A stretch of 64,000 nucleotides of DNA from NCBI GenBank assembly GCA_012064415.1, contig SSNU01001268.1, positions 372,001 to 436,000 on the forward strand, given 5' to 3'. Numbering within the stretch: position 1 is the stretch's first letter; the number at the start of each line of letters is the position of its first letter. Source of the stretch: Gyrodactylus bullatarudis. Taxonomy: Eukaryota > Platyhelminthes > Monogenea > Gyrodactylidea > Gyrodactylidae. The notes under the pieces were generated by a model, which did no database searches, was not told the DNA's origin, and worked only from the letters and a program-made list of their open reading frames with translations. The position numbers and the translations under genes are program-made. Below are positions 1 through 64,000 of the stretch, piece by piece.

Positions 1-2644
1 TTGTGCTCTGTTCTTTTTGATATTTGCTTCGGGCGAAATTCAAGTAAGTTCAATTATAAATCTATAGATATTTTTTCCCTGCATTTTTAGTTTTCGTTTT
101 ACACTTATTCTGAATAATACCTTCCTGTTTATAAACCCTTTTTGAGTCGTATCGATACCAAGATGGTGATCTCTAGTTTCATCATCCACTCAGAATTATC
201 TGGGCCAAAAGATCTGAAAAAACCACAAAGATAATTATATTATAATATATGCAACGCATTATCAAAGGTTCTAGTGATGTATCTGATAATCATTTGGTCT
301 AATCTCATAAACCTGTTGTTGTTTAACTTTTTTTCTATTAGTGAAATCATCAATAATGTAAAATAAAAAATTCCTTTTTCAGCCCTGGGCTGTCAAGAGA
401 GTAGTAAACGATGCTGATACAAGAAAAACTAACTAATCGAATTCCAAAAAACATTTGTGAGGAGATTATTAATATTTTTTTATCTCTCAAAAAAATTTTT
501 TTTTCAATTACATATCTCTTGTTTGACCCATTTTTGTATGTGTTGTACCCCTCTGCGTTTTCAGTACGACTTATCAAAGTAATCCTTGCTAATTTCTACT
601 TTGGTACGAATTAGCTCCAACATATGCGTTTCTCTCAGAAAAGCTAATGTTCTTATCACTGATAAGATATCTCTAACTAATGATCCTACCGATCAAAATC
701 TAGTGATCATTGATATTTTCGTTTAGTTCTAAACTCATAAGAAAGGTTGAAGAAAAGAAGTGTTTATATAAACGATATGTTTCGCCAATCCTCTTCAGAA
801 TCTATACTGGTAAAAGGTATGAAAAGGCCATTCGACAAACAGACAGACCTCTCTTGCCTTGATTAATCGAAATTTCGTTTTTGAATCGATCCTATTTAAT
901 GGAATTTGATACTTGGAACTAGATAATTTGCTAGATACTACCCAGAGAGAAGGTAACGGATTTAAATTCATGCTTTTCATACTCCCCGGATTATAATAGA
1001 ATTTATCATCTAATTTAATTTATGAAGCGTAAACTTTTCTTTCAATTGAACATAAAATTATGATTTAATCTCAATCGATAGATCGAAAAGAATACCCATC
1101 GGTCTGAATTAGTCTTTTTCTATAACCTGAAAAAGTTAATAAAGTATGGAAGCAGACGAGTTAATGGGAATCGAACTATTTGTTAGAAGTGTATCGAAAA
1201 AAAAGATTTTTTCTTAAATACCCAAGTGTTTATATTTGACTCAGTGATTGTTGAAATTCAAATTAATGGATTTATAGGCCTGTTTAATAGTTGGGTACTA
1301 AAGATGTAACGAATTTTGACAATTTTTTAAATCAAAGTTATCCGTGAAATTTCTACATTAAATTTTGATAATAGTGATGTGTTAGGTCTAAAATAACTGA
1401 AAATTCGTTTGCAATCCCATGCATAGTCGTGGATTGCCCATTTTCCCTAAATTCTCTTGTAGGCATATTGGAATAACAAAGTTTAACAGAAATGATCCTA
1501 ACATGATTCTATTACTATTATTTTCATTGAAGCCTTTTCAGCAAAAAAGATATTTGAAATTTTAGTGAAAACGTAGTAAAAATTCATTGAAATTCTAGCG
1601 GCATTTTTAAAAAAGTCAACCCTTTAAACTTAAATATTATCATTTGAGATGGTTTTTAAAATAGGTTGAAAAATTTGTTACATCTCTATTGGGTATCTTG
1701 CCCATTCTTTGTATTTTGTACATGGTATTTTCTTCACACGGTAACTTGTTTTTTTGATTACTACTTGCTAAGAATCATTTTTGTTAAAAATATTTTGCTC
1801 CAAGCAAGATGATTATTAATTATAATTATGAATAAAATTCATCTTTTTTTATTGCAACGTTAGCAACGAATAATTACAATCTCTTTGGACTGTTATTTGA
1901 ATTAAAGATTTTCTTGAATTTCTCAGATTTTTTGAAGATATAAGAAAAAGCACATTTTCTCTCATGGTTTATGCGGTAGTCAGTAGTGACACATATAAAA
2001 TAGTAATGATAAAATTAATTCAAAGTTATAATTTAAAAAAATTTGAAAAAATATTAGAACTTTTCAATGAATTTACAGTAGCAACAGTGAAGAAATTTTT
2101 ATAAATGAGATTTAGGACTGAAACTAGTAGAATGAAAATGCATATTCCTTATTATAATACGTCTCTTTCTTAGCGTGAAATCTAAGAAACTACTCTTTTC
2201 ATTAAATCAAGTTCATCTTACCGATCTAGCTTCATCATTGTCAATAAACGAATGGCTAGAATAGCTCAAAAAACTGCCTGTCCGAAGCAGAGTATATAAA
2301 TGCTCACATTCGACTTTTAACTTATGATAAGTTAATCACCGCAATCTTGGCTGATTTTCAACGACTGAATCAAGAATTTTGAGTTCCTCCCAGAGATCAT
2401 AAGTTCTCAGTCTCTTATAATAAGAAATTTTTACAATATCTAGAGAGTCAGCGTAATTAAATATTGACGAAATCTCGAATTCTGTAGAAATAATGAACAA
2501 CTAAATAAGTAATTAAACTGTTACAGATTGAGTTCTATAACGAGCTTATGGGAGTTGTAAGACGATTTATCATGAGATACATTTATTTATTCCCTTTCTC
2601 TTCAATCAGACTGATCATTTCTTAATAGTCATCATAGGGATTAT
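1..2644. other. Gene-free stretch with one repeat copy
   Basis: I see no supportable coding exon on either strand; open frames are short and AT-biased. It contains one copy (1342-1688) of an interspersed repeat that recurs at 28047-28359. A TATA-like string near 2293 has no gene close by that it could serve. Confidence 0.5.
1342..1688. repeat. Interspersed repeat R1, copy 1
   Basis: About 350 bp that aligns along its whole length, same orientation, with 28047-28359. Shared landmarks include the strings TCGTGGATTGCCCATTTTC (one mismatch), TTCTCTTGTAGGCATA and TTTTAGTGAAAACGTAGT. It shows no terminal inverted repeats that I can define and no coding capacity. It is probably an old non-autonomous mobile element. 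Confidence 0.75.
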
Positions 2645-3100
2645 TTAAATGTGGTCATTGCCTCTGAAGAACTGTCGAGAATCTTGTTTTGTATCGAATC
2701 TTGAAAATCGTTTTTGTTTAAAATCATTAGTGAGTTTTCTCACGTCTAGGCCATCTGGTAATTCCTCATGATCGGATATCAAATTATACTCTTTTTCAAT
2801 CCTTTTATCCAAAAGGGGTCCATAGCCTCTGAGCTCATCGAGAACATGCTGACGATTCTCTAAAGTTTCTACCTTTGTCTTGTCGATATGTAGATTCTCT
2901 AGGTAAGATAAAACTCTATCCTTTATCTCATCTGCTAGGATCTTGTCCAAATCAGGTTCCTTCTCGTAATCATTTGACTTCAGGTCCTTTTCATGTGGGT
3001 TATTATCATACTCGACAAAGTCAGCATTCAAATTGATATGAAACTGACTGATCAGTACTAAAATGACGACAAAATATAGCCGATTAATTTGAAAAGACAT
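2645..3100 (-). CDS. Small secreted protein, possible neuropeptide precursor
   Basis: An intronless 151-residue frame. Residues 7-25 form a hydrophobic segment typical of a signal peptide, with likely cleavage near the LNADF sequence. The mature part is very acidic and charged, has no cysteines, and carries basic doublets (KR at DKRIEKE and QKRFSRF) of the sort cut by prohormone convertases. Cleavage there would release an acidic peptide of about 30 residues and a C-terminal peptide starting FSRFD. This fits a neuropeptide or other secreted precursor, but I recognise no known peptide family and no C-terminal Gly amidation signal next to a dibasic site. It could equally be a non-processed secreted protein. 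It stands alone, downstream of the EXOC8 gene on the same strand. Confidence 0.55.
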   Translation of the reverse strand: MSFQINRLYFVVILVLISQFHINLNADFVEYDNNPHEKDLKSNDYEKEPDLDKILADEIKDRVLSYLENLHIDKTKVETLENRQHVLDELRGYGPLLDKRIEKEYNLISDHEELPDGLDVRKLTNDFKQKRFSRFDTKQDSRQFFRGNDHI

Positions 3101-3999
3101 TTGATGGCAAAACTATCGTTACGGATCAGTGGAATCTTGGTTTTAAAATGATGATTTATACGTGATCAATCTGGTTTCATGGGATAGATTTGCCTCCTCA
3201 TTTCCCATTGGCTCATCGTAATACTCAGATTACATATGCTAATTCTCAAACTCTTCATACATTTAATGGACAATTGTATGCTATTTAGCGATATTTTTTA
3301 ACTGTTCTATATCTCGGAGTAATTTATGCCTATAAGTAAAATATTTTCACAAGTCTATTTTGGAATGTTTTCTCAAGACTGCTTTATTATAATAATTAGT
3401 GGTCTATAACTAATTATTTATTATTGAGTATTCAACTGTTTATTCATTCATTGAAGAACAATGAAGTTGTTACCTTTTACCTTGAAATTAATTTCAATGA
3501 AATCGATTTTTAGTACGATTTGTAATTTCAATGGAATTATAATTTTCTTAAACAAGGCTTTCCAAATCAAAAATGCAAACACATATGGCCTAGAATCAAT
3601 CCGAATACAGGAATAATTTTGAAATATTCGAGTAGAAAAATTTTGCGTGACAATAATAAGAATTTTGTCTAATTTAAATCCAAACTAATTTCAAAAAGCT
3701 TGACGCGGGATATTTTAATTAATCCTGATTGAAAACTTTTCTGACATATTTGAATTCTAATTTATCTTGTCATAAAAATTCTCATCAAGTGTAGTTTTGG
3801 GGAGATTACACACAAGCATCGTCCGAAAATTATTTCTTTCATTAAAAATAAAGCCGATCGTAAATTTCTTCGAGTGTGACAATAGAGAGTGAAGAAGTTT
3901 GAGTAAAATCAAAAATATTGTATTCATCAATTCTATAACAAATTATCTTCAAATGGTTTATAGAGAAAGAAGCGAGTTAAATTGTGTGCATATAGGAAA

Positions 4000-6900
4000 T
4001 CACAGCTGATTCTGAGCTTTTCGATAGGCGCCAATGAACTTGTTCATGATTAATTCGTATCGATCAAGGTCAATAATCGGATTGTAAAGAGAGTCTGTTA
4101 ATAATTTGAAAATGCATCTGATCAAGAATTCCATGTTCTTTACAATTAATGGCCACTGGAAAAGAAATTATCAATAAATTGTGAAAATGCTATGCTTTTT
4201 TGGGTAATGCTCCAATTTGGGTACAGCGAAAAATTTCAAGTGCAAGGAATTTTCGCGTCGACTAATGAGAACTCAGAAACCTTTTATCACAATTACTTCA
4301 TTTTTTGTTGAAAAATTATTTTTAGTTGAGATATCTCTATCTGGTTTAAAGTCTTAAAATCAACGAAATTTGAATCTTTTTTATATTCATTTTGATTTCC
4401 TGCCTTAAATAATAATTAATGGTAAAATCTGATTCGATTTTTGAAATCCTTACGAAAAATTTTTGGCTGAAATTCGACTCTTGATACGTCCTATTTGCTG
4501 TGCACTGTATCTAAAATTTTATTGGATGAAAATTTAGAAACAGTCCCTCAAAATAAACTTGAGACTTCGAACAACAATCCTGTATAAAAACTTGTTTAGT
4601 AACCAAAAAAAATTGAAAAATTCGAAATTCAAATTAAGCCCATTTTTACTTAGAAAGTTTAGTGTACCTCAACTGGAGCATACATGATATATGAGGAAAA
4701 TAGACACAGTTTGTATATAACAATTACGTCAATAGACTCGAATAGATTATTTGCACACTCAAAAGGTTTCTGAGTTCTCATTGGTCGACGCGAAAATTCC
4801 TCGCACTTGAAATTTTTTGCTGTACCCAAATTGGAGCATTAGCCTTTTGTTTAATTACATTCGATTCTGAACTGAATAGAGAAATTTAAAATAAACCAAA
4901 ACCTTGATAATAAACGTCATATTTCTCCAGAGAGTCAAGAGCACGAATATTTTGTGGATACCATTATGAATTAAAGTTGTTAAAAGAAGAAAAAACCGAA
5001 AAAATGTAATCTGGAAAAAAATTTGGCCAATTTTTAGAATTTCGAGAATGCCCAAGCTTCCAACTTTTTAGCTCAAAATTTTTGTCGATTATCAAAAAAA
5101 TGCACAAAAATTCGTCATCGTTGTGGGAAATCGAACACGAATGACCCAAAATTTAACTTTTATATTAGAAACGGCGATTTTCTCTCAGCCTCTATGATTC
5201 CAATTTTGATTTTGATCCTTAAAATTATAACTTGATTGCTTTAAATCTTTGAGATCTACAAAAAATTTGAGCTCAAAGCCTGAAAAAGTGGGAAATTCGA
5301 AAAACGGCCTAATTTTGGCCTGATTGAATTTTTACTATTTTCAGCATTTCATGGGTTCATTTCACCATGGAATGACTCAATGGTACTCTCGAATTAAACT
5401 CACTTGATTAATCATACTTGGATCGCTGAGGGGTTTTTGAAATGTACCAAGCATAAAATCGACACATTGTTCAATATTATCCATAAGAGTTGACTGAAGA
5501 GAATAACAGTCCAGGAGACAGACCCAAGAGTAAAAGTTGAGAAAGCTTCTTGAGAAACGATGCGTTGTATTTGCAATAACTGAGGAGGAAAACAAAGATT
5601 AAATTTTATCAAATTCATCATTAGATGCAGAGCTAACCTTTTTCATAAACTCGAATATTTGTATCTGCAAGGAATGGCATATCGTTTATCCAGTTCTCCA
5701 TTTCCTCCGGCCTATTTTCGAAATCTCCAATCCAGCTTTCTGTCTGGAAAATAAAGAATACAATTCAGCTTGATTAATTCCTACCTTTTCTAAAGCTAAT
5801 TGTTACTATAAAACCTCAAGAGTATCAGATTGTCTGGAAAACGAATATTCTCAAAGTTCTATTATGAGTTGTTGGTGGGAAATATTTGTGATAAAAACTC
5901 TGACAAAAATTAGCCGCTTTTAAACTTCGAAAATGTCCGGATTAGATTCGGGTTTTGTCAAAGAGCTTTACTTTTTCTTGAAAAAAACGGCTAGTTCTCT
6001 GAATTTCTATGGCCTAAATCAAACTATTTGTCTAATGTTGCTCCCTTTATATCAGCAATTGATTGCTTCAAATCTGCAAACTAACAGAAATTTTGAGCAC
6101 AAAAAAAAAATTTGGTACATTTTTGAATTCAAAATGATAAAAATGAGAGAGATGAAAATAAATTCAATCTAGTTAATTTGATGTCTGATCGATCACATTG
6201 TTCTTTTTTTCAAAAGCAATCTATTAAGACTGAGAGTTTTAAAATACTTCATCTTGTAATCCAAAGATGGGAAATCGAGTTATTGACAAATGAAAGAAAA
6301 GATGATACAAATTTAATGAGCTTGCATATAAAACTGGACATCATTTCTGAGAAAACATGTCGATTTGGAAGACGCACCACTATATATAAAGATTAGGATA
6401 ATACAAAATTTTCCTGATTTACCTAATTTCCTGGGACTTTCTTCCGACATGTGAAAGAACACTCAATTTTTACTATAAGCCCTATTTTTATGCAAAATTT
6501 TGCAAAAACTGTTCAAAAATCTCAATTTTGTCCTTTCTCGTAGTGAAATTCATTGAAAAAATCTTGGCACGTGTTCAAAAATTGTCATTTTCAATCGAGA
6601 TTTTATACATCAGAACAAACTCGAAAACGTATGGTTTTATAGGAAAAAAGTTTTCGATAATCTTCAGAATGAGATTAAGGATGGAAAAGTTGAAAAATTT
6701 GGCCTACTCTAATGAAGATGATATAATTTTTAATATTGTCAAAGTATCAAGATTTCCTCCAAGAAACTTTCATAGCATTAAGAAATAATCCAAGTTTACA
6801 GCTTTGGTAGACATTTATGCGCGTTTCGTCCTTTTTTGGACTCGTCAGTTTACCACAACATGACACACCAGGTCCAAAAGAGGACGAAACGCGCGTATGT

Positions 6901-9710
6901 CTCTGCCAAAGATATATTCTATATGCTCTGAGAGTTTCTTTTTTACTAGTCACGGTGGGTGAGCTGTAACATTCAGCGACATAGGTCTAATCCATTACCA
7001 AATAAGATGAACCTAGAACGGAATAATTACAATTTATTGAGACTGAGCGAGACAGTAAAATACTTTATCCACTAATATCATTGACAATCTCAAACCATGG
7101 AAGCCTGAAGGGGTCAAAATCACATTCACTCACCAGAATTCTTTGCTCCGATGTATCGATAAGGATTGTAATTTGATGGTTCAAATACTTTTGCCAAATC
7201 GACAACATTTGCTTGTTAACAATGGGGAGGAATTTAATTTTTATCATCTTCTCCACCTGTCTAGCATGGGCCTTTATTCTATTTATACAATTGGCCATTG
7301 AGCTAAAATTATAGGAGCAAATATCGTTGAGAATCTGGGATAATAGTTCAGCAAACTTTTGAGTCTCGCTATAAATCCACTGGCTTATTTCTAGAGGAGA
7401 ATAAATTAATTAACCCGAATATAGATTAAAACTTTTGAGCCTTTGTTTTAACACTGAATTTTTCTATAACTACTCTTGTATTTTTGAACAGTGTGAATGG
7501 AAGAAGGTTAATTTAATGGCTCCCTTCCCTCTTTTAATGTGCATTCATAATTAAACTACAAATAGGAGTGAGTAAATACAGGAAAGCAATTAGATATATT
7601 CAAGCTTAGTCCTTTCAATGTTTTCGTCTACATTTACAAAAGATTAAATCATTTTTGCGATGAAAAACACTGAAAACAACGAGAAAGTATCGATGGAAAA
7701 AAGGTGAAAACTGCAGAATAGAGTAGAGCTCTCTGTGGTGACATGGTGTAGTAAAAAATTTACTTGGTGCTTGATAGAAATAGAAGAGGATTAATTCTTT
7801 CAGATACCCACGCATTTTTTCAGCTATTATGCAATAGAAGATAGTCTTACTGGATGAATTTAAAATGTTTTTCTCCGAGGAAACATTGGCATCTTTTGCA
7901 TGACAGGCCAACTGACTGGTCTTGATGATGTTGTTCCATTCGAGATAGGTTTCAATGAGTCCCCTATTGAAGGCCAAGCTGAGACGATTAATGTAGATGA
8001 ACTGATTGCCTTCCTGGCGTACATTCTTACTCAGGATACGATTCATAAGGCCAGATCGATAGACAAGGAATAATTCATTGGCAAAGTTTCGGCGTCCAAG
8101 AAGGATGAGTTGTCTCACAACGACATAGACCGATTTGGATGACTCTAAAGAGAGAATAAAATCAAATTCAACAACTAAAGAATAATAAATAATTCATTTC
8201 AAGCAAAGGCCAGAAAATGATGTCATTTTTGTTGAGAAAGTTTGAATAAATTTATTTTTTGTACCTAAAACTACGGACAATGTTGCATTGTAAGCAATAA
8301 TGAATAGAAATGATTGAAGAAAAAATCTTACCAATAAGACCCCAGCCTAAAAGTAATCAAAATTTTCATTCAACTCAATTAGTTTCACTTTCGAGTAAGG
8401 TTTCGTGCATAAGAACAATTTACATACCATGTCTATCAGCAGCTTGCATTATTTCCATTTGTAAAACACTGGCAAGGTAACACGACCTGTCATCCATCTT
8501 GCGATTTAGATCGATAAATTTCTCCATCCAGACCTTGTCAGAGGTGTCAAGGCTACCTTGCTTCTCTGATAATAGTTCCTTTAGTTTACTTTTCGCTCTG
8601 AGCAGGATATCGATAGCCTTTTGAAATTCCCTCTCCGCAATGGCGACGTCCAAGTCTTCTGGGATCTCCTTTAGCCAGGAATACTCAAGTTCATACTTTG
8701 ACTGGTTCGTGTCATCTTTACTCTTCTTTTGGATAATTTTTATATTTGCATCAGAATAAATCCCGACAAAATCAGCAACCGAAGGTATCGTAGTGGCAAT
8801 AACATCCTTGATCAAGTCCTCTTTATCCATTGACAGAAAGTTTATTTCGACAACGTTACGCTGGTCATTGGTATAGTTCTGTTTCCGATTCAGGTTAACT
8901 TGAAAAGCCTTATTGAGCGATTCTACAAAGTAGCACTTGGTCAGACCATCCTTAAAGGACAAATGACGTGTTTTTTTAGATGGGTTTATTATTGATACTA
9001 TCAGGTAATTCTCGAAAGCTTTTTCTTCAAAGTGAAACTCATTCAAGTCGTAGATTTCATCCCTGGTCAGATAGGTGTCTTGTCTAAAATCAAAACAAAA
9101 GTACGCTTACTGTTTCTGTCTAGAGGCAATCAGTAAGTGGCCTGTTAATAGATATACTCTGAGCTCTTTCATTTTCATCTGAAAGCTATCATCAAGCTCA
9201 AAGACATCAACTACAGTGGAAAGAGATTCATCTGGGGATATTTCATCGTTCTTGTGGGATGAAATTAGAAATTATAACTCACAGAGAGGCCGTGCACTTC
9301 TTGGAACACCTCAGTGATTTTTATGGGTAATTCATCGCGAACTCTTTGAACTAGAGAATTGAATTAGACTGTAGTTGGATTACTTCTCAAGTGAAATTTG
9401 TCTGTAACCATAGAAATGAGGATTTTTAATTCGCTAATCGAACTGTGAATTTGATGCATATTAATTTCAAGGGAACTAATAGCTTTCCCAGCATCAATAA
9501 ATGTAAGATAGTTGTCATAAATTGATTTTTGAATTTTTTCTGTTATATCATCAGATATATCATTAAGATCATCCATACAACTGTCAATGCCAGCTTCCAT
9601 GCAAAATTCAACAACTAGATAATCAAAAATTGTGATTACTAACAATTCTGCAAGTTGAAATCTGGCCGAGATAATTTAGCGACAAAGTTTTGCTTTTTCT
9701 GCTTATTCAT
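4000..9710 (-). CDS. EXOC8: Exocyst complex component 8 (Exo84), 11 exons
   Basis: Subunit of the exocyst, which tethers secretory vesicles to the plasma membrane before SNARE fusion. Exons: 9644-9710, 9384-9614, 9283-9350, 9111-9250, 8428-9083, 8332-8346, 7917-8144, 7134-7390, 5638-5743, 5404-5579, 4000-4155. They sum to 2100 nt (699 aa); the usual length is about 700-730 aa. The N-terminus has the Vps51/Exo84 coiled-coil signature (NYLTFIDAGKAISSLE). A PH-like region follows around residues 140-260 (VYLLTGHLLIASR), then the Exo84 C-terminal helical domain (WLKEIPEDLDVAIAEREF, VRQLILLGRRNFANELF). All splice phases agree. The first four introns are 33, 32, 29 or 27 nt, and exon 6 is only 15 nt. 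The stop at 7065 lies past the good donor at 7133 and is read as intronic. Some C-terminal joins are less certain than the N-terminal half. Confidence 0.88.
4207..4839. mobile_element. MITE with about 80-bp terminal inverted repeats
   Basis: The left arm beginning ATGCTCCAATTTGGGTACAG is repeated in inverted orientation at the right end, with only a few mismatches over about 80 bp. Both ends are flanked by TA (4205-4206 and 4840-4841), the target duplication of Tc1/mariner-type elements. The 633-bp body has no transposase. It sits inside the EXOC8 intron at 4156-5403. Confidence 0.8.
6800..6912. repeat. Inverted repeat carrying two opposed hammerhead-like halves
   Basis: The left arm CTTTGGTAGACATTTATGCG and onward is the inverted counterpart of a right arm ending at 6910. 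Each arm is about 40 bp and each contains the GTCC-loop-GGACGAAACGCGC segment, facing opposite ways. The plus-strand copy (6871-6901) keeps stem II, GAAA and GUC but has lost the CUGANGA box. Confidence 0.8.
6801..6859 (-). ncRNA. Hammerhead ribozyme-like motif (type I)
   Basis: Read on the minus strand, 6810-6848 gives CUGACGA, a 4-bp stem II (GUCC/GGAC with an A6 loop), GAAA, then a short stem III ending in the cleavage triplet GUC. These are all the conserved core nucleotides of the hammerhead. The string GGACGAAACGCGC matches schistosome- and Penelope-type hammerheads as I know them. Stem III is only about 3 bp, as in retroelement-borne copies. The flanks UGGUA and UACCA could form stem I but leave two unpaired As, which is the weak point. 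It lies in the same transcriptional sense in an EXOC8 intron. Confidence 0.55.
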
Positions 9711-10165
9711 TATAAGTGTAACAAGGATTATTCTTCTTCCAAAATCCAAACGGTTCAAAAATAGAACACGCTAAAACAGAACAATTTTATCAAGGAGTAA
9801 TATTTTGTTTAACATGTATATGTTCGCGATATTCAAATAGACAAAAGTTATTTGAAAATAGATGAAATATTAAAATAAGAATTAGTTTGATAATAATTTG
9901 ATAAATCTTTCATGTATAACGATAACTCTATGTCTAGTTGAAGATATGTGTGAAAACAATTTATTCATGATTGTACTTTTATTGCTGAGACTGACCTAAT
10001 CCGGTCGGTGTGATGCACACCTTAATTTAGTTATCACGTTAATATATACAAAATATACGCATAAATACCAGTAATAATAGCAATGAGTTTTTATCCATAG
10101 TCCTCTTATAAATAGTGTTTTCACACAACTCTATGCATTACTATCTAATCTAAAAATAAATCAAC
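9711..10165. other. Intergenic region, divergent promoters
   Basis: This lies between the 5' ends of EXOC8 (minus) and the Gly/Cys-rich gene (plus), so it should hold both promoters. A TATA-like box is present on the plus side at 10107-10115. Nothing else is recognisable. Confidence 0.5.
10107..10115 (+). promoter_or_regulatory. TATA-like box of the Gly/Cys-rich gene
   Basis: TATAAATAG lies 51 bp before the ATG at 10166, with a TCACACA initiator-like string 10-20 bp further on. The spacing suits transcription starting near 10130-10140 and a short 5' leader. Confidence 0.45.
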
Positions 10166-10426
10166 ATGGGGTGCTATGATCCTTGTAGTTGGACTGGTTG
10201 CAAGTGAGTATAGAGTTTTGTTTTTTATTTTATTAGTTCCTACGGCCCTTTTGGATGTTACGGTCATTATGCCTTTGATTGTTGCTCTCCAAATGGTTGT
10301 GGACAACGTTGCGGTGGTGGATGTTGCTGCTGCGGCTGTGGCCATGGTTGCGGTGGCTGTGGATGCGGTGGTTGTGGCTGTGGTTGCGGCGGAGGCTGCG
10401 GCTGTGGATTTGGCGGATGCTGCTAG
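10166..10426 (+). CDS. Gly/Cys-rich repeat protein, 2 exons
   Basis: Exons 10166-10203 and 10237-10426 (75 aa), split by a 33-nt intron. The protein starts MGCYDPCSWTGC, then has a short Tyr/Pro/Cys stretch, and ends in an almost pure run of Gly and Cys in CGCGG-type units up to GFGGCC. There is no signal peptide. Low-complexity Cys/Gly proteins of this type include keratin-associated and cuticle-type proteins, metallothionein-like proteins, and the Drosophila male-specific Mst(3)CGP sperm proteins. Composition alone cannot choose between them. A second block of the same repeat lies just downstream at 10558-10815. Other frames through this GC-rich DNA are open only because of the repeat. Confidence 0.7.
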
Positions 10427-10557
10427 ATATAAGACCCATTTTTTATCTATCCAATAATTTGACAAAAATATAATTTAATTTTTTCCAATGCCTCTACATT
10501 CTAAAGTCTAACCTTGAACTCTTTTCGTTTTGTATTAAAATTTATCTTATTTTCTAG

Positions 10558-10815
10558 TGTGGATTTGGTTGTGGTTGTGGTGGAGGCTGTGGTTGCGGCG
10601 GAGGCTGTGGTTGCGGTGGAGGCTGTGGTTGCGGTGGAGGCTGTGGTTGTGGCGGAGGCTGTGGTGGCGGCTGGCACAGTTGGGGTGGTTGTGGCGGAGG
10701 CTGTGGTTGCGGTGGAGGATGTGGCTGCGGCTGCGGATGTGGCTGTGGCTGTGAAATGTCCGGCTCATGTTGCTCGTGTAATCCTCGTCTCTGGAATTGT
10801 GGCAGATGGCCTTAG
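10558..10815 (+). CDS. Second Gly/Cys-rich coding block (3' exon or partial gene)
   Basis: An in-frame block of 85 codons beginning CGFGCGCGGGC right after a good acceptor (TTTTCTAG) and ending at TAG in 10813-10815. It consists mainly of CGCGGG hexapeptide repeats, broken by WHSWGG, and closes with a unique tail (EMSGSCCSCNPRLWNCGRWP). AATAAA follows near 10895. I cannot find a start codon or an upstream exon in the right phase: splicing from the 10203 donor would shift the frame. It may be the last exon of an alternative form of the upstream gene, or a tandem duplicate that lost its first exon. Confidence 0.5.
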   Translation, partial: CGFGCGCGGGCGCGGGCGCGGGCGCGGGCGCGGGCGGGWHSWGGCGGGCGCGGGCGCGCGCGCGCEMSGSCCSCNPRLWNCGRWP

Positions 10816-11009
10816 AGCCAAATTTAGTTCTGAATTATTTGAACTCTCATTTTGTAATTGTATAAATTGAATTCTTTCAAGATCCTCTTTTTTTTAATAA
10901 AAAACCTGTTACAAATGCATTTCTGATTTAAGTAGCCTTGCGTTAAATTCATCTACCAATTTATAATTAATTTGTTATAAGATCGAAGCTTTTTTAGTTT
11001 ACTTATAAT

Positions 11010-11554
11010 TAGGGCAACCAAATGACTGTTTTTGCCTGTTTTGTCCATAGATTAATACAGTTGTATTAAGCCTGAAAATCTTATTAAAAAATCTCCTTAT
11101 AGCTTGGTTCACGAGTTGAGTGTGCCTTTTTTCATCCAAAAAAGCCCTTTTTACCCTTTTTGAATTTACACATTAAAAAGGTTTTTTTGCATTAAGAATC
11201 TTAGATACAATCAAAAATTGATAAAAATATGATATCATACGCTTGAATTTGATCTCAGGATACAACTTCAATGAAAAAAAATCGAAGGCTTTTAACTTAA
11301 AAACCATCATGAGATATTCTGCATTTAATGCTTCTAGTAACTTTTGTAAAAAGTTCTTGATGGATTGAAAACGTTTGTGTTAAAAATTTGTTTTGAAAAA
11401 TTGAACCAGAGTGTATCCATACCATGCAAATTGCAACAGTTCATCGGTAAAATGTATTTAATTTAAGCGAAAATTTTTATTTGCCTTTTTTCCAAAATTT
11501 TGCCTGAAAAAACGCCTTTTTTATTCAATAAACTGCCTTTTTCTGGTTGCCCTA
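11010..11554. mobile_element. hAT-type MITE
   Basis: Ends TAGGGCAACCA and TGGTTGCCCTA are perfect 11-bp inverted repeats. Flanks CTTATAAT (11002-11009) and CTCATAAT (11555-11562) match at 7 of 8 positions, the 8-bp target duplication expected of hAT elements. The 545-bp body is AT-rich without a transposase frame. TTTTTGCC-like strings recur just inside both ends. Confidence 0.75.
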
Positions 11555-11873
11555 CTCATAATACTAAAACATGAGAAAAGCATCAGATTAATAAACTAAA
11601 AAATTAACCCAGAATCTGGGTCCCAGATGTTTTCTTTAAAAATACTATCTTTACAATTTTTTTATTTATTTAGTAGATTTAAATGAAATTGTTAGTTTGT
11701 GAACGACTAATCTCGTGAAGAAATCTCATTGGTTATCGATTCTGATTGGTTATTAAGAATATTACCTTTTGGTCATGATGAGTTTTCGAGTCAATATGAA
11801 AAATAGCCTTCGGAGGAGAATTGAAGAAATCATAAAATTTTTTATTGCATATTTTATTATTATAATTAGAATT

Positions 11874-12998
11874 TTAAAGATTTTTAGCACGGATATGTTT
11901 CTCAATCATATGATGCAATACTAACTTTTTGTTGGCTTTCATTGCAATGTCTACGCATTTGGTAAAGTCTCCTATCAAATAATGTTCAAGATTGATATCA
12001 TTCCTATCTTGTATGTGATCCTGATAAAAAGTTGGATAGTATACGTCAGTCTCAAAATCACCAGTTGTGAACATATCATTGAATATACTTATATCAAGAT
12101 TGGCTGAAATTTCCTTGAGATTTCTTTCCACAAATTCTGCAAACGCATCAACTGATGTGTAATGATTATCAAATCTACTCAACAAATCTTGTATTATTCT
12201 TGGAATGATATCCATGTTATCCCTTAGTGTTAGCAAACATTTATGTGATTTAGTGTGTTGCATTTTGCACAAGAGAAATATTTTCTTACAGGCCAGCTCC
12301 TCAATTTTAACCGTGGGCTTAATTTGGTGTAAATCCATGAAAATTTTAATAGCATGGCGCCTATCTCGAATAAGAAAAAAGAGTTCAGTCAATCTAGCCC
12401 TGGCCCAATCCTCAAGTAGAACCAATGGTTCATAATTTTTCTCAAACTCTTGACACGATAAAGATGAATTATAAATATCTTCAAGTATCTGTTCAGTAGG
12501 TTCGAATGTTAATAAAACTCTTCTTTCACAAATCCATCTAGCTCTATGAAACAGGCCTTCTGGACGATCCAATCTTTTCTGGTAAATTGCCCCTATGTAG
12601 TAGAGGATTGTAAAGATTCGTGTATCAGACGCCTTGAAAAATACCTTTGCCTGTGAGTCATTTTTGCAATGTAAAATGAATTCCTCTAATCTATGAGCTT
12701 CATGAGCGAGTGATAGGAGAAAATCGTATTCCCGATCACCGAAAAGTTCGCCAAGAATAAAATCAGTGAACAGGTGATAAAATTCATCCAAGACTTCTTT
12801 ATAATCCCTGATCATGTCGTAGATCAGCTCAATAATTTCCACGAGGAATCCTGGAAGATTCAACTGCCCTACCATTTCTAGAGCTTCTTCCTTTGATATT
12901 TTCCATACGTTAGCTTCTTGACTTTGTCCACTTGAGCAGATCTTAGCTTGAGATTCTCGTAGAGGGCGGAATTCGTAACTAAATCTCTCTTGTGACAT
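11874..12998 (-). CDS. Unrecognised 374-residue helical protein
   Basis: An intronless frame; the ATG at 12998 (MSQERFSYEF) is preferred over a GTG three codons upstream. The protein is charged, predicted to be mostly alpha-helical, and lacks a signal peptide and membrane segments. Mid-protein runs such as HRARWICERRVLLTFEP and LEDWARARLTELFFLIRDR look like stacked helical repeats of a scaffold or trafficking protein. I do not recognise the family. The neighbouring EXOC8 is also a helical trafficking protein, but there is no other evidence linking them. Length and codon use support a real gene. Confidence 0.65.
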   Translation of the reverse strand: MSQERFSYEFRPLRESQAKICSSGQSQEANVWKISKEEALEMVGQLNLPGFLVEIIELIYDMIRDYKEVLDEFYHLFTDFILGELFGDREYDFLLSLAHEAHRLEEFILHCKNDSQAKVFFKASDTRIFTILYYIGAIYQKRLDRPEGLFHRARWICERRVLLTFEPTEQILEDIYNSSLSCQEFEKNYEPLVLLEDWARARLTELFFLIRDRRHAIKIFMDLHQIKPTVKIEELACKKIFLLCKMQHTKSHKCLLTLRDNMDIIPRIIQDLLSRFDNHYTSVDAFAEFVERNLKEISANLDISIFNDMFTTGDFETDVYYPTFYQDHIQDRNDINLEHYLIGDFTKCVDIAMKANKKLVLHHMIEKHIRAKNL

Positions 12999-14998
12999 TT
13001 TTATCACTTCTCAAGTTGCAATTGGAAATATTCTTTATGAAATTATTAACGCGTAATTTATAACTTTCGTTGATAAAAATTTATTTCTCAAATTATAGAT
13101 CCATTTCTTCACTTTTCTGGCATCATTTTTGAAAATTCCTTGTAGAATTTATTCATAAATATTAAAGTTTTGTTAAAAAAAACGCATTGGACTAGACGTT
13201 GAGCGGCGCTTGCCAAGAGAAAACTAAAACTTACTGAGGAGTGGATTTAGGGTGAAAGTTCTCTTCTTCTTGTTAAGAAATAAAATTTTTCTTAAGTAAC
13301 CATGTCTAAGTAAGCCTTTTTCTTTACTCAGATATTAGTTGAATCATTTTCTTATTTTTTATCTCTGCCTATTCAAAAAGTATGGAAATATGAGAAAAAT
13401 CATCAGGAAAAACCTTGGGGGAATAAAATTACCCTAGGTGACTTTCGAAACCCTAACCACAAGAAATTAAAGGATTTTCTGGTAAAAACTATCTATCAAT
13501 AATTATTATAATTAACCTATATATATAAAAATGTAAGTGGGATTTTGTGCGTTTAAAGACTCCGAAACTACTCGACCGAAATTTAGACATCTTATGTAAA
13601 ATTTTCTCTTCTGTGCCATAGACAGTTCAGATTTTTGATTTGATCGAGATCTTCGTCAGGAAACCCGAAGATTCGTCATCGCCACTAGGTACCTCCTTTT
13701 TAAAAACCGAGTTTTGAAAGCTTATTGGTCGAAAAAAAAAATTGCACGTAAGAGTGGAAGAGTTTCTTTCCTATACAAATACACAGAGTCTATTTTCATT
13801 GGCTAATATCCCATATCATTGTGTTTGTATGTAGCTTTTACATCCCAATAGTAATTGCAATGATTATTGCTCTCCTCGACGGTCGAATTATTTCGAGTCT
13901 CTCTCATACCAAGTAAATACGCTTTCTAATTTTTTTTATTCAGGCTGATTCCATTTAATTAAGGATTTTTTCTCAATTTCTTCTCAAGATTATCTCAATT
14001 TGGTTTTGTAATACAGAATCTGTACCCTCTTCTATCTAACAAGTAAAATTCATAACAAATAATTTTTATAAAGCCTGAATTCTTTTGCTTTCAATAAAAA
14101 ATCTAGATTTTCATTGCTTTTAATCAACTCATAAAAGATCAACTTATAAAAGATGATCTCATCTTTTAGTAGTACTTTACCTTAAATTCTTACAAAAATT
14201 TTTAATATTTAAATCTTGCGTCGTCAAAATTTTTGATTTTCGTTAAAAAATTTTTGGGTAATGGAGTAGAATAATTGTTGAAAAATTTTCCCTGCCCCAA
14301 AATTTTTCCAAGTCCAAAAGGGTAGGTCTTGCGTTACCTATTAGTATGTCAGTCACACATTCCTTCTCTATCTCTCTTTGTTTGATGATGTAAGCCCCTT
14401 ATTAAATGTCTTTGGTTAGAAGAAAGATATTTGAACATTTCAAAATGCTATCAGTATTAGAAAATTACGCTCTTTAAGATGATCTAAATTTCAGAATTAT
14501 GTGTTGAATAATAAGCGAGATAGAATATGATCAAATCACCTGCTATAATTTTGATTTACTCGAGTAAAAAGTTTCACATTTCTTTATTAAAAACAAAAGT
14601 TACATAGTTATTTGATCCTGGTAACAAGTGTTCCCCTGAAGCTCATTTCCTTTCAGAAACAAATGATATCTTTCTTCGCTTATTATTTTATTTAAGGTAA
14701 TTCACAAAATATACGCTTGGCCTTTTTTGTCACACATACGTTATATCTAAAAAGAAACAATTAAGAATATTTCAAAGATAATATTTATAGCTCGAAACTT
14801 AACTTTTTATTTTTCTTATGAAATTCTCTTTAGCTGCAACAAGATTCTGAAATTGAATAAACAATAATGAAATTAAATAAAAACTGGATATAATAATTCA
14901 ACTTATCTTTTTTCGTCTTATGTCTAAGCCGTAGTCCCTCATTACTCAATCAATGATCATTCTATATCATTGTTCTGTAATAGAAAAAGGAATTATAT
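12999..14998. other. Intergenic 2 kb with Helitron-like sequence
   Basis: No exon is supportable. Around 13515-13590 the string TATATATATAAAAATG is followed by a segment of the GACTCCGAAACTACTCGACC type, which resembles ends of arthropod Helitrons. A possible other end with GGGTAGGT and CCTATTAGT lies near 14320-14345. I could not find rolling-circle replicase or helicase frames. The element call is tentative. Confidence 0.3.
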
Positions 14999-15706
14999 TT
15001 AACTTTTAGAAGTAGAAATAATTCTTCTATCAAGGGCTTCTTTTGTACAAGTATTGACAGCAGCCTGTGTTGTCAACTGAACTTGTCGCACGATACCTTG
15101 AGTATTTGAGGGGATATGCTGGAAGAGGAACATTGAACATTGTCTTGTATTCCAATCGTCAAGAAGAGCTGGTATTCCATAACTGCAAGCTTTGAAGTCT
15201 ACCATATGGCGATAGTCATCTGAAATTTGCAAAGTTGGTAGCTGATATTGACGATGACCGTTTTGACGAACATGTTCAATGAGTCTACCGGCTTCTTGTC
15301 GGACTTCCTTACGAATGTCACCGGCCATGGCAATTAGAACGACTTCAGGATGTGTAAGGTAACAGTTCCTGCTTAGGGTATCGTGGGCTTGCTGTTTTAG
15401 AATGACGTTGGGAGTCTCGTCTATCCTCAATAGCAGATTGTGGATATGCCTGGCAGCGCATGATTTCGTTTGTAAATGTCTAGCCTTAAACCAAGTAGAC
15501 ACATAAACATTGATTATGAACCGCACTAAGACATAGAGATTATCTGAAGGGTTTTCTTCCCTGATAAATAAACGTAGGATCCTTGATGCGGTTGTCATCC
15601 ATCGTGCATGATGCATTTGTCCTGGCTGGTTGGTCTTGAGGAACTGGACAATGTTGGAAGGACAATCTCTGGGTCCGTATTTGACATAGGATGAGACATA
15701 TAGATT
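14999..15706 (-). pseudogene. Fragment of a probable mobile-element ORF
   Basis: An open frame of about 235 codons ending at TAA (14999-15001). It can be read up to a splice-acceptor-like CTATAG at 15707, where the same frame meets a stop, so the 5' part is missing. The last 100 residues have the layout of a repetitive protein family of unknown function common in arthropod genomes, as I recall it: a HPEVVLIAMAGDIRKEVR-type helix, a QYQLPTL segment, then IPSNTQG...V.LTTQAA and an R-rich close. I know of no established biochemical role. No second exon is visible within about 1 kb upstream, so I treat it as a remnant, but a spliced gene cannot be excluded. Confidence 0.45.
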
Positions 15707-16628
15707 CTATAGTTATCTATTCATAAAAATTGTGCTACTCTTCTACTAGTTGAGGAAGGCTATATTTTTTGAACTAAATTTAAAAAATAGTAAAAAAAAG
15801 TACCGTGGAAACAATAGTGTAAAGAAATAGTACCAGTTACAGCCGGTTCCAAAACTCAGTGAACATTAAATTCTTGGAATTTACGCAAATTTATCCGTAT
15901 ATGCATGGTATATTCGAAATATACATGCATAAAACATCAGCAAACGAAATCTGATAGGCTATACATTTCTCATAACACAGAATGGAAAATTTTTTCTCTT
16001 CAACTACTTGCAATACACTATTTGGCTTTTCAAGGTATTACTTCCATAAATGGAAGAAAATAAAAATGGGATTAGATGAACAGATTTTTTTTCAGATTAT
16101 TTGTCTAGAGTAAAAGTGGACCAACTAGTGATTTTTTGAGACCCTAGTTACTAGTCTATTTATATTTCTTCAAGCTTACCACAGACCAGTTTTTTATTGA
16201 GAATCTTAAACTAAATTACCTAACAGAAAATAGATCCAGAAATTATAGGGGTGTTTAGCAAAAGGAAAATTATTTTTCACTCAAATACTACGTACGTTGT
16301 TAAAATTTGTACTTTAAATTCAGTACTGTATATCCATAAGTTTTCATGGCTATATTTGGTAAGAAAAAGGAGAGGTCAAGACATAGATGATGAAGCTTTT
16401 AAAGTCAATGAGTCTTAGGACATGTTGCAAATTTTACGATCAATTAGACAATGAAAGATTTTTATTTCAATTCATTAATGGATTGTGATGGTGAAATAAG
16501 CCTAGGTCACTTAATCCACTCGAATATGACCATGGGTCAGATAAGAATTGAGTTTCTCTATCGTCATACAAAATTAAAAAGCATCGTATTTTTATAAAAT
16601 ATTTTTATCAAAAATGTAAAGAATATTT
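15707..16628. other. Intergenic 0.9 kb
   Basis: I see no exon. It includes a GTACCGTGGAAACAATAGTG string (about 15802) similar to one near 60421, possibly part of a dispersed repeat. Confidence 0.4.
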
Positions 16629-17807
16629 CTATATTTCTGCATATTCCTTAAGTAATCTGGCCATTTTAGGGCTATGCTTGTGTAGTAGGTTGACTGCGTT
16701 CCTCGGTTGTTGATCTCGATCAAGCTTCTTTCGAATCTTTAAATGATTCGATGAATTCCTCCGACAAATTGTCGAACGTTTATGATAGAGTGCACTATTC
16801 ACATATAAAGATTCAGCATCTGTTTCAATAGGATCTTCCTTTATTCCTCTCAGGGATGAATAGTAATTCTGGTCTGGGCTATAGAAACAAGAAAATCGGT
16901 TCAGGGCTAAAGGTCGAATTTCTTCCTTTTTATTCTCATAGGATTCCTTAGAATCCACTCTAGTTTTTATCGGGCTCTCCAATTCAAAATTGATTTCAGG
17001 CAATGATTTAACTCGATAAATCGGTCCCTCAACTAAACATTTCGACTGATTTAGGAATTTGTAGTCCTCCATGTTCCTCTCCAAGAGGATGACTCCACTC
17101 TCGTTTAGTTCCATTCTCAAATTATCCTGAGACGGATAGTGCTGTATGTTGGTTGGCATTGTGTTTTTTGTATTCTCCTGCTTCTCGTCTTGTTCTTCCC
17201 ACTGACAAGCCTGATCTTTTCTCGTTATCGGACTGGAAGATGTAATTTGTGTTAGGGAAGTTTTTGATGAAATTATCGACGGTTCATTATACAATGCAGG
17301 CTCATTAGGCAGTTCCTCACTCTGGGATACTTCCTTTTGCTCAGATAATATAACCTCTGATGATTTTGATGTTTTCAGTGAATCGTACTTGTGACCCAAA
17401 CTAGAGTCTATTGGACTACTGAGACTATTTTTCCCAGATATCGTCCTCAGGTCAAAGTTCTCTTTTAGCGTTGAAGGCGACGCCTGATTTGAGGATTTGC
17501 TGTCCCGACGTTCCTTCTCAATGATTTTCAAAGCTACTTTGCGACGATTCTCCAAATCTTTCCGTTTCATTATTTCCAATTGGTTTATTGGCGTAATTTT
17601 GGGCTGTCCACTATCTTTGGGTATTACAAAAGTCTTTGAACTATGGTTCGAGCTAGTACAAAGACTCTGTGAAGAGACATATCGATTTGTCAGAGTCCTG
17701 GGACGTTTTCTATGATAGATATTCTCATTTTCCTTTCTCTTCATTAGGCAAAATCTTAGGGCATCCTTCATAAACTGGATAAAGCCCATAGTTTGTGAAG
17801 AATGCAT
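16629..17807 (-). CDS. Orphan disordered protein, 392 aa
   Basis: An intronless frame from ATG at 17807. The sequence is rich in Ser, Lys, Glu and Asn with few hydrophobic stretches, so most of it should be disordered. A Lys/Arg-rich region near residues 20-40 (KRKENENIYHRKRPR) could be a nuclear-localisation signal, and a helical basic segment lies near residues 80-105 (KRKDLENRRKVALKIIEKER). The C-terminus (HSPKMARLLKEYAEI) is a short amphipathic helix. I recognise no domain. It follows the NRF-6-like gene on the same strand, with about 230 bp between them. Confidence 0.6.
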   Translation of the reverse strand: MHSSQTMGFIQFMKDALRFCLMKRKENENIYHRKRPRTLTNRYVSSQSLCTSSNHSSKTFVIPKDSGQPKITPINQLEIMKRKDLENRRKVALKIIEKERRDSKSSNQASPSTLKENFDLRTISGKNSLSSPIDSSLGHKYDSLKTSKSSEVILSEQKEVSQSEELPNEPALYNEPSIISSKTSLTQITSSSPITRKDQACQWEEQDEKQENTKNTMPTNIQHYPSQDNLRMELNESGVILLERNMEDYKFLNQSKCLVEGPIYRVKSLPEINFELESPIKTRVDSKESYENKKEEIRPLALNRFSCFYSPDQNYYSSLRGIKEDPIETDAESLYVNSALYHKRSTICRRNSSNHLKIRKKLDRDQQPRNAVNLLHKHSPKMARLLKEYAEI

Positions 17808-18041
17808 CGCCCAATCTTAATTATATATATATACATACTCATTTAACATCCGCTAGAGTTTGTTACCATTGGAGATTCAAATTTTATTGGTTTCTTCATT
17901 CAATAAATTTTTAATCACTTTTCATGACACACACATATAAATGATGCATAATAATAATATGACTCATTATTCCTACTACTATAATATACAAATCTACAAT
18001 GTACAAGAGCAATTCTTTGTTCAGCAAAAGATTAGATTTAT

Positions 18042-21000
18042 TTATGATTTCTTCCCCATCTCTTTTGAGAACACCCTTTCCAATATGATGGCTTCAACTC
18101 TTCTCAAGGGATCCTCCACCATAACGTACAAGATTATTCCAAGTATCATTGAGACCATATAAGAGCCAAAGAAATAATAAACCTAAAAGTTGAGAACCAA
18201 TGAATAACTCACTGTCATGAATAAGGTCATCTTTGGGGGTTCTATTAACTCTTTCAACATTATGACGATTACCATTGGATGTACCAGGTAGATGGAATAT
18301 GACAACTTTGATAGAGTCTTGTAGAATCCGAGATTGAAGAACCATTTGAGGGGATCTAGGTGAGAAATCAGAGTTTTTAGCCAATCAAGATCAAATTATG
18401 AAATTTGAGCTGGTAAAAACCATGAATTCGTACTTATTCCAGGCCAAAACTACTTTGATTAAGCTTTGTAAAATTTCTGTGATTAAATTTCAACCATTTA
18501 TGGTAATCATTTTTAACTACTGATTGTTTTGAGAACGACAGATTTTCTTGAAATTAAAATTTTTCAGATTATCTTCGTCTATCATATCAGAAAGAGCCAA
18601 AAAGATCTCAAGCAGTAAGGCTCTATTCGAAAACATATGGTGAAAATTTAACTGAAATTAGTTTCAAAATTTCGAATTTACAGATTTAAAAAAATGTTTG
18701 TATTTTTTAAGAAATACCTATAGAATTTAGGGTAAATAAAAGCATTTGAAATTAATTTTACAAATCCAGGAAGAAGAAGAAGAAATTTTGGTATAATTTG
18801 GTTATTTATTTTAAAAGAGAATAGCATTTCAAGATTTCATTGGCTGTAAGAACCGCTGGATATGTTGTCTGTATTTGGAGTAGGCCTGATTAAGGGCATT
18901 CTGATTATGAGCATATTCACAGTCATTACTAAGAGCCCTGAGGGAGTAGAGAATATCAAAAAAGTCAATAAGCTGAGATTTCCTCGTGAAGGAGGCCCAA
19001 GAGTGAAAAGTGTCAGCTTCTTCAAGACAGACATCTTTCGTACTGCATTCAAGGCAAAACATTCTCACCACTTTCGGCTCAAAAATATCTTCCACTACGG
19101 TTATATCCTCATCGATTATTTTGAGGAATTTCTTTCTTGAAACTATAATAAAAGAACCGTACTTTCGATATGGACACATCCTATCATGTTGACTATAGTT
19201 TTTGTAATTTTCAACAAGAATAGGTTCTCTTGCAGCTTGCTTTGATAATCCGGTAAAGTGTTCATCCAGTCTCTTTTCATATTGTGGGAAACGTTTCATT
19301 TCTCTGGGAAATAACTTATCCCTCATATCCTTTGGACACAAGTAGAGAAGACAGGCAATAAGGTTCGGTTCATGGACCTCGATTTGAATTCGATTATTTG
19401 GTCTTAAATTCTTCTTGACATGATTCATTAAGACCCGTGTGAATGCAGTCTCTTGAATCTCAAAGTTTTTTATCCAACGCGTATTCAAACCATCATTCAG
19501 GTTCTGCGTGGCCTCAGCGCTAAGACCGATCGTCTTTGTCGGGAAAAAATCTCCATTCACTCTCGGGACTTTGGCATTCTTGAGAATATTATTCTTTATT
19601 TCACTTTCATCAATGATTCCCATCTCCGGAGATATGAAGACATTCTTAAGAATTACCTTGTCCGAATACAGTTTGTCGCCGACGAAAACTGCAATTTTCT
19701 CTGCTGACTCATCGGAATACTTGAAATCATCAAATGCATCACGACTAGTGAACTGAAAGAGTCCTCTAACTTTTCGAACAGCCTCTCGTTCATCATCTGT
19801 CTTTGGTTTGTATTCTGACTTGACATCAGACTTTAACTCAACTCTCGGCTGAATCTCAACCTTGTTAAATATATTTCGATTAAAATTATTTATCCCAAAC
19901 GAGTTACCCACTGTAATACAATCAATCTTATTGATATATGCCTTGTCAGATTTCTCAGATCCAATAGTCCCGGAAAAATGTTTGCCCACTTCCAGTATAT
20001 TCGGCTCAAAGACATCCTCGTAAACTACTGAACTGTTTGAGAGTACCTTGTACTTGAAGCTCTTCTTACTAATCAGAGCATTTACGTTCTCCCGCTCATT
20101 AGCCTCTAAATAGTCGAGATTCCTTTCAATTTTTATCTTGGCATTATGAACCAAAGCCGGGGATCTTGTTATTGAAGATGATCGCTTCGATACTGATGAA
20201 CTCCTCTTGGAGGAGACACTTGATTTCCTCGACTTTTTACCTTCTGACTTGGATTCTCTCTTTGGCACATTTACGAGAGGTTCAAAATCAAATTTGTATC
20301 GAATGTACCTTGATTCCTTCTCTACTATCAGGGAAAAATTGCTCAATCTCTGCTTAAGGGAGAATGTCGTCTGGTATTCCTTTTGGGACTCGAATAGACG
20401 ACTATGATCATCTGACTGAGGCAGCTTCAACTTTATACACATTCTACGATCTTTGACAATGGGATTCTTTTGAAATTCACTCTGGAAAGAGGAATTATGG
20501 ATCTTCTCCCTTAGTACCTCATACAGAGACTTGTAGGGTGAGTCACAACACAGAGTGAACCCACGTATGACAAACTTGTCATTTTCCTTGGTTACATAAT
20601 AAGCCAATATCTTGTACTTGTCATCTTCATTCACCTGGAAAGCAATATCATTCTTACTGTTCTGCGAGGCAATGTAACAAAAGACTGGCTCAATAAAGGT
20701 TTCCTCCTCCTTCTCACCGCTATCCTCCTTCAAAATTGTATAATTCACCTCACGAATTATCACAAAGCCTTTTGTGTAGAAGCAACATCTCTTGTTATTT
20801 TGCACAAAGTAATTGTGTAAAATAAACCCCAAGTCGGGTTCATAATAATTATCACCGGACTCATACTCATCTTGCCTATAAATGGTAAATTGACTACGCT
20901 TAGTTATCGGTCCCCCCAACGCCTGTGAAATTGATTTATCGTCTTCTTTCAAGGAGAAAGTTTCCCTCTTCAATATTGTTGACTTGATATCGATTTTGAT

Positions 21001-23914
21001 TTCGTTACGACAATCGTAAAAAGTATCGTTGAACGGTACAAAAATCTTGTTAATACTTTTAACGTTGAAATCATCATCATAGGACAGACTAAAGATTGGT
21101 ATCAATTCACAATAACCCAGTTCCATGTTGATCATGAATGTCGGCCCCGAACTATTCACCAAGTACGCCTTTTCAGGTACAATGAATTTACTCGGCGTAG
21201 ACTTTGATTCTGCCTGACTGTTACAGTCGTCAATGATGCTGATCTTGTTCTTTTTCATTCCCTCAGCATTGTCGACATTGTCGACAGCTGACTTGACATT
21301 ATTGACCACCTCCTTGCTACTTAGAAGGCATTTTCCTTTTTCTTCGTTTAAGTTGGCATTTTTGACAGATGCTCTACGCTTTGATTTGCCAGCCGGCTGG
21401 GGTATATTCCTCAGCGAGTTGATCGAAGAGATTGTCGACACTAGGGAGAGTAGAACCTGTTTTATGCAAAACTCTATCCGGGGTAATTGTTCAACCTTTT
21501 CTGGGTCGAAACGATACTTGGCACGCTCCTTGCATAGACTGTGTATTGCCTCGCCGTATAATCCATAAATTTCTCTTATACAGGCATAATCGAACGTGTT
21601 ATTTTCACTGGGTTCCATTTTGGAGAGGATGTTCTCAAAGATTTTCGTCATGCCAAAATTTATCTCCACCTCATTCTCCGGGTTCTCGTTCTCTTGGCCT
21701 AGATCATTTTGTTTCTCTAGGTTACTCATTTTGATACTTTTTGATTAAAAGGAAAAAAAAATTAAATTTTCTCAGATTTCACTGAATTTTTTTAGAAATT
21801 TATTCGCAATAAACATTCTAATACGAATCAATTATGGTTGAGGAGCAAAAGTACAATCTATCGGGAAAGGAAATAATCTTTGCTTACCTAGATAGGTTGT
21901 TGCCACAAGATATGAAATTATCGAGAGACCAATACACCAGGTCACATGAAAGACTGAATTATATAGAGCAGCGACGTTTAAATTGACTGAATACTGCAGG
22001 CTAGTGATGCCGAATGTTCCAAAGAGTGTAGCAAACATAATTATTCCAGCAAGAGGGAAGAGGCCGAACCAAGAGATGAGCATTTTCCGAATGCTGAAAT
22101 TCTAAATGAAAATAGAAGTGTGAGTTTTTTGTCAAGTTAATATACTTATTTACTTTAAAGTAATCACATGATTTCTAAAAATAATACCTTGAACAGTTTG
22201 GGACGCGTGACAATCATTTGAGCAGTTATTAGGCCTAGTGTGAATGCTCCCATCCTGGTATACGGCTTCACGTATACAACATCGAAATAGTCTTGCCTGT
22301 AAAGCTATTAGTCAATGAAAATTACTGTGTCATTGCATAGACTCCGATAGGATACTGAGACTTGATCGACAAGTAAAATGCTGCGCCGATTGATGTTAAA
22401 GTCAGGAGGCTTGCGTAGAGGAGAGAAGCCCATCTTCGCCATCTATAGAGCATTATGAAAATTGGAGCTAGGATTAGGTTGAATTGGATATCATTCGAAA
22501 TGTACCAATACCACGGGAAACACTGTAAAGTAAATTTCCTTGACATTAGGATGTTTTGTAAAATCTATTCAAAAATCTTACCATCTTCTCTGATCCGATG
22601 AGATTATTCAAAAATATGCTGAACCAATACTTGTTGCAAACGCCAATGTTCATAATCTTCTCCGAATGCAGTGCACGCCTTGAGATGAACGGAACAAATC
22701 CATGATATAGAATTACCATTAGGACAGCTGTCGGTCCCAATCGCAACATCCTGTGTATGGAATAGGCTAGCCAAAATTGAATTCCGTTTACGAAACTTTT
22801 AACCCTATCGAATTTCGGCATTGTTATGTAGAATGTAAGGAGGCCCGAAATGTAGAAAAGACTATCAACAGATACAAATCCGTTCATTAGGAAACTGAAG
22901 GAGAAATTCTTATAGACAGACAAATAGAACGGCAGAGAATTATCTGAAAAAACCATTAAAAATGTAATTGTCACTTATTTCCGATAGTGAAAAGACAATA
23001 ACATGGGAGTAAACAACCCAAGCAAGGTTAATTACACGTAGAGCGTCAAGAAATCCAAGGGGATGACCTGACAAGGTCTTTTCCCCTGTTTTCTCATCGA
23101 CAATTTCAATTTTCATATCCGGACAATTAATAAGGGAGTGATAGTTTTGTGGAAATGAAAACGATAAGCAAATTTTTGACCAGACGCTAACATCCCTACT
23201 GTGTTTGTAGGTTTTAAAGGCTTTCGCGAGGTCAGCCTTCTCGCCTTCGTAGGTCTCAGTGAACTTGTAGATTAGGTATGCATCATAGATGGAGGCTGTT
23301 GTCACAATAACGCCAATAAATGCAACAATTGATCTAAAATATTGAATAAAAGATTTCCACGTAACTTACACAGATAGATAAAACCAAACGTTTTGTCTAT
23401 CAGATGGTTGACTCTCATGACAGAAAGAGGTCTCATTACTCAGGACCATGGGAAATGAAACCCGTTGGAAGAGAGAATTGAAAATGTCAACAACTTCTTG
23501 GACGGGACATTCCTCTGGAATGCAGACTCCGATTTCAGCCTCGAACATGGACACTATGGAGATATTTGCCATGACCAAATTCCCATGAAGGTCGCAATAC
23601 TTGGCTGGATACTTTGACTTAAATTCCGGGAGGTTAATATTCTCACAGAGATCCCAGGCACCGGGATATTTGATAGTAGGCCCTGCAATACCTGAGGGAA
23701 TCTTGAACCAAGCATCTAGGAAGGCCTCTGACCAATATTCTGACTTTCCAGTCTGGAGAATATCCAAAACAGCTAGCCCACAAGATGTGTTACTGGGCAG
23801 TTGAGTTACCCTACTAAAATCAAGTTTATTCGGCAACATTGGCCTTTCATGTCCAGTTAATAGGTAAACCGTAAAACAGAGTAATATCTTTAGACTTGTC
23901 ATATAATGGATCAT
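18042..23914 (-). CDS. NRF-6-like membrane acyltransferase, 8 exons
   Basis: A member of the nose-resistant-to-fluoxetine family: an NRF extracellular domain followed by an acyltransferase-3 multi-pass membrane domain. These proteins are thought to act in lipid transport or modification. Exons: 23370-23914, 22975-23333, 22582-22943, 22326-22522, 22188-22296, 21888-22101, 18213-18355, 18042-18182. They sum to 2070 nt (689 aa), normal for the family. The N-terminus has a signal peptide, then a Cys-rich NRF domain (CGLAVLDILQTGKSEYW, VCIPEECPVQ). The membrane domain shows MNGFVSVDSLFYISGLL, HRMLRLGP, CFPWYWYISNDIQF, KPYTRMGAF and, near the end, LSYSIYLVHP. The last two exons lie beyond a 3532-nt intron that contains another gene; the phase-1 junction restores the frame. 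I see no break. Confidence 0.88.
18829..21729 (-). CDS. Intronless 966-aa orphan gene nested in an NRF-6-like intron
   Basis: A single uninterrupted frame, by far the longest in the window, from ATG at 21729. I recognise no domain. The N-terminal 110 residues look helical (FDYACIREIYGLYGEAIHSL). A basic Ser/Lys linker follows, then a beta-rich middle, a second Ser/Arg/Lys-rich linker near residue 510 (SVSSKRSSSVSKRSSS), and a Cys-containing C-terminal part. A motif of the type V-(Y/V)-E-D-(V/I)-F-E-P occurs near residue 570 (YEDVFEPNI) and near residue 880 (VEDIFEPKV), with a looser relative (EETFIEPVF) near residue 345, suggesting a repeated module. Lack of introns inside an intron-rich host gene could mean retroposition, a captured gene or a fast-evolving lineage gene. 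It is probably expressed, since nearly 3 kb stays open. Confidence 0.75.
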   Translation of the reverse strand: MSNLEKQNDLGQENENPENEVEINFGMTKIFENILSKMEPSENNTFDYACIREIYGLYGEAIHSLCKERAKYRFDPEKVEQLPRIEFCIKQVLLSLVSTISSINSLRNIPQPAGKSKRRASVKNANLNEEKGKCLLSSKEVVNNVKSAVDNVDNAEGMKKNKISIIDDCNSQAESKSTPSKFIVPEKAYLVNSSGPTFMINMELGYCELIPIFSLSYDDDFNVKSINKIFVPFNDTFYDCRNEIKIDIKSTILKRETFSLKEDDKSISQALGGPITKRSQFTIYRQDEYESGDNYYEPDLGFILHNYFVQNNKRCCFYTKGFVIIREVNYTILKEDSGEKEEETFIEPVFCYIASQNSKNDIAFQVNEDDKYKILAYYVTKENDKFVIRGFTLCCDSPYKSLYEVLREKIHNSSFQSEFQKNPIVKDRRMCIKLKLPQSDDHSRLFESQKEYQTTFSLKQRLSNFSLIVEKESRYIRYKFDFEPLVNVPKRESKSEGKKSRKSSVSSKRSSSVSKRSSSITRSPALVHNAKIKIERNLDYLEANERENVNALISKKSFKYKVLSNSSVVYEDVFEPNILEVGKHFSGTIGSEKSDKAYINKIDCITVGNSFGINNFNRNIFNKVEIQPRVELKSDVKSEYKPKTDDEREAVRKVRGLFQFTSRDAFDDFKYSDESAEKIAVFVGDKLYSDKVILKNVFISPEMGIIDESEIKNNILKNAKVPRVNGDFFPTKTIGLSAEATQNLNDGLNTRWIKNFEIQETAFTRVLMNHVKKNLRPNNRIQIEVHEPNLIACLLYLCPKDMRDKLFPREMKRFPQYEKRLDEHFTGLSKQAAREPILVENYKNYSQHDRMCPYRKYGSFIIVSRKKFLKIIDEDITVVEDIFEPKVVRMFCLECSTKDVCLEEADTFHSWASFTRKSQLIDFFDILYSLRALSNDCEYAHNQNALNQAYSKYRQHIQRFLQPMKS

Positions 23915-25035
23915 GTGGGTTTTTTAGACTTTGATTCCATAATTATCAATTGATATTTGAATGAAAAATATTCTTGAAGCCAATCGTTAGAATCGAATCA
24001 TGTTTAAGACAACAATAGGCTTTTGTTAACTCTTTGATTGGTAAACTACCATTTCAAAATAACTAATTACCAGCTGATATATGATCTAGGCTTGATGTAT
24101 GTCAATTTTTGCAAGTTCAAAATCCTTTCTCACTAGATATTTGACAATAGAAACCATCTCTTTTTTCATAGAATCAAGAGTCAGACTACTAAACAAAAGA
24201 TAATTTTTCTCTAAACTTTTTAGATATAGATCTTGTGAATATTTTTAAGCCGGTTAAAGATTCTTTCAATTTTTTCACTGAATTTTACAATAAAAAAATA
24301 AAATTTCTGTTTATTTTTATCAGCCTCTTTACTTATAGCTCGATTAACTTTACGAAAATCTAATTTTTTCATCGAGGTCAGAAAAATTTCTTTGACACCT
24401 ATACAAAAGGCAGAGGAACCCCAAAATAACACTTTGAAAAAAAGCAAAAATCTTCATCTTGAAGTTTAAACGTCTTCCGAAAAATTCTTTTTTCTTAAAT
24501 TGTTGAAAGTGAGTGTTTGTATGGGTTTCCGAGAAATCTTCAGAAAATTTTTTGACTTTGATGAAAAAGGTCCTCGAGAATAGTTTTATTTTGATAATCC
24601 CCATCTAACTTCGTCGGATGATGTTGCAATTCTTGTGATAATACACATTTAAGAGTGAAATATTTTGCCCTGGGTACAACTTCATCACTGATCTAATAAA
24701 AAGGGGAAATCAGATTTTGTTACCAACTGATAAGGATTATATTACACCCAGTAATCCAATAAAACAATGCATCATAAAGATAATACACATTCAGTATATA
24801 CACTTTGATAAGAAAAACAATCTAAATTTCCCTAGTGTTTTGTGTGTGTTAGCGCATTGTAGAAAGAATATAAGGGTATAGAAGGAAAAATTCCCATTGG
24901 TCAGTTCTCCCCTTTACAATGTAGATACACAGTAGAAATACATTTATAACACAGTGCGCTCTATCATGTCCAGAGAAAAATTATGAACAAGATACTTTCC
25001 AGAGTTGCCTCAATTCCATAATCCTTATAATTATC
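23915..25035. other. Divergent intergenic region
   Basis: This holds the upstream regions of the NRF-6-like gene (minus) and the nuclear receptor (plus). Small minus-strand frames around 24220-24604 are AT-rich and not convincing. I can point to no clear core-promoter element. Confidence 0.45.
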
Positions 25036-26969
25036 ATGTTTAATATAAACTGCGTCCTGAAAAATGAGCCGAAACCTTTTGACCAATTAATTGGAAATCT
25101 ACCGCCAAACATTATATTTCCACATCTCTGGCCAATTGAGGAAGAACATCAAAAGGCTAAAACGAGTAGCAGAACAGACGAGAATGACATCTCAGATGAC
25201 AGCTATCATAAACTCACAGCCACGAGCATGGCTGAAAATAACAACTGTGCCGTTTGTGGCGATCGCAGTAGTGGCAAGCATTACGGTCAATTTACCTGCG
25301 AGGGTTGCAAGAGTTTCTTCAAACGGTCTGTGCGAAAAAATTTATCGTATTCCTGTAAAAAGAAGAAGACCTGTGTAATCACCATGAACAATCGGAATCA
25401 TTGCCAATTTTGTCGATTTCAAAAATGTCTTTTCTTTGGCATGAAAAAGGAAGGTTTGTTACTTTCTAATTCATTAACTCTTTCGTTTGAAATGAGACCT
25501 TTTTTTGTGTTACAGCTGTACAACAAGGTCGCAACGACATTGTTTTCAGTAGCAACTTTGACTTTTCCCAATCAACTCTGCCAAAGTTGAACAAATCCAC
25601 AACTGAACGGGACCCGTTAAACTTGGATGAAATCAAGAACATGTACTCAACCATTCTAAACATGATCCTTAGAGCTGAACCAACCCTTAGTAGGATATCA
25701 TCAAAGATGAACAACTTTCTTAAGAATCGCTATGCATGGTTTTCCAAGTTGAACATCTCGCCAGAATGTCCCCTCAAGATTCTATTCAATGTCGTCAACT
25801 GGACTAGGAATATGCCCTTCTTTCCTGAACTCAAAGTGAGTCATAGTCACTAGACTTGGAGGAAATTTACTAAAATCCTCCGTCGATATGAAAGATTTAA
25901 TTATTAAAGTATTTTTAATTTCGCTTCAAAAAATCTTTTTATGCTTCTGGATTAAGAAAAACCAAATTGTCAAAATTTAATGTTTTATCTTTATAATTTT
26001 AACTTGAATTCACATTATTTCTTACAAAAAACGTTGCAAAAGTCCTATCTAAATTTTTTTTCAATAGTTAAAAACGAAATTTCTCCTATTTTTATGAATA
26101 TTACTAACTTGATCAGTCAAAAAAAACGTTTTTAATTCAAAAATTTATTATTCCAGAAGTATAAAAAGGTATTTTGAAGCGAAATTTGGTGAGATTATAT
26201 TTAAACACTTGAAGATTAAATCGATGGGCGATTTTAGTAATTTTGGAAATTTTGTCCAGGTCTACTAGTAATATCCACTAACTCGATTTTTCAGCTAAAA
26301 GATCAAGTTCGTTTATTGCAACACAACTGGATGAGGTTATTCTTCATTTCCCTAGTGACAGCCAACACAGAGGGACGATTGAATCACTTTTTGAATCAAA
26401 TGAAACATTCAACCGCCATAGCAGCGGAGAGTTTGTCTCACCAAGAGATCTTTTGGAGGACATTCAACCAGATTGAGTCGATGCGACTATCAACAGTTGA
26501 CCTTGGCCTGTTGAAAGCCATCAACTTGTTCAACCCGAGTAAGTATTCTAGTTGAGAAATGTCTCACTCTGTCTTGTACTCTTTTATTTTTATTATACCA
26601 GCTACACCAGATATCGAAGGAGCAGAAGAGGTTGATAACGTCCGCCTGAATTTAATCAAGGCCTGGGAAATGAAGAGGCTGTCCATGGATGAATCTGAAG
26701 AAATTTCCATTTCCTCAATCATACTCAAGGCCTCCTGTATTGATGACCTGTCAGCTGAAATGGTCGAGATGATCTTCTTCCGTGTGGATCTCGGTAACGT
26801 GGAGATAATTGAAATGCTCAAAGATATCCTGTTGTATGGGCCGCCGCCAAATCAAATTTCAGCCAATGACTCGTGTGGCCTATATGAGATGCGGCAAATT
26901 CCAAAATCACGAAAACCCTCGTCATCCCTAGACAATGACCAGTTACCAATGAAAAAAATCAAAATGTGA
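25036..26969 (+). CDS. COUP-TF-like nuclear receptor (NR2 group), 4 exons
   Basis: A ligand-class transcription factor acting in the nucleus. Exons 25036-25453, 25516-25835, 26295-26538 and 26602-26969 sum to 1350 nt (449 aa). Residues about 70-135 form the two-zinc-finger DNA-binding domain: [20 protein letters not shown] with P-box CEGCKS, then [14 protein letters not shown] and [19 protein letters not shown]. The [16 protein letters not shown] string is characteristic of COUP-TF/NR2F (seven-up). The ligand-binding domain is much more divergent: [20 protein letters not shown] corresponds to the helix 3-5 signature and [19 protein letters not shown] to helices 10-11. After this a loose Ser/Lys tail replaces a recognisable AF-2 helix. 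Exact orthology (NR2F versus a lineage-specific NR2) is unresolved. Confidence 0.85.
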
Positions 26970-29900
26970 TATATCAACCAAATTATAGTCTACTGACCGT
27001 AGAAAGTGTCCAAAAACTTGTATTGTCAGCTAGAGTTGATCAGAAGTTATTACTATCCTTTACAAAATGTCTCAATACTTTTCTCATAGGAAGATGATGG
27101 AACATTTCTTGAATCCTACAATTTTTTTGAATTTAAATCTAACGAAAATATTAGAGCTTTTCAACAGTTTAGAATAGAAGCCCAAGAGTCTTCTAATGAT
27201 GGTTAGTATGTTATCGTAATAATGCAGCAAAGATAATCTAGAATTACTTCGTTCTAGCGGCCTTGACTTGTACGAAACGGTGGAATCCATTAGTAAGCTC
27301 TGATATAACCTAAGCACCTAAATAATTGTAGATAGTATATAACCACTCCCACTAACTCAAGATTGGGTAAATCCAAAAGATTACTAAATTGTTGTGGGAT
27401 TCAAAGAAAAGTTTTATCTTCTCGACTATCTGGGTAAAAGTATCGAGGATTTAGTAAAATTTAGTGTGTGTGTGTGTTATCAACCAGCTTGTCTTATTAT
27501 GTTGTAATTTGTTATTTAAATAAATTCAAAGAATCTCCAGTTTTATCATTATAAATTCAAAGTCATCATCATAGTTTTCTTCATCCTAAAAGTATGATGA
27601 AATAGCATTTGATCAGATAAACAAACAAATCTCTCGACAATGTTAAATTTCCTATAGTTTTAGTTTATTACCCCTTCCAGAGTAAGATTTTTAGTTACTG
27701 ATAGTGGAAATTGTTTAACACGCCTACAAACAAATCATGTTGTTGTACATTTCAACCTTTTTCTTGTACAAACACATAAACTTTTCTCCTTGTGGGTTTT
27801 ATACACATACAAAGGGGCTAATAATTATATTATGGATTATTACTATAGTATAATAAAGGTTTCTTCTCTATTCTAATACATTTGTATTAATATTATTAGA
27901 TAAACATCTTGACGTGCCATCTCAGTCCGTGTTGCTAATGCATTCAAGACGCTCGTTCACTCTCATTAACATGTTAGCTGACTTCAATTTTTATTAGAAT
28001 TCTCATCTAAAAATTCCTTTGCATCGTTGGAGCAGTCTTTTCATTTCCGTGAAATTTTCACATACAATTTTGATAACAATGATGTGTGTGATCTAAAATA
28101 AATGAAAACTCATTTGCATAGTCGTGCATTGCCCATTTTCTCTAAATTCTCTTGTAGGCATAGTGGTATAACAAATTTTAACAGAAATGATCTGAACATG
28201 ATTCTAATACTATTTTCATTGAAAAAACCTTTGAAGCTTTATCAGCAAAAGAGATGTTGGAAATTTTAGTGAAAACGTAGTAAAAATTCATTGAAAATCT
28301 AGTGGCATTTTTAAAAAAGTCAGTTTATTGAGTAGGTTTTTAAAATATGTTACATCTCTGGTGAACAACTTGGGGACCCAGGAAAATTTGAATTCTTGAA
28401 AAATAATATTTAAAACCTATCCCTATTGTACACTGTACATTTTGTCAGCAGTTATTCTTTAAAAGATGAATAAATCTTGAATTGTTATAAAAATAATTAA
28501 AAATATTTTGAATTTTTTATGCACAGAAAAGATGAAACGATCACTATAACATGTTTGATTTCCTTTGTTGAAATGAAAAGTGTTTCAAAAATCTATGCGA
28601 AGTGAGTCTACGTTTTTCTATCTTATTTCATTCTTATAAATTGACCTATAACTTTTTTTACTGTAAAATACCGTGGCACGCTGTTCATGTCCTTGGCCTT
28701 CTAATTCTAATTTTCTTCAACTTTTAATATCACTTATCTTCTTTTAAATGTCAAGAATTTAGGTGGAAAATTTTTGAAAATTCCGTGAATTCACTCATTC
28801 ACAACCATTGATAATGCTCAAAATATTTTCAGCAAAAGAAGCATTACTGCAATCTCTGTTAATTCACACTAAAGGGGTAAAGTTCAGAAGGCTTTGCCTC
28901 CAACATTTATTTTCATCTTCTCAGATTTCTCTTGATTTTACAAAATACCCAGAGTTTTTTTAAAATTATTTCTTCTACACTAAAACACGGTACCTTTTCA
29001 ATTAAATCTTTTATTTTCAAACTGAACTATAAACAGTAGAAAGCAAAGTTGAAAATTTTTGTTTAATTAGAAAAAATGTGTCTACGTGTATTGCAGAGGT
29101 AATAAAAAATATTTTTTAATTCCACGTTTTTTTCGCTCCAGCTTTGGAGCCAGAAAATTGAGCGTTTCATCTCTCTACCCTTTGATTCCTTCGTTAAGGA
29201 ATTGTTGTAATTACATGCTGTAGATGTGGTGAAGGAGTGATATTTTTGAAATGAAAGATAAAGTTTATTTCCTATAGGCATAAAGATGAGAATATTTTCA
29301 ATTGGAATCAGTTTAGCTCGTAAATGTAACATTTTTCTTAGAATGTATATCAGACTTCCCGAATTAGTAGTGTCCCTTGAGTAGGGTTTAAATTTGACCA
29401 AAACTCTTCAATATAAAAAGCAATTTTTAGGTCAAGGTAATTGAAGATTTTGTAAACCGTATGTTTCTCACTTTGTGTTGATATAAAAAATCAATGATTT
29501 TAAATTCGCGCCAACAATCTTCAATGAATTTTTTTTATTATTTGTAAGAGGGTATTCTAAAAAACTTATTTTATTTTGGTCTACTTGTCTACACGTATCA
29601 AAATCAGGATAAAGTTTATGTTTATTTGAATTTGAAAGACTAATAGGTGCAAATTTCATAAATCCTGAATGAAAGTGGGACAATTTTTAGAGAGTAAACT
29701 TGTAAATTTCACTCAAAATGTCTATTTGTTATCTTTTACACGGAAACTATTAATCTCATCATGGTTAACAAATCTTTTTTTATGATGCCCGTGAGAGATA
29801 GTGAAAGAAATATGCAAAACATTCTCTGGATACTAGATTCTATTTACAATGTAGTAGGTAATGTACGTTTCTTGAAGGATCATCAGTTGTAAAAGTTGTA

Positions 29901-31122
29901 AGAGTTGAATGAAAGATTACAATTATCAATGAATTTGTCAAAGTTGAAGAATATACGAATCATGAATGAATATAAGAATATAGTATGTAAGCTGAAAAAG
30001 ACACCGAAAACTCTTTTAATAAAAAGCACTGACGAATAGAAAGGTGAAAAAAACCAATGTCTTGATAATTACCCTGTAAAATTATTCTACATTCAGATTG
30101 AAATACAACTCTCTCTTTTCAACTATGTAAAATATAGAATCATATTTTCTAAAACGTAATCATACTGAGGGAAGAGAGTAGAAACAGAAAATGTGGATAG
30201 GGAAAAACCATGCTTCAATCTCATTGGTTGATACGATACTCCAATATTATTGGTCAATGAAATCGGGGCAGAGAGGTATAAGTAAAGCATTATTTTTGGG
30301 TAGAGTTATCTCGAGGCGTTATCTATTAAACTCACTTTACATAACTTACTGTGTTATGTCAAGTCAATAAATCTCAAAGTATACCCCTCTCTGAAACGAT
30401 ATAAAAAATCAGTCTAGCACTCTATAGTATTCATAATTCAAGATGCAGATTAAAGTCTTGAATTATATAGATCTGGGCGTGGATAACTTTTATGATCCAT
30501 GTGTATTTATTATCATTACATGGGAAGATGTAATTAATCTGATAAACAAATTTATTACCTCTTCACGAGTTCTTGTATGTTTAGTTTGATTTTAATTCAT
30601 GAACATCATGATTATCTCACGTTGTTTACAGGGAAGAATCTGTAGTTCATAATGACATTTTTTATTATTTAATTTTTTTACAACATCTACTTTTTAGTAA
30701 GTTTACTACTATTTCATAGAATTTAAAGTATTTGTCAAGTAAATTCTGATTGGTTAGAAAAAATCTAGACAAATTCTGATTGAGTAATCCTTACTCTCCA
30801 ATCATCTTACACATTTTAGTGATAAACATGTAAAGATGATGATTAAAATTATGCAGTTCCAGTTACAAATCTAAAATTATCTCTCTAGTCTACAGATAAA
30901 TGTTGCTTAGTGATGATGTTTGTAACCAGAGTATATAGAAATTCTACTCTTTCCAATAAACCTACACTACCCAGTATAAGAGAAGAGACTGAGAACTTTT
31001 TAATAGAAATACAGTTCTCTTTTACAGACAACTGTTATACACTACAGAATTAATTATTGATTAATTGACTAATTGAATTGTATTTCTCGTCAACTTTAAA
31101 GGCGTTTTGGGTAATATTTTTA
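26970..31122. other. 4.1 kb intergenic region
   Basis: No exon is supportable on either strand; minus-strand frames near 27084-27317, 29063-29401 and 29468-29683 are short and lysine/phenylalanine-biased. The stretch contains repeat R1 copy 2 (28047-28359), a (GT)n run near 27462-27477, and clustered inverted CCAAT boxes (ATTGG) near 30222 and 30250 and again near 30751, which may belong to the promoter of the gene starting at 31123. Confidence 0.4.
28047..28359. repeat. Interspersed repeat R1, copy 2
   Basis: This aligns with 1342-1688 in the same orientation with scattered substitutions and small gaps. The best-kept blocks surround CTAAATTCTCTTGTAGGCAT and TTTTAGTGAAAACGTAGT. It is non-coding. 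Confidence 0.75.
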
Positions 31123-32178
31123 ATGAAAAGTCTTCTCGATCAATGGATCCTATATGTGATTACATGTTTTAGACGAGGCGACAATCAACATTCCCTCGAG
31201 GCCATACAAGCCTGTAAGAATGCTCAAGTCTTTTCTGATGCCTATTCAGCTGATGTGTCCTTGGAATTGCTCACTGTTCTCATTGATACATTGACCAATG
31301 AGGAGACTCCTAGGGGATCTGATCTATTCAACTCCCTGATCACCTTCATATCCGATACATTACACAGTTCGTCACATTTGATTAATAGCAATCATGTCAA
31401 GTTGATCTTGAGCTTAATCGGTAACAAAGACATTACCTATCTGGAATCTCATTATAACCTTTTCAAGATTTTGTTCATCTTTGTCAATGAGGTTAGTGTA
31501 CCTCCGCAAAAGGTTCTCAATAGAATCTGTCAGGTTATCGACGAGAGGGATAAAAAATTGCGTAAAATTTACCTCCTCTTCATGCATGACCTTTGCCTAT
31601 CACATTGGAAAAGGAATCAAGTTAGACTGGACGACTTTAAGTATCTACAACTCCACCAATCGATAATTTTCTCAGACACTTTTGTCAATAGGGAAGAGTT
31701 AATCTTGTGGCAATCTGTGAATAAGGAAAAATGGCTAGGCGAACATAAAATTCTCAACCTACTGGCCATAAAAAGGGTTATCCTCTTTGGAGATTTGATC
31801 CGGTTTGAAGAGCTTATGAATAACTTGAAAAACATAATCTTTTCAAGAGATATTTACATTTATCTGTGTCTAACGATACTGCGGACAAGAAAACCAAAGG
31901 CTGTCTTACAATCGTTGATATCAGCATTAATTGAATGTCTTGAAAATGACATGAATAGAGAAATTCTCGGCCTCGAGCTAACCCAGATAATATTCACTAT
32001 GTGCGCCGAGACATTTAAACAGGAGAACATTTTCATCGATCCATGGATCCAGAGTCTGCGTGGTAAACGAAGGCTCTGGAATCAACTAAATCAAAATCTT
32101 CCCAACGACTATTTTGACAGGGATTTTGCCGATAGAGACAAAATTATCAAGTCAAACTTTTTTATACTTCCCGAATGA
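31123..32178 (+). CDS. Unrecognised helical protein, about 351 aa
   Basis: A single open frame with ATG at 31123 (MKSLLDQW). A splice acceptor (TTTTAG at 31170) also lies close to the beginning, so the true 5' end may be an upstream exon. The protein is leucine/isoleucine-rich and alpha-helical, with no signal peptide and no clear membrane segment, resembling HEAT/ARM-type solenoids (SLELLTVLIDTLTNEE, KVLNRICQVIDERDKKLRK). I do not recognise the family. The C-terminal third is richer in charged residues (QSLRGKRRLWNQLNQNLP). Confidence 0.6.
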   Translation: MKSLLDQWILYVITCFRRGDNQHSLEAIQACKNAQVFSDAYSADVSLELLTVLIDTLTNEETPRGSDLFNSLITFISDTLHSSSHLINSNHVKLILSLIGNKDITYLESHYNLFKILFIFVNEVSVPPQKVLNRICQVIDERDKKLRKIYLLFMHDLCLSHWKRNQVRLDDFKYLQLHQSIIFSDTFVNREELILWQSVNKEKWLGEHKILNLLAIKRVILFGDLIRFEELMNNLKNIIFSRDIYIYLCLTILRTRKPKAVLQSLISALIECLENDMNREILGLELTQIIFTMCAETFKQENIFIDPWIQSLRGKRRLWNQLNQNLPNDYFDRDFADRDKIIKSNFFILPE

Positions 32179-32522
32179 CAAAATTTTTTGATAAATCAAA
32201 TTATAGTGAAAAGGCTCGATAAATCATTACATTGTAAGAATGATTTAAACAAATACTATAGTTTTCTTTATACATTTATATCATATCTTATGTGCTGTCT
32301 ACTTATAAGTAGTTTGGCATTAAATTGTATTATATAGGGAGAAAATCTATTCAACAAAAAATCTATTAAAATTCTTAATAAATCTTTTGTAAAAAATTAA
32401 AATTGTAACTCAAGAATATATTGGTCACCCGCATTAGTATAGGGGAAAGCATGTAACGTCTCCAACAATAACAATTTTAAGTTTTGATAAAGATCATTCT
32501 GTTAGTAAATTATAAAGTAACT
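32179..32522 (+). other. Intergenic spacer before the first lectin
   Basis: AT-rich, no exon. It should hold the 3' end of the upstream gene and the promoter of the lectin at 32523; no clear TATA box is in the expected place. Confidence 0.4.
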
Positions 32523-32980
32523 ATGAAGAATATCGTTGTTCTCTTGGTTCTTTCAGCTATTTCCATCAATTTAGCGTCATCCAAGTATACTCCAACACCA
32601 AAATTATGTTGGCTTGAGGCTAATAGATGGTGTCGTGATAATAAACTTGGTCATCTCTATGTTCCGCAAAAAAAAACCATTGTAAGTTGGTGAAATTCTT
32701 TAACCGATCAACCAGGCTGAAGCAATGAAACATTGCAAAGGAGATAGATGTTGGATTGGTCTTCACAGGTTGTATGCTCATAATCATGAATTTGTTGCAC
32801 TGAATTATAAAAAATCAACTTAGTGAGTTTATTATTTTCGAGAAATATTTTAGTCGTTTTGTTAAGGGCCAGCCCGATGATTTTGGACGTGGGGAAGCAT
32901 GCGTCGAAGCATATCCTAACAATAAAATGGTCAATGACAACGCATGCTGGGAAGCTAATCATGGTGTTTGTGAAAAATGA
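32523..32980 (+). CDS. Secreted single-domain C-type lectin, 3 exons
   Basis: Exons 32523-32681, 32716-32822 and 32854-32980 sum to 393 nt (130 aa). Introns are just 34 and 31 nt. Residues 1-20 are a signal peptide (IVVLLVLSAISINLASS). The rest is one compact C-type lectin-like domain with CWIGLHRL, then the QPD sugar-specificity motif (KGQPDDFGRGEACVE), and NDNACWEANHGVCEK at the end. QPD favours galactose-type ligands in classic family members. The usual WND calcium motif is replaced by VND, so calcium binding is uncertain. AATAAA follows near 32991. Its paralogue lies tail to tail at 33533-34148 with the second intron at the same position and phase. Likely roles are extracellular recognition or immunity. 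Confidence 0.85.
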
Positions 32981-33532
32981 ATAATCAATGAATAAATTTT
33001 ATTCCGACTTCTAAATACATCATATTATTATTATAGAATAAAATTTATGTATTAATTGTTTAACTTTTACAAATTCGCATTGTTCATCTGGTATTACTAG
33101 TTCAGCAAATATTCCTACAAATTTTTATTTTGGAACATCTTTGGGGAGATCATCAAAGAGATTATCTAGAGATCGTTCTTTCCTCAGAGAAAAAATGGAA
33201 TAACCATCTAATAATACAATTATTAAATTATAAACTACATGTTGCGACAACTATCCCCGCCGTAATGGCAAAAACGATTCTTGTACGAAATTTCACAATT
33301 TCATTAACATTTTTGCTAGAATTTAGTTGGTTAGCTAGTTTTTCTGGCTTAAATGAAAACGAACGAAAAAGAAAATTATTCATAACTGAATATTAATAAA
33401 ACGAAAGAATTTCTCCTTTAATTTGTTTTAAATCATATTCGGTTATTTTTTAATTGCATATTTGAAAATTGAAAATTCATGCATGTAAAATTTTCATTGA
33501 AAATACTTTGTTGAGTAGGCGCCTAATCAGGG
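32981..33532. other. Shared 3' spacer between convergent lectin genes
   Basis: 550 bp between the stop codons of the two lectin genes. A plus-strand frame of 88 codons at 33130-33396 has no recognisable content and I do not annotate it. Confidence 0.45.
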
Positions 33533-34148
33533 TTATCTGACTATTCTACTTACATCTCCACCATCATTACATAGTCCATAGAGTTTTCTGTCACAATTAA
33601 GATCATCCAATTTACCAGCTGCATACTTTGTATTTAGAATTGCTATACAATCTTCTTTTCCCTCTCTATTGTCCGGACTCATTTCATTCCAATCTCTAGA
33701 GATAAATTTTCGTCAGAGATTCCTTCAAAATTCTACATTGAGTAATTTTTATAAACTAAATTATTTATTAGCCCGAAAAAGAATTCGGCCATTAAAAAAT
33801 ATCGTTAATAACCAATATGGAAATAAAAAAAGAATTTCTCTCACAAGTAATGATACTCAAAGTCGAGTGAAATAAAATGATCATCGTTAAATATTGCCCT
33901 ACGGACTCCAATCCAACACTCGGTGTCTGGACAAAAGGAAGCTGCCTCTATCTTGTTTTATGTCCCCTATAAATTCAATTTGCATCTCTTACATTCCCCT
34001 CTTCATTTGGAGTATAGAGATTATTGTAAAAGTTGTCAAAGCAGTATTGCTGAGCCACTGCCCATGTAACTCTCTGAGGTGTCCTCTTCAACCCAGTTAT
34101 CAAGTTGCATAACAACAAAATTATCTCCAAAACTACACATTGATCCAT
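33533..34148 (-). CDS. Second secreted C-type lectin, 3 exons
   Basis: Exons 33993-34148, 33845-33945 and 33533-33695 sum to 420 nt (139 aa); introns are 47 and 149 nt. The ATG at 34148 begins a signal peptide (VVLEIILLLCNLITG). The C-type lectin domain follows: RVTWAVAQQYC, CWIGVRR, DWNEMSPDNREGKEDCIAIL, then KLDDLNCDRKLYGLC. The QPD/EPN position reads SPD and the WND position reads LDD, so canonical calcium-dependent sugar binding is doubtful. Cysteines for the domain's disulfides are kept. It shares intron placement and the CWIG(L/V)-R core with the neighbouring lectin, so the two arose by inverted duplication or local rearrangement. Confidence 0.8.
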
Positions 34149-34422
34149 TACGTTATAAATTCTCTTTAATAGTAGTATTAGAAGCCGAATTTATGAGAAA
34201 AGAAAATATTAATTCATTCAAGCCAATGATAGTGAAAAATTGTATATTTTCAATTTGGCCAATCAGAATGCTTTCAACTTTTATTTTCCTCGTGTTTATA
34301 GAAATATATCACGGTAGGATGTTGGTAATTTAGGGAGGCAAAAAACGACCAAGCTGGTTAAAATATGCTTACTGCTAGCAAAATTTTTCCATGGATTACA
34401 CACCTAATTAATCACTAGGATA

Positions 34423-37400
34423 ATGCATTTTCCATTGAAATCTTCAGCTGGGAATAGTCCAAAGGATGAAATTGTCATGAAGAACTATTCTCAACTGCTG
34501 AGTAATCGCGGTGATTTCTCCGAGTCCACTGGTCAGATTCATTCAAAAAATGCCAAAGATTTAGTCAAAATGCCAGACATGAACGAAAAAATTAAGCGTA
34601 GTCTTAGTGAAACGTTGGTTGTTCCATTGAAGAAGCCTCTCAAAGACGATATCATCATCTGTGATCATTGTGGATCGAATATGAAACCTCTTTTGCCTCA
34701 TAATGAACATTTTCCCAAGAAACGCAGACAAATATTATCACAATACTCACAAGAGATTTGTAACTTGGACTCATCTAGTTCTTTTTATGGAAATAATGTA
34801 CCAGCTGCAGCCTATGCTCTTGCCTGGGCAACTGACAAGCACAAACGTTCCCGAAATGCCCCCGGTCCCAGTTGTAGTTCCGGTGACGAATCGGTTAATC
34901 AAATTAAATGTGTTCCTGAATTTGTTGAGGATTACAAAAAGAATAAAGCTCTAATTGGTGAGTTGCAAGAGATAATTATTTATTCTAAAACCTAAAATTT
35001 AATTGATATTACATCATAAATATCTGGGGAACCGGATTAGGTGAGATAGAGAGTTTTAATTTCATAAAACTATTTTACTACCCCATACAATTTTAAAAAC
35101 TAAACGTTAAAAAAATTCCATAAATCTTTCATCAATAATTTTGTGTAGTTGTATGGCCCTACTCACTGAATTTTCAACATATAGTTATCATAATCTGCTC
35201 TCTTCCTTTGAATAATTCATCTAGATATAAATCAACATTCTATAAATGCATCTTGTTCTTCTTTCTGACTAATTTGATACCTGCCCTATAGATTTGGGCC
35301 TCCTTGTAAGTTATTCGGCATAGTTTAACTCCACTGGGAAAGTTATTTGACACGAATAATTAAATTTGTGTAAGCCGATTTAAAAATAATAGTCTTTTTA
35401 CTTTCAAGTGTATGTCAGTTGTCTCCCTCAAACTATTATTATACCTTGATAGAAAAAATATTTAGTCCTGAAATATATTGATCAATACAAACTAATTATA
35501 GAAGATAAATTTTCCTATTGATTATAGCTAACCAATACATGATAATGGTTTAATTCCTGAAATCTTTAGGGTGAATTAAAAAGTGAGAAATTCATTGGTG
35601 TGTGATTTTTTCTCAAGTCTGAATATTTACCAATAAATCATCCTATTTTTGTGGATCATTTTGGGAAATATCTTTCAAATACATATTTTTCAAGATCAAG
35701 TTCTTCTCTTTTACCCAGGGAATAATGGAAGTAACCCTTGGAAACGTGTGATCTTAACGATTAGAAATCATTTGATCTAAATTTCCTTGTTCCTTACTAT
35801 TCTCTCCTCTCCCCACCCTTCTCAATATGTAGTGTTTAGTTTATATATTTTTTTGTTTCAGTAAAAAGAGATATGTATTCTATGAAAAGAAGTGGAAATT
35901 CTTATTGAAAAAACATGATTTCCGATTTGAGAAAAGTTGAACATATATATTCATTCCATTCTTCCTTTTTTTCACAAACAAGAGACTTGATTCATCAGAG
36001 TTGCATTACGAAAACTCTGAAAAATCACAGAAATAATCCTCTCATCAGAATTCAAGCTCAAATTATCAAGAATCAATGTCCACCAATCCCCTCAAGGGCA
36101 TATTTGCATTTGTATTTAGATTCTTCTTGTTTAATAGTCCAAAATAATCTTAGACCATAGATGTTGTAAATCATCATGTGTTAAATTAACCTCTAGAGTC
36201 TAGTGAGAAATGATTTATTTTGAGTTTAATTTTCTCTTTTTCATTATGTCTCTGTCTCTCGAATGATCCATGTTGCCAAGAGAAGGAGATTGGGAGAAAG
36301 GCAGGATTGTAAACCAATTGATTTATTCAATTTTCATTATAAAAAAAAGTAATCCTCTTACTTTGCTCTCGTTCAAATCTGCCCCCTCTCCCCCCGCTTA
36401 AGTGGGTATTATGCATTTTGGTAAAATTAAAATGTCAAATTACCTTGACAATATCCTCGTAAACATATATATGTATATACACACATTTACTTTATTAGAG
36501 AGATTATTAATTTTTCTTGTTTGGAATCAAGCTTTATGAAGAAGGAATACGCCTGCTGAGATGTCAAATTCTTTTTGTTAAGGATACTATAAATTTACAG
36601 TGCATTTTATATAGTGCATCCTGATACGCTTAATCTTCTTCAAAGCTAACCGAAATCAAGTCTTTGATTAGTCTATTTCTATATTATAATCATTTTGTCT
36701 GTTGATTACCTTTTGGTCTAATCATCCGCCCGTTTTTTCCTTCAAGGAAAAGTTCTCAGCTACATTAAAATTGCATTAATAATTTCTTCTCCCTGCCATA
36801 AAATATTTATTATGTCCAATTGTTTTTACGTCTACGTGAGAAAAAAATTCTCTCTTTTTGAAAATTCAGTTGGTACTCTGAAATTCATTTTGGCATGGAT
36901 TTAAAACCAGTTTTTCACCATGAAAAATTTCCTGTTCAAATAAATTAGCAAGCTGAAGACATGAAGTTGTAATTCCTCTTCAATAGACTGTTAAATGAAC
37001 AAACTTTCCTTGGCAATAAAGGTAGCTTAACCTGGTGGGATTACACAAATATTTTCACTTTTTTTCCCTTGTCACATTCTTCACAGAGGGCTAATTAATT
37101 GTTGTTTCAAAGAAGGGTACAATTTTTCTGATGAGTTAATCTTTTCATTAATGCAAAAGATGAAATTTAATCCCAAAAACTGAAATGTACAATTGATGAA
37201 TACCACGCCCAGGTGATGACAGCTCAAATAAAAATACAAATCAATTTATTTTCAGTATGGTCTACTTTTACCACACATTCAACCATTTTTTTAAACACAG
37301 TAAACTAACAACTCGTTTCCTCTAACAATTTCTTTGTTTATATGCTTCTTTCTGTTGAAAACTAATCTTTATCGAGATTGAATTTTTGACAAGTTGAAAT

Positions 37401-40400
37401 CTCTCTACCTGATTTGAATTATTTCTTTCCTTCTCTCAATATAACTTAATTTTTTAATTCGAGTATAGCAAACTTTTTTCTAAAGCCTCTTCCAAAAGTT
37501 TCGATTCTTATCTATTAATTATTCCTATTAGTCAAGATCTGAACCCTTTCTAACCAAAGCTTTCTCATCAGAATTTACTTCTGATTGAAGTTTAGCTAAA
37601 AATACTTTATACCTTTGATAACAAACAGGGATAGCTTTGGATATCTGTGAGTAGCATAGGTAAAAATATACTTTTATTATCTCTCATGATATCTCATAAA
37701 GAGTTGATAAGATCACCTGGAATTTCCCTCGTCTAAAATTGAAAAACACAACAGGAAAATGTGCGGAATTTTAAAATCTGATCCTTGCCCACCCAAAAGG
37801 ATCAATGATTTTCTCAATTCCATTCAAAGGAGTCATTCTCTCGTCTGCATACGAACAAAACTTAAATAGAAAATCTGAACATTTGACATCTATTTATACA
37901 CTTTTTCCTACATCTGGATAGTGTGTGTTGTCTGTGTGCAGAGATTTCTTTCCCAACAAACATATTTATTTCATTACCATTTTTACAATCATATTTCACT
38001 AAATATATTCCCTTCTACTACTAATAAAAATGCCATCTCTCTCCCTCAAGTGTTGAGTGTGCCAGGGATCGGAAGTTGTTACAATTGCAGAATCAGTCAG
38101 TTTTTCTTGACTTTTACTAAGTTTATTCTCATATTTTTTCCCACTCTCCACGGAGAGAACTACGCAAATTGCCTTTGGGAAAATATTCCAAAGGATCTAT
38201 TTTCAACCTTTTCATTACACATTAATACAAAATTGTATCATTCCCTAATAATATTCCAAGTTGTAGTCTTTTTTTGAAAATTAAAATGAAAAATTTTCAT
38301 ACTCTGATATGAAAAAATCCCATTTTTCCTTTAGAAAATTCCTCTAATTTTAAGACATTTTTCTCAACATGTAAAAAAAAGTCCCCCCCCCCCCCCGATT
38401 TACTTGACTCATCATTCATGTTCCACCAAAAGTACCAGATTAATTAACATTTAATTGAATAGAGTTACTTGGATTTATTTTGTATACATTATTTATTTTA
38501 ATTCTAAAAAAAACAAAATAATTTCAGTATACGAGTGTAACCTTGGTAGGTGTGAATCACTTGAAAATTAATTTTGTCATCTCTCCATGTAGCCCAGAGA
38601 TAGAAGTGCTTGAGGAATCCCAAATTCTACTAATAATCATGCATATATTCACAATCTATGTCTTTTCTATATACATTTTATAATCATGTGTAAATATATA
38701 TATACAGGGGCGTGTTATGGCAAAGATTTGCATGTCTACTTCAATCATATTGTCATTACCTCTTTTTTTATCATTTCATTTTTGTCATTGAAGAAAATGT
38801 AAACCAACGCAAGGATAAAACCACAGAAATGGGTTTGATTCGCCAATCAACGCAAAAGGAGAATGTAACAGAATCAACTATTGCACAGGTTATCAGTTGT
38901 GCTGCCATTGGTCAAGTGGGCATCCTGGGTAACGATCAAAAGGATAAACTCACCAGAGTTTTGAAAAAGACCAAGACTGTGAGTTTTATTTTGAAAGAAA
39001 TTTTCAAAATTTCTGAGATAAAATCTATAGAATTCTCCTGATTGACATAAACCAAAAAAAGCAGAAACAAGTTCCCTCAATTCCCCTCCCCCTGAAAACC
39101 ATCATGTGAATCTTGTGTAACGATTAATCTAATTCTTTCATTCATTTATTGGAATATTACAAAATTTCTTTCTTAGGTTTCATTACCAGACAAGAATCAA
39201 GACAGTTCATCATCATCCTCTGATTCCGGCAGTGTCATCACCGATGTTGAGAGTCCACTAAAGACTGAACGGGTCCATCAGAGGCGTGGTGGCGGTGAAG
39301 TTCGCAGAATGATTGGCCCAGGTGGACCATTGGGCTCTGGTGTCCAACCACTCATTCCAAAGGGTAACAGCTCAAGTATGACTAAATCCCAGCAAAGATC
39401 AGTTGGCTGGCGTCTAAGCCGGCGCAAAGAACTCAATGAACGTCGAAAGAGGATATTCGACTACTCAATCATATTTGCCTTTTTTGGACTAGCTGTTGTC
39501 GTTATGGAAACAGAATTGACTCTTACCAAAGTATACAATAAAGTGAGTATTGTCATTACATTATATTATTCCCAAGGCCAAGATCAAAGGCACCCACCAA
39601 CTTTTATTTAAAAATCATCAATCCTCTGTTTATAAAATTTTACACCATCTTGGCTACTTATATTATATATATTCTTGCTTTGAATCATTTTCCTTTGATT
39701 TGTCTGTATTAAGGAAAAGATTGATCAAATCAAATCCCTCAATTGCTAAGAGATTATCAAGAGCTCAGGAACTAGACCACAAGTCTGTTTAGAAAAAAAA
39801 ATTTATTATTTTGTTACGGTACAAATATTTTTTCCTCGCTCCCTTTTTCTATCTGATGCTTCCGATATATTCTCTGTGCTCTGTAATCGCCGTTGATTTT
39901 TCCCAAATTGACCGGGATTTTTTCAGGTCGTATTCAGAATATATACAGATATAATAGGTAATAATTTGACGTGAAAAACTGATTATATTGAACAAGTGTG
40001 TCTAATAAATCAAAATTTATCATTTCTCGTAGTAAAATTCATTTTTAAAAAATTCATCTATGCAATTTATTCAGAAAGCTTATATTCACTTGCAATAGTT
40101 TGATCGAATTAATCTTTTTTCCATTCAAATAAAAATATTCCCGCAGAACAAGTTCTAAAAGAGGAAAAATAAATCATTTATTTTGGAATTCAAGTATTTA
40201 GTTTCTGATCAATTCTCCTCATGTTTTTTTTTCTTGTCCAATCTACGCATTTAAAATAGGGAAAAAAGAATCCATCCCTTACACATTTCTAAAGTATAGC
40301 AAATTCTTCTGAAGCTTCTTTGCCTTCCTTAGCATGCGTTAACAATAATTTGTCTGTTTTTTTCTATAATCCCCTAGAAAATATTCCTTTAATAAATGGT

Positions 40401-43400
40401 TCCTATTGATAATCTCTACCTGTTGCGACTATGAAAAGTTATCTTGTCTAGAATATTGTGGGTCTAGATGACTGCTGTTGTCCATTTTGTAATTATTGGT
40501 TACCCACCTATGACAGCACTATGTAATTATATAGACATTCCTTACTTCTCTTTTTACTAAGAAAATAAAGGATTTAGAAATAATTTCATTTGAATTCTAA
40601 AACAAAAACCCCAAAATGAGAATTGTCGAAATCATATTTTATTTCTTGACCCATATTGAGGAAGTCTCTAGTGAATCGGTTAAGCTCTCACATGATCTCG
40701 TCAGACTTTAACACCGCCTTCATAACTTTTATCTCTTCTCTGTATTGATTACAATCGTTGTCCAACTCAAGTTCATCCATTCACACTAAGGAATATTCTA
40801 GCCCTCTTATAATTCAGTTATGAATAGTTAAAAAAAGGCGCTTTTACTTGGAAGGCTCTCATTCAAAAGATGAAATTCATCTTGAAATCCCTGTGACAGA
40901 AATTGGACATTTTTCAATATCTATTCAGAATCTAGAGTCTTCTTGAGAGTGGGCCTCTCTACTAGTGGCTTTCAACAGCCCATAATATAACCTAATTTTG
41001 AGTTATTATATAGAAGAGATTCACGTAATTTTGTATATACGTCTGAAAAACCACTGATTTGCATTTAGGAATTTTCAAGAATTGAAAAAACAAGAGTTTT
41101 ATTGACACTGAATACGTATTTCTTAAAGCTTCATCAGCAAGTTTACTATAAAAATGAAATTATAAATATAATCATTGAAGTAATAAATTACAAAAATTAG
41201 GATGAAAATAGTCTTTTTTCAGCTTACATTCTCTTCTTTTTATGGAACTTACTTCTTACTATTTTTATTCTAATTTTTGTAATTTATTACTTCAATGCTT
41301 ATATTTATAATTTTGAGTATTCGATCGTCCATTCAAGGCTATTGACTTTTATTTCTCTTTTACCATTTACTAATATCATTTTTATTTTGAGAATTTTTAC
41401 AGATATTCTTGGCCTAAATTTATGAAAATGACAATTATCTAATGGAATTCATGATTATTATTCTTTGGTAATTATCTGAATCAATCAATTCCCATTACAT
41501 TAGGAATAGATTTCAGGAATTCAATTTTAATAATTATAAAATGCTTAGTCTTAAAATTTATTCAATGCTGTAAGAAATTTTTAGATATTCAACGGCAAAA
41601 ATGAAAAATTTTTGTTTTTCCCGAACAAATTTATGGGCGATTTACTCATTTGGACGCTTTTACACAAAAAGAAGATTTTCTTAAAATAAATTCTTAATTT
41701 TTTTTGTTCTGATACCCTTAAATCCCATTTTCCCTCAAGTTTGTTAAAACGCAATAAAATTTTCAGAAAATGATGAGGATATGTAGCGAAGGGATTTTAA
41801 ATAGCTATCACAATAATTCTCGTCCGAATAGTCATACAGATTTCTCAAAAACGTTAATTCTATCAATTATCGTATTAAAATTCATTCAAAATTTTTTGGC
41901 GTGGATTCAAAAAATTGTAATTTTCAAATGAGATTTTGTGTAACAGAACAAAATTAAAAATATTTATTTTGTATTAAATATTCACGTATACTTACATATA
42001 CGTCCGAAATTACCATACAGTTATTCATCCTCGTTAGTATAAAAAGAATTTTTTAATTTAGAGAAATATATATTTCGCCAAGTCTTATCAATCTCTAATC
42101 CTGGTTCAATTAAATGATTATAAATATTAGTTCAATGAAATTCATGATTCATGTTAATGAAATCGTAAAATTCTTGAAACACTTCCAATTTTTTACTTCT
42201 ACACCCATTAATAGAGAAGTTTTTTTGGTTTTTCATCAATTGGAAGTGTTTCAAGAATTTTACAATTTCATTGAACTAATATTTATAATCATTTAATTGA
42301 ACCAGGATTAGAGATTGATAAGACTTGGCGAAATATATATTTCTCTAAATTAAAAAATTCTTTTTATACGATGATAAAAATATTTAATTCAAAAGGACAT
42401 TTTTTCCTCAAAAATTAATTCTCTTTCGAATGAAAAAAAGTATAAAAGTATTCAATTAGCCAATGATGATATTAGAGTTTATTCGAATAAAAAATATATT
42501 TACAAATTAGTCCATATATTTAAAAATTCTAGTCCTTTCAGGTTCGACGGTTTCTCTTTATTTTCCCACCAAAATGATTTCATCTGATTGTACCCATCTT
42601 ATTATTATATTATTGGATGAAATTCTGCAAGTCTCAATACAGTAATGTGTACTTTTAACAGCTCCACATGAAATTTCAAGTTAAATTTTTTATTATATTA
42701 TATGAAAGTAGTCAGTAGCTTTTCAAAGGGATGTTTTAATTCACTAAACACTATTTAGTTGCAGTGTCTGATGCTCTCCTTAAATAGAATCATTTGCTAA
42801 ACAACTGACTGTGTATCAAATCTTTTACCGAAAGTCGCATATAATATATTTTTATTTGAAATTGGGACTGTTTAATTTGCTGTCATGTCACTTTATAGTA
42901 CTCATCACATTACTTTTAGTCGCCTCTTTCATATTATGCTTTTCTAAACACTTTGTTGTATAAGAAATTAGTTTTTACAAAATTTAAGAAACCTTTTGAA
43001 TAGTTGAGTTTTGGTCTCCTATCGGTTCTGTTCGTCATTATTTGTATAATTCTTTCATTAAAACCAATCTCTTGTTCCAAAGTCTCTTCCAACCATTTCA
43101 GTTTTTAGAAAAAAGGTTATCGATACGTTAATTGATACTTTTCAATGATGCTTTATTCCTCACACAGTCAAACATTTCATTCACATGAATGTATATAATA
43201 GAGTCTGAATATTAATCCAGAATTAATCTTCTTAGAGAAAAGATGGATTAATATACTATCAGTGGGATGAATAAATCTATTCTTGGCTCCAATTCCATGA
43301 ATGACACATTTTTAGAGATCATGTTATCATTACTCTTTGCGATATGCTTCTTCCCAAGTTGGAGAAATTACAAGATTCCCACCTTCTGAAAAATGCTCGA

Positions 43401-46400
43401 CCTTCATCCTTGGTCTAATCACTTTTTAGGATAGGAGAGTTTCATGTTGCAATTCCTAATTATTTTGGTATTATACGTAAATAAACAGTGAATACATATT
43501 AGAAATGTCAAATAGGCAACCAGTTTGACAGTGATATTTAAATTAGACCTCAGCTGCTTTTCACAAATACAAATATATATTAACATTAAATCAGTGGTGT
43601 TGTTGTTGTTCCTTTTGATTGATTGTTTCTGCAGGGAAAATGATTTCCTTATTCTATCAATATTACACTATTCGCATGCGTTTAACCTTAACAAAGAAAA
43701 GTAATGACTTACCTGTTGGCTATGTCGAGAATTTTAATCACACTCCCAATGCCTTTTGAACCTATCGTGACGAAAAGAAAACCAATCGAGTAAAAGACTC
43801 AAAATTGATATAAAACGCTTCTAAATGAGATTCTAAATGGGAATTCTATCCAATAAGTATTCCTTTGTTTCTATTGAATTTCCCATCTATTAATAAGTAG
43901 AAGTAAATCAAATTTTACTAATCTTGGTCATTTTATTCTCATTATCGTTTGGAACCTGAATTTCGAGTTTTTGATCATTTTTCCTTTTGAAAATCAATGA
44001 AATTCCTCAAAACTGGTCGGACTGTCGTAAATTTAACGATGATATTCAGCATTTCTTATCTAATCTTGATTATGAAAAACTTTTTTTGACCACACTTCCA
44101 CTTTCGAATCATGTCCAAGTACGAAAAATGCGAGTTTGGCGCCAAATCAAATTTGAAATATGACCATATTTTTCAGAATTTTTTTTCTTTAAATAGAAAA
44201 TGTGATCAACCAGATAAGAATTCCAAAAATCTTTAACGTATTTGAATTCGATCCCGTAATATTTATATGGCTCAGATATATATTAGGGTAATACAAAATT
44301 TTATTTTTCCCGAACTATGTACCATGCCTTAAGCAAAAATTGATGTTTTAACCGAGAAAAACACACTTTTAAAAATCAAAATGAAAATTTTTATGTTCTG
44401 ATAAAATCATCAAAATTCATCTAATTTCTTTGGAATTTCTTTCAACGTTTAAAAATAGACTTATTTTTACTATATTTCTATTCAAAATTTTGTAGAAACT
44501 ATTCAAAATTCTTAATTCTTTTGTTTCTCGTAGCGAAATTCATTGAAAAAATCTTGGCGCGTGTTCAAAACATGTAAAAATATGCACTAAACACTTTTTA
44601 TTCTTGAATTAAAATAGGTTTTTCTGAAAAGAAATTTCTACGCTTCATAAGTAGCTGTGTAACTTTGAAATATGCAAAATTAGGAACCTAATTATAACCA
44701 TGCTGAATATAAGTGATCTAGGTTACCTCAGATTCGCAATACTGTTCTATCTGAATTGTCATTTCAAAAGGTAACAAAAAACAAGAGAGAACACTTGAAA
44801 TCGTCATACTTGAATAGGGAGATTCGTAATTCGAATTGAATTGATAATGCCTAGCAATCCAAGAACTCTCTCTTTCACTCAATACGAATACAAATAAATC
44901 CTCAAATAAAACTAATAATTTATGAATTACTGTATAAAGTGTGTGTACTTGAATGTACACAATATAAAAATCTATGTTACTTTATTACCATACAGGTTAT
45001 GGGGGGAAAGGCATAAGCTGAGCAAAGCCACTACTACTACTCTCGCTAAAAATGAATGAAACTATTCTCAAGAATAGTCCTTGAAAAAAGAATTTTATCT
45101 TATAAAATTATTCAATTCTCACTTATTCTTAATTAACCCTATCGAGACGAAAGGAAAACCAATCGAGTAAATGACCCAAAATTGATATAAAACGCAATTC
45201 AATAAGGATTCCTTTGTTCCTATCCTAAGATAGTCGATTTTCTATTTAAAATCCCGTCTACTAATAAGTGGATGGAAACCAAATTTTACTCATTTTGGTT
45301 ATTTTATCCAGATTTAGATATCTCTTTGAGACTTTTTGGTATTTTTTTAGCGTAACTTATAAGATAGATCATGTGATATTTTAGCTGAGAATTTCTGACA
45401 TGAAATAATTGCCCTATATAGGGCGAACCTCACGAAAGGGTTAAACTATTCTCCATTTCCCATCTGACCTAGGAACTGAGAGGTGTAAAAGAACACCTGG
45501 AATCAATCTTCATTCATTGGTTACATTTCAGTAAAAGACAAGAGTTTCAAGATTCAACACATTCCTTTTTTACGACTGGTATATGTGTCACCTTGTTCCT
45601 TTAAATTTTCAATTAAAATTATCCCTGTCTAAGATGAATTTTATTTTTAACATTTGTTAATTTTCATCTCCCACTATAACACAATTCAAGTTAATAAATA
45701 TTAGTTTCCTTCGTGTAAAAATGCACACCCTTTATATATATCTGAGTTTTAATTTAATGATATTAAAAATTCTTCTCCTATTTCCCTATAGAATGAAATC
45801 TACTCTTTCCTCATGAAGTCGTTGATATCAGCATCAACCTTGGTCCTGATCATGTTGATTATCGCCTATAATGTTGTGGAAATCCAGGCAAGTCCTACAC
45901 AATTTTGGATAAGAAATATATATCTAAACTATTACCTTCTGTTTTTAGCTTTTCTCCGTGAATAACTGCATTGAAGACTGGCGGATAGCCACCAACTCTA
46001 GAAGGTTATCAATTGCCCTTATTGAGATCCTCATTTGTATCATACATCCGCCGCCCTTTCACATCAACTATGGCTGGATTGTTCGTATCGATGATAGCGG
46101 GGAAGGTAGTAATAAACTGCTAAATGTTCCCGGTTGTTTGTTAGACGATAATGATAACATGAGCTCATCAACGTCCACTCCAATCACTACTACCATGCCA
46201 AGTACTTTCAACGAGTCGGAATTCTTCGACAATTCAGAGACATTCTTTTTGCACATTGATGATATTTTAGCTTTGTTTATGTTTTTCAGACTATATCTAA
46301 TATTTAGATTTCTTCTATTACACTCAAAAATGTTCACTGACACCAGTTCCAGGAGTATCGGTGCACTAAATAGGGTACAATTCAATATTCGATTTGTCCT

Positions 46401-49400
46401 CAAAACCCTCATGACTATTTGTCCCGGGACAATTTTATTAATTTTCATTCTCACCTTTTGGGTTATGTTCAGCTGGTTCATGAGAGTCTGTGAAAGGTGA
46501 GTACACACTTGCAATTATTAATTCCTTGTTAATTAATACACCTTGAATAGTGAATAAACCTTGTAAAACCTCCATAAAACTAAGGTTTTAACTAGAACTC
46601 TCTTTAAAACCAAGGTTTCAATTCTTATCATTTTTAGTATGATACCACCGATGATACTTAAAGAAATGTACATTTGGTGTTTATAAATTTTTATATTTTT
46701 ATTTTAAATAGCATTTACGGACGTATTTGAGTAATCCAGTCTTATTGCCATGCCTACGCTTACATTTAACAATCCCAAAAGTCCATTTAATAATTTTAAC
46801 TCAAAGAAATCACTTATCAATTTTATCGATATTAATTGGTTGATTTTGAGATTTTGTTCCTACTAAATTTCGAATTACTCTTTAAATCGGGATAAAAAAT
46901 TAGTTTTTATTTTACCAATTTCTTACTTTCATCCCAAACTCTACCAACTCTCTTGGACTCTTGATGATTATCGTCAAGGGAATCGGGATTTTTTAACAAT
47001 CAATCTGTTCTATTTCTTTTGTTTAAAACTGCATCAATCGATTAAAATTTTCTATCAATTTGAGCTTACTTCCACATATGTTGAAACTTGAGAAGAGAGA
47101 AATTTAATCCCAAAAGTTGCTCTTATTGATAAATTTTTGATGTTTTTTCAAATCACGGCCTTGAATCGCCAAATTCATTCTCTCTATTATGATTTTCTTT
47201 GGTTTTCAGGGTGGTGTCATCTGAAAATTATCACAATTCCAATTGTCTCATGGTTGCTTTCTATGCTGAATGATATTTCCCATATTACATAACTGGTATT
47301 CATACTTTTATCCTAGTTCATTTTGTGATCCTACTAATGTTTGAGTCTTTCCATTATTCGTGTTGAGCCAACAAAAAAACCTAAAGGTTTAGCCAGTTTC
47401 ATCTATTAACAAGAAAGGCTTCTACAGTCTATAAAGAATTTTTGCTTTGGTTATACCCTAAACTATATATTATATCTTTAGATTACTTTATTACTCTCCT
47501 AATTCTTGAATCAATTATTCCAAATTATTATCTGGCAATTGTTGATAATACCTCAATCAAGATATCATCATACATCTCAACGTTACAGCTGAGGAAGGGT
47601 TGAGTGTAGCCATAAAGCATGGCAACAAAAAGTATTTGTGACATGTAATGCACTAATTCCATTACAATTCCAACTCTAACCAATCTCATAAAAAATTGCC
47701 TAATGAACAAAAGACAGTACATTTTTTAATTTCCTTTTATTTATTCTTTTTTTTGTCAATTTCCCTTTTTTTCTACTTGTAAAAAACTATGGTTGGTTAG
47801 GATACATACATATTCACACATCATTTGGTAACGATCCCCATGTGTGTGTATGTGAGAGAAAAATCTATTGAATTTGAGCTTTTATTATCAAGAATTTTAT
47901 CGATCTCGATCTATAAAAAATATGTCATTTCTCCCCCTTATTATGATAGGGGTAAGCAATATGATAAAAATATACATTTAAATTAATAATTTACCTTCCT
48001 TACTAAAGCTTTCAAAGAATGTTTCTTTTACCCTAGAAATTTCTCAATAAATAATCCCTCATTCGATACCTTTTCAGTGGGATAAGACGTTCTCTTCAAT
48101 TATATAACACTAACACCTGCTTTGAAAATAGTTTAGATTTAGGGCGATTTGATTTCAAGTAGAGAATGAATCTTTTATTGACTACAGCTTGAGTAGTATT
48201 TAACAGACTGAAATCTATGGAGACAGTGATCCCTCTTATGTATTTATTCATTTTATTTATTTTTAATAATAAATTAATAAACTTATATTATCCCATTGGG
48301 AATAATTTTGAGAAAGATGAATAAATACTCTGAAACTTCTCCTTCATTATCTGATTATGAATAGTCTTAATTTTTTTCAGAGTCTCTCCTAAAGATATTT
48401 TCAAGAGACCCTTCTGTTTTTTTCTAAATAAATTATCATACATACATGGATTTTGAATGAAACTTGTATTGTTTAGAAGTCACAGTGGAATGTCCGATAC
48501 AATGTGGCTTATTGCAATTACTTTTCTGAGTATCGGCTATGGTGATGTTGTTCCCCATGGTCCATGTGGAAGGAGTATAGCCGTTGTTACTGGAGTATTG
48601 GTATGTACAATGTATCTAAACCCTACTTTCAATCAACTAATCATTATTCTTCTTCTCAAGGGTTCTTGTTGTACTGCCCTGGTTGTTGCTGTCTTTGCTC
48701 GTAAACTCGAGTTGACCAAAGCAGAAAAACACGTTCACAATTTCATGCAGGACAATAAAATCTACAAACGGGTAAGAGACCTATATATCCAAGCATGATT
48801 AAGACTCATTCAACTCTTTCATAGCTAAGAAATGCTGCAGCAAACGTCCTGCGTGAAACCTGGCTCTTTTACAAGTACACAAAATTGGTGAAAAGGGTCC
48901 AGCCCTCGAAGGTGAGGGCGCATCAGAGAAAATTTCTCTGTGCCATCCACAGGTGAGTGTATTGAAAATATCCACTATTTGCACAAATCAAGAGTTGAAT
49001 TTTATTTTTAAATTCTCTAATAAAATCATAACAACCACATGTTGAAAAAGTAAAATTTCGTAAAACAAGAAAAATTATACTCGTCTCTCCCTCCCACACC
49101 CCCTAAAGGCAAATAGGTACACATTTTTTGATAAATGCAAATCGACACCCACACCCACTGGAATAAACAAAGTCGCATAATTGTCCAGATATTCCTAGAG
49201 AGAGATGTACTGGAATTTGATCAATAATAATATTGATAAAAATTCATGTTAAAGGTAAACATGTTTCCTTTATTAAAACAAATTTTCTTTTGCAGTTTGA
49301 GAAAAGCGAAAGAAGATCATAGAAAATTGAAGGATGATGCTAGCCAAATGGTCGATTTGGGAAAGGTAATCTACACATTTCATTCCACTTTTTTTAATAA

Positions 49401-52325
49401 TATGCTACACATATAGATCTTGAAATAGCGAGTAATATCGAGGATTGAGATTAAGCTGGTCTTTAACACGCTACATATCAGATATAGATATTTATACGTA
49501 TTTGTATATTTTATCAAATTATTCAATCTCAGTATTTAATTTAATCGTTATGATCATGAAATTCTTTCGGAATTAATTAACACCTTCCTTTCACTTTCCA
49601 GCTGCAGAATACCATCTATGAGACAGTCCTTCATATTCGTTCTGATCAAATGACCTTGAATAGCCGTTTCCAAACGTTTGAAGATAACCTCAACAATTTA
49701 AAGGTTTGTATTACTATTCCTTGAGACGTGAATCAATTTCAGTTATATCCCCCTCCCTACTTTTATATGCGAGCAATCTTTTTTGAAAAATTTTCTCTTG
49801 ATGTAATTTTTAAAAATTTTATCAGACAGTTCAATCTCTTGTCAGTTTTTCTCTTGAAAAATTTTGGTTTGCATGAGAAAGGCAAATTTATTTCTCGTGT
49901 TTTATGTCATTTCTCTGGTAGGAATATTATTATTATTATTTAATGCAAAGTTAATTATCATAATGTTGAAAAATCAGGTAAGTAATTTCTTTACCATATT
50001 TAATTATTTATTACATAATTTATATTCATTAAATGCTTCATATTTTGTGTAGTATTATGGGCTCTCATATATGACTCATTAATTAGAAATTGTCTTTTTT
50101 GTACTTTTTGTTTATAGGCCAATTATCATGATTAATTTTTCTATGTATCTACTTATTGAAATTTATGCGTACAAGTAAGGGAATTTTTTCTTTCTTTCAA
50201 AATATACTTTCTACTTATTACTTTTTTAAGATCTAAAAGTATTATTTTTCAATTTTCAAGGTATTATTTTGATACTTTATCGCGAATTCACAACAATTAT
50301 CTTACGTGAACTACTTACAATTAAACCTAACAAAATTCGAATAATCAATTAATGTTGAAATTAAACTAAAAAGTTGAGATGTTTTCAAAATTATCTTCTG
50401 AGTTATTTTAGAGCTTAGCATGAATATTAAGGATTGAGTTCCTTTATGTTCAAAATGGTTTTCATAACAGAGGCAATAGCTGGTTGATATAGCATTTTGA
50501 TACTTTTAGAGGCTCCCATTATTACATAATTTTTTTTGTCTTTCATGTATCTACTTATTGAAATTTATGCGTACAAGTAAGGGAATTTTTTCTTTCTTTC
50601 AAAATATACTTTCTACTTATTACTTTTTTAAGATCTAAAAGTATTATTTTTCGATTTTCAAGGTATTATTTTGATACTTTATCGCGAATTCACAACAATT
50701 ATCTTACGTGAACTACTTACAATTAAACCTAACAAAATTCGAATAATCAATTAATGTTGAAATTAAACTAAAAAGTTGAGATGTTTTCAAAATTATCTTC
50801 TGAGTTATTTTAGAGCTTAGCATGAATATTAAGGATTGAGTTCCTTTATGCTCAAAATGGTTTTCATAACAGAGGCAATAGCTGGTTGATATAGCATTTT
50901 GATACTTTTAGAGGCTCCCATTATTACATAATTTTTTTTGTCTTTCATGTATGAAAAATTTACAAATCAGTTTTTCAAGTTGGAAATGAAAATATTGATC
51001 CATCTCTCACTATTTCTTTCTATCCCTCCTGCATTGATCACAGAAGGAAGAAAATCAAATACGACATTAGTTTTTTCTGTTTTAATATTTGCATACGCAG
51101 GAGGACGAAATTTGAATAAATTTTATTTAAATCATCATCAACATCACTCCTATCACACTTTTATCATCAACACATTTTTCTTTATTTTTCCCGTGCACCA
51201 AGTCGTAAAAGGAAAAACTACTTGGTTAATCCCTAAACTGAAGAATGACAAGTACAGGCTGAATGGCGAATTCAGAGAGCAATAATGAGGTAATATAATT
51301 TTAGCTCAAGGTGAAATATGATTCTTGTAGGAATAATGACATTTTATCCCTTAGGCATGTAAGTAATTCGAAACATATCTAGTTACATTTGATCATTTAC
51401 GATACTTTTCTCAATAATAATATAACTTAGAATTACAGGTAAGAAGGGTTCACGGGGTTAATGCGTAATTATAAGCTAGTGTATTATATTAGTGTAGGTG
51501 TTTAGGTAAATTGACGGGAGTTGTGTTAATGTGCAACTACACTATACACCATTTCTACCCCAAAACTCATAATTGGGCATTTGTATGACAATCAGAGGTT
51601 AGGAATATTTCTCCTACAATTATCATACAGCTCCATTTATTTTACTACCAGATCTCAATTTTTTAAAATCATACCAATACTTTGTTTTGAATCTTTTCCA
51701 AATTTGCTCCCTAATATATCAGGGAGAGGCACATTCATGCAACTCTCGTCGCTTTAGTGTGCTTAAGATTTTTTCTTCCAAAGTCGACCTCCTAGAGGAT
51801 TTCAAAAATTCTAAAATATAATTTAAAACCCAATACGACCTCTAAATCAACAGTTTTAGGCGATCGCCGCATTTTAACGGGTACCAAAGGATTAAGCTAT
51901 CAAAAGCCATAGGAAGCATTTATAGTATGAAAGTGAACTTTTTTTCGAAATCAGGAGGGACTCATTACACTGTAGTGGTTTATTTTTTAAGAGTTAACTA
52001 GTAATTCAACTCTCGTCCTATTTATTTACTAATCCTAGTCCTAAATCTAATAATTTTTTACATACCATTATTATTATTTTGAGTCTAGTTCGATTAATCA
52101 AGCTTGTCATGTAAACTACGAATTTTTAATTATTATTCTAGGTTTATTTCAAACCTTTCAACATTCCGGTCTCAAGACCTAAATTAAACCTAATTAACGT
52201 GAACTTTAAACATCTATTAGTATATATTCTTTAATATTTTCTCTTCCCTACAGGATGAATTGTCAAGGATCCCCGGTTTAAAGTTACCCTCAACAGGCCT
52301 TCATTCTAACTATACGAAATTTTGA
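34423..52325 (+). CDS. Small-conductance calcium-activated potassium channel (SK), 11 exons
   Basis: A plasma-membrane K+ channel gated by calmodulin-bound calcium. Exons: 34423-34957, 38794-38978, 39177-39542, 45792-45887, 45949-46496, 48477-48600, 48661-48771, 48825-48952, 49296-49365, 49602-49703, 52254-52325; total 2337 nt (778 aa). Long N-terminal tail, S1 ([20 protein letters not shown]), S2 ([14 protein letters not shown]), S3 ([13 protein letters not shown]), S4-S5 ([33 protein letters not shown]), pore helix and filter ([11 protein letters not shown]), S6 ([20 protein letters not shown]), then the calmodulin-binding domain ([15 protein letters not shown]) and a coiled coil. The turret before the pore is short, and the S3-S4 loop is long and Ser/Thr/Asp-rich. 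The intron at 45888 uses a GC donor. The true start may lie further upstream. Confidence 0.9.
34958..38793 (+). other. SK intron 1
   Basis: 3.8 kb of AT-rich sequence with no supportable exon. The plus-strand frame near 37921-38277 lacks start context and family resemblance. A 14-base C run sits at 38383-38396. Confidence 0.5.
38383..38396. repeat. Poly-C tract (14 C)
   Basis: Fourteen consecutive C in an AT-rich intron. Homopolymers of this sort are prone to length error in sequencing and to instability. Confidence 0.95.
41157..41313. repeat. Inverted repeat, about 56-bp arms
   Basis: Left arm 41157-41212 pairs with right arm 41258-41313 with about four mismatches, around a 45-bp spacer. 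The shared core TTGAAGTAATAAATTACAAA is perfect. A transcript could fold into a long hairpin. Confidence 0.85.
42037..42369. repeat. Near-perfect long inverted repeat, about 130-bp arms
   Basis: Left arm 42037-42190 is the reverse complement of right arm 42238-42369, essentially without mismatches except for an extra run of about 22 bp in the left arm near 42139-42160. The loop is 47 bp. Such near identity implies a recent origin or ongoing correction. Confidence 0.9.
43761..43945. repeat. Partial copy of the TTAA MITE
   Basis: The strings GACGAAAAGAAAACCAATCG, AAAATTGATATAAAACGC and TAATAAGTAGAAGTAAATCA match 45144-45305 in the same order and orientation. The right end is not preserved. Confidence 0.65.
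45133..45444. mobile_element. piggyBac-like TTAA MITE
   Basis: The element begins TTAACCCTATCGAGACG and ends CGAAAGGGTTAA, so both ends are TTAA followed inward by a CCCTWTCG-type inverted repeat, as in piggyBac transposons. The 312-bp length and absence of a coding frame make it non-autonomous. Confidence 0.65.
46497..48476 (+). other. SK intron 5
   Basis: 2 kb with no clear exon. A short frame after an acceptor at 47209 is discussed under rejected items. Confidence 0.45.
49704..52253 (+). other. SK last intron
   Basis: 2.5 kb holding the 402-bp tandem duplication. Frames at 49728-50052 and 50938-51285 are compositionally unlike the channel exons and have no family resemblance, so no exon is proposed. 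Confidence 0.45.
50145..50948. repeat. 402-bp tandem duplication
   Basis: Two head-to-tail copies, 50145-50546 and 50547-50948, differ at only a few positions (for example TTTTCAATTTTC versus TTTTCGATTTTC and TTATGTTC versus TTATGCTC). The unit lies in the last SK intron and is non-coding. Near identity indicates a recent duplication or an assembly artefact. Confidence 0.92.
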
Positions 52326-53152
52326 TTAATCAGCCTACAGATTACAGTATAAATATATATAATAGTTAGAGAAACTCATATTTTCCCGTGAATAAGCAAT
52401 ATAGCCTGATCTGTGATAATTGACAGGAGTACAAAAATGAAGAGAAAACCGATAATAACCAAGACTTACCCGCGCTCTGTACATACACACAGAATAACAA
52501 TATCAAGAGAGACTTACCAACTGTACACAAAAATATACATATTATGATTAAAATAACCTTACTCAATCTCTGAGCCCTGTTTACCTTGTTTATCCAAGAT
52601 TAAGAATGAGAATTTATAAAAATATTATATATATTTAGAGAGAGGAATAAAAAATTTAACACTTACTCTGACTTTTTTCCTCGTCCACTTTGAAACCAAA
52701 AGTCATCCCCTATACAGTCAGATATACAAAGATATATTCTTTTTATCAGTTTTTCTATCAGTATCAACTGTGACATCTTTCAATTGAGATAAAAAAATTA
52801 AAATGGATCTCATCATTTCAATTAGTTTTCGGTGTTTTAATCCTCCACCCAATTATCATCCATCATCAAGTTAAAAATTGAATTTGAAAAGTGCGATGTA
52901 AAATCGATAATTATTCCAGTATAGATGGACTCTAAATGACATTGGCAGAACAACAAAATATACATAGCAAAGTAAATAGTAGTGAACAACAAGAGGAATT
53001 AAAACATGCATATTGAGATTATGAGATCATGAGGGATGAATATACTAACCTTGATTTCGATTATACAGATTTTTTGCCAACAAGGCAATGACAATGAAAA
53101 GTTGCTAGAAAATCAATAAATTCACTTTATATATATTTGAATGAAAATATAG
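52326..53152. other. Spacer between convergent SK and TRPA genes
   Basis: The 3' ends of both genes face this region. It is AT-rich with no exon that I can defend. Confidence 0.5.
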
Positions 53153-56100
53153 TTAGACTTCTTGCAAATTCAACCATTCATAAATTTCCTTGATACTCTT
53201 TTCGATGTTCGCAAAGTTTTCCTCAAGCTTTTCAATTCTGAAAATCAAAGATTAGATGGAATACTTGTTATGAATTGCTAAATTTCCCGAGTAACAATAA
53301 AAATGACAATTGTAAGGAAGAAAATAAAAAAGAGGGGCATTATAAATTTTTCATATGCCGTTCGCATATAGAAAGTTACCTATTAATAATGAATAATAAT
53401 CTCTCGCTCTATCCCACCACTCTTTAGTCAATTAATTCTGTATTATGCTATTTATTATTCTGGTATAAATGTGTATTTTTTATAGTGGCACTTACTGCCT
53501 CTGTAATCCATAAATGTCAGTTTCCGTTATTTCTGACGAGAATTTGGATGATATATTTCTTGCTTTCTTTGTCTATTAAGAAATTTTTTCATTTAAAATG
53601 GTAATAAGTATGTACGTTTGTGTATTATCGCTGATAAATCCAACTCACAAGTTCAATCTCGGTCTTGAAGTAATCAGTGGCCGTGTTGGTCTGCAAAAGG
53701 TCCCTAACAAAGTTATTCATGCGACTCTCCATATTGTCGATCCATTCAATTTGATCTTCAATGATTCTTATCGTGGCATTTCGACGTACTTTGCCAATAT
53801 CCCCGATGGCTAGACCAATCTATAGATAGAAAATGCAAGATTTGACTAAAATGCAAAAGTCGAATTTTCATAAAAAACTAACCAAAAGATTGACAAGTAG
53901 GACAAACAGTATAAAGAAATTGGCTACTGAGGCAATGATAACAGTGATTGGATAATGAACGTGGATTCGTTTGTTCCCGGTGAGGAAGAGATCTGTTAGT
54001 AGACCGTCAACATAATCGAATTCGCCAATCATGCCAATGATCACTTTCCAGTAGGATAAAAAAAAGTTTTGGTACACCATGAGACTGGGTGAAATAACCT
54101 CTGATTGTTTCCTCTCAATAACTTGGTTATAGTACCAGCCATAAGTTGGACTACACCTTGCCATCATGTATTGGACATCTCTATCGAGTGTTTTGAATTC
54201 CTGTTAAAAGAGTGGAAAGTTTAAAACAAAATATCTCACTAAGCTTGATCATATTTAACCATATTTGGTTTTCAATTAAAACCTAAAAGTTATCATTGGA
54301 TTATTCTGTAGATTACTAATGTATCTCAGGCTTACTCATAAGTAGAAACGAATAATTACTAAAGAAGGAATATTTAGATTTCTAGTCACAGAAATAGAAA
54401 AAAAATCATTCCGACTATAGGCTCAAATGATCTTTCCATAGAGACGATAAGATATGTTTTTCTTAAATTAGATTATTAAGGCTACTGTGACATCAATATT
54501 CCTTTAAAATTGATTCAGTATCGAAATGTTCAAATGAATGTAGAAGTTGGTTTTGTTTAGTTGAAATTCATCAAGAAAATAAGCCAAACAAGAACAATAA
54601 AATAGTGCATCTGCATCAATGAGTTACTCGAGGAAATTTGTGATGGAAGCTTCTAGGATGGGTCTGACATTAAATTTAATCAGATAAATAGATAATATCC
54701 AGTAATTACCAGTGCTATTATATACTAGGCTAGGGTGAAATTTTTAACCTCATATTAAGACCAACTTTTCTGATAGAACTATAAATTATAAGCATTATTT
54801 TGTATTAAAGGATGTGTCGAAAATGATTCTTCATTATGTCATTCGGTTTAAAAATCCAAAAAATTTTAAATCGCCACTCAATTTTCAATGAATTTTTACT
54901 ACGCAATCACTAAAATTCGGAATATCTCGACCATTTAATGAGTTTCTTAAATATCTTCAAAAATAGTAATCTTATCATCAAAAGGAGCTTCATGGTTAAT
55001 TTCGTTATTTTATCAAGTTGGAAAAATGGGCAATGACATAATGGAGAATGACTTTCACGCTTTAAAATTATGCAAAACATGATCTAAGTACTAAAATTTA
55101 TCAGAAAAATAAGTCCTCTCGTGAGTTGTTCGGAGAGAAAAAAAATTTCACACTAGCCTAATATATACTAATCGACAATTAAGAATAATTACATCAGAAG
55201 TAGTAAGAAATGAAAATAGATACCAGAAAAATATTTACTAGATATTAAATGGCAAAAAATAGAAGCTGAAATCCAATTTTGAGTATTAATCTTTCAAAGG
55301 TATTAAAGAGAGAAATTATAAAAAATTGGTGGAAGGAACATAAATGGGCTAAAGAAAAAGTCAGCACTAGGTAAACGCAGATCATATTATAGACCTAAAT
55401 GACATTAAAAGTCTAGGAATCACGAGGAAATAAATACAGGTGGAGTACCCGCTTTCTTTCCATCTCTGCCCAAAATAATATTTGTACCTGGTATATATAG
55501 TAAAACCACAAAAAATTCTCGACCAATCAGAGAGCTTGAATCAATCAAACCAATAAGATTTGAGAATTTCGATATAGATCAGATATTAGAACTTAAACAT
55601 TGATTATGAGATTTCAATTATGAAAATCTATACTAATAAAGAAAAATATGATATTTTATTGAAATTTGAAGAATCTCTCCTCGGGTTTCGAGCCTTCTCT
55701 AAACAAGTTCAGGTATCTATGACAACACTTCGAAGGTGGATTGCAGATAAAAACAAGATTATTAGAAGCATTGAATATGATTATCAGGATCGGTTTGCTG
55801 GACTAGAGAGAAAGTTTCAGAAGAAATAAGAGCTTTAATGCATGAAAGAAATATTATTTCTAGATCAGACGTAAAATTGGCAATCAGAAATGCTTCTCAA
55901 AATTGTAACATCGATGGAATAACTGGATCTCAAAGTTACCTCACTAAATTTTTTCGAGAATTAAAAATTCATCAGCATAATGTAAGCATACTTCTTACTC
56001 TTTGAGAACGATATCAGATATAATTTCTCTAAAAGAATACTGAATATCATGGAAGTTAAGGAACCAGAGAACGATGTCTTTCTAATATCCGAGAGAAACT

Positions 56101-59100
56101 ACCAAGAAGAAAACTACTTTCTCAAATATATTTTGATCACTAACATTACTGGTGATTGTAAAAAAATTCTTTTTTTTAGAAATAAAAAATTGAATTCAAG
56201 GCTGTCTCCTTATGTTAGGGAACCTTGTTTGGCCTATTCAAGAACATTTGATTTTATACTCGAGAAAAAAAATTTGTGTAAAAACCCAGTTCTTCTAGTT
56301 GAAAACGATAGCCAGAATCATATCATGCTGACAAAAAATTTGACGTTGATTCCCAACACCAAAGTAAAATTCCATTTGTAATCTTTTAGCTCATTATTTA
56401 TGAACTAAGAAACCAGCTAAAGCCTATCAAAACAGAATTAATTAATGAACAGTTAATTCAAAAAAATTCAATAACAAGTATTGAGCAGGTCCTGAGAAAC
56501 ATAGCTGAAAATTTTCTCAAAAAGATTGAAGAAATAAATTATTCTCTTGTGCATGAGGGTCAAATTCTTCTGCAAGAAATTCTATATAAGGTAGTGAAAG
56601 CAAACTCTGATAAGAAGATTATCAAATGGATTTTAAAAACCAATTTCCCTCTCAAATTCGATAAAAAAAACTTTAAAGTTCAATCTTGATCGAGTTAGCC
56701 TTTTTTCATTTATTTCAAGTCCTGTTCTGTTTTCAAGAAATTGCAAATTGTTGCATTACTCAATGATAATATTAACGTTCAACTATTATCGAAAACAGTT
56801 GGTATTTGTCCAAGAAGTATCCTCATCTACAAAAACGAAAGTTTGAAATTAGAATCAAGTTTTCGGAAAAATCCATCTTTAAATAGGGTGCTGGAAGAGA
56901 AAAATATTGTCACCTTAAAACTCAGAGAAAAATTGCAAACTTACATCGATGAGGGAAGATATTTTAACCTCAAAGAGTTGGAACAATTATCTCTGAAAAT
57001 AGCACGAGAATTAGAAATCAACAACTTCAAAGCTTCCAAAAACTATCTTAGGCGTTTCAGAAAGAAAAATAATCTTGTTCTGAGAAAACCTTGTGGGGAA
57101 AAAAGAAACGCTCCCCAAGCACTTATAGACAATTTTTACCAAGAACCTCCCTGGCTAGATATAATAAGCTGATAGACGAAAAACGGTGCCAACAAGATGT
57201 TCCAGTCGATGATCTCTCAAAAATGTTTAATGTAGCAGATGCTATCAATATGGCTCATCGTGTATGGGAAGGAATTCGTCCAGAAACTATAGTCAAATGT
57301 TGGCAACATACTGGACTAATTCAAAGTCCAGAAATAGAAAGACTGTCCATTAGTGATCAGAAAGTTCTTCTCGAGAAACTAGCAAACATCTTGAGTGCTC
57401 TTAACTTGAATGGAACCAAACAACTGAAGCATGGAAGAATACAAGAATTGGTTCCCCCATGCATAATTCCAGTGTTTATGATTTTGACGAATAAATTATT
57501 CAATACATACATCTTTAGTTTTATTATGAATGAGCTAAATAAACATGAAAAGAGGGGTCTCTAACGACCTTTGTACATTCAAAAAGGGATGTTGAACAGG
57601 GGGTCCTATAGTTTTCACACCATTTTTCAGATAAACCCTAGAATGAAATTTGGGGGTCTATACAATGTAGTATTGTATACAATGTACAGTGTTAGAGCTC
57701 CAACTAGCAAAAATGAATTTCTCATTCGAGGGTTGAAAAAGAATACAGTACTGTATTTCTATTTAATCCAATAACATAATCAATTTCTTGTGCGGCATAA
57801 ATGATTACTAATAATCAATTTCATTAAATTAGTAAGGAGAGAATATTGATTTTTTGGGCGATTGATTTTTCCGAACTTGATCTAAATTATCTTATGATAT
57901 GAACTTCTTAGTTTGGAGAAAACGAAGGAATTTTTTGAATAAAATTTTTTAGACTTAACGCTTTATTTGCTTGTCTACTAGGCTCAATAAAAATAATTAG
58001 AAAGAAATTTTTCAGTGAGAAAATTGGAATGAACAAATGAAAGGTATCAGTACTCTTAAATTTCATTGATCAATGGTTTCAGGTTCTCTGATTGGTCGAA
58101 ATCTTTTTTGGTTTTACTATATATACCGGGTACAAAGAAAGCGGGTACTTGACCTGTATAAAAATACCATTAGACTTTGGACTCTATAGTAATTAAACTA
58201 TACAGAGTTGTCCAAGGAAATGAGACAGAAATAAAACAGTGTGTCAGTCCAAACTATTTTCATAATGGTAATCTGGATGTTTTAAACCCTGAAAGTCCAA
58301 CAGTGATAGATCTATCACACGTTATTTTGGCAACTCATTATTATTCATTCAAGGCTCAAAAAATACTTCGTTTACTACCCATTCGATAGGAAATTTATTA
58401 ATCTCCTGGAATACGCAAGGATCTTGGCTCTGTCATTCGTCAAACTCGCGCTATACTAATTTAAAGAGAGTTGATTTTTTTCGAAAGATTAATTTTTGTT
58501 TAAAACGTTTTTTTAAACCTACTTCTCAGGGTTATAGATAAAAAGTAAAATAACTTCTATCGAGTAATCATACCTGTAGAATTCAAATATGTAATCGCCT
58601 GAACTCTATCTGCTAAAGCTACAAAGATAATCTAATTTTGGTTCAATAAAGGGTCATTTTTTGATCGAGAACTTCTGAACCAAAAAGAATTGCGTTAAAA
58701 CAACTGTAGATTCGTAATCAGCATATTCATAAACCACAGGATAGACAAAAGATTGAATGTGAGTCATGAAAAAAAATTCTCTGGAACTCCAAGGGTTAAA
58801 AAAAATTTCTGATTATAAAAACAATCACTACAGTTAATCCTTATCTTTAAGAAATTCTAAACCCTATTCTTCCTTTGCTACGGATGAACCAATTCTAGCT
58901 AGAAGACCAAAAATGGTCAGTTTGCAGGGTGAACAACGTAAATTTTCTATTCAGTACAATAAATTTGAATGGTAAGCAGTTATTTTTAGAATAGTCATTT
59001 TTGGAATTAGCCCTTAATCCTAACACCTATACTAATGATAAGGATAATATAAAGTAAAGTATTTAGATTACAATTTTTCCGTGATCACGTCAACTTGAAA

Positions 59101-62100
59101 GGAATAATAAAATTAAAGTTTGAAAATTTTGAATCTAGATGGAATTAAATCACGCATTTCCTAGTACCACAGAAATCCGAAAATTGGGTCAGACAGATCT
59201 AGTCTTGGTTATGTAATTCCTATCAAAAGTTGACTGAAAACTTTTTATATAATTCAAATGCAATTATTTCCACATATAAACGGTTACTTAAATTTAGTTA
59301 TTACTCTAAACAGTAAGTATTAACTCACTTTGGGTAGTTTGAGGAGAATATGAAACCAGAGGGCAAATCCAATGAGTATTATTGTAAAGATAAAGATGAC
59401 TTTGATCATGTTAACCATAACAGCGAGGAACATTAACACAAAAAGACCGATATTCTTTATTCTAAAATTGGAAGTTTATTTTTGATTAGGGCGGAAAAAT
59501 GTTACATGAACAATTGATTGATGATGAATTATTAGTAATAATTAATTACTGTATTTAAGAAAATTGTTACAATTATTAAACTTGAATTGGAATGAAAAAA
59601 AATTATTTTTCCAAAAACAACCAAAGAATTTTAAAAAAATATTCGATTAATAAAAAAGATGCATTGATAAAAATCCAGCGACTCAGTGACATGATTGCTG
59701 ATTTATTGAAAAATCTCAGACTCATTTAAGGACACATCAAGTAAATCAAGAATAGTATAATTTATTGATGTATCCTATGGTTTATTCTTTTTCAGGAGTA
59801 CTTAGAACCATAGGGCTATAAATTACCTCTTTCTGAATGAATTTAGGATCTTGAAAAATTTCATTTTTACATCTCAAAGGTTTCAAAAAATCCTGAAATT
59901 TTTTTCGGAGAAAAATAAAAAAATCATAACTTTAATTGATTAAGAAAAAGGATGTAATGTATTTTATAAATTGATGACATTTTTAATTTCCATGGCGTGC
60001 AATTTTCTCATTTATTTTTAAACTTTTTTCGAAAATCATTAATCCTCAAATTCATCGAGAAAAACGTTACTTCAAATCCGATTCATAAATCTAACAAATA
60101 GTACCAAATAAAGAATTACTGAAAAGATATTGCTAGGGATTTGGTGTAAAATTTAATACGTTATTGTAAACTTTGTAGAATTCAAATCTTGAGTCATCAA
60201 ATTTTCTGATCGCATATTTTATAAAATAAATCCTTCTAGTTTAAATTTTAATTTCTAAGAAATTAATTTTTCCGGCATAGTTGGATGCTTTGATATAGAA
60301 TCTGTATTATCATGTAGATGCTTACTCTTTATCAGGGAAATTTACGATTCATTAAAAATCGTTATTGGTCGAGGAAAACTAGACTTAGATACGTGATTTT
60401 TAAAAAAATAGTGAAGAAAGTACCGTGGTAAAAATTTAGTGCCAATTCTAAGTTTAGCAGACTTTTTTAGATTATTCAAGCTGAGCCAGTCCTTAGTACA
60501 GAGTAAAAATCAGCTGAAAAAATTAATAACAAGACTGAACCATAAATAAAAAAATTACACTCTATATATATGTGAACACTTTTGCTCATTGACAGATTCA
60601 AGATTTACTTCTTTAGAATCCCAAGAAAGTCTGTAAGACAGAAGATTTTTGGAAGATAATTTTTGTTAAAAATAGCCAGATATAATGTTTGGCTATAATA
60701 TTCCCAAAGCTCAAATGTGCAAAGTGAGCAATGTTTGAATGAAATTTGTTTGCTTAGAAGATTATTATGTGTGAGTAAATAAGTTTAAGCAAAGATGTTT
60801 ACAGGAGTGGGAAAAATTCCCTCAAAAGACTTGATATAACTTATTATTATTATTTTGATTTCAAACAAATTTGACTGAATATTTTGGAAATTTTGATGTC
60901 TCAAGCTATTGAGGAATAATAATTATTATTCCATGCATGTTAACTCTTTCAGTACCGTGGCTACATTTAACGATGAAAATTCTTTTTTTTGTTTATTTCT
61001 TTACGTAAATTTCAATTCTTTCATCATCAAGTTCATAAGATATCGATAAACGGCTCTTTTCAACAACCTATTTTTCATTTCTCTAGCATAAATTTAAGAT
61101 CATTATCCCTGACACTGAAAAAGTAAGAAATGATGCATAATTCAAAGGGGTGTTTTGTTGAAAGTATTATATATAACATAAGAGAAAGTTTATATGTTCT
61201 TACTCATAGTGTAAACTAGCTATAATCGAATTATCTCCTATCAAAACTTATTAGGAGCTGAACTATTTTGATCTTAGTTTTGTATACAATTGGCTACATT
61301 GGTATTGTAGGTATATAAAAAATGACCACCTCAGAAACGAAAAATTTTTTTTCTTACTTTTTGTCTCAACAAAATATTGAAGAACATCATTTAATTTACA
61401 TTATAACGAAAAAATTTGGATTCAACAAAAAATTACAGCATTTAATGATAGAGAACAGCTTATTAAAAATAGAACTGATCCTATGATGGCCTGTTCAAAA
61501 TTCGATCCCTCCTGGGTCTTTAGAAAAAATTTTCTTGCAAATTTTGCTATATCTGATCAAGCAATTAATGAACACATAATCTTCAAATGCAAGATTAGCT
61601 TTGAACAGAAGTAACCAAATAATCTTATGAAACGGGGAATTAAAATAATATCCTGAAACAGCTCAGACAGAATTGATGCAGGATTTTTTTGTGAATCTAG
61701 ATTCATGGAGGATACCAATTTAATAATTCATTCGATACTGTTTTCAACTCAGTAGAAAAAGCCAGGTCAAATGTTATTCTCAATGACGGTTGGTAAGAAT
61801 CTACTCTCTAATATTCGAGTAAAACAAATCGGGAATTTGAGCTAGACAGACAAAGTATACAAATAAACATGAGATTTATAGAGTTCCAAGAAACAAAAGA
61901 GTAAGGTTTTCAATTTGTAAAGTTTTTACTCCTGTAAAATGCCTGGATAAACGAAATTGCTTCTCAAATCATGCAAATATAAAATAAATACTCATATAAT
62001 GTATATTAGATATTAGCCCGGAATTAGAAAAATATCTAACTCAGTTAAATGAATAGATGATTTGAATTCCAATGTATTTTGAATAAAAATAATTATGGAA

Positions 62101-63977
62101 GAAAAAAATCATTCTTCTAACTCAAATTTTACCACCCTACAATACCAATGTAGCCATATGAAACATGAAAAATTAATGATCTAGATCAACAAATTTTTTT
62201 TTGATCTAAGTCATAAGAAGATCGAACTGTGAAATTTTGAAAGAAATCGCATCAAATTTATCGATTTGGTATTGAAAGGGTTAAAAAAGAACTCACCGAC
62301 TGAGTCTAAAAAGAAAGTTGATCCATGCCCCAAAGATGGCGACACCGCCAATCTCGAGGAAATAATTTCGAGAGACATCTGCCACAGAAAAACTTGAAAA
62401 AATCAACACCATTGCAGTCATGACCCAATCCAGATAGTTTGTCCAATCCCTGAGATAGCGAAAGCCGAGAGTGGAGAACTGCATCAACTCCTTGAATGTG
62501 GTAATGATAGACATCACAATTAGAGCTATAGCGACGAGGTTGTAATCCGATTTTATCTCATCCACTTTTGGCTTTATCAATTCACAATTGGGAACATCGT
62601 TAAGCTCGTAGAGGAAGGTTGACCTTGTACGAAAGACCAAACAGGTCAATAATATCAGGTAGACAAAGTAATAAAAGAATCCAACAAGAAATACCCAAAC
62701 GCCGTACTTGTGCCAGCGGCATGATAGATACTTTTCTGTCAAGGGATGAAGCAACAATTCGTTCCTCTTCATCTGGCTCATAAGCTGGATATTTTTACAA
62801 ATTAAAATGAGAAAAATTAAATTTAATCAAAGCAGTATTTATCGATTTCTAGCCTGAATTTTTTTGGCATTTACTGAATTTTATTTTGGCCACTTTTGTT
62901 TTACTGGAAGCTGAAATATTATTTCTCCAGTATATCTTTTAAAGCATAAAATCCTTTAAATAAAAATTCCACATCTAATCTAGTCAACAATGTGAGTTTG
63001 TGTCTTGGAAAATTGAAAACGCGTATTAACCACAGAAAGTTTATACTTATTTTCTGACAAAGAACTCAAAAATCTCAGAATATTTGAAAGAATAATATTT
63101 TTGAGGTCAAATAAAAGATTTTAGCGTCAATTAAAAAAAAATATTTATAATCGATGATATGAATGATCTGAAATGGTGTTTATTCTAGTTAAATTGAATT
63201 ACCTTGAGCCGATAGAGGGGAGTGAGTACGGTTTTATTCTCAAACTCTGGCCTCAGTTTCAACAAATAAAATTCATATCTCAGCTAGAGTGGATGGAAAG
63301 GTGAACTATATATGAGAGTGTGTTTTCAATTTAAGGGTGAAGTGATAAACTTGCTAGATGCATTCTTTTCTCGTGACTGTCACTAAGGATTCGTATGCAT
63401 CGATCCATGGCAATCTGAAATAAAATGGATATTATTTTATTCAAAAGAGAACAAGATAATGTAGCTATGCTTGTATTCACAGAATAGTACAGTAATCTAA
63501 AAATGTTTTAATGATTATCTCATAATGAATAAATTATGTTGACTACAGACTTGGAATCTTTCTTGTAAGAAAATTTTCATATTCTTTGATGGTTAATATA
63601 AACAATAACACGAATTTCAGACAAAAAAAACTAATCGAATAAATAAACTCAACCTTGATGTGCAATTTATCAAATTTATATTCAGTTATTTTGCGATTAA
63701 AATTAAAAATTCTTAATCTTTATTTTAAATTGAAGGGAGTTCAAATTACGAGAATTTCTCGTCCACTGAAGCTTAAAGAAATATGGAAATAATGTAGGAA
63801 TCAATCAATCAATCAATATTTAAAATGTTCAGACCTTATATATTATTGTATTTGTTCAGAGTAAACATGGGACAGAATAGTTGTCCTCTTACCTGACAAA
63901 GTTTCGGCATACTTTTGATACATTCATCAAGAGGATTTTGTTGAGCCTTGTCTAGTACATCATAAATTTCTGGCCAT
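53153..63977 (-). CDS. TRPA-type cation channel, 5' end beyond window
   Basis: A plasma-membrane non-selective cation channel of the TRPA group (TRPA1, painless, pyrexia, water witch), used in heat, chemical or mechanical sensing. Exons: 63893-63977, 63355-63414, 63203-63283, 62297-62784, 59329-59461, 53883-54200, 53649-53819, 53496-53572, 53153-53237. These give 1498 nt; the frame is kept throughout to the TAA. Visible parts are the linker (KTVLTPLYRLKLMSQMKRNE, HPLTEKYLSCRWHKYG), S1 (VWVFLVGFFYYFVYLILL), S2-S4, S5 (VIFIFTIILIGFALWFHILL), a pore with the MIGEFDY sequence typical of TRPA, S6 (VNLLIGLAIGDI), and the C-terminal coiled coil. Ankyrin repeats should lie upstream, outside the window. 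The intron at 63354 uses a GC donor. Which TRPA subfamily member it is cannot be told here. Confidence 0.88.
54725..55162. mobile_element. MITE of family R2 with TA target duplication
   Basis: The left end CTAGGCTAGGGTGAAATTTTT and the right end, read inverted, TTAGGCTAGTGTGAAATTTTT match at all but two positions. Both ends abut TA repeats. The element is 438 bp and non-coding. Related ends of the ATTAGGxTAATACAAAATTTT type occur near 6392 and 44284, and internal pieces recur near 6500-6640 and 41855-41960. Confidence 0.75.
55437..58156 (+). mobile_element. pogo/Tigger-like DNA transposon with intact ends
   Basis: A 2720-bp element flanked by TA (55435-55436 and 58157-58158). Ends begin CAGGTGGAGTACCCGCTTTC and, inverted from the right, CAGGTCAAGTACCCGCTTTC. 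Similarity continues about 80 bp inward through GGTATATATAGTAAAACCA and CGACCAATCAGAGA, with an extra stretch of about 24 bp on the left. The CAG start and TA duplication fit the pogo group of the Tc1/mariner superfamily. The coding interior is broken (see next entry). It lies in a TRPA intron, antisense to the channel. Confidence 0.85.
55620..57564 (+). pseudogene. Broken pogo-like transposase remnants, two units
   Basis: Coding traces occur in order: a psq-type helix-turn-helix (55620-55829, SKQVQVSMTTLRRW); a second helix-turn-helix in a shifted frame (about 55824-56003); a piece resembling the DDE domain (56049-56381, PVLLVENDSQNH); then, from 56741, another N-terminal unit with a CENP-B/Tc5-type helix-turn-helix (LELEQLSLKIARELEI-like, RFRKKNNL); and finally the conserved C-terminal end (about 57160-57420, NMAHRVWEGIRPETIVKCWQ). 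Frames shift several times, and in the second unit the catalytic core is missing between the helix-turn-helix and the C-terminal end. It cannot encode an active transposase. It may be two fused copies or one copy with rearrangement. Confidence 0.65.
59462..62296 (-). other. TRPA intron with a TTAA element
   Basis: 2.8 kb; the 3' two-fifths (60940-62284) is a piggyBac-like element that ends just 12 bp from the exon donor. 59462-60939 is AT-rich and shows no exon. A GTACCGTGGTAAAAATTTAGTG string near 60421 resembles one near 15802. Confidence 0.6.
60940..62284. mobile_element. piggyBac-like element (TTAA ends), non-autonomous
   Basis: The left end TTAACTCTTTCAGTACC and the right end, inverted, TTAACCCTTTCAATACC match at 15 of 17 positions including the TTAA on both sides, the hallmark of piggyBac insertion. 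A second, perfect 20-bp inverted repeat (TGGCTACATTGGTATTGTAG) lies inside at 61291-61310 and 62137-62156. piggyBac elements do carry subterminal inverted repeats, though here the left one is 350 bp from the end. Only short open frames remain. Confidence 0.65.
63799..63818. repeat. (AATC)n microsatellite
   Basis: About four to five tandem AATC units in a TRPA intron. Confidence 0.8.
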
Positions 63978-64000
63978 CTGTTAAGATAATAATATGATCG

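Follow-up and report, generated by a model that had tools for sequence, protein, structure and literature searches.

A decayed hammerhead-bearing SINE-like repeat in an EXOC8 intron of Gyrodactylus bullatarudis and the probable mobilisation of its family by Penelope-like elements

Sm-alpha of Schistosoma mansoni is, by description, the nearest known system in which a relationship to tRNA is combined with a hammerhead ribozyme. It is related to tRNA-Gln-TTG, and the related W element measures 335 bp (PMC2770079, PMC8490949). Metazoan retrozymes form a second group of hammerhead-bearing retroelements. As a review summarises them, they seem to be promoter-less and to carry no conserved motif that would tell which retrotransposon helps them (PMC7761336); Penelope-like elements (PLEs) have been proposed as that helper from shared features and co-occurrence (PMC7229834).

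Penelope elements of Adineta vaga are described as carrying head-to-head inverted pLTRs, an optional 31-bp tail on one of these and target-site duplications (TSDs) of 8-10 bp. For the head-to-head copies, self-priming on an antisense template has been proposed; the same source describes a host gene moved in trans and states that cross-mobilisation between Penelope families was not found (PMC3846280). The purified Penelope protein of an anole (PAc) is reported to cleave and extend both strands, starting at two RNA-internal sites that bound the tail. In vitro the start site is alike on the top and bottom strands, and the activity is independent of hammerhead cleavage (PMC11167929).

The window analysed here is a stretch of 64,000 nucleotides from the monogenean Gyrodactylus bullatarudis (contig SSNU01001268.1, positions 372,001 to 436,000 of the forward strand), in which an initial annotation had placed a hammerhead-like motif within an intron of EXOC8. 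With a probability of roughly 0.78, this motif is read as part of a hammerhead-bearing SINE-like repeat that has decayed in the intron and whose family would have been mobilised in trans by a Penelope-like protein. The gene model consists of the following features:

9046-8428, 8144-7851, 7390-7134, 5743-5638 and 5579-5404, minus strand: the five EXOC8 exons, predicted from splice signals
7134..7390, minus strand: EXOC8 exon upstream of the element-bearing intron, within the Pfam-matched exons
5744..7133, minus strand: predicted EXOC8 intron with the element (donor CTG/GTGAGT, acceptor TTCCAG/ACAG, open frame)
5638..5743, minus strand: predicted EXOC8 exon downstream of the element-bearing intron, open in frame and beyond the Pfam domain

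Joined in silico, the five exons form one open frame that matches Pfam Exo84_C (E 1.3e-17, profile positions 2-198 of 205). The match is confined to the first three exons and ends in the third, and the last two are supported by splice signals and frame. The intron 7133-5744 is predicted to be part of EXOC8 from its splice signals and the open frame across it. With the Exo84_C match on the joined exons, the intronic position of the motif on the EXOC8-sense (minus) strand is borne out as a prediction. A search of solved structures with the EXOC8 pieces gave no useful match. Elsewhere in the window, an ORF at 25036-25590 resembles, by eye, a nuclear receptor DNA-binding domain, and a homologue search with the ORF 18829-21729 gave nothing at E<=0.001 among 5514 candidates.

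The core letters of the hammerhead are present where they had been reported, the minus strand of 6801-6860 reading CTGACGA-GTCC-AAAAAA-GGAC-GAAA-CGCGCATA-AATGTC. Its parts are:

6807..6853, minus strand: degenerate type I hammerhead (Rfam RF00163, 25.9 bits, gathering score 34; family comparison)
6848-6842, 6841-6828 and 6827-6824, minus strand: CTGACGA, stem II (GTCC/GGAC) and GAAA of the degenerate hammerhead
6823-6816, minus strand: would-be stem III and triplet, CGCGCATA in the window and CGCGCGTA in the family

The initial annotation had held that a covariance-model score below threshold would refute it, and the score obtained with the Rfam type I model lies below the gathering score; no family in the Rfam scan of the window attains its own. 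The assignment to type I with a short stem III stands. The GUC at 6812-6810, previously taken as the cleavage triplet, was rejected in that role by covariance-model alignment and family comparison: in the family these letters form the distal end of stem I, and the triplet is GUA. At the position of that GUA the aligned window copy reads ATA (6818-6816). Alignment with the family further reveals that the second pair of stem III is broken (C.A, the family G having become A), as are the two core-proximal pairs of stem I (A.A and A.A). When the stretch 6801-6860 is folded alone, it behaves like its shuffles (z -0.71; 57 of 200 shuffles as good).

The loose core pattern has 13 matches at 9 places in the whole window, against 3.65 expected, and none of 100 shuffles reaches 13. 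The motif letters are thus commoner than chance throughout the window and by themselves single out nothing. The idea that the consensus letters arose by chance, to which the 9 places lend some colour, is practically negligible: it is refuted by about 100 nt of homology in each arm of the window feature to a family whose exact pattern (core, stem II and GAAACGCG) has 213 genome matches, against 0 for a reversed control. It is because of this homology to genome-wide copies that the window motif is significant.

The repeat in question, family 1, was characterised in the window's own genome (77.3 Mb in 471 contigs). RF00163 has 57 matches there at E<=1e-3, 29 of them over the gathering score of 34 and the best at 45.2 bits; the window copy is absent from these 57, and 50 of the 57 places fall within the loci analysed. 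Among 70 of the 213 exact-pattern matches listed, the hammerhead loop is TAATAA in 44, a family-1 loop in 22, TAAAAA in 2 and another sequence in 2 (by eye). When used as a DNA query, a family-1 copy has at least 73 matches (40 scored of 1022 first-look candidates). A search of this genome for exact telomere arrays of TTAGG and TTAGGC, 24-25 nt long, gave 0 matches each.

The family-1 unit comprises 379 nt in a circular register, as derived from 139 alignments of 80 nt or more. Box A lies at u63, box B at u107 and CTGACGA at u132, with 25 nt from the box B start to that of CUGANGA, and the tail extends to u379. Intact copies are aligned by the covariance model as GAAACGCGCGU-A, and cleavage is predicted after u164 (GUA). 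The longest ATG frame in the doubled unit is 43 aa, the unit GC content is 41%, and the repeat contains no ORF for a reverse transcriptase (RT) or a GIY-YIG endonuclease. Boxes A and B together show 1 mismatch over both 11-nt boxes, a fit equalled by 0 of 1000 shuffles. Rfam tRNA models gave no match at E<=0.1 in 20 loci and ARAGORN none in 12 loci, and the tRNA likeness of the head therefore rests on the two boxes. The unit is free of TTTT, and termination of a pol III transcript within it would not be expected. An A-run of 6 or more follows 1 of 90 tail-site ends, which indicates that the repeat has no poly-A tail.

Copies of family 1 are short and dispersed. Pieces exceed one unit in 9 of 78 loci, the longest having 481 nt or 1.27 units, and no tandem dimers to multimers occur in these 78 loci. 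The cleavage site is spanned by 89 of 136 pieces, and 2 of the 136 start no more than 4 nt away. With pieces thus extending through the site, the copies mostly do not derive from linear RNAs ended by cleavage. The templates would have been uncut RNA or re-closed circles, and the maximum of 1.27 units is equally compatible with circles and with a source locus that has partial direct repeats. As for other piece starts, 6 of the 136 pieces begin at unit positions 296-300 (L009, L024, L050, L059, L060 and L073), and larger clusters of 5' ends lie at unit 63-68, 95-99, 118-122 and 128-132.

In the window, the feature is larger than the initial annotation had drawn it. Instead of a solo hammerhead, it is an inverted pair of fragments of this dispersed repeat, of which arm 1 lies in the sense of EXOC8 according to the gene model:

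6761..6862, minus strand: arm 1, a family-1 fragment (unit 118-219) that holds the degenerate hammerhead (blastn to the unit 85%; alignment)
6872..7014, plus strand: arm 2, the same repeat inverted (unit 139-301; blastn 76%; inverted repeat I1)
7011..7030, plus strand: probable continuation of arm 2 on the far side of a 24-nt deletion, reaching close to tail site A (unit ~323-342; MAFFT)
6872..6896, plus strand: hammerhead remnant in arm 2 (RF00163 partial, 24.3 bits, model 14-38; alignment)
6797..6841, no strand assigned: left arm of a 45-nt inverted repeat, partner 6872-6916, 82% complementary, 30-nt spacer

The remnant in arm 2 retains stem II, GAAA, a stem III of CGCGCG and GUA, and its CUGANGA is gone (alignment). 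Pairing between the two arms gives a strong hairpin at 6795-6920, with -56.1 kcal/mol for the minus transcript (z -8.41; shuffles -27.4) and -64.7 kcal/mol for the plus transcript (z -12.71; shuffles -23.8). The breaks in stem III and the proximal stem I, together with this arm-to-arm pairing, lead to the prediction that the window copy is inactive, with no self-cleavage expected. As judged from these alignments, what lies in the EXOC8 intron is the old and inactive remains of a dispersed noncoding retroelement, inserted as a head-to-head inverted pair. The tie to a retroelement that had been suggested earlier is upheld by its origin in a dispersed repeat, and the suggested link to Penelope proves apt.

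Two alternatives bear on this hairpin and its ribozyme letters. Domestication, also raised by the initial annotation, would make the motif an intronic ribozyme acting to cut the EXOC8 pre-mRNA; such a role would agree with the strand and with the presence of the core letters. Nothing suggests it, and it is very unlikely in view of a score under the Rfam cut-off, breaks in stem III and the proximal stem I when compared with the family, an inverted partner that pairs with the motif and has lost its CUGANGA, and arms whose identity to the family unit is 85% and 76%. A microRNA-like hairpin would account for the match to Rfam MIR5284 (29.5 bits, E 5.6e-4, over 6802-6911), a model with a gathering score of 93; the hairpin is explained by the inverted repeat, and this alternative is extremely unlikely. 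MIR5284, snoZ247 and the other Rfam matches in the window were rejected, each lying below its own cut-off. The window copy is an ordinary fossil of the repeat, with no sign of function in EXOC8.

Head-to-head pairing in family 1 extends beyond the window copy. The locus tables cover 78 loci and omit L081, L082 and L086, which duplicate L007, the window and L018, as well as L035, L037, L038 and L087 (second family) and L088 (a Penelope locus with a fragment); end counts use the 129 pieces in the main cluster of each locus, and counts of cleavage sites, lengths and A-runs use all 136 pieces. Within 110-bp clusters, head-to-head pairs occur in 44 of 78 loci and tail-to-tail pairs in 0 of 78, the remaining 34 of 78 being single by the cluster measure. 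In at least one of the latter, L060, the flank contains a short inverted piece, which makes the 44 pairs a lower count.

The tails of these pieces end preferentially at two sites about 31 nt apart. Site A (u340-357) accounts for the ends of 43 of 129 pieces and site B (u374-6) for 42, the other 44 lying at neither; the bins occupy 4.7% and 3.2% of the unit, respectively. The two arms of a pair mostly use different sites: with strict bins, 21 of 44 pairs can be classified, 19 as A/B and 2 as alike (binomial p 2e-4), and wider bins give 25 A/B against 5 alike in 30 pairs (p 3e-4). Single loci divide into 12 A, 11 B and 11 neither, and base rates therefore do not explain the pairing rule. The window pair itself was scored as "neither" in these classes and lies outside the TSD test. 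In that test, carried out on the 30 pairs of the wider bins against flanks reshuffled between loci, TSDs of at least 8 bp were found in 9 pairs (control mean 0.19) and of at least 6 bp in 16 (control 2.93). The flanks are AT-rich, with 78-79% AT in the nearest 10 nt versus 71-75% at 31-40 nt.

The arms of a pair are slightly more similar to each other (mean 0.919) than to other copies (0.902). In 33 testable pairs of the 44, the partner arm is the best match in 5, with a mean fractional rank of 0.33, and derived sites are common to both arms at 10 of 10 positions in L063 and 7 of 7 in L078. The inner ends are variable and independent of each other. A foldback DNA transposon or MITE, with the arms as terminal repeats, would be in keeping with the 45-nt arms in the window and with the TSDs at some loci; the variable and independent inner ends, the 34 of 78 unpaired loci and the 9 of 78 loci with a piece longer than one unit render this explanation highly improbable.

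An ordinary tRNA-derived SINE that is mobilised by a LINE, with inverted pairs formed via twin priming, would likewise have a box A/B head, variable 5' truncation and short TSDs, all of which are SINE-like features of the repeat. Twin priming inverts an internal 5' segment and yields no second copy of the 3' end. In family 1, by contrast, a 3' tail forms the outer end on both sides; two fixed sites are used, for the most part once each within a pair, and a poly-A tail is lacking (A-run behind 1 of 90 ends). On these end features, LINE mobilisation is regarded as unlikely.

A second family with the same layout comprises L035, L037, L038 and L087, and a copy of it used as query has at least 70 matches (40 scored of 787 candidates). 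In L037 the distance from box A to box B equals that of family 1 (44 nt), and a hammerhead is likewise present in family 2. The sole blastn match between the families is 31 nt at the ribozyme; the layout is therefore common to both, and the sequence of head and body is not. In L037 the boxes fit as well as in the family-1 unit (1 mismatch in the two 11-nt boxes together, a fit that 0 of 1000 shuffles attain), and the weaker boxes of this family are equalled by 38 (L087), 39 (L035), 106 (L038) and 436 (L035 minus copy) per 1000. Among the 70 matches listed, one near-full direct pair was found (C330). Also among those 70, 20 head-to-head junctions and some direct partial repeats were noted by eye, the contigs concerned including G000 C110, C208, C287, C455, C330 and C354.

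Between the families, the ribozyme itself shows changes that appear compensatory. In family 1 stem I reads GGCAUA/UAUGUC; in family 2 it reads GGUGUA/UACAUC, with pairs 3 and 4 changed from A-U and C-G to G-C and U-A (55 versus 4 copies picked by the core pattern, a single comparison). Stem II is fully paired in 49 of 55 and 3 of 4 copies, respectively, and shows no covariation. The apparent covariation in stem I supports the positions assigned to GUA and GUC in the family and suggests selection on a working ribozyme in the source copies.

Penelope elements reside in the same genome. GIY-YIG searches gave 19 matches, not all of them Penelope, and L091 contains an ORF with both RVT_1 and GIY-YIG. 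A 901-nt 3' piece of one Penelope copy has at least 50 matches (40 scored of 871 candidates). Among the 50 listed, 18 of the 3' ends lie at 715-732, 20 at 756-784 and 12 elsewhere (by eye). At least seven head-to-head Penelope pairs reach both 3' ends, with arms up to 3.8 kb apart (by eye); of the seven listed, six have one end of each kind, and the seventh ends at 741 and 784. In the L018 region (L086:765-2266), a Penelope pair lies inside a copy of the hammerhead repeat and has a target duplication of ~10 bp with one mismatch, the right arm of the pair carrying the tail and the left arm being without it. So the Penelope elements and the repeat appear, from their ends and pairing, to insert in the same manner in this genome.

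Direct sequence sharing was sought between the tail of the repeat and 10 GIY-YIG loci, not all of which are Penelope or reach the 3' end; no similarity was detected besides inserted copies of the repeat. In an Rfam scan of six GIY-YIG loci, the sole hammerhead match was an inserted copy of the repeat. Separately, Penelope 3' ends (L091:2120-2220; L084, L085, L086, L088 and L089) carry the stretch GGCATGTATCACACTGATGAGTATGCCCGAAATAAAGG, which is 91% identical over 78 nt between L086 and L091 and thus more conserved than the wider alignment of those loci, at about 66%. With CUGAUGA and GAAA, this stretch may represent a minimal hammerhead, to which Rfam gives no score.

The proposed mechanism begins with transcription of the repeat by pol III from its own boxes A and B, and intact copies would undergo hammerhead cleavage at GUA. 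A Penelope-like protein supplied in trans would nick both strands of an AT-rich target and reverse-transcribe the repeat RNA, one nick priming synthesis at tail site B and the other at tail site A, on templates that would mostly not be ended by hammerhead cleavage. The two first strands would then meet and be joined 5' to 5', giving a head-to-head pair with short target duplications. The nicking, priming and joining steps are drawn from the end statistics and the published biochemistry of one Penelope protein. Penelope mobilisation is favoured because the two end sites, the paired arms and the TSDs match the published Penelope signature and because Penelope elements are co-resident; the family is thus probably a SINE-like element with a hammerhead, mobilised in trans by these elements. 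Several observations weigh against this reading: no tail similarity in the 10 GIY-YIG loci, TSDs of at least 6 bp in no more than 16 of 30 pairs, a partner arm that is the best match in just 5 of 33 tests, 34 of 78 loci without a pair, 44 of 129 ends at neither site, and a tRNA likeness based on the boxes. The A. vaga work, with no cross-mobilisation found and antisense self-priming proposed, points the same way, although it also describes the host gene moved in trans (PMC3846280). The PAc start site is alike on both strands, and the rule of one site per arm therefore goes beyond that in vitro result.

A wider proposal, given slightly better than even odds, is that such repeats constitute a class of SINEs mobilised by Penelope-like elements and not by LINEs, characterised by a pol III layout with a hammerhead, two unrelated bodies, two-site priming on both strands and ribozyme cleavage outside the template step. 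If true, it would identify the promoter as well as the helper of animal hammerhead retroelements, neither of which, according to the 2020 review, could be deduced (PMC7761336). The end statistics, with two initiation sites and mostly one per arm, provide a sequence-level test of the proposal that PLEs act as helpers. They may also record, in a genome, the both-strand priming reported in vitro for one Penelope protein (PMC11167929). No report of the two-site paired signature in a hammerhead SINE was found in the open-access literature searched.

Among known systems, the ribozyme is compared with Rfam Hammerhead_1 (RF00163): its core positions are kept in intact copies of the repeat, which score up to 45.2 bits, versus 25.9 for the window copy. 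Schistosome Sm-alpha and Sj-alpha are likewise dispersed and SINE-like and carry a type I hammerhead; their relationship to tRNA has its counterpart in the box A/B head of the repeat. They are likened to the repeat by description, and the published descriptions do not include a two-site tail or head-to-head pairing (PMC2770079, PMC8490949).

Metazoan non-LTR retrozymes (Cervera and de la Pena 2020) share with the repeat the type I hammerhead, and the repeat unit falls within their 170-400 nt (PMC7229834). Its GC content of 41% compares with a published value of <45% for retrozymes, and Penelope is suspected as helper in both cases (PMC7229834, PMC7761336). Retrozymes are described as tandem dimers to multimers (PMC7229834, PMC7761336), whereas the repeat is dispersed, with at most 1.27 units in 78 loci; it also has boxes A and B and a helper-like end signature, and retrozymes are described without either (PMC7761336).

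Penelope-like elements with GIY-YIG have in common with the repeat head-to-head copies, partial direct repeats, an optional ~31-bp tail and short TSDs (PMC3846280, PMC11167929). Unlike these elements, the repeat lacks an RT/endonuclease ORF, and the enzyme would act in trans. With its 4-bp stem II and good RF00163 scores, its hammerhead is unlike the minimal Penelope variants that have been described (PMC7761336). By comparison with all of these, the family appears to be a variant among SINE-like elements with a hammerhead, and its insertion ends argue for mobilisation by Penelope.
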